Shown piece after piece: positions 1 through 41,919 of a stretch of DNA of 41,919 nucleotides. Numbering within the stretch: position 1 is the stretch's first letter; each line of letters opens with the position of its first letter. The stretch is taken from positions 1 to 41,919 of the IMG/VR virus record IMGVR_UViG_3300047558_000279; one strand, 5' to 3'. The translations under genes and the position numbers were made by a program. The DNA is from a virus. The notes below the pieces were generated by a model. That model saw nothing but the letters and a program-made list of their open reading frames with translations. It was not told the DNA's origin and did no database searches.

Positions 1-127
1 GTGAGCGTGTTGAGGTTGAGGCTAAGAGTGTTGATGGTGAGAGGATTTCGTGGGCGTTTTTCCCTCAGACTGCTCAGGGTGCGGGTGTTGGTCGTCCTGC
101 TCAGGGTGCGGTTGGGTTTACGGAGTT
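1..127. repeat. Terminal direct repeat, left copy (contig closure overlap)
   Basis: These 127 bases are identical to 41793-41919. The overlap lies inside one open reading frame that stays in frame across the join, so the molecule is circular or circularly permuted. The length of 127 equals a commonly used assembly k-mer size, which makes an assembly overlap more likely than a biological terminal repeat. The unique genome is then 41,792 bp. Confidence 0.9.
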
Positions 128-275
128 TGCGGAATACAATGTGTCTACTTGGTTGCGTGAGAGTGGTGAGTGGTCTGTGTCTGCTTATTGGCGGACTATC
201 GGTAAGTATGATAACGACAATTGGGAAACGCATAAGGTAGATGATGATTACGAGGACTTTGAGGAGGTTGTCTAA
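3..275 (+). CDS. Hypothetical early protein, 3' part of a gene split by the contig ends
   Basis: This is the C-terminal part of a gene that begins near 41750 (or 41726) at the other end of the window. Joined across the 127-base overlap it encodes about 105-113 residues. The middle contains QTAQGAGVGRPAQGAVG and the C-terminal end is very acidic (DDDYEDFEEVV). I do not recognise a family. The stop overlaps the next start as TAATG, so it is translationally coupled to the following gene. It belongs to the early small-gene operon that runs through the join. Confidence 0.75.
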   Translation, partial: ERVEVEAKSVDGERISWAFFPQTAQGAGVGRPAQGAVGFTEFAEYNVSTWLRESGEWSVSAYWRTIGKYDNDNWETHKVDDDYEDFEEVV

Positions 276-487
276 TGTCGTATGTTGCTAAGTTTGGGTT
301 TGTGTCTAAGGATGAGTTTGAGGCTTGGTTTAATACTGCTAATCCGCCTATTGAGGATGATGAGGGTGAGCGTGTGTTTAGTGAGGCTGAGTGGGAGGAC
401 ATTGCTACAGAGTTGGAGGGGCGTATGAGTAATGCGTTTGACGAGATTTTGGGTAGTGTTTTGACTGATATTTGGATGGACATTTAG
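275..487 (+). CDS. Small acidic hypothetical protein
   Basis: A 70-residue acidic protein rich in Glu and Asp, ending in LTDIWMDI. The start overlaps the upstream stop by one base (TAATG), typical of coupled phage genes. Codons end mostly in T or G, matching its neighbours. No motif or family is recognised. A strong hairpin follows within about 12 bases of the stop, so this may be the last gene of its transcript. Confidence 0.65.
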   Translation: MSYVAKFGFVSKDEFEAWFNTANPPIEDDEGERVFSEAEWEDIATELEGRMSNAFDEILGSVLTDIWMDI

Positions 488-498
488 GGAATGGTTAA

Positions 499-528
499 AG
501 GGGGCAACCCTTAATTGGATTGCCCCCT
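499..528 (+). terminator. GC-rich hairpin between early genes; terminator or 5'-UTR control element
   Basis: A 9-bp perfect stem (AGGGGGCAA at 499-507, TTGCCCCCT at 520-528) surrounds a 12-base loop. No T tract follows, only CTATCAG and then a GGAG ribosome site 7-8 bases before the ATG at 550. The hairpin therefore sits within about 20 bases of the next start. It could attenuate transcription or control translation of the membrane protein. Confidence 0.55.
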
Positions 529-549
529 CTATCAGTGAAAGGAGTATCA

Positions 550-762
550 ATGAGTAAGCAACCACGCTTACTTAAACAATTATGGCATAAGGCGGAGCGT
601 TATGGTTTTGTTTTTGCTTATTTGTTTATGGTGTTTTGTATGTTTTTTGCTTTCGTGTTTTTGTTTTTGGGTGTGTCTAAGGTGGCTGGGGCTTGTATGT
701 CTTTGGCTGGTTGGGCGTTGTTAGTTATTTTGTTTGTGTTTAATGAGAAGAAGGAGAAGTAA
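550..762 (+). CDS. Small two-helix membrane protein
   Basis: A 70-residue protein with a basic N-terminus (MSKQPRLLKQLWHKAERYG) followed by two hydrophobic segments at about residues 20-40 and 46-65, ending in charged NEKKEK. This suggests two transmembrane helices with both ends in the cytoplasm. The ATG at 550 is chosen over an upstream in-frame start because GGAG lies 7-8 bases before it and the upstream region forms a hairpin. The leader GGAGTATCA is nearly identical to that before the gene at 36105. Function unknown; a role in early membrane takeover or superinfection exclusion is only a guess. Confidence 0.7.
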   Translation: MSKQPRLLKQLWHKAERYGFVFAYLFMVFCMFFAFVFLFLGVSKVAGACMSLAGWALLVILFVFNEKKEK

Positions 763-1062
763 ATGTTTGGTTATTCGTTTGTTGATACGGGTATGGTTGA
801 GACGATTTATGGTGTCGCTTGGTCTGGTGAGATTGTGTATAAAGGCGAAGTGGTTGCTGTTGTGTCGAATGATGGTCGTGGTGGTTGTAACGATTATGTT
901 TGGGTTGATAGGTCTAGTGAGGAGTGGTTTGTTTCTCAGGCTAAGGCTTTGTATGCTGATTTGTTTGAGCCTGTTGATGTGTTTGTTGATACGCTTTGGG
1001 GTGAGAGTCTTGCTCCTGATGAGGCTGTTTTGTTTAATGATTTTGATAAGGATGAGTTTTAA
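763..1062 (+). CDS. Hypothetical phage protein with a VSNDGRGGCN motif
   Basis: A 99-residue acidic protein starting directly after the upstream stop. Residues about 21-45 read as a beta-hairpin (WSGEIVYKGEVVAVVSNDG) followed by GRGGCNDYVW. An NDGRGG-N motif of this type recurs in small uncharacterised phage proteins, as I recall it. No enzymatic residues are evident. The stop overlaps the next gene by one base (TAATG). Confidence 0.7.
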   Translation: MFGYSFVDTGMVETIYGVAWSGEIVYKGEVVAVVSNDGRGGCNDYVWVDRSSEEWFVSQAKALYADLFEPVDVFVDTLWGESLAPDEAVLFNDFDKDEF

Positions 1063-1289
1063 TGGCTAAGAGTGTTCCGTCTTTTGTGGTTGATGTGTTG
1101 GTTGACGCTGGCTGGAATAGGGTTGATAAGCGTGATGCGTGGGTGCGTGAGGGGTCTATGTTGTTGATTTCGCCGTCTAGTGTGTCGGTGGGTATGTATA
1201 GTGTGGAGTGGTCGCGTATGGGTTTGGTTAAGGTTCGTTTTTTGAATGAGCGTGATTTGTTTGATGTGATTAGGAATGGTGGTTTTTGA
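1062..1289 (+). CDS. Hypothetical early protein
   Basis: A 75-residue protein whose start overlaps the previous stop (TAATG) and whose stop overlaps the next start (TGATG), so it sits in a coupled chain. The sequence alternates hydrophobic and charged residues (SMLLISPSSVSVGMYSVEWSRMG), suggesting a small beta-rich fold. No family is recognised. Confidence 0.65.
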   Translation: MAKSVPSFVVDVLVDAGWNRVDKRDAWVREGSMLLISPSSVSVGMYSVEWSRMGLVKVRFLNERDLFDVIRNGGF

Positions 1290-1474
1290 TGAGTTTTAAG
1301 AGTGTTGAGCGTGGTATTGAGCGTGCTGTGGAGTTGGGTTGTGATTTTGAGCGTGAACGCATTATTATCCTGTTAGATGAGCATTTTGCTTTTTGTGAAC
1401 GAATGACTTATGAGTGTGAGGTTTGTTCTGACCGCATTAACCTTATTGCTCTTATTCGGGGTGAGAACGAGTGA
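1289..1474 (+). CDS. Small helical hypothetical protein with a CEVC pair
   Basis: A 61-residue protein, mostly helical and charged (ERERIIILLDEHFAFCERMTYECEVCSDR). The ATG at 1289 overlaps the preceding TGA; a TTG one codon upstream is a weaker alternative. The CEVC pair could bind metal, but no second pair is present. Its last bases overlap the GTG start of the helicase gene (GTGA), which suggests coupled expression. Confidence 0.6.
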   Translation: MSFKSVERGIERAVELGCDFERERIIILLDEHFAFCERMTYECEVCSDRINLIALIRGENE

Positions 1475-3000
1475 GTTTGTTTGAGGAGGTGCTGTTTCCT
1501 TATCAGCAGGTGGCGGCGTCTCGTATAGCGGGTCAACGGCAGTTGCTTTTGGCTGACCAGCCTGGACTTGGTAAAACGCTTGAGGTGTTGGGTGGTTTGG
1601 AGGTTGCGGGGTTGTTTGACCGCCCTTCTATGGTGTTGATTGTTACACCGATTATTAATGCTCAGACTACTTGGATTGATTCTGTTGAGCGTTTTGTTGC
1701 GCCTCGTTATTCTTTGTATGATGTTGTGGATGTTTCGCGTGGTACGGCTAAGCAGAAGCAGGCGCAGTTTGACCGCACTTTTAAGGATGGTGTGGTGTTT
1801 GTGGTGGCTAATCATAATGCGCTTGATTTTACGAAGTCTGGGTTGCGTGTGCCGAAACTTGGTGAGATTGAGTGGGATGCTGTTGTGGTTGATGAGTCGC
1901 ATCTTGTTTTACCTATTCGCGACCATAGGAAGCCAACTAATTTTTGGAAGGGTTTGAATCGTATCCGTTTCGCTGATGGTGCTATCAGGGTTGCTGTGTC
2001 TGGTACGCCTGACCGCGGGAAGTTGGAGAACAGGTTTGGTACTTGGCGGTTTCTTGACCCTCGTTCTACGCCGTTGTCGCGTTGGAAGTGGTTGGAGGAT
2101 AATTTTTGGGTTGTTGAGCAACAGGTTGCTCGTAATCGGACTATTAAAACTGTTCAGTCGTTGAAGTCTGAACGGGAGTGGTTGTTGAAGGATGCTGAGT
2201 TGATGTTGAGGCGTACGAAGGTTGAGGTGTTGCCTCAATTGCCTCCTAAGCGTTATGTGGATGTTGAGTTGGAGTTGGGTAAGGTTCAACGCGCAGCCTA
2301 TATGGGTCAGCAAATGTCGTCTGAGGCAAAAATTTTGGAGGATAAGTTGGAGGAGCGTGATTCTGCTGAGGCAATGATTTTTTCGTTGCGTGCGCGCCAG
2401 TTGGCTACTTGTTTGTGGCAGTTGGAGGATGATGGTTCTGTAATGCCTGTTGTTGGTGGTGAGTCGGTGAAACTTGATTGGTTGCGTGAGTGGTTGGATG
2501 AGCGTGGGTTTATTGAGTCTGATGATTTTGCTGATAATGATGCGAAGGTTGTGATTGTTTCACAGTTTTCTAAGGTGTTGTATTGGTTGAAGGCAGAGTT
2601 GGAGTTGCTTGGTATTTATGCTGAGGTGTTGGATGGTTCTACTTCTGAGAAGATGCGTATTTTGGTTCAGAATGAGTTTCAGAATGGGTCGTTGCGTGTC
2701 GTGTTGATGTCGGGAATGATGGGTGTTGGTATTAGTTTGGATAAGGCTGATGATTTGATTATGGTTGATTCGCCTTATGACCCTGACAAGATTGAACAGA
2801 TTGAGGATAGGGTGCATCGTGCGTCTAATCTTCATAATGTAACGATTTGGAATCTTATTGCGGTTGATACGCTTGACCAAGCAATCGCTGAGGTAGTGTC
2901 TAAGCGTTACAAGTCAACCCGTAAGTTGTTGGATGGTGCGCGTGGTGTTGATTTTGCGCGTCAGATTGTTAACCAGATTTTTAAGAGTGGAGGTAACTGA
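1471..3000 (+). CDS. SNF2-type superfamily 2 DNA helicase / translocase
   Basis: A 509-residue SF2 ATPase. Motif I (Walker A) is DQPGLGKT at residues 29-36, motif II is DESH at 141-144 and motif III is SGTP at about 177-180. The second RecA-like domain has the SNF2-type motifs V and VI: GVGISLDKADDLIMVDSPYD followed by QIEDRVHRAS at about 443-452. Proteins of this family translocate on double-stranded DNA and remodel or displace bound proteins; in phages they are linked to replication, recombination or fork restart. It starts at GTG 1471, overlapping the upstream stop, and ends at TGA overlapping the DUF3310 start. It has no accessory nuclease domain. Confidence 0.93.
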   Translation: MSLFEEVLFPYQQVAASRIAGQRQLLLADQPGLGKTLEVLGGLEVAGLFDRPSMVLIVTPIINAQTTWIDSVERFVAPRYSLYDVVDVSRGTAKQKQAQFDRTFKDGVVFVVANHNALDFTKSGLRVPKLGEIEWDAVVVDESHLVLPIRDHRKPTNFWKGLNRIRFADGAIRVAVSGTPDRGKLENRFGTWRFLDPRSTPLSRWKWLEDNFWVVEQQVARNRTIKTVQSLKSEREWLLKDAELMLRRTKVEVLPQLPPKRYVDVELELGKVQRAAYMGQQMSSEAKILEDKLEERDSAEAMIFSLRARQLATCLWQLEDDGSVMPVVGGESVKLDWLREWLDERGFIESDDFADNDAKVVIVSQFSKVLYWLKAELELLGIYAEVLDGSTSEKMRILVQNEFQNGSLRVVLMSGMMGVGISLDKADDLIMVDSPYDPDKIEQIEDRVHRASNLHNVTIWNLIAVDTLDQAIAEVVSKRYKSTRKLLDGARGVDFARQIVNQIFKSGGN

Positions 3001-3221
3001 TGAGTGAGGATTTGGTGAATCATCCTTCGCATTACACTAGCGACCCGTCTGGTGTTGAGGCGATTCAGATTACAAGGCATAGGACTTTCAATGTTGGTAA
3101 CGCTATAAAGTATTTGTGGCGTGCAGGGTTGAAAGATAGTAGTATGCAAATACAGGATTTAGAGAAAGCAATCTTCTACATTAAGGATGAGATTGCGCGT
3201 TTGAAAGGAGAGTACAAGTGA
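3000..3221 (+). CDS. DUF3310 family protein
   Basis: A 73-residue protein with the DUF3310 pattern: an N-terminal VNHPSHYT, then GNAIKYLWRAGLKD at residues about 35-48, then a C-terminal helix with DLEKAIFYI. The family is common in phages, often sits beside nucleotide-metabolism or replication genes, and has no established biochemical role, although some members are loosely called nucleotide kinases. The start overlaps the helicase stop, and its stop overlaps the next GTG, so it is part of the same operon. Confidence 0.85.
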   Translation: MSEDLVNHPSHYTSDPSGVEAIQITRHRTFNVGNAIKYLWRAGLKDSSMQIQDLEKAIFYIKDEIARLKGEYK

Positions 3222-3463
3222 GCGTTTGGGATGGTATGCCTTATGACGTGGATGATGTTTGGAATGAGGCGAATGATTGGACTGCCACTTTTCAGGACAT
3301 CACTGGTGATAGGTCTATTTCGGTTGGTATTAATGAGGTGAATCATTTCGAGTTTGAGGTTTGGCTTGACCGCGACGACCACAAGACGAAGTATTTCGCT
3401 GACTTTAATGCTTTGGAGGAGTTTGTTCAGGCTGAGTATCCTGATGCGGATTGGGATTATTAA
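3218..3463 (+). CDS. Hypothetical early protein
   Basis: An 81-residue, strongly acidic protein (many Asp, several Trp) starting at GTG 3218 with the ribosome site AAAGGAG 5 bases upstream, overlapping the preceding stop. The sequence VNHFEFEVWLDRDDHKTKYF looks beta-rich. No family is recognised; a small DNA-mimic-like composition is noted but not claimed. Confidence 0.65.
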   Translation: MSVWDGMPYDVDDVWNEANDWTATFQDITGDRSISVGINEVNHFEFEVWLDRDDHKTKYFADFNALEEFVQAEYPDADWDY

Positions 3464-3643
3464 ATGTCTGACGCTAAACCTATAATCGAAATGACTCGTG
3501 CAGTGTTTGATGAGATGCTGGTTGCGGTGGCTCGTAAGGAGCGTGAATACATTCTTGGAGTGTTTGAGCGTGATTTTGACCAGCGTTCGCCTAGTGTGAA
3601 TTTTGAGATTCAAAAGTTGTGTGATGAGGTTCGTAATGGCTAG
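3464..3643 (+). CDS. Short hypothetical protein, 59 aa
   Basis: The ATG at 3464 lies immediately after the preceding TAA and opens a 59-codon frame that ends at TAG 3641-3643. It starts MSDAKPIIEMTRAVFDEML, is helical throughout and has an EREY segment in the middle. It fills an otherwise empty gap and overlaps the next start by 8 bases, both signs of a real coupled gene. No family is recognised. Confidence 0.65.
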   Translation: MSDAKPIIEMTRAVFDEMLVAVARKEREYILGVFERDFDQRSPSVNFEIQKLCDEVRNG

Positions 3644-3821
3644 TCCTGATGATGAGGAGCGTTTGCGTTTAGCAATGATTCGCATTGGTGAGGCTATGAA
3701 GAGGTCTCGTATTATGAGCGAGGCTTTAACGGATTCGGCAAGTAAGTTGCTTGTTGAGCAGGTAGAGAAATTTTTGGAGGAACATAATGGAATACAGGAT
3801 GACGGGCGACCAGGGGCTTGA
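3636..3821 (+). CDS. Small helical hypothetical protein
   Basis: A 61-residue helical protein beginning MASPDDEERLRLAMIRIGEA. The ATG at 3636 overlaps the end of the preceding frame and is preferred to an in-frame start at 3603, which would lie deep inside that gene. The last 35 bases overlap the WhiB gene in another frame. No motif is recognised; a coiled-coil tendency is visible around residues 15-50. Confidence 0.6.
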   Translation: MASPDDEERLRLAMIRIGEAMKRSRIMSEALTDSASKLLVEQVEKFLEEHNGIQDDGRPGA

Positions 3822-4164
3822 TGCTGCCCTGTTAGCAGATTTTATTTTTGAGAACCACGCAGGCATTGTGCCTTGCCAGCAAGCACCAGATTTGTATTTC
3901 CCTGAAAAGTCTGGTACGCCTAAGGCTGAGGGTTATGATGATTTGACTCAGGCTCAGTTGGCTAAAAAGAATTGTGTACAGTCTTGTCCTGTGATGATGG
4001 AGTGTCGTATGTATGCTTTGCGTCATAATGAGACGGATGGTATTTGGGGTGGGATGACTGCTAATGAGCGTCGTTTGTGGCATAAGGCTAATGGTGGTTC
4101 TCGTAATAGTTCTCGTAAGGGTATTCCTAATAAAAGGAATTATCGTACGCGGGATGATGTATAG
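3787..4164 (+). CDS. whiB: WhiB-family iron-sulfur transcriptional regulator
   Basis: A 125-residue protein with all WhiB hallmarks: four cysteines at residues 30, 63, 67 and 73 (C-x32-C-x3-C-x5-C), the GIWGG turn at 86-90, then a basic C-terminal tail (RNSSRKGIPNKRNYRTR) that would contact DNA. WhiB proteins hold a 4Fe-4S cluster and bind the primary sigma factor domain 4 to alter host promoter choice. Phage copies are known to interfere with host WhiB functions such as division or superinfection control. The start follows TTTTTGGAGGA. Its presence is the clearest evidence for an actinobacterial host. Confidence 0.93.
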   Translation: MEYRMTGDQGLDAALLADFIFENHAGIVPCQQAPDLYFPEKSGTPKAEGYDDLTQAQLAKKNCVQSCPVMMECRMYALRHNETDGIWGGMTANERRLWHKANGGSRNSSRKGIPNKRNYRTRDDV

Positions 4165-4191
4165 TGTTGTTTCTAATGGAATGGAGTTGAG

Positions 4192-4947
4192 ATGCCTGTA
4201 AACATTTTGGGTGTGAATCAGTCAGAGCATAACGCTTTGGATAAAGTTGCTGTTGCTACGGCTAATCAGTGGCTGTCGCGTATTACTGAACTGTTTTTGA
4301 CTGAGCGTTCGTTTCAGCAAAGTATCGGTATCAGCGAGGTTGGTTCTGATTGTCGTAAGTGTGTTGCCCGTAAACTTTCGGGTATGCCGAAGAAGCCTGA
4401 GGGTTCTTGGTATCCGTTTATTGGTACGGCTGTGCATCAGGCGTTGGAGGATGGTTTTGGTTCTCGTGAATGGTCTAACCAGTACATGTTGGAGGAGCGT
4501 TTGTTTGTTCACGAATACAAGTCGTTAAAACTTGGTGGTTCGTGCGACATGGCTGCGATTACTGTTGATGGCACTGTGGTTGTTAACGATTGGAAGGTTG
4601 TTGGTGAGCGTGCTATTCGTGAGGCTGGCAATGGCAAGATTAAAGACCAGTATCGTATTCAGGCTATGCTGTATGGTTATGGTTGGCGTCAGAAGGGACA
4701 TGATGTTTCACATGTTGCGCTAACTTTTCTTCCTCGTGATAAGGATTTGACAGAGGCGCAGGTGGTTATGCTACGCTATGACGAACAAGTTGCTAAGGAC
4801 GCTTTGACGGCGTTGGAGGTAATGATTGATGCAGCAGAGATTGTCGGTTGGGATGCTGTGATTGAGAAGCAACCGAAAGCAGGTTTCTGTTTCGACTGTA
4901 AAAAGTATGAACAGAATGAGATAGGCGATGTTTCGTCGCTTATCTAA
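4192..4947 (+). CDS. PD-(D/E)XK exonuclease, Cas4/RecB-like, with four cysteines
   Basis: A 251-residue nuclease. The family motifs are in order: GTAVH at about 78-82, GSCD with Asp119, then NDWK with Asp133 and Lys135 as the catalytic D-(x)n-DxK, and an QYRIQAMLYGYG helix at about 153-164. Cysteines 54 and 57 (CRKC) near the N-terminus and 233 and 236 (CFDC) near the C-terminus frame the nuclease core, like the Fe-S staple of Cas4 and AddB, although with a 2+2 rather than 1+3 arrangement. The likely role is end resection in replication or recombination, working with the ssDNA-binding-like protein encoded next. Confidence 0.85.
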   Translation: MPVNILGVNQSEHNALDKVAVATANQWLSRITELFLTERSFQQSIGISEVGSDCRKCVARKLSGMPKKPEGSWYPFIGTAVHQALEDGFGSREWSNQYMLEERLFVHEYKSLKLGGSCDMAAITVDGTVVVNDWKVVGERAIREAGNGKIKDQYRIQAMLYGYGWRQKGHDVSHVALTFLPRDKDLTEAQVVMLRYDEQVAKDALTALEVMIDAAEIVGWDAVIEKQPKAGFCFDCKKYEQNEIGDVSSLI

Positions 4948-4998
4948 AAGTAATAAAAGCAAGTAAAACTAAGAAAACTAACAAAGGATAAAAAAATT

Positions 4999-5619
4999 AT
5001 GGTCGACATTAACTCGGCTCTACCAGACCCGAATGATTTGCTATCGGGTAAGTCTGTTCCAAGTATTTCGTTCAAGGACGCTAAGGTTGGCGATTCGTTT
5101 ACTGGAACTATCACGGACCTTGAGACTGCTCAGGTTCGCAACTACGAAACTGGCGACCCAGAGTTCTGGGAAGATGGTAACCCGAAGTTGCAGATTGTTG
5201 TAACTCTCGCCACCGAATACGGTGACGGTGTTGAGGATGATGGTGAGCGTAAGGTTTACCTGTTCGGTCAGAAGTTGCAGGCTGCTAAGGCTGCAATGAA
5301 GGAAGCAAATGTTACCAAACTTGAAAAGGGTTTCGGTTTCACTATCACCTTCGCTGGCGAGAAGCCATCATCGAACAAGAAGTACAACAACGTAAAGTTG
5401 TACGGTATCACTATTGTTCCTTCGAAGTCGAACCCTGCTGTTGACGCTATTTTGGCGATTGGTGGCAAGGAAGTCGTTGAGGGTGATAAACTATCAGCAG
5501 AGCAGGTTGCTAAGGTGAACAAGTTGGCTGAGGCTGGCTTTGACTCCAAGGAAATCGCAGAGACTATGGGCGTTAATCGTTACGCTGTCGAAGCCGTCCT
5601 TGATGGTTCACTTCTCTAA
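4999..5619 (+). CDS. Putative single-stranded DNA-binding protein
   Basis: A 206-residue protein. Residues about 25-145 contain GDSFTGTITDLETAQVRNYE, then a GNPKLQIVVTLAT strand, RKVYLFGQ and a further beta region. This pattern resembles actinophage proteins annotated as ssDNA-binding with an OB-like fold. The last 40 residues (LSAEQVAKVNKLAEAGFDSK then EIAETMGVNRYAVEAVLDG) look like a small helix-turn-helix, an unusual addition. Codons here shift to C-ending forms (aac, ttc), suggesting high expression. It has its own AT-rich leader (AAAGGATAAAAAAATT) and is followed by a long perfect hairpin. The assignment is by pattern and position next to the exonuclease and primase. Confidence 0.6.
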   Translation: MVDINSALPDPNDLLSGKSVPSISFKDAKVGDSFTGTITDLETAQVRNYETGDPEFWEDGNPKLQIVVTLATEYGDGVEDDGERKVYLFGQKLQAAKAAMKEANVTKLEKGFGFTITFAGEKPSSNKKYNNVKLYGITIVPSKSNPAVDAILAIGGKEVVEGDKLSAEQVAKVNKLAEAGFDSKEIAETMGVNRYAVEAVLDGSLL

Positions 5620-5632
5620 CCTCTAAAAGTTT

Positions 5633-5679
5633 GCGGTCACAGCGAGGTTTTTCCTCCATTTCTCCCTCGCTGTGACCGC
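5633..5679 (+). terminator. 15-bp perfect inverted repeat before the primase gene
   Basis: GCGGTCACAGCGAGG at 5633-5647 pairs perfectly with 5665-5679 around a 17-base pyrimidine-rich loop, followed by TTTCC. It separates the ssDNA-binding-like gene from the primase gene. A weak intrinsic terminator, an attenuator or a protein-binding palindrome all fit. The short T run makes termination uncertain. Confidence 0.6.
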
Positions 5680-5705
5680 TTTCCAATCTCTGAAAGGATT
5701 ACATT

Positions 5706-8216
5706 ATGGCTCTGACCAAGCCCTTCCAAGAACTTCTAGAACGCTTAGGGCGTTCACCTGAGGATGCATTAGCAGTCTGCTATCAGTCCGCATCTCAGGG
5801 TTTCCGTGTAAAGACAACTAAGGTTCAGTTCGCCGACACTGTTGTTGAAGCGTTGACTGAGATGGGGTCGAATGTTTGGTATGAAATCAACCCGTCGACT
5901 GCCTCTGGGCGCGCTAAGGCTGAAGACATTACACGCCTGTCCGCCGTTTGGATTGACATTGACTATAAAGATACAGGCATCCAGAGTGAAGCGAATGCTC
6001 ACGAACTGGTTGACCTGATTGCAAACCTTATCGGTGTGCAACCAACCGCTGTCGTCCACTCTGGTCACGGTTTACAGCCTTATTGGGCTATTGACCCTGA
6101 GGAAGAATACACGCAAGAACAAGCATCAGGTGTACTATCCCGTTGGGGTGCGTTTGTGCGTTGGGTGGCTGCCTCTCAGGGCGGTCAACTAGATTCTGTG
6201 TTTGACCTGCCACGCATTTTCCGTGCGCCTGGGGGAACAAACTTTAAAGACCTAGCCAACCCTATCCCTGTGCGTGTAGACTTCGCTGACGCTTGGCGAC
6301 CACTCAGCCTAGACGAACTAGATGACCTACTTATTACGCACGGTTTCGTATCGGTTCAGACTTCGCCAGACTTCGAACTTGTATCTGGCGCGTCCGACTG
6401 GAATTACGCAGAATTCGATTGCCAATGGGTAGGTAACCTATTCAATTCGATTCAGCCAACTAACGGCGTACCTAAGTCGCGCCACGGCTGGCTGCTACAG
6501 CAACTCGTAAAGATTAACGCTGCGCACCGTAACGGGTGTATCACAGAAGATACGGCTAAGCGTCTTGTTGTTACTTTGGATGCACAGTTCCGCGAGTTTT
6601 TAAAGTCTGCGCCTTCCCGTGAAATCAATCAGGGTGAGGTTCAGTCTGCTAACCGTTGGGCTGTTGCTCGTGTAGAAACTTTTGATGCGAAGAAACTTAG
6701 TGATGAACTTCGTGGACACGAACACAAAAATTTTATTGAGGGTGTTGAAGAAATTGTAGAGCCTGCCTCGCCCTATAAGGATGAATACTCTGACGAGGAA
6801 CTTCACAGCATCTACTACAACTCTTACATGAACTATGGCACTACTGATGCCGCTAACGCTACCCGCATGATTCATTTCATGCGTGGCAAATACCGTTATG
6901 TAACTGATGTTGGCTGGTATTACTGGGATGGCACACGCTATGTTCAGGACAAAGAGAAATCGATTATGCAGGAAATGATTGACTCTGTTCAGTTCTTCCA
7001 CGGCACAGACCTTGGACCTGCAATTAATAAGTGGATACTTCAATCACAAAACAAAGATAGGATTCTAAATGCAATCGCAATTGCTGGGACCGATAGCGAA
7101 GTCCTTGTTCGCGCAATCGAGTTGGATGCGGAGGCAAATAATCTCTGCACTCCTGAGGGGATTGTCAATCTCCGAACAGGTGAAATACGCCCAGCACTTA
7201 AGGGTGTTGACCTTAATACTAGGCAGACCTCTATCAGCCCTAGAACTATGGAAACTCCGTTATGGTCTAACTTCCTCAAAGAAGTCATTGAGGATGACGA
7301 ACGCATCGCGTACGTCCAAGAACTCTTTGGTGCTGCGTTATTCGGCGATTCCCGATTCCATGTACTACCAGTATTTGTTGGAACGGGCGCGAACGGTAAG
7401 TCAACTATTATCGACGTCATTGCGGGGATTCTAAATGACTATGCCGCAACCATGCCAGAAAACTTTCTTCTTGACACTACAGGGAACGCACACCCCACTG
7501 ACATTGCAAGACTTAGAGGAGTTCGTCTTGCCGTGGCTTCGGAGACACGCCCTGACGGTAAATTTAATGAGTCCAGAGTCAAGATGCTCACAGGAGGCGA
7601 CACTCTCTCTGCAAGATTTATGGGACAAAACTTCTTCGACTTCAAACCAACACACACACTGTTCATGGCAGTAAACCACCTGCCAGAAGTAAAGTCTGGT
7701 GGAGATGGTTTCTGGCGTCGTCTACGAAAGATTGACTTCCGTAAAACGATTCCAGCGGACAAGCGTAAAGAAAACCTCGCCCAACTTCTCGTCGAAGAAG
7801 AAGGCGCAGGTATCCTACAGTGGATGATTGATGGTGCTGTGCGTGTAACCAACCAAGGGTTCAGCGAACCTGAATCGGTCAAGATGGCTACACAGTCCTA
7901 CCGTCACGAAGAAGACCACATCGCCAAGTTCATTGATGAGCGCACTATCCTCGCCGACACTGCATCTGTCACTAAGACTGCCCTGTTCAATGCTTATCGT
8001 GAATGGTGTGCTGAGAATGGTGAGAAGCCTGTCACGCAAAACAACCTGACCCGCGAGGTGAAGGCTCGTCTAAACGTGGCTGAGAGCGAATCTGTAGGCT
8101 TCAAAATGTTTGTTGGTGTAGACCTACTAAAGATTGGTTCAAGCAACAACTCATCGTCCGTGAAGGACATTCTGGGCGACTATCTGGAGGACAAGAGTGA
8201 CTATTGGGATAGATAA
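5706..8216 (+). CDS. Primase-helicase fusion (AEP-like primase plus D5-type SF3 helicase)
   Basis: An 836-residue replication protein. The N-terminal domain has VWIDIDYKD with Asp84 and Asp86 as the metal-binding pair, and a downstream SGHGLQPYW at 119-127, the signature of archaeo-eukaryotic-type primases. The C-terminal half is a superfamily 3 helicase: Walker A GTGANGKST at 559-567, a Walker B-like LRGVRLAVASE region and sensor motif MAVNHLP at about 655-661, with a D5-N-like linker before it. Such proteins unwind the origin and prime synthesis. No phage DNA polymerase is visible, so it probably loads the host polymerase. The ribosome site GAAAGGA precedes the ATG. Its end overlaps the next gene by 20 bases. 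Confidence 0.92.
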   Translation: MALTKPFQELLERLGRSPEDALAVCYQSASQGFRVKTTKVQFADTVVEALTEMGSNVWYEINPSTASGRAKAEDITRLSAVWIDIDYKDTGIQSEANAHELVDLIANLIGVQPTAVVHSGHGLQPYWAIDPEEEYTQEQASGVLSRWGAFVRWVAASQGGQLDSVFDLPRIFRAPGGTNFKDLANPIPVRVDFADAWRPLSLDELDDLLITHGFVSVQTSPDFELVSGASDWNYAEFDCQWVGNLFNSIQPTNGVPKSRHGWLLQQLVKINAAHRNGCITEDTAKRLVVTLDAQFREFLKSAPSREINQGEVQSANRWAVARVETFDAKKLSDELRGHEHKNFIEGVEEIVEPASPYKDEYSDEELHSIYYNSYMNYGTTDAANATRMIHFMRGKYRYVTDVGWYYWDGTRYVQDKEKSIMQEMIDSVQFFHGTDLGPAINKWILQSQNKDRILNAIAIAGTDSEVLVRAIELDAEANNLCTPEGIVNLRTGEIRPALKGVDLNTRQTSISPRTMETPLWSNFLKEVIEDDERIAYVQELFGAALFGDSRFHVLPVFVGTGANGKSTIIDVIAGILNDYAATMPENFLLDTTGNAHPTDIARLRGVRLAVASETRPDGKFNESRVKMLTGGDTLSARFMGQNFFDFKPTHTLFMAVNHLPEVKSGGDGFWRRLRKIDFRKTIPADKRKENLAQLLVEEEGAGILQWMIDGAVRVTNQGFSEPESVKMATQSYRHEEDHIAKFIDERTILADTASVTKTALFNAYREWCAENGEKPVTQNNLTREVKARLNVAESESVGFKMFVGVDLLKIGSSNNSSSVKDILGDYLEDKSDYWDR

Positions 8217-8826
8217 CCCTTGCCTCGGATGTCGTGGCGGATTTCATAATGAGTGCGAACTCGCATGGGATGACAACTTTACCGAAATTTGTTGTTGTGG
8301 TGGAGATGTAAAGTTTGACGCTAATGGTAATGTAAAAGTTGTTGGTAATGACCAATCTGAGACTGGCAATAAAGAAGTGGACAATGGCTACATTGAGGAT
8401 GGATACGAGTCCAGCAAGTCACTCGCTGATTACAAAGACCCTCTCTCCACGGGACGTAAACGCGCTGCTGAGATGTATCCCATCACAGCAGGGATGGTCT
8501 GCGAGTGGGCAGGTTTGGCTAAAGCAGGCGGGGGTATTCATCCTATCGTTGGATGTATCGGACGCCCAGCGTCAGACCGCCACCACGGTCCAGACAAAAA
8601 CACAATGAACAATGCCCCAACTAACTTGCATCGTATCTGCGACCATTGCCACAACACTTGGCATGCGTTGAACGACCCAGCCTATGGAGAGCGTCCAGAC
8701 CATACTCAACCGTTCATTCCGCAGGGTGAACTGGGTAAGGATTGGTGGCTGCATGATAAGGAAAGTAAGGCTTCTCAGGTTGAGATTATTGAGTCTGAGG
8801 CTAGACGACTAGCGGAGGCTCGCTAG
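8197..8826 (+). CDS. HNH-like endonuclease with an N-terminal cysteine cluster
   Basis: A 209-residue protein starting at GTG 8197, inside the end of the primase gene. Residues about 9-36 hold a zinc-binding-type cluster (CLGCRGGFHNEC, then CCCGG). The C-terminal half has GCIGRPASDRHHGPDKN, then NLHRICDHCHNTWH. The HH, Asn and CxxCHNxWH order matches the beta-beta-alpha metal fold of HNH nucleases. Roles in phages range from packaging partners to DNA processing; being coupled to the primase suggests a replication or recombination job. The nuclease call rests on motifs only. Confidence 0.7.
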   Translation: MTIGIDNPCLGCRGGFHNECELAWDDNFTEICCCGGDVKFDANGNVKVVGNDQSETGNKEVDNGYIEDGYESSKSLADYKDPLSTGRKRAAEMYPITAGMVCEWAGLAKAGGGIHPIVGCIGRPASDRHHGPDKNTMNNAPTNLHRICDHCHNTWHALNDPAYGERPDHTQPFIPQGELGKDWWLHDKESKASQVEIIESEARRLAEAR

Positions 8827-8829
8827 TAG

Positions 8830-8900
8830 TTCCCGATGGTGTAACGGCAGCACCACGCCCTTTGGAGGCGTTTGTCTTGGTTCGAATCCAGGTCGGGAAG
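8830..8900 (+). tRNA. tRNA-Gln (anticodon TTG)
   Basis: The full cloverleaf can be drawn. The acceptor stem is TTCCCGA at 8830-8836 with TCGGGAA at 8893-8899. The D stem is GTGT/GCAC. The anticodon stem ACGCC/GGCGT encloses CTTTGGA with anticodon TTG at 8862-8864. The T arm has loop TTCGAAT. The discriminator is G at 8900. CCA is not encoded (CAA follows). It would read CAA and CAG. The Gln-rich late proteins (23.2-24.7 kb) use CAA heavily, which may explain why this single tRNA is kept. Confidence 0.93.
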
Positions 8901-8903
8901 CAA

Positions 8904-9281
8904 TCAGAAACGGCTGTAGCCGTTGCCAGTGAAATGGTAAAACCGCACCTTAGGTAGCAGGTTTTTTAGTCCAGTTAATAGTTCAGTGTTGTTGTCTACA
9001 TAGTCGGTGACGCCGTGCTTTTGGATTGCGCGTGCTTTGCCGTCGATGATTTGTTTCATTGACCCGCCAGTGAACTCTACGCCTTGACAGTTTGGTTGGT
9101 GTTGCTTGAGCCAGATTTGGGTAGCCTTGTGAACTTTAGGGTCATTGCCTCGTGCCGTGATTGCTACGAATGGCATGCTTGGCGTATAGTTTACTTTTGC
9201 TCCGAGGATTGCTTCTACTTGTGAACGTGAGTGTTTAAAGTCTGTGGTGGCGATAGTGTCGTCAATGTCGAATCCGTACAT
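8904..9281 (-). CDS. HAD-superfamily phosphatase-like protein
   Basis: A 125-residue protein with motif I FDIDDT at residues 4-9 (nucleophile Asp5, acid Asp7) and a motif II-like AITAR at about 39-43. It matches the small HAD hydrolases found in phages, which act on nucleotides, DNA 3' ends or sugars. The short length leaves little room for a cap domain. It is convergent with the tRNA gene and separated from the upstream minus-strand gene by a strong terminator, so it may have its own promoter or depend on read-through. Substrate unknown. Confidence 0.75.
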   Translation of the reverse strand: MYGFDIDDTIATTDFKHSRSQVEAILGAKVNYTPSMPFVAITARGNDPKVHKATQIWLKQHQPNCQGVEFTGGSMKQIIDGKARAIQKHGVTDYVDNNTELLTGLKNLLPKVRFYHFTGNGYSRF

Positions 9282-9296
9282 GACTTAAGGGTAGCA

Positions 9297-9337
9297 GAAA
9301 ACCCCAGAGACATCTGACTGTTAACTCTGGGGTTTTC
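9297..9337 (-). terminator. Intrinsic terminator after the metallophosphoesterase gene
   Basis: A 13-bp perfect stem (GAAAACCCCAGAG at 9297-9309 with 9325-9337) around a 15-base loop. Read on the minus strand it ends in GGGGTTTTC, a classic terminator, placed directly after the stop of the 9358-10326 gene. The A and T ends make it able to act in both directions. Confidence 0.85.
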
Positions 9338-9357
9338 CTTGTGGAGAAAGGAGGTAT

Positions 9358-10326
9358 CTACATTGTATACACAAACTTGTTTCCACGGAACCACGCCACG
9401 CCGTCGTTAATCTGAACTAACTCGGTGTAGAAAGATTCATTCTCGTCAATAGTGATTACGGCTATTCCTTGTTGCCAGTTCTCATAAAACTTTGCTGGAG
9501 TGCCATCAACTTTCGTACTCCCATTAACGGATGGTACTGCTCCATCAACCCTGCATAGACAGCCTGGGCTAATCGCTGAGGATTTGATTGCACCTTCACG
9601 GTCAAAAACAGTTCGTGATTGGACTTCTTGCCTGTGGACGTGACCGAAGACTGTGGAGATGTGCGGGGTGTCGTTTGTGTACGCTGCTGCCGTCGAGCCG
9701 TTGCTACGGACTTTTGTTCCATGCATAGCGCGCAAGGTTTTTGTGAGCCAGTATGCTCCTGCTGGGTAGGCGTCAATGTATTCAACTCCGATTTCGTCTA
9801 GTCGTAGAAGGTAAGGGATGCTCATTACTGGGAGGCTGTCCATGTTGGCACGCTTCAATCCCCAAGCGGAGGCAGCGTTAATGCTAATGAACTTTTCTAA
9901 ACGGCGGTCATGGTTACCTTCGATTAGAACAATCTTTGCGTTTGGTCCTGCTGCGGCGCGTTGTTCTTGTAGGAATAGGTGTCCGCGGTCAAATGCTTTT
10001 TGGGTGGTGTTGGCGAACGCTGGTTCTTGTTCGAAACGCCCAAAGGTTGGTAGGTCTAGGTAGTCGCCTAGGTTGATTATGCCGTCTACGCGGTCATTGT
10101 CTGCCAACCATGACGTGATTTGTAGCGCAAGGTTCATTGCTGCTTCATCATGGAATGGGTCAAACTCGTCGTTGAGTAGGCGGTAACCGATTTGTGGGTC
10201 TGGAAGAATGACGTGAACCTTGTGTTTGGTTTTAGGTTTCTTGTATTCTTTCGGCGTCTTGATGACTACAGGTTGTGCCTGTATGACGGGCTGCCAAGCA
10301 AGTTTAGGGTTTAGGTTATCTAGCAC
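9358..10326 (-). CDS. Calcineurin-like metallophosphoesterase
   Basis: A 322-residue enzyme with the five family motifs in order: DPQ at 43-45 (Gln in place of the usual His of DxH), GDYLD at 87-91, GNHD at 137-140, MHG at 201-203 and GHVH at 228-231. These bind two metals and hydrolyse phosphoesters. In phages, relatives act as nucleases, 2',3'-cyclic phosphatases or DNA-processing partners. It starts at GTG 10326, overlapping the HTH gene upstream by 11 bases, and ends at a terminator. Codons end mainly in C and A on the coding strand, unlike the early plus-strand genes. Confidence 0.9.
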   Translation of the reverse strand: MLDNLNPKLAWQPVIQAQPVVIKTPKEYKKPKTKHKVHVILPDPQIGYRLLNDEFDPFHDEAAMNLALQITSWLADNDRVDGIINLGDYLDLPTFGRFEQEPAFANTTQKAFDRGHLFLQEQRAAAGPNAKIVLIEGNHDRRLEKFISINAASAWGLKRANMDSLPVMSIPYLLRLDEIGVEYIDAYPAGAYWLTKTLRAMHGTKVRSNGSTAAAYTNDTPHISTVFGHVHRQEVQSRTVFDREGAIKSSAISPGCLCRVDGAVPSVNGSTKVDGTPAKFYENWQQGIAVITIDENESFYTELVQINDGVAWFRGNKFVYTM

Positions 10327-10537
10327 AGGAACAGGTCTTCTTTCTGTGGTTTGCTACCGCGCCTTTGTGGACGATGAATCCACGGCTGCGTAGGGCTTCA
10401 GATAGTCCGTTGCTTGACCAGAGGGGCGACTCTAGGGCTTCCATTAGAATGTCGTAGTCAGACTTGTCTAGGTCTGCTGCTTTGCTCATTAGGATGCATA
10501 GGGCATCTTTTTTGTTTGGTGCTAGTCCTTCTAACAT
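10316..10537 (-). CDS. Small helix-turn-helix DNA-binding protein
   Basis: A 73-residue protein. Residues about 30-66 (DILMEALESPLWSSNGLSEA followed by LRSRGFIVHKGAVANHRKK) form a predicted HTH: a W-S start of helix 2, then the turn, then a recognition helix ending in HRKKTCSC. This matches a family of very short actinophage HTH proteins that choose a site by an L-R-x-x-G-x-x-V signature. Those are variously annotated as regulators or small terminase-like proteins. It is coupled to the metallophosphoesterase by an 11-base overlap. Confidence 0.7.
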   Translation of the reverse strand: MLEGLAPNKKDALCILMSKAADLDKSDYDILMEALESPLWSSNGLSEALRSRGFIVHKGAVANHRKKTCSCAR

Positions 10538-10575
10538 GTGTCTCCTTCATGTAGCACTTGAAGGTTAGCCTACCA

Positions 10576-10706
10576 TTATTCTGGTTGCTTGTCTGTAATT
10601 TCTTGTCCGCAAGCCCCACAAATACAAGTATCGGCTGGGTCTTCAAACGGGATAGCGATGTCTGCGTTTTCGCAGTTTTGGGTGTGGCATGTGAGTTTGA
10701 TAATCA

Positions 10707-10707
<1 letters not shown>
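10576..10707 (-). CDS. Zinc-ribbon microprotein, 43 aa
   Basis: The ATG at 10707 overlaps the stop of the tail-fibre gene (TAATG on the minus strand), so this start is preferred over a longer in-frame one inside the fibre gene. The 43 residues hold C-x4-C at 7 and 12 and then CICGAC, with the spacing of a small zinc ribbon (MIIKLTCHTQNCEN ... DTCICGACG). Function unknown. Confidence 0.65.
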
Positions 10708-12967
<2,260 letters not shown>

Positions 12968-12968
<1 letters not shown>

Positions 12969-13222
12969 TAGATAGAACCGCCGTCAATGCTAGGTAAACC
13001 GCCAAAAAGTGTTGAAGCCCGTCCGCCGTCAATGTTCATCCAGCCACCATCAATGTCTTCAAACTTAATCTTTTTCGAATCACGCCCATTATGAGTGTGA
13101 TTTCCTGCTGCTGCTTGTGTAGGTCCTTGACCCAACGTATGATGGAGTGCTGTTACGCTAGAGTCCTTATCCGAATACAAGTGAAACTGGTTCACTTCGT
13201 CAGGGGTAGGGATTATAGCCAT
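12968..13222 (-). CDS. Small tail-fibre-associated protein
   Basis: An 84-residue protein, [20 protein letters not shown] at the start, then [13 protein letters not shown] at about residues 42-54 and two Asp-Gly-Gly turns (IDGG). The HTHNG pattern is common in small phage structural proteins encoded next to fibres. The ATG at 13222 is chosen because a perfect TATAAT ends 6 bases before it, which fits leaderless initiation; a longer in-frame start at 13282 would lie inside the divergent gene. It overlaps the fibre start by one base. Confidence 0.7.
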
Positions 13223-13228
13223 GCTAGA

Positions 13229-13234
13229 ATTATA
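13229..13234 (-). promoter_or_regulatory. -10 element (TATAAT) of a probable leaderless promoter
   Basis: A perfect TATAAT on the minus strand ends 6 bases before ATG 13222, so transcription would start at or next to the start codon. No clear ribosome site is present, and leaderless mRNAs are common in Actinobacteria. The -35 region is poor. On the plus strand TAGAAT at 13225-13230 overlaps it and could serve the divergent gene at 13257. Confidence 0.6.
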
Positions 13235-13256
13235 CCGCACCAAATAAGGAGACGAC

Positions 13257-13688
13257 ATGAGTAAAGCCAAAGACATCGGCACGCGCGCAGAAACCGCAGT
13301 CCGAAACTATCTACTATCTACAGGCTACTCACCACTAGAAGCACACCGCAACGTACTCAAAGGGTCCGCTGACGAAGGTGATGTTTGGCTCCGCGAAATT
13401 GGTGGGCTAGTAGTATTCGAAATTAAAGGTGGAAAGATGGCTAAGGAGGCATCTTATGGACAGATTGAAAAATGGTTCGAAGAAGCACAAGTTGAACGAC
13501 AAAATGCTGACGGCAAGTTTGGTTTTCTGGTCACTCAGCGTGCAGGTGTTGGGTATCCTCGTGCTGGTGAATGGTGGGCTTACGCCAAACTCGGTGACCT
13601 ATTTTACCTTCATAACCGTATCGAATCTGATAACGACACTATGGTTCGTCTACGACTTCAGGAACTCGTCCAACTAATCCGTGGCTAA
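13257..13688 (+). CDS. PD-(D/E)XK nuclease, Holliday-junction-resolvase-like
   Basis: A 143-residue protein with the order of archaeal-type resolvases: GTRAETAVRNYL with Glu12, then GSADEGDVW with Asp42, then VFEIKGG with Glu55 and Lys57, then a Gln-containing helix (GQIEKWFEEAQ). These residues would bind metal and cut branched DNA. Its place immediately before the large terminase suggests it clears branched DNA before packaging. AAGGAG lies 5 bases before the ATG. The last 8 bases overlap the terminase start. Confidence 0.75.
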   Translation: MSKAKDIGTRAETAVRNYLLSTGYSPLEAHRNVLKGSADEGDVWLREIGGLVVFEIKGGKMAKEASYGQIEKWFEEAQVERQNADGKFGFLVTQRAGVGYPRAGEWWAYAKLGDLFYLHNRIESDNDTMVRLRLQELVQLIRG

Positions 13689-15216
13689 AGAAACATTCGA
13701 CCTATCAGATATCCTCCTCCAACTTGGTGAAGGACTAAACGAGTCTGTCCACACCCCAAACCTATACAGTTACAAGCCATCTTCCAAGCAGGAACAGTTC
13801 CATTCCATGCCAAACAAAGATAGGTTGTATATTGGTGGTAACCGTTCAGGTAAGTCGCTCGGTTCTACCATCGAAGCAATCTGGTGGCTCACGCATACAC
13901 ACCCGTATCGCAAGACCCCAGAAGGACCTGTTAGAGGGCGTGTCGTAGCCGTCGATTTCCTGAACGGTGTGGACAAAATTATCCTCCCGCTATACAAACA
14001 ATGGCTACCAAAAAAGTATTTGATTGACGGCAGTTGGGAAGCCTCCTACTCGCGTGAACGCCACGTACTAACCCTCAACAATGGGTCGTTTGTAGAGTTC
14101 ATGTCCCAAGACCAAGACCTAGACAAGTTCGCTGGTTCATCCAGACACTTCGTACACTTCGACGAAGAATGTCCAAAATCAGTTTTCCTAGAATGTCTAG
14201 CCCGCCTCGTAGACACAAACGGTGACTGGTGGATGTCGCAAACACCAGTCGCAGGAATGGAATGGATTTTTGACGACATTTACATACCAGCAAAAGAAGG
14301 AACAAAAGACATTGGCATCGTTGAAGCAAGCATGGAGGACAACCCTTCGCTTACTAAAGAAGCCATTGACCGCTACATGGGACAACTCTCAGAAGAAGAA
14401 CAACTCATCCGTAAACACGGACAATACGTTCATCTTGGCGGTTCAGTCTTTCCAGAATTCTCACCTCTCACACACTGTATTCCTAGAGGGCAATTCAAAC
14501 CCACTTCACGCCATCGAATTATTCGAACAATGGATTCGGGATACACCAACCCCACAGTCTGGCTGTGGATGGCAGTTGACGAAGACGGAACTATTGTCGT
14601 CTTCAAAGAACACTACCAAGCAAAACTAAACGTAGCCGAACACGCAGCAATCGTAAACCGCATCACCGACGAAATCCTGCGCGAAACAGGCGGCGACGTA
14701 TACCTAACCACAGGCGACCCAGCCATCAAACAAACCAAAGAACACACAGGAACATCAATCCTGCACGAATACTCCAAGCACGGAATCTACATCGCTGTTG
14801 ATGCCATCCCTAGCGATAGACGAGTCGGCTTAGAGAAAATCCAGCAATACATGAAAATCAACCCACGCACAGGCAAACCATACCTGATGTTCACGGACGA
14901 TTGCCCACACCTAATTGCTGAACTTCCAAAACTCAAATGGAAAAAACACGCATCCGTCAAAGTCGCTGAACAAAAAAACAAGTTAGAAGACATCCGCGAC
15001 AAAGACAACCACTGCTATGATGCTTTGAAGTATGCAATGACATTCATGGACGACCTTGCTCCTGACCGCGAAAATCCGCGCACAGGAAACAAAGACTTCC
15101 ACAACGCATTTAAAGACAGTTTCACTACAACATCTAAATTCCCAGAGTATGATGATAATAGCGATTGGGGCGGTTCTTGGAGAGCCGCAGGACCAGCAAG
15201 CGAACTAGAAGGATAA
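13681..15216 (+). CDS. terL: Terminase large subunit
   Basis: A 511-residue packaging motor. The ATPase has Walker A GGNRSGKS at 52-59, Walker B VHFDE with Asp161 and Glu162, and the coupling motif SQTPVAG. The RNase-H-like nuclease has Asp285 (TMDSGYTNP), Asp346 (TTGDPAIK) and Asp447 (CYDALKYAM). It cuts concatemers and pumps DNA through the portal. It starts at GTG 13681, overlapping the resolvase-like gene. The partner small subunit is not adjacent; a candidate lies at 34730-35452. A and C dominate its coding strand. Confidence 0.95.
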   Translation: MAKETFDLSDILLQLGEGLNESVHTPNLYSYKPSSKQEQFHSMPNKDRLYIGGNRSGKSLGSTIEAIWWLTHTHPYRKTPEGPVRGRVVAVDFLNGVDKIILPLYKQWLPKKYLIDGSWEASYSRERHVLTLNNGSFVEFMSQDQDLDKFAGSSRHFVHFDEECPKSVFLECLARLVDTNGDWWMSQTPVAGMEWIFDDIYIPAKEGTKDIGIVEASMEDNPSLTKEAIDRYMGQLSEEEQLIRKHGQYVHLGGSVFPEFSPLTHCIPRGQFKPTSRHRIIRTMDSGYTNPTVWLWMAVDEDGTIVVFKEHYQAKLNVAEHAAIVNRITDEILRETGGDVYLTTGDPAIKQTKEHTGTSILHEYSKHGIYIAVDAIPSDRRVGLEKIQQYMKINPRTGKPYLMFTDDCPHLIAELPKLKWKKHASVKVAEQKNKLEDIRDKDNHCYDALKYAMTFMDDLAPDRENPRTGNKDFHNAFKDSFTTTSKFPEYDDNSDWGGSWRAAGPASELEG

Positions 15217-15217
15217 T

Positions 15218-15655
15218 ATGAGACACTTCAACTATTTTGAAAACGGCGGACCATTCCCCAGCGCATGCCTATCATGCGGAAACAATACTAAACTGTTCGA
15301 CCTTGGACGCCCACTACTAGACGGCGGTATGGCGCAACTATGCCTAACCTGCGCAACCGAAATCGCATCCTTCATCGGCTATGCTCTAGAAGCACCCCTA
15401 CGTGACGAAATCAACACTCTCAAAGCCGAGATTGTTTCACGTGAAACTGAACTTGCTAAAGTACCAGAAAAAGTAGAGGACCTAATCAATGGAATTCGTG
15501 GCAGCGTTACTGATTTTATCTTTGCCGTTTCTTACAGCGATAACGCTGATAAGCCTGAAACTGTTTCAGACAATGAACCTGCAAGCAATGCAAGCATCCC
15601 AAGTGGAAAAACTGCGAAGCGAAACAGTCAAACACCTAGCGAACCTACTCTCTAG
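15218..15655 (+). CDS. Double CxxC zinc-finger protein with a coiled coil
   Basis: A 145-residue protein beginning two bases after the terminase stop. CLSC at about 17-20 and CLTC at about 42-45 form a likely zinc ribbon. Residues about 58-90 (LRDEINTLKAEIVSRETELA) are a coiled coil. The last 50 residues are low-complexity and Ser/Asn-rich. The final 167 bases overlap the next gene in another frame, which may explain the odd composition of this tail. Function unknown; placed between terminase and portal, it may be an accessory packaging factor. Confidence 0.7.
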   Translation: MRHFNYFENGGPFPSACLSCGNNTKLFDLGRPLLDGGMAQLCLTCATEIASFIGYALEAPLRDEINTLKAEIVSRETELAKVPEKVEDLINGIRGSVTDFIFAVSYSDNADKPETVSDNEPASNASIPSGKTAKRNSQTPSEPTL

Positions 15656-15821
15656 CAAAGACCCGTTAGCGTTCCAACAGGTTCACGCAGCGACAACATT
15701 CCCAGAGACAGGGTATACTGGACCTATACTATCTGGCGACGAGATAGAACTAGGTTTATTGGAAGAAGACGCCGACGCTATCGATGCAGCGTTCAGGCGC
15801 TTCGCTACAGATTTGGATTAA
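15489..15821 (+). CDS. Single-pass membrane protein overlapping the upstream gene
   Basis: A 110-residue protein with a strong N-terminal hydrophobic helix (FVAALLILSLPFLTAITLIS, residues 3-22) followed by a soluble region with VEKLRSETVKHLANLL. It ends in an acidic stretch (EEDADAIDAAF). Its first 167 bases lie inside the zinc-finger gene in a different frame, while the remaining 166 bases are unshared and end 3 bases before the portal start. An upstream GAGGA at 15476-15480 can serve as the ribosome site. Both frames look real. Function unknown. Confidence 0.65.
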   Translation: MEFVAALLILSLPFLTAITLISLKLFQTMNLQAMQASQVEKLRSETVKHLANLLSSKDPLAFQQVHAATTFPETGYTGPILSGDEIELGLLEEDADAIDAAFRRFATDLD

Positions 15822-15824
15822 TTC

Positions 15825-17960
15825 ATGGCAGCACAGCAGACTCCTGCAAGCGTTGAAGGGCAACTCGCTGAAGACAGCATCCTCAACCAGTTTAAGCGCA
15901 AGGACGAGTCGAAGAAACTTGTCGCATGGGTTAAGCAAGAATACGAGAAGGCAAAGCAGGCTCGTAAGCAAGAAGAACTAGACTGGTATCTACAACTCGC
16001 GTTCTACAACGGCTACCAATACCACACTTGGGAAACTGTAGGAAACGGTCAAGTTCTATCCGAAGAACCCAACCCACAAAAACTTCCACGCATCACCATC
16101 AACCGCATCGAACCAATCATCCGAACCGAAATCGCTAAGACTTCATCGGGTCACCCATCAGCAACCGTTGTCCCAGCATCGAACGATGACGACGACCTGA
16201 TGGCTGCATCGGCTGCCGAACAAGTCTGGCAAGCCATGTACGACAAGAACAACTTCCAAACTGACATCACCCAAAAGTCAGAATTCTGGCGCGCAACCAC
16301 AGGTAACGCGTTCATCAAAACCTACTGGAACTCATCCATCAAGGAAACCCGCGCAGTCCCACAGCAAGACCCATACACTGGACAAAAGAGCATCCAGCAA
16401 CAAGTAGTCGCTGAAGGTGACGTAGACTTCGAAGTAGTCTCCCCATTCCACCTATTCGTGCCAGACCTTGCCGAAGAAAACCTAGAAGCACAACCATACA
16501 TTTTCAACGTCTACACCAAGTCCGAACAGTGGGTAAAGTCCACGTTCGGTTCAGTGCTACCAGCCGACTATGTACCAACCAAGGTTGCTGCAACCGAAAT
16601 CATGGACTCCGCACTATTCGACGTGAAGGCTGCCAACATTTCCAAGCCAGACGCCGTGCTTGTAATCGAAATGTGGGCTAAACCAAACGGTTGCCCATGG
16701 CTACCAAAGGGCGGACTCGTCACCATTGTTGACAACGAAATCGTCCAATACGCAGACAACGGCATCCCTTACTCGCACAAAATGTATCCATTCGCACACA
16801 CCTACAGCGTGCCAACTGGAAAGTTTTACCGCCGTTCCGTAATCAAGAACCTTATTCCTATTCAGCGTGAACTAAACCGCACCCGTTCGCAAATCATTCA
16901 GGCAAAGAACCTCATGTCTAAGCCACAAATGATGTACGCAGAAGGCTCAACTGACCCGAAGAAGATTACTGCACGCGCAGGTATCTGGATTCCTATTCGC
17001 CCAGGATTCCCAATGCCACAACCAGTACCAATCCAGCCACTACCAAACTATGTCCTACAAGAAGTAGAACACCTACAAGCAGATTTCGAAGACATCTCAG
17101 GTCAACACCAAGTCTCTCGTGGACAATCAGGTGGCGTAACCGCTGCAACCGCAATCAACTACCTACAAGAACGCGACGACGCCTACCTAACCACAGTCTT
17201 TGCATCTATTGAAGCAGCAATCGAAAAGGTTGCTAAGCAAGCAATCGCCCTATTCATCCAATACGTCAACGCTCCACGCCTAATCAAGACCACTGGAACT
17301 GACGGCGCGTTCGATGCTGCCGTCCTATCAGGCGCAGACATCGCATCAGGTAACGACATCCGTATCGAATCAGGTTCGGCTCTACCAACCAGCAAGTCCG
17401 CACGCCAAAGCCTCATCACCGAATGGATGAAGATGGGCTTTATTCAGCCACAAGAAGGTCTACGTATCCTAGACATGGGTATGCTGAAGCAATACTACAA
17501 CTTGCTCAAGGTCGACGAAAACCAAGCGCAACGCGAAAACCTCATGATGAAGCGTCTCACCCCAGACCAAATCATGCAGTTTGAACAGCAATGGCAGCAA
17601 GGCGCAATGATGGGTCAGCCAGACAAGATTGTTCCAGGACAGGTCGACGCAAACGGTCAACCAATCCCACTCGCTGTCCCATCCGTTATCAAGGTCAACG
17701 ATTTCGACAACCACGCAGTACACATCGAAATCCACAACCGATTCCGCAAGTCGCAATCGTTCGACCTGCTACCAGACGAAGTTCGTGCGCAGTTCCAAAA
17801 GCACATTTCCATGCACGAATCCGCTTTGCAACAGAAAATGATGCAAGAAGCCATGATGAACGCGCAGATTCCTGCGGGTCAAAATGGTCCACAGGGAGCC
17901 GCCCCAGCCAGCGCAGCAATGCCTGACCAAACTGGACAAACGGCTCAACAACTACAGTAA
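15825..17960 (+). CDS. Portal protein
   Basis: A 711-residue protein, the large size class seen for P22-like portals. The N-terminal part has a long charged helix and then ELDWYLQLAFYNGYQYHTWE, PRITINRIEPIIRTEIAK and later ERDDAYLTTVFASIEAAIEK, all typical of portal wing and stem regions. The C-terminal 60 residues are Gln/Ala/Met-rich and may form the barrel facing the capsid interior. It forms the dodecameric DNA gate. It follows terminase and precedes scaffold and capsid, as expected. Gln is written mainly as CAA. Confidence 0.9.
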   Translation: MAAQQTPASVEGQLAEDSILNQFKRKDESKKLVAWVKQEYEKAKQARKQEELDWYLQLAFYNGYQYHTWETVGNGQVLSEEPNPQKLPRITINRIEPIIRTEIAKTSSGHPSATVVPASNDDDDLMAASAAEQVWQAMYDKNNFQTDITQKSEFWRATTGNAFIKTYWNSSIKETRAVPQQDPYTGQKSIQQQVVAEGDVDFEVVSPFHLFVPDLAEENLEAQPYIFNVYTKSEQWVKSTFGSVLPADYVPTKVAATEIMDSALFDVKAANISKPDAVLVIEMWAKPNGCPWLPKGGLVTIVDNEIVQYADNGIPYSHKMYPFAHTYSVPTGKFYRRSVIKNLIPIQRELNRTRSQIIQAKNLMSKPQMMYAEGSTDPKKITARAGIWIPIRPGFPMPQPVPIQPLPNYVLQEVEHLQADFEDISGQHQVSRGQSGGVTAATAINYLQERDDAYLTTVFASIEAAIEKVAKQAIALFIQYVNAPRLIKTTGTDGAFDAAVLSGADIASGNDIRIESGSALPTSKSARQSLITEWMKMGFIQPQEGLRILDMGMLKQYYNLLKVDENQAQRENLMMKRLTPDQIMQFEQQWQQGAMMGQPDKIVPGQVDANGQPIPLAVPSVIKVNDFDNHAVHIEIHNRFRKSQSFDLLPDEVRAQFQKHISMHESALQQKMMQEAMMNAQIPAGQNGPQGAAPASAAMPDQTGQTAQQLQ

Positions 17961-17968
17961 GGAAAAAT

Positions 17969-18820
17969 ATGTCTGATGAGACGCAGGGGCTACCTGACCA
18001 GACTACAGAGGCAGAGACTTCCGTAGTAGACGCGCCCGCTATTGACGAACCAAAGGTTCACCCCGCACACGAAAAGTTGCTTGCGGAACTACCTGAGGCT
18101 TGGCACTCCAAGGTAACCCCTTACCTGCAAGAGCAGGATAAGTATTACCAGAAGGAGATGGAAAAGTACACTCCTTACAAGGAGTTCGTTGAGGCTGGTA
18201 TTTCGCCAGACCTAGTTCGTGGCGGACTCAACCTTGCATCGGCTATCGAATCCGACCCAACCGAAGTTTACTCCTCACTCCAAACCTACCTACGCGGGCA
18301 GGGACTTCTACCTGACGAGGCTGCCAGCGTCGCACAGGACATGATGGAGCAAGAGTCTGGTGAAGACTTCGAAGACCTATTCAGTGACGACAACATCCCA
18401 AACTCTGTGAAGGCTGAACTTGACGCGCTCAAGGCAAAGCAGGCTGAGGCTGACGAATACATTTATCAGCAAGAGTTCGCTAAGGCTGAAGCCGAAGAAC
18501 TAGCCACCCTAGAAAACGAAATGGCAGACCTTCGCTCAGCACACAACATTACCGAAGCACACGAAACTGCTATCTACGACCTGATGAGCGCAGCACTAAA
18601 TGCTGGACGTATCATCTCAGTTGCTGAAGCAGCCCAGCAGTTGCAGGGAATGATTGGTTCGTTTGCTCCAGCAGGCGCAGCGGAATCAGCCCCAACCGTT
18701 GTCGGTTCCGCAGGTGGCGCAGGTATTGTCGCTCCAGACCTAGCCATCCCAAAGGATGACAAGGGTAAGAAGGAAATGCTGGCACGCATGTTTGACCAAT
18801 ACAACAAGGCAAACCAGTAG
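17969..18820 (+). CDS. Capsid scaffolding protein
   Basis: A 283-residue acidic, largely helical protein with an unstructured acidic N-terminus (EAETSVVDAPAIDEPKVHPA), a long Glu/Ala-rich helix at about 150-195 (KAEAEELATLENEMADLRSA) and a basic C-terminal segment (PKDDKGKKEMLARMFDQYNK). This is the usual design of phage scaffolds, in which the C-terminus binds the coat. AAGGAAAAAT precedes the ATG. A strong terminator follows, separating it from the capsid gene. Confidence 0.8.
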   Translation: MSDETQGLPDQTTEAETSVVDAPAIDEPKVHPAHEKLLAELPEAWHSKVTPYLQEQDKYYQKEMEKYTPYKEFVEAGISPDLVRGGLNLASAIESDPTEVYSSLQTYLRGQGLLPDEAASVAQDMMEQESGEDFEDLFSDDNIPNSVKAELDALKAKQAEADEYIYQQEFAKAEAEELATLENEMADLRSAHNITEAHETAIYDLMSAALNAGRIISVAEAAQQLQGMIGSFAPAGAAESAPTVVGSAGGAGIVAPDLAIPKDDKGKKEMLARMFDQYNKANQ

Positions 18821-18826
18821 CATCAC

Positions 18827-18860
18827 AAAAAATAGTCCCCTTAATTGGGGATTATTTTTT
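18827..18860 (+). terminator. Intrinsic terminator after the scaffold gene
   Basis: A 14-bp stem with one G-T pair: AAAAAATAGTCCCC at 18827-18840, loop TTAATT, and right arm 18847-18860, ending in a run of seven T. It is a textbook intrinsic terminator, symmetrical enough to act on both strands. Confidence 0.92.
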
Positions 18861-18865
18861 TACCC

Positions 18866-18892
18866 TGTGGATAACTCTGTGGATAACTTTGT
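18866..18892 (+). repeat. Tandem DnaA-box-like 12-mers, copy 1
   Basis: Two TGTGGATAA sites (18866-18874 and 18878-18886) lie in direct repeat at a 12-base spacing (unit TGTGGATAACTY). Each is a perfect complement of the DnaA box TTATCCACA. A further near match, TTATCCATG, is at 18907-18915. The whole 27 bases recur exactly at 40101-40127. The site lies between the scaffold terminator and the probable capsid promoter. Confidence 0.8.
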
Positions 18893-18896
18893 GTAG

Positions 18897-18902
18897 TATG
18901 AT
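18897..18902 (+). promoter_or_regulatory. Probable -10 element of the capsid promoter
   Basis: TATGAT (one mismatch to TATAAT) lies just after the DnaA-box-like repeats, about 90 bases before the capsid ATG, giving a long 5' leader with CCCTAAGAGGG as a small hairpin and TAGGAG as the ribosome site. No good -35 is seen, so activation by a protein bound to the repeats is possible. Confidence 0.45.
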
Positions 18903-18991
18903 GTAATTATCCATGTACAGCCCCTAAGAGGGTCAGGGCAAGCGATACACATTTTTCGTTAATCTAATTACTCTTAGGAGAGTGAATCACT

Positions 18992-20215
18992 ATGGCAGGT
19001 CAGGGAATCCTAACCTTCGCATCGGATGCTCTAAAGTTGGTCTACGGTGACCTTCACGAGCAACTCCGCGACAAGAACCCAGCACTGGAGTTCATCGAAG
19101 CATCGTCGCAGCACATTACCCAGAACGGTAAGGAAGTCATTTTTGACACCCACATCGGACGTAACCAGGGTATCGGCGCACGTGGCGTACGCGAAAAACT
19201 ACCAGTTGCTGGCGCGCAGAAGTACAAGCAGGCACACCTATACCTCAAGAACCTATACGGTGCTATTGAGGTTGACGGTCAACTGTTTGAGCAGGCTGCT
19301 GACAACTACAACTCGTTCATCAACGTAGTTGACAACGAAATCAAGGGTCTAAAGCGCGACCTATCGCGCGACCTGAACCGTCAGATTTACGGTGACGGAA
19401 CTGGTACTCTTGGTGTAGTCAAGACCACCGACTCGTCGGCTGACCCAACGGTTGACTTCGACTCGGTTCACTGGATTGAGCCAGACATGGTTGTTGACCT
19501 ACTTGCAGGTACTGACCTTGTAGACGGAACCCCAACCGTTCTATATGCAGGTATCGTTGTTCTCTCGGTAGACGAGGCAGCAAACACTGTAACCTTCAAC
19601 ACCAACGTTGCAGTAACCGCAGGCGACATCATCGTTCGCGCATCGAACACCACCAACTCCTTCAACAAGGAACTAACTGGTCTAGGCGCAATCGTTGGTT
19701 CGGGCAATTCGCTCCACGGCATCAACGGCGCAGACGTTGCTGTATGGAACTCCACCATCAAGACCCTAGGCTCGGCAGGCTCCCCAGGAACCCTAACCGA
19801 ACTGAACCTTATCAACCTCGTTCAAGATGTTGACAAGAAGGGTGGCGACGTTGACGTATTCCTAGCAAGCCCAGGCGTATACAACGCTTACTGGAACCTG
19901 CTACAAGGCATGCGTCAGTTCGTAAACGGTGCAGCCCTAACTGGTGGTCAGCGTTCGTTCACCTTCGAAGCACTCGGTAAGCCAATCAAGTTCGTTTCGG
20001 ACTACGCAGCGCCAAAGGGAACCCTTTACGCTCTGTCGTCGAAGGAACTGGTTATCAACCGCAAGCGCGACTGGGCTTGGATGGACCGCGATGGTTCGAT
20101 GTGGTCGCGTGTCGCAGACACCGACGCATACGAGGCTCGTATCTACCAGTACAGCGAAATTGGTACGTACCGTCGTAACGCCCACGCTAAGTTGAGCAAC
20201 ATCGCTGAACTATAG
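18992..20215 (+). CDS. Major capsid protein
   Basis: A 407-residue protein. Features include an N-terminal helix (FASDALKLVYGDLHEQL), then GRNQGIGARGVREKLPVAG and VDNEIKGLKRDLSRDLNRQI, which forms the long spine helix of an HK97-type fold. A beta-rich insertion (residues about 150-215) and an IYQYSEIGTYRRNAHAKL end follow. It builds the icosahedral shell. Codon choice is strongly biased to C-ending codons, consistent with very high expression. It forms its own transcription unit between two intrinsic terminators. Confidence 0.92.
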   Translation: MAGQGILTFASDALKLVYGDLHEQLRDKNPALEFIEASSQHITQNGKEVIFDTHIGRNQGIGARGVREKLPVAGAQKYKQAHLYLKNLYGAIEVDGQLFEQAADNYNSFINVVDNEIKGLKRDLSRDLNRQIYGDGTGTLGVVKTTDSSADPTVDFDSVHWIEPDMVVDLLAGTDLVDGTPTVLYAGIVVLSVDEAANTVTFNTNVAVTAGDIIVRASNTTNSFNKELTGLGAIVGSGNSLHGINGADVAVWNSTIKTLGSAGSPGTLTELNLINLVQDVDKKGGDVDVFLASPGVYNAYWNLLQGMRQFVNGAALTGGQRSFTFEALGKPIKFVSDYAAPKGTLYALSSKELVINRKRDWAWMDRDGSMWSRVADTDAYEARIYQYSEIGTYRRNAHAKLSNIAEL

Positions 20216-20228
20216 CAGTTAAAAAACT

Positions 20229-20272
20229 CCTAGGCTCCCTGTCCGTCTCGCGGGGAGCCTAGGTTTTTTTTT
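20229..20272 (+). terminator. Intrinsic terminator after the capsid gene
   Basis: An 11-bp perfect stem, CCTAGGCTCCC at 20229-20239 with 20253-20263, followed by nine T. It lies 14 bases after the capsid stop and would isolate capsid mRNA from downstream head-tail genes. Confidence 0.93.
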
Positions 20273-20290
20273 AGATAGAATAGGAGCATC

Positions 20291-20713
20291 ATGGAAATTA
20301 TCAACTTCGCCCGAATCGACGGGCTACACAGCGACTACCACCGCAGAGTCGCGGCAGCAATCCGCGACGTATTCCCAACCGTTCGACTACTCCGTATGGA
20401 GCCAGGTCACCCATCATTCGACCCAGAACGCCCATACGCCCTAGTAGACGAACCAAACCTCACCATGCCCTACCACATTCGCAACGTGGCAGAATCAGAA
20501 ATCGACCACCGCCTACTCGCATGGCTACTAGAAAACAACTCACATGACCCAAATTCAAAGGTCAGTAAGATACAATTGTTAGAGATGGCACATGCTGCAT
20601 TAGAGGCGAAGCGTGAAGAAGAATATCGCGCTGAAAAACGCGACTTGATGAAATCAATCCTCAAGTCCAACAAACACGAATATCGCCACGACGGAAAAGT
20701 TCTTAGGAAGTAA
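20291..20713 (+). CDS. Hypothetical structural-region protein
   Basis: A 140-residue protein following the capsid terminator, with TAGGAGCATC before its ATG. The first 60 residues contain NFARIDGLHSDYHRRVAAAI and PGHPSFDPERPYALVDEPN; the last 50 are a charged helix (KREEEYRAEKRDLMKSILK). No family is recognised. Its position between capsid and adaptor suggests a head-completion or capsid accessory role, which is inference only. Confidence 0.65.
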   Translation: MEIINFARIDGLHSDYHRRVAAAIRDVFPTVRLLRMEPGHPSFDPERPYALVDEPNLTMPYHIRNVAESEIDHRLLAWLLENNSHDPNSKVSKIQLLEMAHAALEAKREEEYRAEKRDLMKSILKSNKHEYRHDGKVLRK

Positions 20714-20715
20714 AA

Positions 20716-21378
20716 ATGCCAGCAGAGGAATTCTCATACGCAGGAACAGACATCGCTACCCGTGTCCGTTCACAGTTCGGTGACACCTCTGGCACGCAAC
20801 TAACCGACGCATCAATCCTCCTCTGGATTAACGACGGTCAACGCGAAATCGTAAACTCTAACCCAATCCTGCGCGCAACCAAAATCACTGACCTAATCAA
20901 CGCGCAAGCAGACTACACTTTCCCATCCGACAAAGTTCTAATCATCGAAGCCGTCTATGTTAACGGATACCCAATCCCAAACATGACGCCACAAGCAGCA
21001 CGCCAGTTCATCCAGTCACGCGACCCTAAGGCGGAGCAAACTGCGGAACGCCCAGAAGTCTGGTACGAACGTGCAGGTGTAATCACCTTCTACCCTGTAC
21101 CAAACAAAACTTTTGTTGGCGGAATGAAACTTGAATACATTAAGAACCCAACCCCGCTAACCTCGCTATCATCAGCCGTAGGTATCCCAGACCGTTACTT
21201 CAACGAATTAACCAACTATGTTATCGCCCAAGCCCTAGAGATGGACGAAAACTATGACGCAGCAAACTTTAAACACCGCCAGTTCCGTGATGGACTAGAC
21301 CGCCAATCCCTGAAAGACACCGTATCTCAAGACTCTCTCTACGCCCAAATTCTCCCAGACTCTGACGATTACCGATAA
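20716..21378 (+). CDS. Head-tail adaptor protein
   Basis: A 220-residue protein. The N-terminal helices (DIATRVRSQFGDTSGTQLTD then ASILLWINDGQREIV) and the later PDRYFNELTNYVIAQALEMD helix match podovirus adaptor proteins that dock under the portal (P22 gp4-like or T7 gp11-like). A beta insertion (VWYERAGVITFYPVPN) lies in the middle. It is coupled to the next gene through a TAATG overlap. Confidence 0.75.
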   Translation: MPAEEFSYAGTDIATRVRSQFGDTSGTQLTDASILLWINDGQREIVNSNPILRATKITDLINAQADYTFPSDKVLIIEAVYVNGYPIPNMTPQAARQFIQSRDPKAEQTAERPEVWYERAGVITFYPVPNKTFVGGMKLEYIKNPTPLTSLSSAVGIPDRYFNELTNYVIAQALEMDENYDAANFKHRQFRDGLDRQSLKDTVSQDSLYAQILPDSDDYR

Positions 21379-23018
21379 TGTCCACAGTAATCCGCCAACG
21401 CAGTATGCAACTGCAAAAGTTCACTGGTGGTCTCAACAACTACTGGGACCAATCCTCAATCGACGACAGCGAACTCGCCAGCATCATCAACTTTGAGTTC
21501 GCAACCAACGGCTCGCTAACCTCACGCCCACCAATCTACCCACAAAAAAACGGGTCAGGCACAACCATCACCACCCCAGTTGCTGGACAACCAGTAGACA
21601 TCCTAGGAACCTATGTACGCGCAGACGGCACACGCTTCCTAGTCTGTACAACCAACACCAAAACTTGGATTTACAACGTCCTAACCTACACTTGGACACA
21701 AATCACAACCTTCAAAGCATCCGACTCCACCCAATACCTAAACAAAATCGTCCTATCCTCAACTACCGCAGGACAAGGCGGATACTGGGAAGACGGCACA
21801 TTCACCAACACCCCAACCATGCCAGCCCTATCAGGCATCGAACTATTCCAAACCCGCTTCTTCGGATACGGCGTACGCGGAACAACAACCGCAAATATCA
21901 TCTACTGGACCAACATTTCCACAGCAGGACCATCAGGCGAATCAACCAGCGTCTGGAGTTGGCTAGACGAATTCTCAAACTACATGTACGTCGAAATCGG
22001 TGGCGGTGATGGACAATGGATTACCGCAATGGAACAAGGCTACAACGACATCGTAATCTTCCGTAACCGCAGCACCTACCGCTACTCCTACGGCGACGCC
22101 CCCGAACTCGGTCAAATGCAAGTCATGCAACAAGACATCGGAGCCGAAAACAAACACTCCGTAGTCAAGTTCGAAAACGCACACTTCGTCCTATCAGGCG
22201 GCATCCTCTACAAATACCAAAACTGGCTCTACTATCCACTCAACGCACAAAAAGTAAAATTCGAATCACAATCATTCGCCCGCCGAATCGAACACGCAGT
22301 AAGCATCATCGGGCGCCGCTGCTACGTCTGGCACAACGGCGGAACCTACGTCTACAACCTAGACACCCAAACATGGTCCGAATGGCAATCAACCCACAAA
22401 GTCGCATACTTTGTACCAGTAGAACGCCGCGCAGAAGAATCCGAAGAAACCCTATACTTCGGAATCACAGGCACAACCAGCGACTACAACCTATACCGCA
22501 CCGAAATCATCCCAACCACAGTAAACGGCAGCGAAACATTCAACTGCTCAATGCGAACCAAAATCTACGACTTCGATGCACCCGCCGAATGGAAACGCCT
22601 CTACTTTTGGGCAGCCGACATCGCCTCCGCCTTGCCCGTAAAAGCCTCAGTATTCCCTGTAGACCTACCAGAAACACCACCAATAATCACTTGGGAAGAA
22701 CTATCCAAAGACCTCACAAGCGAAACCACCTACGCCACATGGGACGAACTATCTAAAGACGCCCCAGATGACGAAATCTTTGGCACATGGGATAACCTGA
22801 AAGAAACTGACGGACGCATCACAAGCATTGTCAGCAACTTCACAGCAACCAAACCACAACGCATGGAGATGAAGTTCAACCATGCCCTACGTTTCAGACG
22901 AGTCTATTTTGAGTTATACTTAGACTGTGACGGAACGGCGTCCACCTCACCTGTAAGCGTATTTAGCATCACCCCAATGGTTGGTTCTAAAGCAAAGATT
23001 TCTAAGGCAGCAAACTAA
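21378..23018 (+). CDS. Tail hub / nozzle protein (podovirus beta-propeller-like)
   Basis: A 546-residue protein. After a short N-terminus (QLQKFTGGLNNYWDQSSIDD) it is built of repeated beta blades with aromatic turns, such as TKTWIYNVLTYTWTQI, GGTYVYNLDTQTWSEW and three TWEELSKD-like units at about 430-475. The start with GGLNN and early blades resembles P22 gp10 and related nozzle proteins that plug the portal exit. Overlapping TAATG junctions on both sides tie it to adaptor and downstream ejection genes. Confidence 0.75.
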   Translation: MSTVIRQRSMQLQKFTGGLNNYWDQSSIDDSELASIINFEFATNGSLTSRPPIYPQKNGSGTTITTPVAGQPVDILGTYVRADGTRFLVCTTNTKTWIYNVLTYTWTQITTFKASDSTQYLNKIVLSSTTAGQGGYWEDGTFTNTPTMPALSGIELFQTRFFGYGVRGTTTANIIYWTNISTAGPSGESTSVWSWLDEFSNYMYVEIGGGDGQWITAMEQGYNDIVIFRNRSTYRYSYGDAPELGQMQVMQQDIGAENKHSVVKFENAHFVLSGGILYKYQNWLYYPLNAQKVKFESQSFARRIEHAVSIIGRRCYVWHNGGTYVYNLDTQTWSEWQSTHKVAYFVPVERRAEESEETLYFGITGTTSDYNLYRTEIIPTTVNGSETFNCSMRTKIYDFDAPAEWKRLYFWAADIASALPVKASVFPVDLPETPPIITWEELSKDLTSETTYATWDELSKDAPDDEIFGTWDNLKETDGRITSIVSNFTATKPQRMEMKFNHALRFRRVYFELYLDCDGTASTSPVSVFSITPMVGSKAKISKAAN

Positions 23019-23251
23019 TGGCAGGCGCAGAGCGTGGATTACTCGGAACTTTCGAGTTCAACCCATACGCTGCGGGTGCTAAAGTTTACAACAGCGTCTC
23101 ATCCTCACCCACCCGTGGAGCAGTAGACAAGACAGGTTACGCATTGCGTGACCGCAAACTCGCTGTAAGACGTAACGCTGTCCTAGCGAAGATGAAAGCG
23201 CAACAGGCAGGCGCACACGCAAACTCTAACGTTCAAAGGTTCGTGAAGTAA
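23018..23251 (+). CDS. Small basic structural-region protein
   Basis: A 77-residue basic protein (AERGLLGTFEFNPYAAGAKV, then RDRKLAVRRNAVLAKMKAQQ). Both ends overlap neighbours by TAATG junctions. The basic helical C-terminal half could bind DNA inside the virion. No family is recognised. Confidence 0.6.
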   Translation: MAGAERGLLGTFEFNPYAAGAKVYNSVSSSPTRGAVDKTGYALRDRKLAVRRNAVLAKMKAQQAGAHANSNVQRFVK

Positions 23252-23772
23252 TGGCTCTACGCAGCGGTCTATTTACCGACAATGGCGGACCTACACAATC
23301 CGCGACTACCACACCAATCGCCAGTACCCCAACCATTACGGGTACAGCATTTGACGTAACCAAAGACCCAAACTATCTAGCAGCAATCAACGCTGGACAA
23401 TCAAACTTCAACATCAACCGCAACCAAGCCCTAGCAGGTTTACAAGGTCAACAAATCCAAGCCGACCAATCATTAACCAACCTAAACAAGACCGCTGCCG
23501 AATCACGCCGCCGTCTAGCAGGAAACTTTGCTGCCCGCGGAATGGCTGGCGGAGCATACGGCGCATCCTACGCTGCCCAAGACCGCGCAAACGCTGAACA
23601 AATCGCTTCACAAACCAGCATCCTAGACCAGATTGCTGCCCTCAACCAAAACTTCCTACAAAACTATGGTGCTGTAGGTTCAGACTGGCTAGGAACCCTA
23701 CAAGGTCAACGCGAACAAACCCAAGCAGCACAATCCGCTATCGCTGCAAACCTAGCAAGAATGGGACTCTAA
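23251..23772 (+). CDS. Gln/Ala-rich probable internal virion (ejection) protein
   Basis: A 173-residue protein dominated by Gln, Ala and Asn, with long amphipathic helices (NRNQALAGLQGQQIQADQSL; AEQIASQTSILDQIAALNQN). The segment NFAARGMAGGAYGASYAAQD is glycine-rich. This composition and position, downstream of the nozzle and before a giant protein, fit podovirus ejection proteins that leave the capsid with DNA. Gln codons are mostly CAA. Confidence 0.6.
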   Translation: MALRSGLFTDNGGPTQSATTTPIASTPTITGTAFDVTKDPNYLAAINAGQSNFNINRNQALAGLQGQQIQADQSLTNLNKTAAESRRRLAGNFAARGMAGGAYGASYAAQDRANAEQIASQTSILDQIAALNQNFLQNYGAVGSDWLGTLQGQREQTQAAQSAIAANLARMGL

Positions 23773-23773
23773 C

Positions 23774-24721
23774 ATGGCTCAACTAGGCACTGCTGAAAGT
23801 CTCGGACAAGACGTAACCGCACAATTCCAGCCAACACTGGACTACCTAAACCAACAACAAAATGTCATCACCAACCGTTACGAAACTAACAAGGCTGACA
23901 TCAAAAACATTTTTGGCAACCTATCAAGCCTAACCAACGCTGACGCTGCCCGCATCAAGCAACAATTCGTCGACACCCTAACAGGTCAACAGTCTGCGCT
24001 CGCTGCGCGTACTGCTGAAGTTCGTCAAGCACAACAAGCAGGTCAAGCACAACAGGCTGTAACTGCTGGTGAACGCGGAAATGGTCCAGCCCCAATGATG
24101 GGTAACACTGCTGCTGCCCGTGCTGCCGAACAAGGCATTGCCCGTTCAAACCAATACCAAACTATTTGGGAAGGTCTACAAGGAGCAAACCAGCAACAAG
24201 CACTCCAAGACATCCAAAACCGTGGCGCAGGCTACGGACAGCAAGAACTACAAGCAAACACCGCCCTACAACGTGGACTATCAAACGATTTGTCTGGTCT
24301 TGCTGGACAGTACGCAACAGTTCAGTCTGATATGGCTAAGGCTCAAGGAGCATCCAACCAGCGTGTACTAAACGCATATTACAGTCAGGCTCAAGCAGCC
24401 ACTGCTGCTGAACGTGCTAAGGGTCTAGCCGCATACCGTGCATCGCTTGCTGCGCAAAACCGTCCCGTAACTTACACTAACGATGCTGTTGGTTGGTCTC
24501 AAAAAGCATACGATTATGGACTAAATCCTGAAGTTATTGCAAATGCTATTGACCGTATGGCTGCTTACGAAAACACTCTACTTGAGGGGCAAACAGACTC
24601 TAGTGGTCGTCCGCTACAGGCATCTAAGGCTGACATTAAAGCCCGCTGGCAAAGAACGTTTGGAAATAAGCCAGAGTACGCATTTGGTCTAGACTACATC
24701 AACAAGTACGGTAACTTCTAA
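23774..24721 (+). CDS. Gln/Ala-rich probable internal virion (ejection) protein
   Basis: A 315-residue, almost fully helical protein very rich in Gln and Ala (RQAQQAGQAQQAVTAGERGN; ANQQQALQDIQNRGAGYGQQ). The C-terminal 90 residues are less biased (VGWSQKAYDYGLNPEVIANA) and may fold as a globular end. It starts one base after the previous stop. Composition and position suggest an ejection or internal core protein. It shares CAA-biased Gln usage with its neighbours. Confidence 0.6.
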   Translation: MAQLGTAESLGQDVTAQFQPTLDYLNQQQNVITNRYETNKADIKNIFGNLSSLTNADAARIKQQFVDTLTGQQSALAARTAEVRQAQQAGQAQQAVTAGERGNGPAPMMGNTAAARAAEQGIARSNQYQTIWEGLQGANQQQALQDIQNRGAGYGQQELQANTALQRGLSNDLSGLAGQYATVQSDMAKAQGASNQRVLNAYYSQAQAATAAERAKGLAAYRASLAAQNRPVTYTNDAVGWSQKAYDYGLNPEVIANAIDRMAAYENTLLEGQTDSSGRPLQASKADIKARWQRTFGNKPEYAFGLDYINKYGNF

Positions 24722-24737
24722 ACCCTGCTGTTTTCTG

Positions 24738-24743
24738 TATAAT
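24738..24743 (+). promoter_or_regulatory. -10 element (TATAAT) before the giant gene
   Basis: A perfect TATAAT lies 30 bases before the TTG start of the 2,159-codon gene, in the only gap (51 bases) of this part of the operon. No clear -35 is visible. An internal promoter for the giant gene and the lone gene after it is plausible. Confidence 0.5.
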
Positions 24744-24772
24744 TGAAGTAACAACTTCTCTAGGCGGAATCT

Positions 24773-27700
24773 TTGACTACTCCAAACAAACCAGTCCAAC
24801 CAGTGACGCCTACCCCTACGCCCACGCCAACTCCAGCAGACAACCAATCAATCTGGGCTAAAAACAGTAAGACCACTCGCAAGGTAGTCCGCCCAACTGT
24901 CGCTGGCGCTACGACAAGTTTCATGCCTAGCGTTAAAAAAGCGCCAGTAAAAAAGAACGCTCAAGAAAACGCAATCGCAAAAGTTCTCGGCGCATCAGTA
25001 AAACCAATCACAGACCTTTGGAATGGTACAGTATCCGTCGCATCTGCTGTAGTCAACACAATTGAAACTCCGCTTTACATGATTGAAGCAGCAACCGCTG
25101 CCAAGACCCGTTTCGATAAAAGCAGAGAAAACATTCTTGCTGACATTGCAGCACAAAAAGCAAAAGAACTTGGACGCCCACTAACATTCACTGAACTTGC
25201 ACACATCAACTACAACACTGACCTATCACAAAACCGCGACTACCAAAATGCTCAATCCGCTTTCAACGCAGAAATGGGTTCAGTAGGTTACACCGCAACC
25301 AACTGGACGCGCGGCGAAAAAGTAACCACAGGTAGCGATATCCTAGACATTTCATACGGCAAAAACCGTATCGCAAAGGGACAGTTCGACTGGGCAGGAA
25401 TGGGTTTAGATGTTGCCCTAGACCCAACAACTTGGATTCCAGGTGGCGTATTTATTAAACCACTCAAGGCTGCTGTTATAGGAACTAACGTTGGTCTAAA
25501 AACAATGAAACTTGCCAAAGCAGGTCAAGTTTCTGAGCGCCTAGTAGCAAAAAGTGAACTAGCAAAAACTGCTGCCCGTGTTGCAGGCAAAAGCAAAACA
25601 GTTCAAGAAAAAGCACTTGCCAAAACTGCTCAAACTGTTAAAGAATCATCCGTACCACTACGCCCAGGTGAAAGCCTTCTAAAGCAATACACCAACAAGC
25701 CAATTATCAAAAGCAACATTAAACGTGCAACTGGTGAAGCAGCAGTCAAACTCAACAAACTACAAAACCGTATTGCCGAAAACTTTTCCTACCGAACTGC
25801 ACCTGTCGCTGTCGGTGGAGTCAAAGCAACCGATGTTGTCGCATCGGGTCTAGAAGCAGGTTACAAGGCTGCCGCAGCCACCCTGCTAACTGAATACTCT
25901 AAGATGGGTATTGAGAAGGCTGTTCGCGCAGAATTTAGGACTGCTAAAAAGTTTGAAAAAGAAGCAGTCAAACTTGTAGATGAAAATAGCGCAGAGTTCC
26001 AGCCAAAAGTTAATGTTCCCCACGTAACGCCTGATGGTGTTTTTGTTCGTGATACTAAAGACCAAGTTTGGCGTTTCCCATCCAAAACCAAGGCTGATGA
26101 GTTCATTAAGACTGGTACTGGTAAAGCACCTAAAAAGGTTACAAAAGGCACAGCAACCATTGTTGACAATGCACCATTGGCTCTAAGCGCAGATGCTGTA
26201 AAAGCCATCCCTGCAAGTACGCAAAGCACTAAGCAGGCTAAGTCTGTTCTAGACCAAGTTAACAAACTATCATCTAAGGCTACAGGAACATCCAACGCTG
26301 AAAACCTTATCCCTAAAATTGATGCAATCGTTAACCGTGTAGACGCAGGACAACTATCCGCAACCACTCAAGCAGCAATCAAAAATGTTGTAAAGAATGG
26401 TGCAGACCCTATTGCCCTACTCCGCACGTACGGTTCAAAGGGTTCGCGCGGCGACGAAAAGAACTTTCTTCGTGCATTAGCAGCAAAGCCTATTATCTCC
26501 ATGACTGGCGCAAGCAATTCTTTCATGACCCTACTTAAAGACCCTAAGTTTGCTTGGGCTACTGCTTCGCCAAGTACAAAAAAGCAGGTTCTTGACCTAT
26601 TCACTCAATACGCTGATGGTGCAAAGGGCAGCCAAGCCAGCAAACTAGAAGAACTAACTGGTATCCTTGGCGTAGAAACAGCAGCAAAAATTGCTAAAAC
26701 TGGTGTGCTAGACCCAGCAAAAGAAACTAACACGACAGCACTACAGCAAATCCTTGCAGGACTACCAAAACAGGCTGAAAAGAAATACGCCGATTTCAAC
26801 GAACTACTTGACGGACTCAAGGCAGGCGACACCAACATCGACATTAAGGTGCTGGAAAAGATTGTCAAACTTGTTGACCCAGAAAACAGCACCATTGCCA
26901 AGGTTGATAAGGCAGTATCGAAAGAAACTTCCTACGAACAAATCAAGAACATTCTTATCACTAAGGGTCCACAATCCCTCGCTGAAACTAAGCGTCAAAT
27001 TGAACTAGCCGATATCCCAACCTTCCTCAAGGCTGAAGGGCTAAGCCATGCTGACGCTATCGCAGTAACTGTTCAAGCACGCCTAGACGGAACCGCACCA
27101 AAACTTCCAGCAGCCCAACTAGCCGAACGCCAAGCAGCCTCAACCCGTATCGCAGACTCCCTAGACGCAGGCATGCAAAAAGAAGTAGCCCGTGCAGCCG
27201 ACAGCATCAACAAGGGACTATCAGGACAATTCGCCTACCTACAAACCATTAAAGACCAAGTAGATGCGTTTGAAGGTGCAACAAGCGCAGGCGATATGGC
27301 TGTACGCTCGTCCAAACTCAAAAAAGCCGCCATCATCAACGAACTCACTACCAACACTGAAGCCCGTATTATGGCTGACGCGTTCGGTAAAGCCCGCCAC
27401 GACTCCTCATTCAAAAAGATTGCTGGCGGCAAGAGCGAAAACCTTGGACACGCTGACCCAGACAACATCCTAAAACGACTACGCATCACCCTACCCCTAA
27501 TTGACGACACCATCCTCGCTACCATGGGAACTCGCATCGTAGCCAAGAAAACTGCTGCTGCTGCAAAGAAAGATGGACGCCACTTCATCTACACCTCAAC
27601 CCCAGCACTCGTCAAAATCCTGGACACTACAACTGCTGGACGTGACGTACTAAAGCGTGCGCTAATCCCAGACACCCGAAAAGGCTACCTGAAAACTGAC

Positions 27701-30700
27701 GTCCTAGACTTCGTAGCAGTAAACGAAGTAGTCCGTTCTCTAGTTGAAGCCAAAGAACTAAACAAAACTGTAAACACCGCAGACCTCCTCAAGGTGCTAA
27801 CCCGCAAGGGCGAAAACGCTACCGCATGGTCACCAAAGTTTAAAGCAGAAGCGCAACAAGTCGCAGCAGAATTCCTAGACTATGTAAGCAAACCAAAGGT
27901 TATTCAAATGTTTGAAGACCTACACATTGCACGTAGCCTAGCCACAGTAGAAGACTCCATCGTACGAGTCAACCGCCTAAACGAAGACCTATTCCACGCC
28001 CTAGTCCAAGGTTGGAAAGCAAACCTAGACACAGGCATTGACTCTACCGCAGCCCGCGCACAACTCGTCCGCGACTGGTTCCAAAAGTTTGTCTACCTAT
28101 CAGGACTACTAGAACAATCAGACAGCCGAACTACTAAAGCAGTATTCCAATCCGCAGCACTCATGTTCCTATCCCAAGGAAAAATTGCTAGAACCATTAA
28201 CGATGCTGTAGCCCCATCACTCATCGGTTCAGCACGCTCAGCAGACGCAGAAACCCGCCAAATCTGGGAAGACATCACCGAAGCAATCAACGGAATGTAC
28301 AAGTACGATGGCGTAAATGCTACCCCACGCCTCGGAAAAGCAACCGTACCATTCCCATCTGAAAAGGCTATGGCTACCGCTACCGACCTTTACACCGAAG
28401 CAAAAATCGCTTACGAAACCCATGTAGCCAAACTAGATGGACTAACCGCTAAAGCAGACATCGCTGCATGGCACAAAGACTTTAGCGTATTCCAGACCAA
28501 ACTAGATGCTGCCCGCCAACAAGCAGCCACACTAGGCATCCCCACCGCACACTGGGATAATGGCGAATGGGTTCCAAGCGAATACTACAACCACGAAAAC
28601 GCTCTAGCCAAGGCTAAAGAAGACCCAAAGAACATGGTTGTAACTGCTGACGGAATCATCCGCGCAGCCGTAACTGACACCCCGCCACCAGTCCCAGTGA
28701 AGGGTCAAAAACTTTCCAAGGCTGAATCCGAAAAATGGATTCAAACAATGAAGGAAGAAAACGTTGTCCGAGCAATCGACGCTATGCGCGGACAACACGA
28801 AGACAACGCCTCATGGATTCTAAACCACTGGGAAGATTTCAATAAACTAGGTCTAGACCCAGAAGAAACCAACATTCGCATCTTCCAAGAAATGTATGCC
28901 CGTACCTACGACGACGCACAAATCAAGGTAATGTCGGGTCGCATTTCCTACGATACGCCACGCGGACCACTCGGCGTAAATGAAGCACGCGACACAGGCG
29001 CATTACGCATGACATCCGCATCAAATGCTGTCAGCGGACGCTGGGAAACCCGCCCAGTAATGAACCGCGCTGAATCTACCGTTCACAACGACATCAGCCA
29101 CATCACCGACGCTATGCGTGGCATCCGCAACAAATATCTGAAGGGCGAACGCAAACTTGCGCCAGCAGAATTTAAAAAAGCATTTGCTATCGCCCTAACC
29201 CACTCCGCCCCGCGCCGTGGAACTGACAAATACGTTGCAGAACTAGCAGCAGACCTACGCAGCATCCTAGACCCAATCTTCGGTTCCCCAGACACCAGCG
29301 AACTAATCAAGGCTGGCATCAGTCCAACCATGTTCACTAAAGCACTATCGCGTTACGGACTAGGTGAAGAACTAGGTTTTCAAATACCAACCCAAAACGG
29401 CAACCCGACTGAACTAGCCAACTACCTCAAATGGCTACCATTCGCAGAAGCACCAAAGGCTCTTAAAGGCACAGGCGAATACGCTTCATGGCTAGAACGC
29501 TCAAAACTATTTAAAGAAAGCGGCGAAGACCCATTTGTAGTCCTAACCCGACTAGCCAGCGCCATCCAATTTGCAAAAACCGAAAAAACATTCGTAACTG
29601 ACTTTGCCACCCGCTTCGGATGGCAAGCAGACCCAGCAATGAGCATGCAAAAAGCCATCGAAAATGGCTGGGTACAAATCAAGGGTATTTCTGGTGGCAC
29701 AGGAATCGACCTAACCCATTACCTACCAGAACCTAAAAACGGCGGACTATTCCCGCCAGACATCGCTAAAGAATTCCTATCACTCAACCGTGAATGGAAC
29801 AAAATCTTTAATGACCCAGCCAAAGCAAAAGAAATCACCCGCGCAATCATGGACATTATGGGTACACTCAAAACTACCCAAACCATTTTCCGCCTAGGAC
29901 ACCACGTGACCAACCTAGTTGGCGACTCCAGCGCAGCCCTAATCGCAGGCGTAACAAACCCTAAGCACTGGGGTTGGGGAATGGCAATCGCAGCAAAACA
30001 TGTTGGCACAGACCTAGCCACCAAATTTGGTGTAGACAAAGTAGCCAACAAAATTGTTCGCGCCGTAGAATCAATCAAAAACCCTAGCCGCGCGCTAGAA
30101 GTAGCCGATAAATACGGTGCAAAAAATCCTGCCGTAGTTATCAACAAATCTGGAAAAAACCGCCAAATCCCAGTAACCCTAGACGAATGGCTGCGCCTAT
30201 TTGAAGAACGCGACATCATCACCGCAGGTATCGTACAAAACGACACCCCAGGAATGATGGAATCTGTCCTCAACGATGTCGCACTAAAATCTGACAAAAA
30301 CAGCCTAACTCAACGCGTTATCCACAAAATGCGTATAGGTGGAGCCGCTGTAGCAAAACCAGTAAGCAGCGTATCCTCTTACTACGGAAACGCAATCCGC
30401 GCAGCCCACGCACTAAAAGTAATCCAATCACAATCATGGAACAGCATCGAAGAAGCCCTAGATGCAGCAAACGATGTAGTAAACCGCTACCACCCAACAC
30501 TACAATCCCTAGCCGCCCGCGAACGCAAATATCCACGCATCGCTTTCACCTACTACACTTGGCTACGCGTAGCACACAATGCGCTCCTTGACATGATGAC
30601 AGACCACACAGCAGCAATGCTAATCCCATCAAAGGTAATCTACCAGCAATCACAACAAGCAGGATTCCAGCCAGAAAGCATCGGCTCACCATGGCAAGAC

Positions 30701-31252
30701 AAGGGAAACTACCTTAAGGGACAAAGTTACAGCGTTTACGGACCAACCGAAAACGGACCAAACGGACCAGTAGTTTACAAGCGCAGCATCCTCCCACTTG
30801 ACGTTCTAGATACTTGGTCATTTGTTTACGACCCAGCACTAAGCGCAGAAGGCAACACTTTCTACAACTTCTACCAACTAGCAGGAACAGCACTTAAATC
30901 AAGTAACGCCGCAATCAAACCATTTGGTGAACTAATCCTACAAAAAGACCTAGACACCAACACCCCAGAAGACATCCAAACTTTCTCTGCGCTAGCAGAT
31001 AAGTTCGTACAAGGGATTGGTTTCACATCTCTTGCTAAGGGTCTAGGCGCAGACTGGGCAGTACCATACAACCGCCGCCCAGAAAATACCACAAAACCAA
31101 TCACTGAACTAGAAAAAAACACTGCCCTAATGAACTGGCTTGGCGGACAAAAACAGCAAAACCTACAAACCATCCGCACCATTCCAGCAATCAAGCGTGA
31201 ACAGCGTGCTAGAATGAAATCACTTCGTGAAATGAAAAACCAAGGAAAATAA
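24773..31252 (+). CDS. Giant internal virion protein, 2,159 aa
   Basis: A 2,159-residue protein, about 15% of the genome. It begins at TTG 24773 with TAGGCGG upstream. Residues about 7-25 are a Pro/Thr run (PTPTPTPTP). Most of the rest is helical and Lys/Ala-rich. The last 500 residues contain NLVGDSSAALIAGVTNPKHW, RVIHKMRIGGAAVAKPVSSV and ARERKYPRIAFTYYTWLRVA, with several hydrophobic helices, and the protein ends in a basic tail (KREQRARMKSLREMKNQGK). No transglycosylase or protease motif was found. Large internal proteins of podoviruses form the core and the DNA-ejection channel, the most likely role here. A short tail makes a tape-measure role unlikely. Confidence 0.7.
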   Translation: MTTPNKPVQPVTPTPTPTPTPADNQSIWAKNSKTTRKVVRPTVAGATTSFMPSVKKAPVKKNAQENAIAKVLGASVKPITDLWNGTVSVASAVVNTIETPLYMIEAATAAKTRFDKSRENILADIAAQKAKELGRPLTFTELAHINYNTDLSQNRDYQNAQSAFNAEMGSVGYTATNWTRGEKVTTGSDILDISYGKNRIAKGQFDWAGMGLDVALDPTTWIPGGVFIKPLKAAVIGTNVGLKTMKLAKAGQVSERLVAKSELAKTAARVAGKSKTVQEKALAKTAQTVKESSVPLRPGESLLKQYTNKPIIKSNIKRATGEAAVKLNKLQNRIAENFSYRTAPVAVGGVKATDVVASGLEAGYKAAAATLLTEYSKMGIEKAVRAEFRTAKKFEKEAVKLVDENSAEFQPKVNVPHVTPDGVFVRDTKDQVWRFPSKTKADEFIKTGTGKAPKKVTKGTATIVDNAPLALSADAVKAIPASTQSTKQAKSVLDQVNKLSSKATGTSNAENLIPKIDAIVNRVDAGQLSATTQAAIKNVVKNGADPIALLRTYGSKGSRGDEKNFLRALAAKPIISMTGASNSFMTLLKDPKFAWATASPSTKKQVLDLFTQYADGAKGSQASKLEELTGILGVETAAKIAKTGVLDPAKETNTTALQQILAGLPKQAEKKYADFNELLDGLKAGDTNIDIKVLEKIVKLVDPENSTIAKVDKAVSKETSYEQIKNILITKGPQSLAETKRQIELADIPTFLKAEGLSHADAIAVTVQARLDGTAPKLPAAQLAERQAASTRIADSLDAGMQKEVARAADSINKGLSGQFAYLQTIKDQVDAFEGATSAGDMAVRSSKLKKAAIINELTTNTEARIMADAFGKARHDSSFKKIAGGKSENLGHADPDNILKRLRITLPLIDDTILATMGTRIVAKKTAAAAKKDGRHFIYTSTPALVKILDTTTAGRDVLKRALIPDTRKGYLKTDVLDFVAVNEVVRSLVEAKELNKTVNTADLLKVLTRKGENATAWSPKFKAEAQQVAAEFLDYVSKPKVIQMFEDLHIARSLATVEDSIVRVNRLNEDLFHALVQGWKANLDTGIDSTAARAQLVRDWFQKFVYLSGLLEQSDSRTTKAVFQSAALMFLSQGKIARTINDAVAPSLIGSARSADAETRQIWEDITEAINGMYKYDGVNATPRLGKATVPFPSEKAMATATDLYTEAKIAYETHVAKLDGLTAKADIAAWHKDFSVFQTKLDAARQQAATLGIPTAHWDNGEWVPSEYYNHENALAKAKEDPKNMVVTADGIIRAAVTDTPPPVPVKGQKLSKAESEKWIQTMKEENVVRAIDAMRGQHEDNASWILNHWEDFNKLGLDPEETNIRIFQEMYARTYDDAQIKVMSGRISYDTPRGPLGVNEARDTGALRMTSASNAVSGRWETRPVMNRAESTVHNDISHITDAMRGIRNKYLKGERKLAPAEFKKAFAIALTHSAPRRGTDKYVAELAADLRSILDPIFGSPDTSELIKAGISPTMFTKALSRYGLGEELGFQIPTQNGNPTELANYLKWLPFAEAPKALKGTGEYASWLERSKLFKESGEDPFVVLTRLASAIQFAKTEKTFVTDFATRFGWQADPAMSMQKAIENGWVQIKGISGGTGIDLTHYLPEPKNGGLFPPDIAKEFLSLNREWNKIFNDPAKAKEITRAIMDIMGTLKTTQTIFRLGHHVTNLVGDSSAALIAGVTNPKHWGWGMAIAAKHVGTDLATKFGVDKVANKIVRAVESIKNPSRALEVADKYGAKNPAVVINKSGKNRQIPVTLDEWLRLFEERDIITAGIVQNDTPGMMESVLNDVALKSDKNSLTQRVIHKMRIGGAAVAKPVSSVSSYYGNAIRAAHALKVIQSQSWNSIEEALDAANDVVNRYHPTLQSLAARERKYPRIAFTYYTWLRVAHNALLDMMTDHTAAMLIPSKVIYQQSQQAGFQPESIGSPWQDKGNYLKGQSYSVYGPTENGPNGPVVYKRSILPLDVLDTWSFVYDPALSAEGNTFYNFYQLAGTALKSSNAAIKPFGELILQKDLDTNTPEDIQTFSALADKFVQGIGFTSLAKGLGADWAVPYNRRPENTTKPITELEKNTALMNWLGGQKQQNLQTIRTIPAIKREQRARMKSLREMKNQGK

Positions 31253-31510
31253 ATGACTGAGACGAACCCAAACCTAGAACACACTGCCCGCATCATGTTT
31301 GCGACACTCAACAGCGTCTACCAACTGCACGCAGCAGTAGAACTAGAAGCCGAAGATGACAGCATCATCGCTGCCTGTCAACACTGCTCCAGCATCGCTG
31401 AAGCCATCATCCACTATCCATGCCCAACGGTCAGGCTTCTACTGTCCGACATGGTAGTTGAAGCAGCGCCCGAAGATGAGCCTGCAAACGAAGAAACCCC
31501 CGCCGAATAA
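31253..31510 (+). CDS. Small acidic hypothetical protein
   Basis: An 85-residue acidic protein starting directly after the giant gene stop (TAAATG). It is helical (ARIMFATLNSVYQLHAAVEL) with a CQHC pair at about 42-45 and an acidic tail (EDEPANEETPAE). The terminator hairpin begins within its last codons. No family is recognised. It is the last gene of the plus-strand late operon. Confidence 0.65.
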   Translation: MTETNPNLEHTARIMFATLNSVYQLHAAVELEAEDDSIIAACQHCSSIAEAIIHYPCPTVRLLLSDMVVEAAPEDEPANEETPAE

Positions 31511-31523
31511 GCGGGGGTTTTCC
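31494..31523. terminator. Bidirectional terminator between convergent operons
   Basis: A 10-bp perfect stem, AAACCCCCGC at 31494-31503 with GCGGGGGTTT at 31511-31520, loop CGAATAA, followed by TCC. It includes the stop codon of the upstream plus-strand gene and lies just past the end of the convergent minus-strand gene at 31525, so it serves both operons. Confidence 0.9.
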
Positions 31524-31524
31524 T

Positions 31525-31710
31525 CTAAGCCTGATACTGTGGAGGCGTAGTCAAACGCTTCCTACTATAATCCTGAGGCAACTGAGCAATCCCAGGAGCC
31601 TTATTCATACTAGGTCGACGGTCAACCGCAAAACTCTTACGAGGCTTCTTACCCTTAGCGCGCTTAGCAGCCAATGCCGCCATAGCAGCCTCAGGAGACC
31701 AATCAGCCAC
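31525..31710 (-). CDS. Small basic hypothetical protein
   Basis: A 61-residue basic protein (MADWSPEAAMAALAAKRAKG, then KKPRKSFAVDRRP). It is the last gene of the minus-strand operon. The short helical start followed by a basic, proline-containing tail suggests a virion-bound or nucleic-acid-binding peptide. No family is recognised. Confidence 0.6.
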   Translation of the reverse strand: MADWSPEAAMAALAAKRAKGKKPRKSFAVDRRPSMNKAPGIAQLPQDYSRKRLTTPPQYQA

Positions 31711-31712
31711 GA

Positions 31713-31934
31713 CTAGTCTTCCTTACCCATCTCACTAATCTTCGACATGAGTTCGTCAATCTTTAGTTGACGGTCAGCCTGACCATTAGGACGATTATCG
31801 CCCAACAGAGTCTTCAATTGCGCAATAAGAGCATCCTTAGACTCGGTAGGCTTACCAGCCATGTCACCACACGAAGCGCAGTCACACTCACAGCAATCCT
31901 CAGACTCTACTTCAATCTCAATTTTCGTAGTCAT
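31713..31934 (-). CDS. Cysteine-rich small hypothetical protein
   Basis: A 73-residue acidic protein with a dense cysteine cluster (ESEDCCECDCASCGD; five Cys in residues 14-22) that could hold metal. The C-terminal half is helical (DRQLKIDELMSKISEMGKED). Its start overlaps the upstream stop by one base (TAATG on the minus strand). Function unknown. Confidence 0.65.
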   Translation of the reverse strand: MTTKIEIEVESEDCCECDCASCGDMAGKPTESKDALIAQLKTLLGDNRPNGQADRQLKIDELMSKISEMGKED

Positions 31935-32395
31935 TACTTACCCTTACCTTTACTAGAAGCATCAAACTTAGCCATACCAGCCTGCTTAGCAGCCTTACCC
32001 TTACCAGCAAGGCTACGCAAAGCAGCACCACGAGCAGCGTTCTTTGCCGTATTCTGGGCTGGAGTCAATCTAGGGTCATAGCCTAGGCGTGGACGCGCAC
32101 GCTCAGCCCAACGAGTAGCATCAGCACGTGCAGCACCAGACTCCCAAGCAGTCTGCGCCCAGTTAGCATCCCTACTTGCACGGTCATGAGCAGTGTAGCC
32201 ATTAGCATCAGTTGGCGCACCAAAGTCAGTCGCTGAACCAGGACCAAAAACTCTATCCTGAGCAGCAGGCTTATTCATCAGGTCAATCCAATGACCCTTA
32301 GCGTTAGCGTCAGCAGCACGACCAGTGTTAATAACATCTTCCTTAGTAAAAGGCTTATAAGGCTTGTTATTTGGAGTATATTTTTTCTTAGCCAT
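31934..32395 (-). CDS. Basic Ala-rich hypothetical protein
   Basis: A 153-residue basic protein beginning MAKKKYTPNNKPYKPFTKED and ending KFDASSKGKGK. The central part is Ala/Asp/Arg-rich. The high charge and disorder resemble DNA-condensing virion proteins, but no family is recognised. TAATG overlaps at both ends show tight coupling. Confidence 0.65.
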   Translation of the reverse strand: MAKKKYTPNNKPYKPFTKEDVINTGRAADANAKGHWIDLMNKPAAQDRVFGPGSATDFGAPTDANGYTAHDRASRDANWAQTAWESGAARADATRWAERARPRLGYDPRLTPAQNTAKNAARGAALRSLAGKGKAAKQAGMAKFDASSKGKGK

Positions 32396-32535
32396 TACTG
32401 ACCCTTTCTTGCAGGGATTTTGCCCTCTGCACGTAATTTTGCCAACTGAATAGCAACAGCCTGCTTCTTAGGCAGGTAATCACGCTTACCATCCTTCATG
32501 TGGTAAGCCTGCTTTTCAGTAAACTTGTAAGGCAT
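32395..32535 (-). CDS. Short basic protein, DUF6496-like, 46 aa
   Basis: A 46-codon frame on the minus strand, MPYKFTEKQAYHMKDGKRDY at the start and then LPKKQAVAIQLAKLRAEGK. The pattern K-KQA-AI-L resembles the small phage family DUF6496 (SRKQAIAIALSEA). It exactly fills the gap between two genes, with one-base overlaps (TAATG) on both sides, so it is very likely real despite its size. Confidence 0.65.
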   Translation of the reverse strand: MPYKFTEKQAYHMKDGKRDYLPKKQAVAIQLAKLRAEGKIPARKGQ

Positions 32536-32777
32536 TAGTAACTACGCCCGCCTCTAGCGCGCATACGAGCCAACGCAGACCCAAAAGGAGAAGGCATCTG
32601 CTGCTTCACACCCTTACCATAAGCAGGCGTAGGAGTAGCATCAGTCTTCTTAGGCTGCGAACGACCACGAAGCGCACCAGATGGATTCGGCTTAGTGACA
32701 CTATCAGGCATCTTAGGTACAGGCTTAATAGGTGGAAGCCGAGGCGGAACTGGCTTTGGACGAGGAGCGATAGCCAT
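32535..32777 (-). CDS. Proline-rich basic protein
   Basis: An 80-residue protein. The first 35 residues are nearly all Pro, Lys and aliphatic (MAIAPRPKPVPPRLPPIKPV). The rest is basic and Gly/Arg-rich, ending ARMRARGGRSY. It is likely disordered. One-base overlaps link it to both neighbours. Function unknown. Confidence 0.6.
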   Translation of the reverse strand: MAIAPRPKPVPPRLPPIKPVPKMPDSVTKPNPSGALRGRSQPKKTDATPTPAYGKGVKQQMPSPFGSALARMRARGGRSY

Positions 32778-33070
32778 TACTTTTCATCTTTCTTACTAGT
32801 CTGTGCTTGCACAGATTCAACTTGCTTAGAAATCAAGTCATTAAACTCAGCATCAAGCACCTCACCACGCAAAGCATAAGTGAAAAACAACCCAATAGCC
32901 AACCCTACAAGTGTACCAGTCGCACCAAAAAGCACAGACTCAAACGCGTCCATACTAAAAATAGGTAAATTACCTACACCCATAAACGACAAGCCAGCAC
33001 CAGCGCCAAGCGCAGCCACACGCAGCGTACGCTTCACCTTAGGACGCTTGGTAAACGGGGTCTTAGCCAT
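32777..33070 (-). CDS. Membrane protein in the lysis region, holin candidate
   Basis: A 97-residue protein with a basic start (MAKTPFTKRPKVKRTLRVAA), two hydrophobic segments at about 18-37 and 46-67 (FGATGTLVGLAIGLFFTYAL), and a charged C-terminal tail. Two transmembrane helices directly downstream of the endolysin gene fit a class II-like holin or antiholin. The other candidate is at 33677-33949. Confidence 0.55.
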   Translation of the reverse strand: MAKTPFTKRPKVKRTLRVAALGAGAGLSFMGVGNLPIFSMDAFESVLFGATGTLVGLAIGLFFTYALRGEVLDAEFNDLISKQVESVQAQTSKKDEK

Positions 33071-33675
33071 TACTCAGCCTTCGCTACAGGTTTAGCCTTA
33101 GGCTTCACAGCAGGCTTCACAACAGGCTTAGGAGCCTCAACAACAGGCTCAGCCACAGGTTCTGCTACAGGCTCTACAACAGCCTTAGGAGCCTTAGGGT
33201 CAGAAGCATAAGCAGGACGACCAACACCCATAATTACAGACATGTTACGCCACTGCTCCTGAACAACACCACCATTACTGTGCGACTTATCCGAAGTATT
33301 ACCCTCAATACACTTCAACTGACCCTTATGCGCGCCATGACCAACCTCAGTAACAATACCAACATGGTCCTGCGAACCATCATGGTCCCAATCAAAAAAC
33401 GCTAGGTCACCAACCTTAGCCTCAGCAGTCGGATGCCAAGCCTTCTTAGCCTTAAAAAATTCGATACCCTTACCGCAAGAGTTAAAACCCTTCTGCGACT
33501 GCGCACCCTTAACTAGTTCCGCGTGACCAGCAGCAGCCAAAGCCCACGAAACAAAACAAGCACACCAAGGAGCATGGTTAGCACCATACCACTTACCAAA
33601 AATGTTGTCCTTACCCTTACCCTCAACATAACCAAGGTGCTTACGAGCGTGAGCGATAACATCAACAGCAGACAT
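33070..33675 (-). CDS. CHAP-domain endolysin
   Basis: A 201-residue lysin. The CHAP amidase/peptidase residues are Cys38 (PWCACF), His104 (DHVGIV) and Glu124 (CIEGNTS). The G-D-L-A-F-F-D segment at 89-95 is typical. Residues about 155-201 are a linker-like Pro/Val/Ala/Lys repeat (VEPVAEPVAEPVVE; KPVVKPAVKPKAKPVAK) with no recognisable wall-binding fold; its basic end may bind the envelope. It cuts peptidoglycan peptide bonds at lysis. It is flanked on both sides by membrane-protein genes. Confidence 0.9.
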   Translation of the reverse strand: MSAVDVIAHARKHLGYVEGKGKDNIFGKWYGANHAPWCACFVSWALAAAGHAELVKGAQSQKGFNSCGKGIEFFKAKKAWHPTAEAKVGDLAFFDWDHDGSQDHVGIVTEVGHGAHKGQLKCIEGNTSDKSHSNGGVVQEQWRNMSVIMGVGRPAYASDPKAPKAVVEPVAEPVAEPVVEAPKPVVKPAVKPKAKPVAKAE

Positions 33676-33676
33676 A

Positions 33677-33949
33677 CTACATCCCTAAAATAAAAGTAAC
33701 AATAGTCGTCCCAACAGCAAGTATAGCACCCACAATAGCCGCACGCGCCGAAACCTGAGCCGACTTCACATCCACCAAAACCGTGTCATGCTTCACCGCA
33801 TCCAACTCCAACACACGCACACGCGCAGGCAAATCAGACATACCCTTCAACTCAGAAGCAAGTTGAATCAACAACTTATTAGTCTCCTGCTGCTCCTTAT
33901 ACAAATCATTAATCGTCACTTTAACGTGCGCAACAGCAGGTTCAGACAT
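33677..33949 (-). CDS. XhlA/holin-like membrane protein with a coiled coil
   Basis: A 90-residue protein with a helical coiled-coil region (LYKEQQETNKLLIQLASELK, then LPARVRVLELDAVKHDTVLV) and one C-terminal transmembrane helix at about 68-89 (RAAIVGAILAVGTTIVTFIL). This layout matches haemolysin XhlA-type and related holin partners. It lies immediately upstream of the endolysin in the operon. Confidence 0.65.
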   Translation of the reverse strand: MSEPAVAHVKVTINDLYKEQQETNKLLIQLASELKGMSDLPARVRVLELDAVKHDTVLVDVKSAQVSARAAIVGAILAVGTTIVTFILGM

Positions 33950-34719
33950 TAGACACCCTGATAAACGGCGAAAAACTCTACCGTGTCAGAATCAAGCCAA
34001 GACCCTGGAACAGAAGTACCAAACCCAGTAGCCGTACCATACGCACCATTAGTAGCCAACACCTTAAAAGTAACCGTCGATACACCACCCGAAGTAGTTA
34101 CCGAATGAAACAAAGGATAACCCTTAGCAAAACCAGTAAACGACAAACCGCCACCAGCAATCGCTACAGGCAAAGTCGCCGTCAAACCAGACCCCGAAGG
34201 TACTGTAGAAGCCGTCAACAAACAACGCACAAACACAGTCTTACCCGCACGACCATACGAAGCCGAAGTCACAGTAAACGACGACGCAAAACCGCCACCC
34301 AAAGTAGGCGTATACGAAGTCCAAGCAGCAATACCACCAGTCGCAATCGAATCATCAACATACTTCTTAGTTGACGCATGCGCATCAGCCGACGGCGCAG
34401 CAACAGAAACAGTCTTACCCGACAAATCCAAAACTGAAGCCAACTCAGACGCACCAACAGCACCCGAAGCAATCTCAGACGAACCCACAGCATCCGCAGC
34501 AATACGAGCCGAAGTCACCCAATCATTAGCCTCAACCACATCCAAACGACCATCCAAAGCCGTCACAGCAGGCTCAACCACATCCAAACGGTCCGAAACA
34601 CCAGACACACCAGAATCAACAGCATCCCAGTTATCATTAAACACAACAGTCTCAAACGGTTGCGAAGACCCAACAACAGCCTTCTTCAAACCCAAAAACG
34701 CCGACTCAGAATACGACAT
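33949..34719 (-). CDS. Minor tail / fibre-like protein
   Basis: A 256-residue protein. Near-repeated helices (SDRLDVVEPAVTALDGRLDV) suggest a trimeric coiled-coil shaft. A linker (GSSEIASGAVGASELASVLD) follows and then a beta-rich C-terminal domain (WTSYTPTLGGGFASSFTVTS) ending in DTVEFFAVYQGV. This head-and-shaft design is common in short fibres and spikes. It lies next to the lysis genes rather than in the structural operon, and could be a second receptor-binding protein. A TAATG-type overlap joins it to the holin-like gene. Confidence 0.65.
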   Translation of the reverse strand: MSYSESAFLGLKKAVVGSSQPFETVVFNDNWDAVDSGVSGVSDRLDVVEPAVTALDGRLDVVEANDWVTSARIAADAVGSSEIASGAVGASELASVLDLSGKTVSVAAPSADAHASTKKYVDDSIATGGIAAWTSYTPTLGGGFASSFTVTSASYGRAGKTVFVRCLLTASTVPSGSGLTATLPVAIAGGGLSFTGFAKGYPLFHSVTTSGGVSTVTFKVLATNGAYGTATGFGTSVPGSWLDSDTVEFFAVYQGV

Positions 34720-34729
34720 ACGACAAACC

Positions 34730-35452
34730 TTAATCTAGAACGATGGTAGTCTCTGCATCCAATTCTATACTATTCTGCACAGGCTCCGCTACAACACCCA
34801 AATGAGACTGCCCCGAAGCCAACGCAATAAGTTCACGCGCAATATTACGCTTCACCACAGGGTCCAAAACATGCCGCAAAACAATATCCTGAACCTGCAA
34901 CAACAAACTCGGCACATCCAACTGCTGACGAGCATTAGGGTCAAACCTACCCGTCAACTGATTCACAAAAGTAATCGCCTTCATATCCCCCTGCTGAACC
35001 AACTGCCCCAAAGCAGCATCAGCCATAGGAATAAACTTCTGCAAATTCTCCTCAGACTTAACCTTCATCGCATGAGCAAACTCCTTCTGATTCAACCAAC
35101 CAGCAAGTTCACCCACACCAATCTTCATCCGCTTAGCCAACACCTGCGGAGTCAAAAGATTAAGCGGATTCAAATAAGCCTGTAAGAAAGTTTCCTGCCT
35201 AAGAGTAAGATTAGGATTCTTCGTCGTCTTAATACCACGGTCACTGAGACTACGCTGAAACTTTGAAGAACCCCAAACGACCTCCACATCCTCACGCGAA
35301 AGTGAGGCATCCTGGTCCAAGATAACCTGCAACTCCAAGAACAAACCCTGCCTGTCCGCAGCAATGGCAGCCGACAATACACGCTCAAAAAGTTCCTGCT
35401 CCTTGGTACGCTTACCACTATCCAACCTACTCTCAAACTTAGAACTATCCAC
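34730..35452 (-). CDS. Putative small terminase-like HTH protein
   Basis: A 240-residue protein starting at GTG 35452, chosen because GGAGGG lies about 8 bases upstream and it overlaps the regulator gene by 8 bases. The central part reads LTLRQETFLQAYLNPLNLLT followed by PQVLAKRMKIGVGELAGWLN, a helix-turn-helix pattern as in terminase small subunits. A helical region with QLVQQGDMKAITFVNQLTGR follows, resembling their oligomerisation part. No other small terminase is evident. The distance from the large subunit makes this tentative. Confidence 0.5.
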   Translation of the reverse strand: MDSSKFESRLDSGKRTKEQELFERVLSAAIAADRQGLFLELQVILDQDASLSREDVEVVWGSSKFQRSLSDRGIKTTKNPNLTLRQETFLQAYLNPLNLLTPQVLAKRMKIGVGELAGWLNQKEFAHAMKVKSEENLQKFIPMADAALGQLVQQGDMKAITFVNQLTGRFDPNARQQLDVPSLLLQVQDIVLRHVLDPVVKRNIARELIALASGQSHLGVVAEPVQNSIELDAETTIVLD

Positions 35453-35939
35453 GAGGCAATCCCTCCAAAGCCAACAAATACTCAGGGCTGACACCCAAAT
35501 TCAACAAACGCCCCGACAAACCATCAGGCAAACGCGCCAACTTACCAGACTCATAATCACGCACAATAGAAGGCGACACCCGCAACAAAGACGCAAACGC
35601 CGTCACAGACCCAGCAAAATCCTTCCTCCACAAAGCAAACGTGTTGTAATACTGACCCAAAACATAAGGCGGAACCTCCAACAAACGCTCCGCAACACCC
35701 CTCAAAGGCGCAGACGGCTTCACCAACCACGCCTCAATCTCCCCCACCAACACCCCAGCAGACACACCCAAATGCTGCTCAGCAGCACCCAAAATCCTAT
35801 CCGACGCACGCTTAGTACGCCCATCCTCCAACGCCGTCAACGCCGAACGCTGCACACCAGCCAAAGCAGCAAACTTAGACTGAGACAGCCCAGCAGCAAC
35901 ACGAGCCAAACGAACAGGGTGGTCAGAAATACGAGCCAT
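35445..35939 (-). CDS. XRE-family regulator with two HTH-like regions
   Basis: A 164-residue protein. Residues about 10-45 form a Cro/CI-type HTH (RVAAGLSQSKFAALAGVQRS then ALTALEDGR). A second HTH-like region lies at about 108-135 (VTAFASLLRVSPSIVRDYES). The gene heads the minus-strand operon and faces the plus-strand early cluster, so it probably controls one or both directions. A TAGTAT about 7 bases before the ATG and the lack of a ribosome site suggest leaderless translation. Confidence 0.8.
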   Translation of the reverse strand: MARISDHPVRLARVAAGLSQSKFAALAGVQRSALTALEDGRTKRASDRILGAAEQHLGVSAGVLVGEIEAWLVKPSAPLRGVAERLLEVPPYVLGQYYNTFALWRKDFAGSVTAFASLLRVSPSIVRDYESGKLARLPDGLSGRLLNLGVSPEYLLALEGLPRG

Positions 35940-36104
35940 ACCAGCAATACTAACACAACCAATAGACAGGCATAGCCAATTTAAAATTTCCCGCTGCGAT
36001 GCTAGTACAAGGGACGGCTGGAAACTTGGCTCACAACATCGAGGGGGTAGATTTAGTTCTGTCGCCGAAGCAACCGCCGAGGGACATCAAAATAGGAGTA
36101 TCAA
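35940..36104. promoter_or_regulatory. Divergent promoter region with a diverged copy of the intergenic element
   Basis: This 165-base gap separates the minus-strand regulator operon from plus-strand early genes. It holds an AT-rich core (TTTAAAATTT at 35980-35989), then CCGCTGCG at 35991 and AAGGGACGGCTGGAA at 36009-36023. The latter closely resembles the AAGGGGACGGGTGGAA of the three downstream elements. AGGAG precedes ATG 36105. Strand composition flips here, so it is also an origin candidate. Confidence 0.6.
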
Positions 36105-36518
36105 ATGTTGGAACAGAACCACGAGGGCGAAGTCCTCACCACCGCCGAGGCACTAGCCGAGGCACTAGAAGCAAGCAAGAACCGCGAGGCTTTTCTGGGC
36201 GCGGCAGTTCAGAAGTGGGCTGACGAGTGGCAGAAGGCGAAGGCTCTGTTGGAGGCTTCGATTGAGGAGGACGGCGTAGACACCGACAACCTCGGACACA
36301 GCCTCGGTCTGCTGGTTGAGTTGTTTGAGATTGACTTCTACGAGGAGGTTGACGTCAAGATGACTATCACCTACTCGGGAACCATCTCGGTCAAGAAGGG
36401 CGCGAACCTTTGGGACATGACCACGCCTGACCGCTTCCCTTACGCTGTATCCGTTGCGATTGACGGCGTAGAGTGCGAAGGCACTTTGTCCGAAGACGAC
36501 ATCGAGTTCGACTACTAG
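36105..36518 (+). CDS. Hypothetical early protein
   Basis: A 137-residue acidic protein. An N-terminal helical half (EALAEALEASKNREAFLGAA) is followed by a beta-rich half (VDVKMTITYSGTISVKKGAN, then YAVSVAIDGVECEG) and an acidic end (SEDDIEFDY). The leader GGAGTATCAA is almost the same as at 550. C-ending codons suggest strong expression. It is first gene of a unit whose second gene follows a tetraloop hairpin. No family is recognised. Confidence 0.7.
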   Translation: MLEQNHEGEVLTTAEALAEALEASKNREAFLGAAVQKWADEWQKAKALLEASIEEDGVDTDNLGHSLGLLVELFEIDFYEEVDVKMTITYSGTISVKKGANLWDMTTPDRFPYAVSVAIDGVECEGTLSEDDIEFDY

Positions 36519-36520
36519 AA

Positions 36521-36552
36521 AGGATAGGCGAGGCGGGGGCGCAAGCCCCCGC
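36521..36552 (+). promoter_or_regulatory. AGGATAGG element with GCAA-tetraloop hairpin, copy 1
   Basis: AGGATAGGCGAGG at 36521-36533 runs into an 8-bp hairpin, GCGGGGGC / GCCCCCGC at 36533-36540 and 36545-36552, closed by a GCAA (GNRA) tetraloop. No T tract follows. It lies between the stop of one gene and the start of the next. A second copy with compensating stem changes is at 37267-37298. Confidence 0.75.
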
Positions 36553-36569
36553 TAACCCGACCAAATAAA

Positions 36570-36758
36570 ATGAGCAAAAACATCAGACAGTATCTAGTCC
36601 TAGTAATCATCTTCCTTTTTGGAGCGTGGCTATACAATCAGGGACTGACCCTCATCACCACCGAGAAAATCAATGACGGAGTTCCGCTAGTATCCTTCGG
36701 GATACTGATTGAGATTGGCGCTGGAGTAGCCTTCCTCTATAAGATGTGGAACGACTAA
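36570..36758 (+). CDS. Small two-helix membrane protein
   Basis: A 62-residue protein with hydrophobic segments at about 7-24 (QYLVLVIIFLFGAWLYNQG) and 40-57 (SFGILIEIGAGVAFLYKMW). It lies downstream of the tetraloop hairpin and has no obvious ribosome site (CCAAATAAAATG), so its translation may depend on the hairpin or on coupling. A strong terminator follows. Function unknown. Confidence 0.65.
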   Translation: MSKNIRQYLVLVIIFLFGAWLYNQGLTLITTEKINDGVPLVSFGILIEIGAGVAFLYKMWND

Positions 36759-36778
36759 AACTTACTCCTATAAGGCAG

Positions 36779-36807
36779 AAACCCCTCGCAGAAATGCGGG
36801 GGGTTTT
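36779..36807 (+). terminator. Intrinsic terminator of intergenic module 1
   Basis: A 12-bp stem with one G-T pair, AAACCCCTCGCA at 36779-36790 with 36795-36806, closed by a GAAA tetraloop and ending in TTTT. It is preceded by ACTTACTCCTATAAGGCA, which is repeated before the terminator of module 2. Confidence 0.9.
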
Positions 36808-36813
36808 CTGTTT

Positions 36814-36856
36814 CCGCGAGCGCAAAGGCTCCCTAAGGGGACGGGTGGAATGTGTG
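36814..36856 (+). repeat. Intergenic element, copy 1
   Basis: CCGCGAGCGC at 36814-36823, a 13-base spacer, then GGGGACGGGTGGAATGTGTG at 36837-36856, running into a C-poor GT-rich tract to about 36893. It lies 7 bases after a terminator and about 75 bases before the next gene. It matches the copies at 37557-37600 and 38085-38129. Probably a promoter-proximal or 5'-leader element. Confidence 0.85.
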
Positions 36857-36932
36857 TTGTGTGGTGTGGGGTGTGTAGTGTTGTGTTTGTCGGGCTAATC
36901 GGTTCGGCGTTATCTAAAAATGGAGTAAAGAA

Positions 36933-37265
36933 ATGTGTGAAGTAGAGACCCGCGAGAACTCGTGGAGTGTGTGTGAGTGCGAGCCTGTTGTGGCTGAGGT
37001 TACTCACGAGGAAACGGCAGTTGAGTTGGTGAATGAGCGCACTAGGCGTTCGGCACTAGAAACCGAGTTGGCTCGTGTTCAGCGTGCTGGTCAGTTTTAC
37101 GCAACTCACCGCGATGAGTTAGAGGCGCGGTTGGCTATGGTTCGGGTTCTTGTGGAGAGCCTGATTGACGGGGAGGACCTCTGCGAGCCGTCTGAACACG
37201 GAGAGGTCGCGGAACTTTGCGACTTACTTGGTATTGAGTTTGATGATGAAATGGAGGAGAACTAG
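36933..37265 (+). CDS. Hypothetical early protein with a coiled coil
   Basis: A 110-residue acidic protein. The N-terminus has two close cysteines (SVCEC), then a long helix at about 30-85 (ELVNERTRRSALETELARVQ), a likely coiled coil, and an acidic end. The leader AATGGAGTAAAGAA puts GGAG 7 bases before the ATG and is shared with other genes of this region. It is the first gene of module 2. No family is recognised. Confidence 0.7.
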   Translation: MCEVETRENSWSVCECEPVVAEVTHEETAVELVNERTRRSALETELARVQRAGQFYATHRDELEARLAMVRVLVESLIDGEDLCEPSEHGEVAELCDLLGIEFDDEMEEN

Positions 37266-37266
37266 C

Positions 37267-37298
37267 AGGATAGGTGAGGGGAGGGCGCAAGCCCTCCC
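37267..37298 (+). promoter_or_regulatory. AGGATAGG element with GCAA-tetraloop hairpin, copy 2
   Basis: AGGATAGGTGAGG at 37267-37279 leads into an 8-bp hairpin, GGGAGGGC / GCCCTCCC at 37279-37286 and 37291-37298, again closed by GCAA. Compared with copy 1 two base pairs differ on both strands (C-G to G-C and G-C to A-T), so pairing is conserved while the sequence changes. Confidence 0.75.
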
Positions 37299-37320
37299 TG
37301 AACCTTGCTAGGCAAATGCT

Positions 37321-37491
37321 ATGAGCAAAAAGGATTACATTGAGTTCGCTAAGGTTCTCAACAAGGCTTTTCAGAAACTACACGACAACGGAACTTTCTC
37401 GGTTATGGTTTGGGAGTTGGTCGCTATTCTGAAGGCTGATAACCCGAACTTTGATTCGGATAAGTTCCTTAAGGCTGTTACTGGCGAGTAA
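37321..37491 (+). CDS. Small hypothetical protein, 56 aa
   Basis: ATG 37321 opens a 56-codon frame, MSKKDYIEFAKVLNKAFQKL onward, ending AVTGE. The MSKKDYIEFAK start resembles a family of very short phage proteins seen in many actinophages, as I recall it, with no known function. It lies 22 bases after the tetraloop hairpin, in the same place as the membrane protein of module 1, and is followed by the module terminator. The frame fills the gap cleanly. Confidence 0.7.
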   Translation: MSKKDYIEFAKVLNKAFQKLHDNGTFSVMVWELVAILKADNPNFDSDKFLKAVTGE

Positions 37492-37512
37492 GACTTACTC
37501 CATAAGGCACTG

Positions 37513-37549
37513 ACCCCCGCAAGCCCTCCCCCTCGGCTTGCGGGGGTTT
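37513..37549 (+). terminator. Hairpin terminator of intergenic module 2
   Basis: A 13-bp perfect stem, ACCCCCGCAAGCC at 37513-37525 with 37535-37547, followed by TTTA. It is preceded by ACTTACTCCATAAGGCA, the same lead-in as in module 1, although the hairpins themselves differ. Confidence 0.85.
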
Positions 37550-37556
37550 AGTGTAT

Positions 37557-37600
37557 CCGCGAGCGCAAAGGGCTTCTTTAGGGGACGGGTGGAATGTGTG
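37557..37600 (+). repeat. Intergenic element, copy 2
   Basis: CCGCGAGCGC at 37557-37566, a 14-base spacer, then GGGGACGGGTGGAATGTGTG at 37581-37600 and another GT-rich tract (GTGTGTGGTGTGTG). Identical in both core motifs to copies 1 and 3. It lies 8 bases after a terminator. Confidence 0.85.
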
Positions 37601-37668
37601 GTGTGTGGTGTGTGAGGGGGTATGTTTGTTGTGTAGTCAAGTTGGCTATCTTATGAATGGAGTTAGAA

Positions 37669-37842
37669 GTGTTTGATACCGAGGTTTATAGCCACTCATC
37701 CGTGCCGTGCGCGTGTTGTGGCGATGGCGCTGGTTTGGTTATTAGCGAGGATGTTGCGCGCCGTCTAGATGTGCGTGATTTGGATTTTTATGTTCAGGGT
37801 TATTGTTGGGATTGTCTACCGATTTTTAGGAAGGTGAACTAA
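37669..37842 (+). CDS. Zinc-ribbon microprotein, 57 aa
   Basis: A 57-residue protein with CACC at about 14-17 and CWDC at about 47-50, the two halves of a zinc ribbon. GTG 37669 is chosen because GGAG lies 6 bases upstream in the conserved leader AATGGAGTTAGAA; the ATG at 37657 lies inside that leader. The stop overlaps the next start (TAATG). Function unknown; a nucleic-acid or protein-binding role is likely for a bare zinc ribbon. Confidence 0.65.
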   Translation: MFDTEVYSHSSVPCACCGDGAGLVISEDVARRLDVRDLDFYVQGYCWDCLPIFRKVN

Positions 37843-38024
37843 TGTTTGTTGATTTTGATTGCGATTTTTGCGGTGGCGCAACCTCGTTTATTCGCGTCTA
37901 TGACGAATGGGGGGTGTCCTCGTGGCTTGAAGGCGTGAATGGTTGCGGGTCTGATTATCTTGCTATTTGGTGCGGTGTTTGTGGTCCTAAGCACCGCGAG
38001 CGCGAGGCGGTGATAGCCAAATAA
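37842..38024 (+). CDS. Zinc-ribbon microprotein, 60 aa
   Basis: A 60-residue protein with CDFC at 7-10 and CGVC at about 44-47, again a two-knuckle zinc ribbon, separated by SFIRVYDEWGVSSWLEGVNG. It is translationally coupled to the preceding zinc-ribbon gene, so the two products may work as a pair. The module 3 terminator follows within 16 bases. Confidence 0.7.
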   Translation: MFVDFDCDFCGGATSFIRVYDEWGVSSWLEGVNGCGSDYLAIWCGVCGPKHREREAVIAK

Positions 38025-38039
38025 GCCTTGTAAGCCCCG

Positions 38040-38082
38040 CTAAGCCCCTTACAGCCTCCCCTGCTGTAAGGGGCTTAGTTTT
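38040..38082 (+). terminator. Intrinsic terminator of intergenic module 3
   Basis: A 16-bp perfect stem, CTAAGCCCCTTACAGC at 38040-38055 with 38063-38078, around a 7-base loop, followed by TTTTA. It is the longest hairpin of the three modules. Confidence 0.92.
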
Positions 38083-38084
38083 AC

Positions 38085-38129
38085 CCGCGAGCGCTCCACA
38101 GCGCCCTCAGGGGACGGGTGGAATGTGTG
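38085..38129 (+). repeat. Intergenic element, copy 3
   Basis: CCGCGAGCGC at 38085-38094, a 15-base spacer, then GGGGACGGGTGGAATGTGTG at 38110-38129. Here the spacer forms a small hairpin (GCGCT-CCAC-AGCGC). It lies 3 bases after the terminator. The region downstream to 38284 holds no long gene; it is A-rich with a possible 24-codon frame and TTGACT near 38277. Confidence 0.85.
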
Positions 38130-38162
38130 CTGTGCTTGCGATACACTTAGCAAGTTAGTAAT

Positions 38163-38237
38163 GTGAGTAACAATCCCGCTAGACAAGCAGGGAGAGCAAG
38201 AAAAACAAAAAAAATCAGTAAAAGAAAGCCTGTTTAG
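38163..38237 (+). CDS. Possible basic micropeptide, 24 aa
   Basis: GTG 38163 opens a 24-codon frame (SNNPARQAGRARKTKKISKR and two to three more residues) with ten basic residues. No ribosome site is visible, so translation would have to be leaderless or it may be noncoding A-rich leader. It fills part of a 260-base gap after the third intergenic element. Weakly supported. Confidence 0.25.
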   Translation: MSNNPARQAGRARKTKKISKRKPV

Positions 38238-38347
38238 TTAGCCTTTTTTCGTTATTGTTTTGTTATCGAAATGTTCTTGACTAGGTGAGTAGGCAGAGTA
38301 AGTTAGCAGTTAGGCAAGTTGCCTTTATTGAGAATGGAGTATTAGAA

Positions 38348-38533
38348 GTGAATAAGGAAAGGTTTTTGACCTCATTTGAGGGCTTGGAGGCGGTTATGTA
38401 TGCCTTCCCGTCTGGCAAGGACATTGACCCCGCTTTTAGCGAGGCTTTGGACAACGCTTATAACGCTATGGTTGAGGCGCACATTATCGGCAAAGGTGTT
38501 ATTGCCCGTTCGTTTGAGTTGGAGGAAAAGTAA
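38348..38533 (+). CDS. Hypothetical early protein
   Basis: A 61-residue protein (NKERFLTSFEGLEAVMYAFP, then helical). GTG 38348 follows the conserved leader AATGGAGTATTAGAA with GGAG 8 bases upstream; a longer frame from GTG 38285 has no such site. It starts a long run of coupled small genes reaching 40131. No family is recognised. Confidence 0.65.
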   Translation: MNKERFLTSFEGLEAVMYAFPSGKDIDPAFSEALDNAYNAMVEAHIIGKGVIARSFELEEK

Positions 38534-38830
38534 ATGGCACTTTCGGGTTTTGACGAAATCAAGAACCAAGTTTTAGAGGAGTGGACTTATTTCGCGGATG
38601 ATAGCGAGCGCGCTATTAGTGAAATGGCGGATTTTTTGACCCCGCACTACTACAACGAAATTATTCAGGAGTGGTGCGCGCTTTCGTCTGACGATAGCAA
38701 CCGCTTTGATGAGGTTGGCGTTCCTGCCGATTTCACTATCGAAAAACTTATGGCTATTGACCTGTGGATTTATTACGAAAATGCGGTTCGTGTTACTTAT
38801 GAGCAGGTTTTAGAGGAGCGTGTCGTCTAA
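38534..38830 (+). CDS. Acidic hypothetical early protein
   Basis: A 98-residue acidic, helical protein rich in aromatic residues (EEWTYFADDSERAISEMADF; DLWIYYENAVRVTYEQVLEE). It begins directly after the upstream stop with GGAGG 9 bases before the ATG, and its own stop overlaps the next start (TAATG). No family is recognised. Confidence 0.65.
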   Translation: MALSGFDEIKNQVLEEWTYFADDSERAISEMADFLTPHYYNEIIQEWCALSSDDSNRFDEVGVPADFTIEKLMAIDLWIYYENAVRVTYEQVLEERVV

Positions 38831-38958
38831 TGTCTAAATTGGTTTGTTGTGTCGCTGGTGATAATCACTCTGACGATGTTTTTAAGGTTTGGATTGGTGA
38901 GCCGTTGCCTAATGTAGTTTGCGGTTATCACTTTTACGCTAGAAAGGTTGTGAAGTAA
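38830..38958 (+). CDS. Short hypothetical protein, 42 aa
   Basis: A 42-codon frame joined to both neighbours by TAATG overlaps (MSKLVCCVAGDNHSDDVFKV onward). It has CC at 6-7 and a Cys at 31, with three His nearby, so metal binding is possible but not clear. The perfect fit between neighbours supports it as a gene. Confidence 0.6.
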   Translation: MSKLVCCVAGDNHSDDVFKVWIGEPLPNVVCGYHFYARKVVK

Positions 38959-39110
38959 TGCCTAGTTATGTGTTTATTTTTGATTGTGTGAACTGCTACG
39001 GGTTTTATGGTGAGCAGGTTTTAGACGGGGCTGGCAGATTGCTTTGCCCTAGTTGTGATTGTGAACAGAGTTTAGATAGTGATTATGTGGAAAGAATGGA
39101 GGTTGCCTAA
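38958..39110 (+). CDS. Zinc-ribbon microprotein, 50 aa
   Basis: A 50-codon frame with CVNC at 10-13 and CPSCDC at 30-35, a clear zinc-ribbon layout, ending in an acidic helix (SDYVERMEVA). TAATG overlaps on both sides. Function unknown. Confidence 0.65.
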   Translation: MPSYVFIFDCVNCYGFYGEQVLDGAGRLLCPSCDCEQSLDSDYVERMEVA

Positions 39111-39292
39111 TGGCTAGTTATTTGGTGAAGTTTGTTGCCGATTTATTTGTGTTATCTGTGCCTATGCTTGCCGATAGTAGTTGGCAGGCTAGGCGTAAGG
39201 CAGAAATTATGTTGTCTGATGATTATGGGATAGACATTAGCCTTGTTCGTTGGGTTGATGTTGAGGTTACTAAGGAAGGTGAGTGGCTCTAA
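39110..39292 (+). CDS. Hypothetical early protein
   Basis: A 60-residue protein with a hydrophobic N-terminal third (YLVKFVADLFVLSVPMLADS) and then a charged helix and strand (SLVRWVDVEVTKEGEWL). The pattern of strand, helix and strand suggests a small alpha-beta fold. Coupled by TAATG overlaps. Confidence 0.6.
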   Translation: MASYLVKFVADLFVLSVPMLADSSWQARRKAEIMLSDDYGIDISLVRWVDVEVTKEGEWL

Positions 39293-39405
39293 TGGTTATG
39301 TTTGGTTCTTGTGATGTTTGTGAGGCTTTGTATGATGTTTCTTCCCGTGCTGGCAGGTGTGGTGATTGTGGTAATTGTTCGGTTCATTGTGAGGAGGTTG
39401 AGTAA
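39292..39405 (+). CDS. Cysteine-rich zinc microprotein, 37 aa
   Basis: A 37-codon frame with seven metal-binding candidates: CDVC at 7-10, CGDCGNC at 23-29, and H32 and C33. This is dense enough for one or two zinc sites. TAATG overlaps at both ends support the frame. Confidence 0.6.
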   Translation: MVMFGSCDVCEALYDVSSRAGRCGDCGNCSVHCEEVE

Positions 39406-39521
39406 TGGTGAAGTTGGTTGATAAGGCGTGTAAGTGTTATCTGTTGGAGGATGATGAGTTGGAGGCGGGTTTTACTTGTTACAACTGCTACGAGTTTAGG
39501 AAGGAAGGTTCTAATGGTTGA
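39405..39521 (+). CDS. Zinc-ribbon microprotein, 38 aa
   Basis: A 38-codon frame with CKC at 9-11 and CYNC at 25-28, then a basic end. It overlaps its neighbours by 1 and 8 bases. Its layout (short knuckle, acidic linker, second knuckle) resembles the other microproteins of this array. Confidence 0.6.
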   Translation: MVKLVDKACKCYLLEDDELEAGFTCYNCYEFRKEGSNG

Positions 39522-39675
39522 GATGTTGGAGGATTTGCTTGCCGAATGTGAGGCGCAATTTGAGTTGGCTGATGTTTGGGCTGATAAGGAAATTTTGGAG
39601 GGTTACAGGATTGCTATGAATGAGGTTTGTGGTTTGTTGAGAGAAAAAATTGGTATAGAAAGGTTGGCGGAATAA
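39514..39675 (+). CDS. Small helical acidic protein, 53 aa
   Basis: ATG 39514 with AAGGAAGG 5-6 bases upstream gives a 53-residue acidic helix (EMLEDLLAECEAQFELADVW). An in-frame upstream start at 39418 lies inside the preceding zinc gene and is not used here. The stop overlaps the next start (TAATG). Confidence 0.6.
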   Translation: MVEMLEDLLAECEAQFELADVWADKEILEGYRIAMNEVCGLLREKIGIERLAE

Positions 39676-39809
39676 TGTTTGGTAAGAAGAAAAAGGTGAA
39701 TGTTTTGGTTGCGCCTTGTAGTGTGTGTTCTTTCTCTGGTGTGGTTGCGTATCGGGGTAAGACGATTGTGGTTGAGCCGTGTCTGTGTGTTTATAAGGAA
39801 GGAAAGTAG
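39675..39809 (+). CDS. Zinc-ribbon microprotein with a basic start, 44 aa
   Basis: A 44-residue protein, MFGKKKKVNVLVAPCSVCSF at the start, then CLC at 37-39. The four or five basic residues before the first knuckle could contact nucleic acid. ATG 39675 overlaps the previous stop; an earlier in-frame start would lie inside that gene. Confidence 0.6.
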   Translation: MFGKKKKVNVLVAPCSVCSFSGVVAYRGKTIVVEPCLCVYKEGK

Positions 39810-39811
39810 AA

Positions 39812-40012
39812 ATGGCGTTGTTTCGTGTGCCTTTTGTGGTTGAGGAGTTTGGCTACATTTATTTTGAGGTGGAGAGTGAGGAGTTGGCGGATGAACTGCT
39901 TGCTGAATGTGAGAAGGGTGTTCGTGATGTTGAGGATTTGCCTAATTCTTTTAGGAGGATTATGGGTGGTTCTGAAAGTATTGAGGGTTGGAATGTTGAG
40001 GAGGTTTCGTGA
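39812..40012 (+). CDS. Small acidic hypothetical protein
   Basis: A 66-residue protein (LFRVPFVVEEFGYIYFEVES then ELADELLAECEKG) that reads as two strands followed by a helix, similar in outline to the gene at 39110. GGAAGG lies upstream of the ATG. The stop TGA overlaps the next ATG (TGATG). Confidence 0.6.
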   Translation: MALFRVPFVVEEFGYIYFEVESEELADELLAECEKGVRDVEDLPNSFRRIMGGSESIEGWNVEEVS

Positions 40013-40131
40013 TGCGTTGTTTGTCGTGCGGATGGAATTTGCGTAATGTGCGTGAGTTGTCGTGGTGTGTTGGTTGTGGTTTGGAGGAGTTTTTGGAGGT
40101 TGTGGATAACTCTGTGGATAACTTTGTTTAG
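40012..40131 (+). CDS. Zinc-ribbon microprotein whose 3' end contains DnaA-box-like repeats
   Basis: A 39-residue protein with CLSC at 3-6 and CVGC at 19-22. Its last 10 codons (EVVDNSVDNFV) are written by the tandem TGTGGATAA repeats that also occur, outside any gene, before the capsid gene. The protein end is thus dictated by a DNA site. It is the last gene before the AT-rich region. Confidence 0.6.
   Translation: MRCLSCGWNLRNVRELSWCVGCGLEEFLEVVDNSVDNFV
40101..40127 (+). repeat. Tandem DnaA-box-like 12-mers, copy 2
   Basis: Two TGTGGATAA sites (40101-40109 and 40113-40121) in direct repeat with 12-base spacing, identical over 27 bases to 18866-18892. They border the AT-rich repeat region at 40132-40367, an arrangement expected of a replication origin. 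Confidence 0.8.
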
Positions 40132-40367
40132 TCGGTTTCCTATATTGGAGGTTACTCATTCATAAGTTACTAATGAGTAGATGATGAATGAGTAGGTAGG
40201 TTCTATATATAGCGACCTCTGATTTGAGTGTTTATAGATGAAATAAAGGGGAAAACGGGGTATGTTTTTCTCTTGGTAAAGAAAATTAGGTAAAATTCTA
40301 CTAAATCTGTATGATGAGTAGGTGAGTAATACTAAGTTACTATCCTAGTGAGATACGCTGGGTTTGT
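40132..40367. other. AT-rich noncoding repeat region, candidate origin or control region
   Basis: This 236-base stretch has no gene. It contains an 11-bp inverted repeat (TACTCATTCAT at 40153-40163 with 40184-40194), three ATGAGTAG copies (40173, 40188, 40314), two TAAGTTACTA copies (40163, 40333), a TATATATA segment near 40205 and long A/T runs. Tandem DnaA-box-like sites lie at its left edge and an HTH gene at its right edge. An origin of replication or a repressor-controlled early promoter both fit. Confidence 0.6.
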
Positions 40368-40385
40368 TTGAGATTGGATTGTTTT

Positions 40386-40991
40386 ATGGTTATTTTTGAT
40401 GTTACTTTTGGTGAACTTATGTCTGCTAAGGAGGTTTGTGAGGCTACGGGGTTTACTATGAACCAATTGCGTAATTGGCGTTTGCCTAGCAGGGTTGATA
40501 AAGCACCTTTTGGTTATGTGAGTATTGGCACTTCGCCTTTTTATCGTAAGGCTAGTGTTCAGTTGTGGCTTGACCAGAATTCAGGTAGCAATGTTCGGTA
40601 TGTTCCTGCTGGAACTGATTTGGATGTTCCTATTTCGTCTGTGTTTGAGGGTGATGTTGAGAAGGTGAACGCGCTGAAACGGGTTGCTGTGGTTACTCCT
40701 GAGAATGTGAAGTCTTGGCAGGATTATTTGTTTGGTGTTGACCAGAAGCGCACTATGGAGAGTAGTAATCCTGTGAAGAACCGCTTTCTTAGTGAGTTGT
40801 TGGGTGTTGAGGTTGGGTTTGGTAATTCGGTTTCGGCTGACCAGCGGTTTAGTAGTCCTGAATGGTTTACGGCTATGGTGTGGGCGTTGCGTTTACAACT
40901 GAACGAAATGTATGGTTTAGGTTTGTCGGATGAGGAAGTGTTGGCTATTCCTGTTGGTCAAGTGCCTCCTGTTCGGGAAAGTAAAAAATAG
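40386..40991 (+). CDS. HTH DNA-binding protein next to the repeat region
   Basis: A 201-residue protein. Residues about 14-30 (AKEVCEATGFTMNQLRNWRL) form an excisionase/MerR-like winged HTH, with a wing containing GTSPFYRKASVQLWLDQN. The C-terminal half has no recognised domain. Starts at TTG 40368, ATG 40386 and ATG 40419 are possible; the last has a weak GGTGA site. It probably binds the repeats just upstream, either as an early regulator or as a replication initiator. Confidence 0.65.
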   Translation: MVIFDVTFGELMSAKEVCEATGFTMNQLRNWRLPSRVDKAPFGYVSIGTSPFYRKASVQLWLDQNSGSNVRYVPAGTDLDVPISSVFEGDVEKVNALKRVAVVTPENVKSWQDYLFGVDQKRTMESSNPVKNRFLSELLGVEVGFGNSVSADQRFSSPEWFTAMVWALRLQLNEMYGLGLSDEEVLAIPVGQVPPVRESKK

Positions 40992-41006
40992 AGAATGGAG
41001 AATGTA

Positions 41007-41198
41007 ATGGAAATGTTGGATGTTGTTTTTTCGGCGAAGGTTGAGGTTGTTGTGGATGATGTGTCTGATTTTTCTGGCACAGAGTTTCGTGCTTCGCTTT
41101 ATCAGGTAGACGATTTTGTTACGGAGGGTTGGGGTAGCAGTGTTAGTGAGGCTATTGATTGTGCTTTCCGTAACCTTTTGGGTGAGGTTGTGATTTAG
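41007..41198 (+). CDS. Hypothetical early protein
   Basis: A 63-residue acidic protein (SAKVEVVVDDVSDFSGTEFR) with a likely small beta fold. The start at 41007 is chosen because GGAG lies 6 bases upstream in the leader ATGGAGAATGTA; that leader also occurs, with the same spacing, before 41391 and 41750. The ATG at 40995 is inside the leader and has no ribosome site of its own. Confidence 0.6.
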   Translation: MEMLDVVFSAKVEVVVDDVSDFSGTEFRASLYQVDDFVTEGWGSSVSEAIDCAFRNLLGEVVI

Positions 41199-41375
41199 TT
41201 GTCGTTGTTTGATGAGTTGTCGGCTGTTCCGTATGGTGTTTGTTCTATTTGTGATGGTGAACACGCGTGGGCTGATGTGAAGTGTGATTTGTTGGAGTGT
41301 GTTCACGAGTGGGCTGTTGAGAAGGGCAGTTCGTTTTGTGTTTGGTGTAGTGAGCCTGAAAGGGTGAGTGAATAA
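41199..41375 (+). CDS. Zinc-binding microprotein, 58 aa, TTG start
   Basis: A 58-codon frame beginning at TTG 41199 directly after the previous stop, with GAGG about 11 bases upstream. It has CSIC at 15-18, C29, C34 and CVWC at 47-50, plus His22 and His36, enough for a zinc ribbon or treble clef. It fills a gap of otherwise unassigned sequence, with no break to the next leader. Confidence 0.55.
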   Translation: MSLFDELSAVPYGVCSICDGEHAWADVKCDLLECVHEWAVEKGSSFCVWCSEPERVSE

Positions 41376-41390
41376 GAAATGGAGAATGAA

Positions 41391-41723
41391 ATGGATGAGC
41401 AAATGGAGAAGTTGGAGTTGTGTGGCGTGGAGGTTTATGCGTTGCTGAACTTGCTGGCTGATAGTGATGATGTTGTGTTGTCTAGCCTGTATGACCGCTT
41501 GTGTGGTCGTTCTGCTATGGGTAAAGAAGTTGTTGTTTCGTTATCTAAAACCTTTGTGTTTGAGGGTGAGTTTCTGGCAGAGTATTTAGAGCAGTTAGAC
41601 GACTATGAAGATACGCCTTCTCAGCGTGAGTGGTTTGTTCTTGACCAAATGTTTAGGAACACTAGCCGTAATGAGATTGAGTGGTTGCGTAGGAATTCTG
41701 GTTTGGAAGTAAAGGAATACTAA
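41391..41723 (+). CDS. Acidic helical hypothetical protein
   Basis: A 110-residue acidic protein (LELCGVEVYALLNLLADSDD; EYLEQLDDYEDTPSQREWFV). ATG 41391 has GGAG 6 bases upstream in the conserved leader; ATG 41379 lies in that leader. No family is recognised. Confidence 0.65.
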   Translation: MDEQMEKLELCGVEVYALLNLLADSDDVVLSSLYDRLCGRSAMGKEVVVSLSKTFVFEGEFLAEYLEQLDDYEDTPSQREWFVLDQMFRNTSRNEIEWLRRNSGLEVKEY

Positions 41724-41749
41724 TAATGAAAAATGAAATGGAGAATGTA

Positions 41750-41919
41750 ATGGAAATGAAGTTGGATGTTTTGCCTGAACTGTTGGCTGTGTGTGAGCGT
41801 GTTGAGGTTGAGGCTAAGAGTGTTGATGGTGAGAGGATTTCGTGGGCGTTTTTCCCTCAGACTGCTCAGGGTGCGGGTGTTGGTCGTCCTGCTCAGGGTG
41901 CGGTTGGGTTTACGGAGTT
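41750..41919 (+). CDS. Hypothetical early protein, 5' part of the gene completed at 3-275
   Basis: The frame opens at ATG 41750 with the conserved leader ATGGAGAATGTA upstream (ATG 41726 with AAAGGA is the alternative) and runs off the end of the window. Because the last 127 bases repeat the first 127, the rest of the gene is found at 3-275. It encodes EMKLDVLPELLAVCERVEVE and onward. Function unknown. Confidence 0.7.
   Translation, partial: MEMKLDVLPELLAVCERVEVEAKSVDGERISWAFFPQTAQGAGVGRPAQGAVGFTE
41793..41919. repeat. Terminal direct repeat, right copy
   Basis: Exact copy of bases 1-127; see the left copy. It marks the point at which the circular assembly was opened. Confidence 0.9.

Follow-up and report, generated by a model that had tools for sequence, protein, structure and literature searches.

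Repeated intergenic motifs of unknown function have been reported in several actinophage groups (PMC7302621). In cluster A phages such as L5 and TipsytheTRex, asymmetric 13-bp operators and stoperators, more than 20 of them distributed genome-wide, are paired with a two-domain repressor (PMC9283540). The SAS and ESAS of cluster K and of cluster EF Microbacterium phages are short, conserved, asymmetric repeats (PMC3203893, PMC7302621); SAS occupy the ribosome-binding site, 3-7 bp ahead of the start codon, and a role in translation has been proposed for them (PMC3203893). Microbacterium phages of clusters EC and EI carry asymmetric 18-bp repeats and 30-bp repeats, respectively, in small intergenic regions, again with function unknown (PMC7302621).

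The window analyzed here is the whole 41,919-nt stretch of IMG/VR virus record IMGVR_UViG_3300047558_000279, from a phage whose capsid and terminase genes are closest to those of Arthrobacter (Jasminevirus), Cellulosimicrobium DS1 and Microbacterium Shocker phages. The window has a 127-bp direct terminal repeat (1-127 and 41793-41919), which makes the record either circular or terminally redundant. A 19-nt perfectly complementary inverted repeat (GGGTGTTGGTCGTCCTGCT; 83-101 and 41875-41893 versus 33211-33229) pairs the terminal repeat with a gene of the endolysin region. A 43-nt repeat, 86% identical between 18855-18897 and 40090-40132, contains tandem pairs of the DnaA-box-like TGTGGATAA and possibly represents replication origin signals, and collagen-like repeats with a 9-nt period lie in a tail-fibre gene (12181-12756).

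The 20-mer GGGGACGGGTGGAATGTGTG occurs exactly three times in the window, in identical form, always on the plus strand and nowhere else, against 0.01 copies expected from shuffles. Each copy follows a terminator-like hairpin. The sequence-only reading that had called it invariant in three copies, each just past a hairpin terminator, was accurate on both points. Each copy is preceded by CCGCGAGCGC and a 13-15-nt spacer. That reading had also described a fourth copy as diverged; the copy is indeed present, as AGGGACGGCTGGAA, in the region where the leftward HTH regulator gene diverges from the rightward ORFs, the first of which is at 36105, but far from being diverged it belongs to the most conserved class, found in the divergent region of every readable relative. 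The features of the locus, and one gene discussed later, are as follows.

3787-4164: gene for a WhiB-family transcription factor
35445-35939, minus strand: gene for P0001, a tandem-HTH regulator of 164 aa and the proposed core binder
35963-35968, plus strand: TAGACA block, 32 nt before GCTA
36001-36004, plus strand: GCTA block, possibly beginning a second -10 (GCTAGTAC)
36010-36023, plus strand: promoter-type core copy in the divergent region, conserved in the divergent regions of relatives
36033-36040, plus strand: ACAACATC block, 28 nt past GCTA, near-invariant in the family
36048-36053, plus strand: -10-like TAGATT, 24 nt after the TGGAA of the promoter-type copy, at a position enriched family-wide
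36779-36806, plus strand: terminator hairpin before copy 1
36837-36856, plus strand: copy 1, post-terminator (core plus TGTGTG), exact match
36876-36881, plus strand: -10-like TAGTGT, 25 nt after the TGGAA of copy 1
36933-37265, plus strand: opening ORF of the copy 1 cassette, with a 110-aa product of no assigned function
37514-37546, plus strand: terminator hairpin before copy 2
37581-37600, plus strand: copy 2, post-terminator, exact match
37621-37626, plus strand: -10-like TATGTT, 26 nt after the TGGAA of copy 2
38044-38074, plus strand: terminator hairpin before copy 3
38110-38129, plus strand: copy 3, post-terminator, exact match

The core is carried by about 50 related metagenomic phages, IMG/VR contigs gathered by regulator and motif searches, and its presence at equivalent intergenic positions in them supports the earlier suggestion that it is under selection. 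One copy always lies between the divergent tandem-HTH regulator gene and the first early gene in readable relatives, and most relatives have 1-4 further copies within ~2.3 kb, on the early strand and mostly just past terminators. About 70 hits were obtained with a degenerate core pattern, against 2 for a reversed control, and the pattern matched 27 of 40 relatives' records; clade-variant cores account for most of the other 13. The core of a distant clade is GGGAATGAATGGAA and that of a third group AGCAACGAMTGGAA, each present both downstream and at the divergent promoter. Outside the family, the pattern had 6 matches in unrelated taxa, estimated to be no more than chance. A BLAST search of isolate phages with the region returned a single 49-bp match, likewise taken as chance. 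CCGCGAGCGC, previously counted as part of the element, proved genome-specific: it is absent in relatives, including L015, whose regulator is 90% identical, and was dropped from the transferable element. Judged by these sequence comparisons, the transferable unit, invariant across the family, is the asymmetric 13-14-bp core GGGGACGRNTGGAA. Many but not all post-terminator copies have the TGTGYG tail, and flanks and cargo genes vary among copies and genomes, with the cores at cassette boundaries.

In every readable relative the divergent region also contains an ordered array, in which TAGACA is followed after 30-32 nt by GCTA and after a further 27-28 nt by ACAACATS. The core floats inside the GCTA-ACAACATS gap, and the block spacing is kept across distant relatives. 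GCTAnnnAT is a possible second -10, and near relatives have a TTGAAA-like -35 17 bp upstream of it. The noncoding stretch after the last copy in the window (38130-38285) has a TAGACA at 38180 and AT-rich blocks (TTTTTCGTTAT..GTTATC) that also occur in L001 at 5514-5750.

A terminator lies at most 90 nt upstream of 30 of 39 copies (control, 11.5%). Downstream, a -10-like TAnnnT is found 23-25 nt past TGGAA in 19 of 52 non-redundant post-terminator copies, 14 of them at exactly 24 nt, and in 10 of 29 promoter-type copies, against other-window averages of 1.1 and 0.3, respectively. With a looser, graded -10 score, 32 of the 52 post-terminator copies reach the threshold at 22-26 nt and about 40% fall below it; in L032 and L033, of the distant clade, a perfect TATAAT lies 26 nt past the core. 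Within the window, the promoter-type copy and copies 1 and 2 have a TAnnnT as expected of a sigma-70-type promoter; copy 3 has none 23-26 nt downstream, with TACACT at 18 nt and CAAGTT at 27 nt. The TTGACA -35 that such a promoter would have at 16-18 bp was not found, the best match upstream of the -10s being 2.28/6 versus 2.21 for shuffled sequence, and its absence suggests activator dependence. The fixed -10 spacing, lack of a -35, upstream terminators and null RNA folding of the core (below) argue for a DNA element of transcription initiation. Together with the co-variation of the cores, they support the phage-specific promoter or activator site that had been offered as one explanation of the repeat.

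By profile comparison, the N-terminal HTH of P0001 resembles 434 repressor and the C-terminal HTH an MBF-type domain, and its AlphaFold2 model (pLDDT 89.6) has helices for two HTH domains. Relatives of P0001 are present in all 21 records tested, and its gene heads a leftward operon containing a CHAP endolysin. In the 40 genomes having both promoter-type and other core copies, the 6 bases before NTGGAA in the promoter copy agree with those in the other copies of the same genome at 5.72 of 6 positions, versus 4.42 with genomes shuffled and 5.13 when shuffled within clades (permutation p<5e-5 each). Core class changes at least 11 times on the regulator tree, with GGACGA having arisen several times. 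Such co-variation of all core copies in a genome would be expected if each phage had a single trans-acting factor. Within the core, TGGAA hardly varies; the 5' half does, as do residues 127-128 of the second recognition helix (HTH2). RD or RE at these residues goes with GACGG in 20/24 and other pairs go with other cores in 20/22 (Fisher 3e-7, a value that ignores shared descent). As the core changed in L043 and in L016, L018 and L030 with residues 127-128 unchanged, and as the common core occurs in L050 and L064 alongside other residues there, the link between regulator and core is imperfect and confounded by descent. Mutual information over all regulator columns was dominated by phylogeny, and only the recognition-helix contrast was kept.

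From the above we infer that the repeat is probably a DNA promoter module, with P0001 as the operator binder controlling initiation of each early cassette. The asymmetric core would be the operator for this tandem-HTH regulator, with one P0001 polypeptide per core, presumably bound as a monomer, and one HTH per half-site. The conserved first HTH would contact the invariant TGGAA, and the second HTH, which varies, the likewise variable GACGG half. At ~24 nt upstream of the -10 hexamer, roughly -50 to -37, of a promoter without a -35, the core would be positioned where a class II activator touches the sigma subunit of the polymerase. Each early cassette would have its own start, insulated by the preceding terminator, and all cassettes would be under joint control from the primary copy in the divergent region between the regulator and early genes. 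The lack of a good -10 at the usual spacing of copy 3 counts against this mechanism, as do the post-terminator copies with sub-threshold -10 scores and the imperfect link between regulator and core. Activation of the early genes is slightly preferred to their repression; given that P0001 heads the endolysin operon, a late repressor of early promoters would also fit. More broadly, though here our confidence is lower, these phages could form a widespread actinophage family, with no integrase detected, whose cassettes stand on terminator-insulated, -35-less promoters activated by a tandem-HTH polypeptide, the operator specificity of 2-5 sites re-evolving concertedly via one recognition helix.

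The alternative that survives best, although we consider it unlikely, is that the cores are repressor operators or stoperators, on which the tandem-HTH protein would shut early initiation and block elongation with no activation. The sites are asymmetric, 13 bp long and in a single orientation relative to transcription, one being at the early promoter and the others intergenic, and the regulator has two DNA-binding domains, like that of L5 and TipsytheTRex (PMC9283540); its position at the head of the leftward endolysin operon would suit late shut-off. However, sites right after terminators would be redundant for blocking elongation, the fixed 24-nt link to a -10 without a -35 points to control of initiation, and each genome has few sites rather than more than 20. 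Furthermore, neither the window nor 20 relatives yielded a tyrosine or serine integrase, so there is no sign of lysogeny, and a role of the repeat in it is unlikely.

Less probable again is that a host protein, either an alternative sigma factor or a regulator, binds the core instead of P0001 and that the core variants reflect different hosts. Differing hosts would also yield concerted variation, and sub-threshold matches to sigma region 4 exist in 8 of 21 relatives, with WhiB in some. However, the core always adjoins the P0001 gene in readable relatives, and the TGGAA-to-(-10) spacing of 24 misfits ECF sigma factors, which have a shorter -35/-10 spacing. A phage sigma factor is unsupported as the core factor, as sigma region 2 was found in 0 of 21 records. 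A phage WhiB does not qualify as the universal trans-factor: among 20 relatives tested it was found in 13 but not in the other 7, several of which have 3-4 core copies, and this also weighs against the host-protein explanation.

A function of the core at the RNA level, in antitermination or as a leader, is very unlikely. The orientation of the core is strand-specific, mini-hairpins occur upstream of the core in 19 of 51 cases (6.2 expected), and leaders further downstream of post-terminator copies fold somewhat better than shuffles (mean z -0.89). The RNA from the core to the -10, however, folds like its shuffles (mean MFE z +0.13), while the terminators used as positive control reach z -3.3; the copies also follow terminators rather than precede them, and antitermination gives no expectation of a -10 at fixed spacing. 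As a start downstream of the -10 would exclude the core from the mRNA, the structured 5' leader previously suggested is unsupported at the core. The mini-hairpin, which is not universal, was set aside as part of the element given the null folding signal, and an Rfam covariance-model search of the window found a single tRNA, with no match at the repeat. The leader at 36050-36100 and its equivalents in relatives often have a small hairpin after TTGTC, the stem sequence varying. Finally, a recombination linker or mobile boundary spreading with early gene cassettes and having no regulatory role would fit cores that mark cassette boundaries amid varying flanks and cargo, but is hardly credible given that the fixed -10 spacing, the conservation at the divergent promoter across distant phages and the concerted change point to one recognizing factor.

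The proposed pairing of P0001 with the core appears to extend to cultured phages. A tblastn search of P0001 against isolate phages gave no match and a protein scan of genome contigs no relatives; isolate relatives surfaced only via fold search, after the capsid and terminase kinship. Foldseek found full-length structural relatives of P0001 in GurgleFerb and Shocker, and ADAT_3 of phage Adat aligned as a P0001 homologue (hhalign prob 96.5, E 8e-10). In the Arthrobacter phages Adat, Jasmine, Casserole and Brad, the divergent region contains a core, TACTGGCTGGAA, followed by a CAACATG block, and a second core, TATACYGGCTGGAA, comes after a hairpin; in Shocker and DS1 the divergent region has TGGAA and then ACAACATS. 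Jasminevirus therefore resembles the window in having a divergent homologous regulator (ADAT_3) adjoining the core and a second core after a hairpin, but the 5' half of the core differs and the 24-nt -10 rule is not evident in the Arthrobacter phages. No description of the Jasminevirus core and regulator was found in the cited actinophage literature. Since the homologues are in cultured Arthrobacter phages, their function is directly testable in culture.

Among the described systems, the EC and EI repeats are similar in being asymmetric and in small intergenic regions of actinophages, but their sequence (TAGaCTCTaGGTgTaAgC) is unrelated, they lie 22-30 bp from start codons and they have no linked regulator. 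Like SAS and ESAS, the copies are short, asymmetric, conserved repeats before early or non-structural genes; unlike SAS, their ends lie tens to more than 100 bp upstream of the next ORF, in keeping with the initial view that the likeness is in placement only. In class II activation, as by lambda CII or by cI at PRM, the regulator site coincides with the promoter's -35 region, the -35 itself being poor. The proposed P0001 site would be analogous, although it is asymmetric and its putative binder is a single tandem-HTH chain. The cluster A operators and stoperators are similar in their length of ~13 bp, asymmetry, single orientation and distribution, with a site at the early promoter and the rest in intergenic gaps, and in a regulator with two DNA-binding domains (one HTH in the cluster A repressor, two in P0001). 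They differ in core sequence and number, with few sites here, confined to the early region, that come after terminators and a set distance ahead of a -10, in phages with no integrase found. The second domain of P0001 is a standard XRE-type HTH, unlike that of the cluster A repressor, which was compared by description and was not among the fold matches listed. By analogy, the core and P0001 may work like cluster A operators and stoperators. If the activator network proposed above is correct, it would be the two-domain repressor logic of cluster A turned to activation. The analysis already allows an actinophage intergenic repeat to be linked with a specific regulator gene, a promoter geometry and natural operator and regulator variants.
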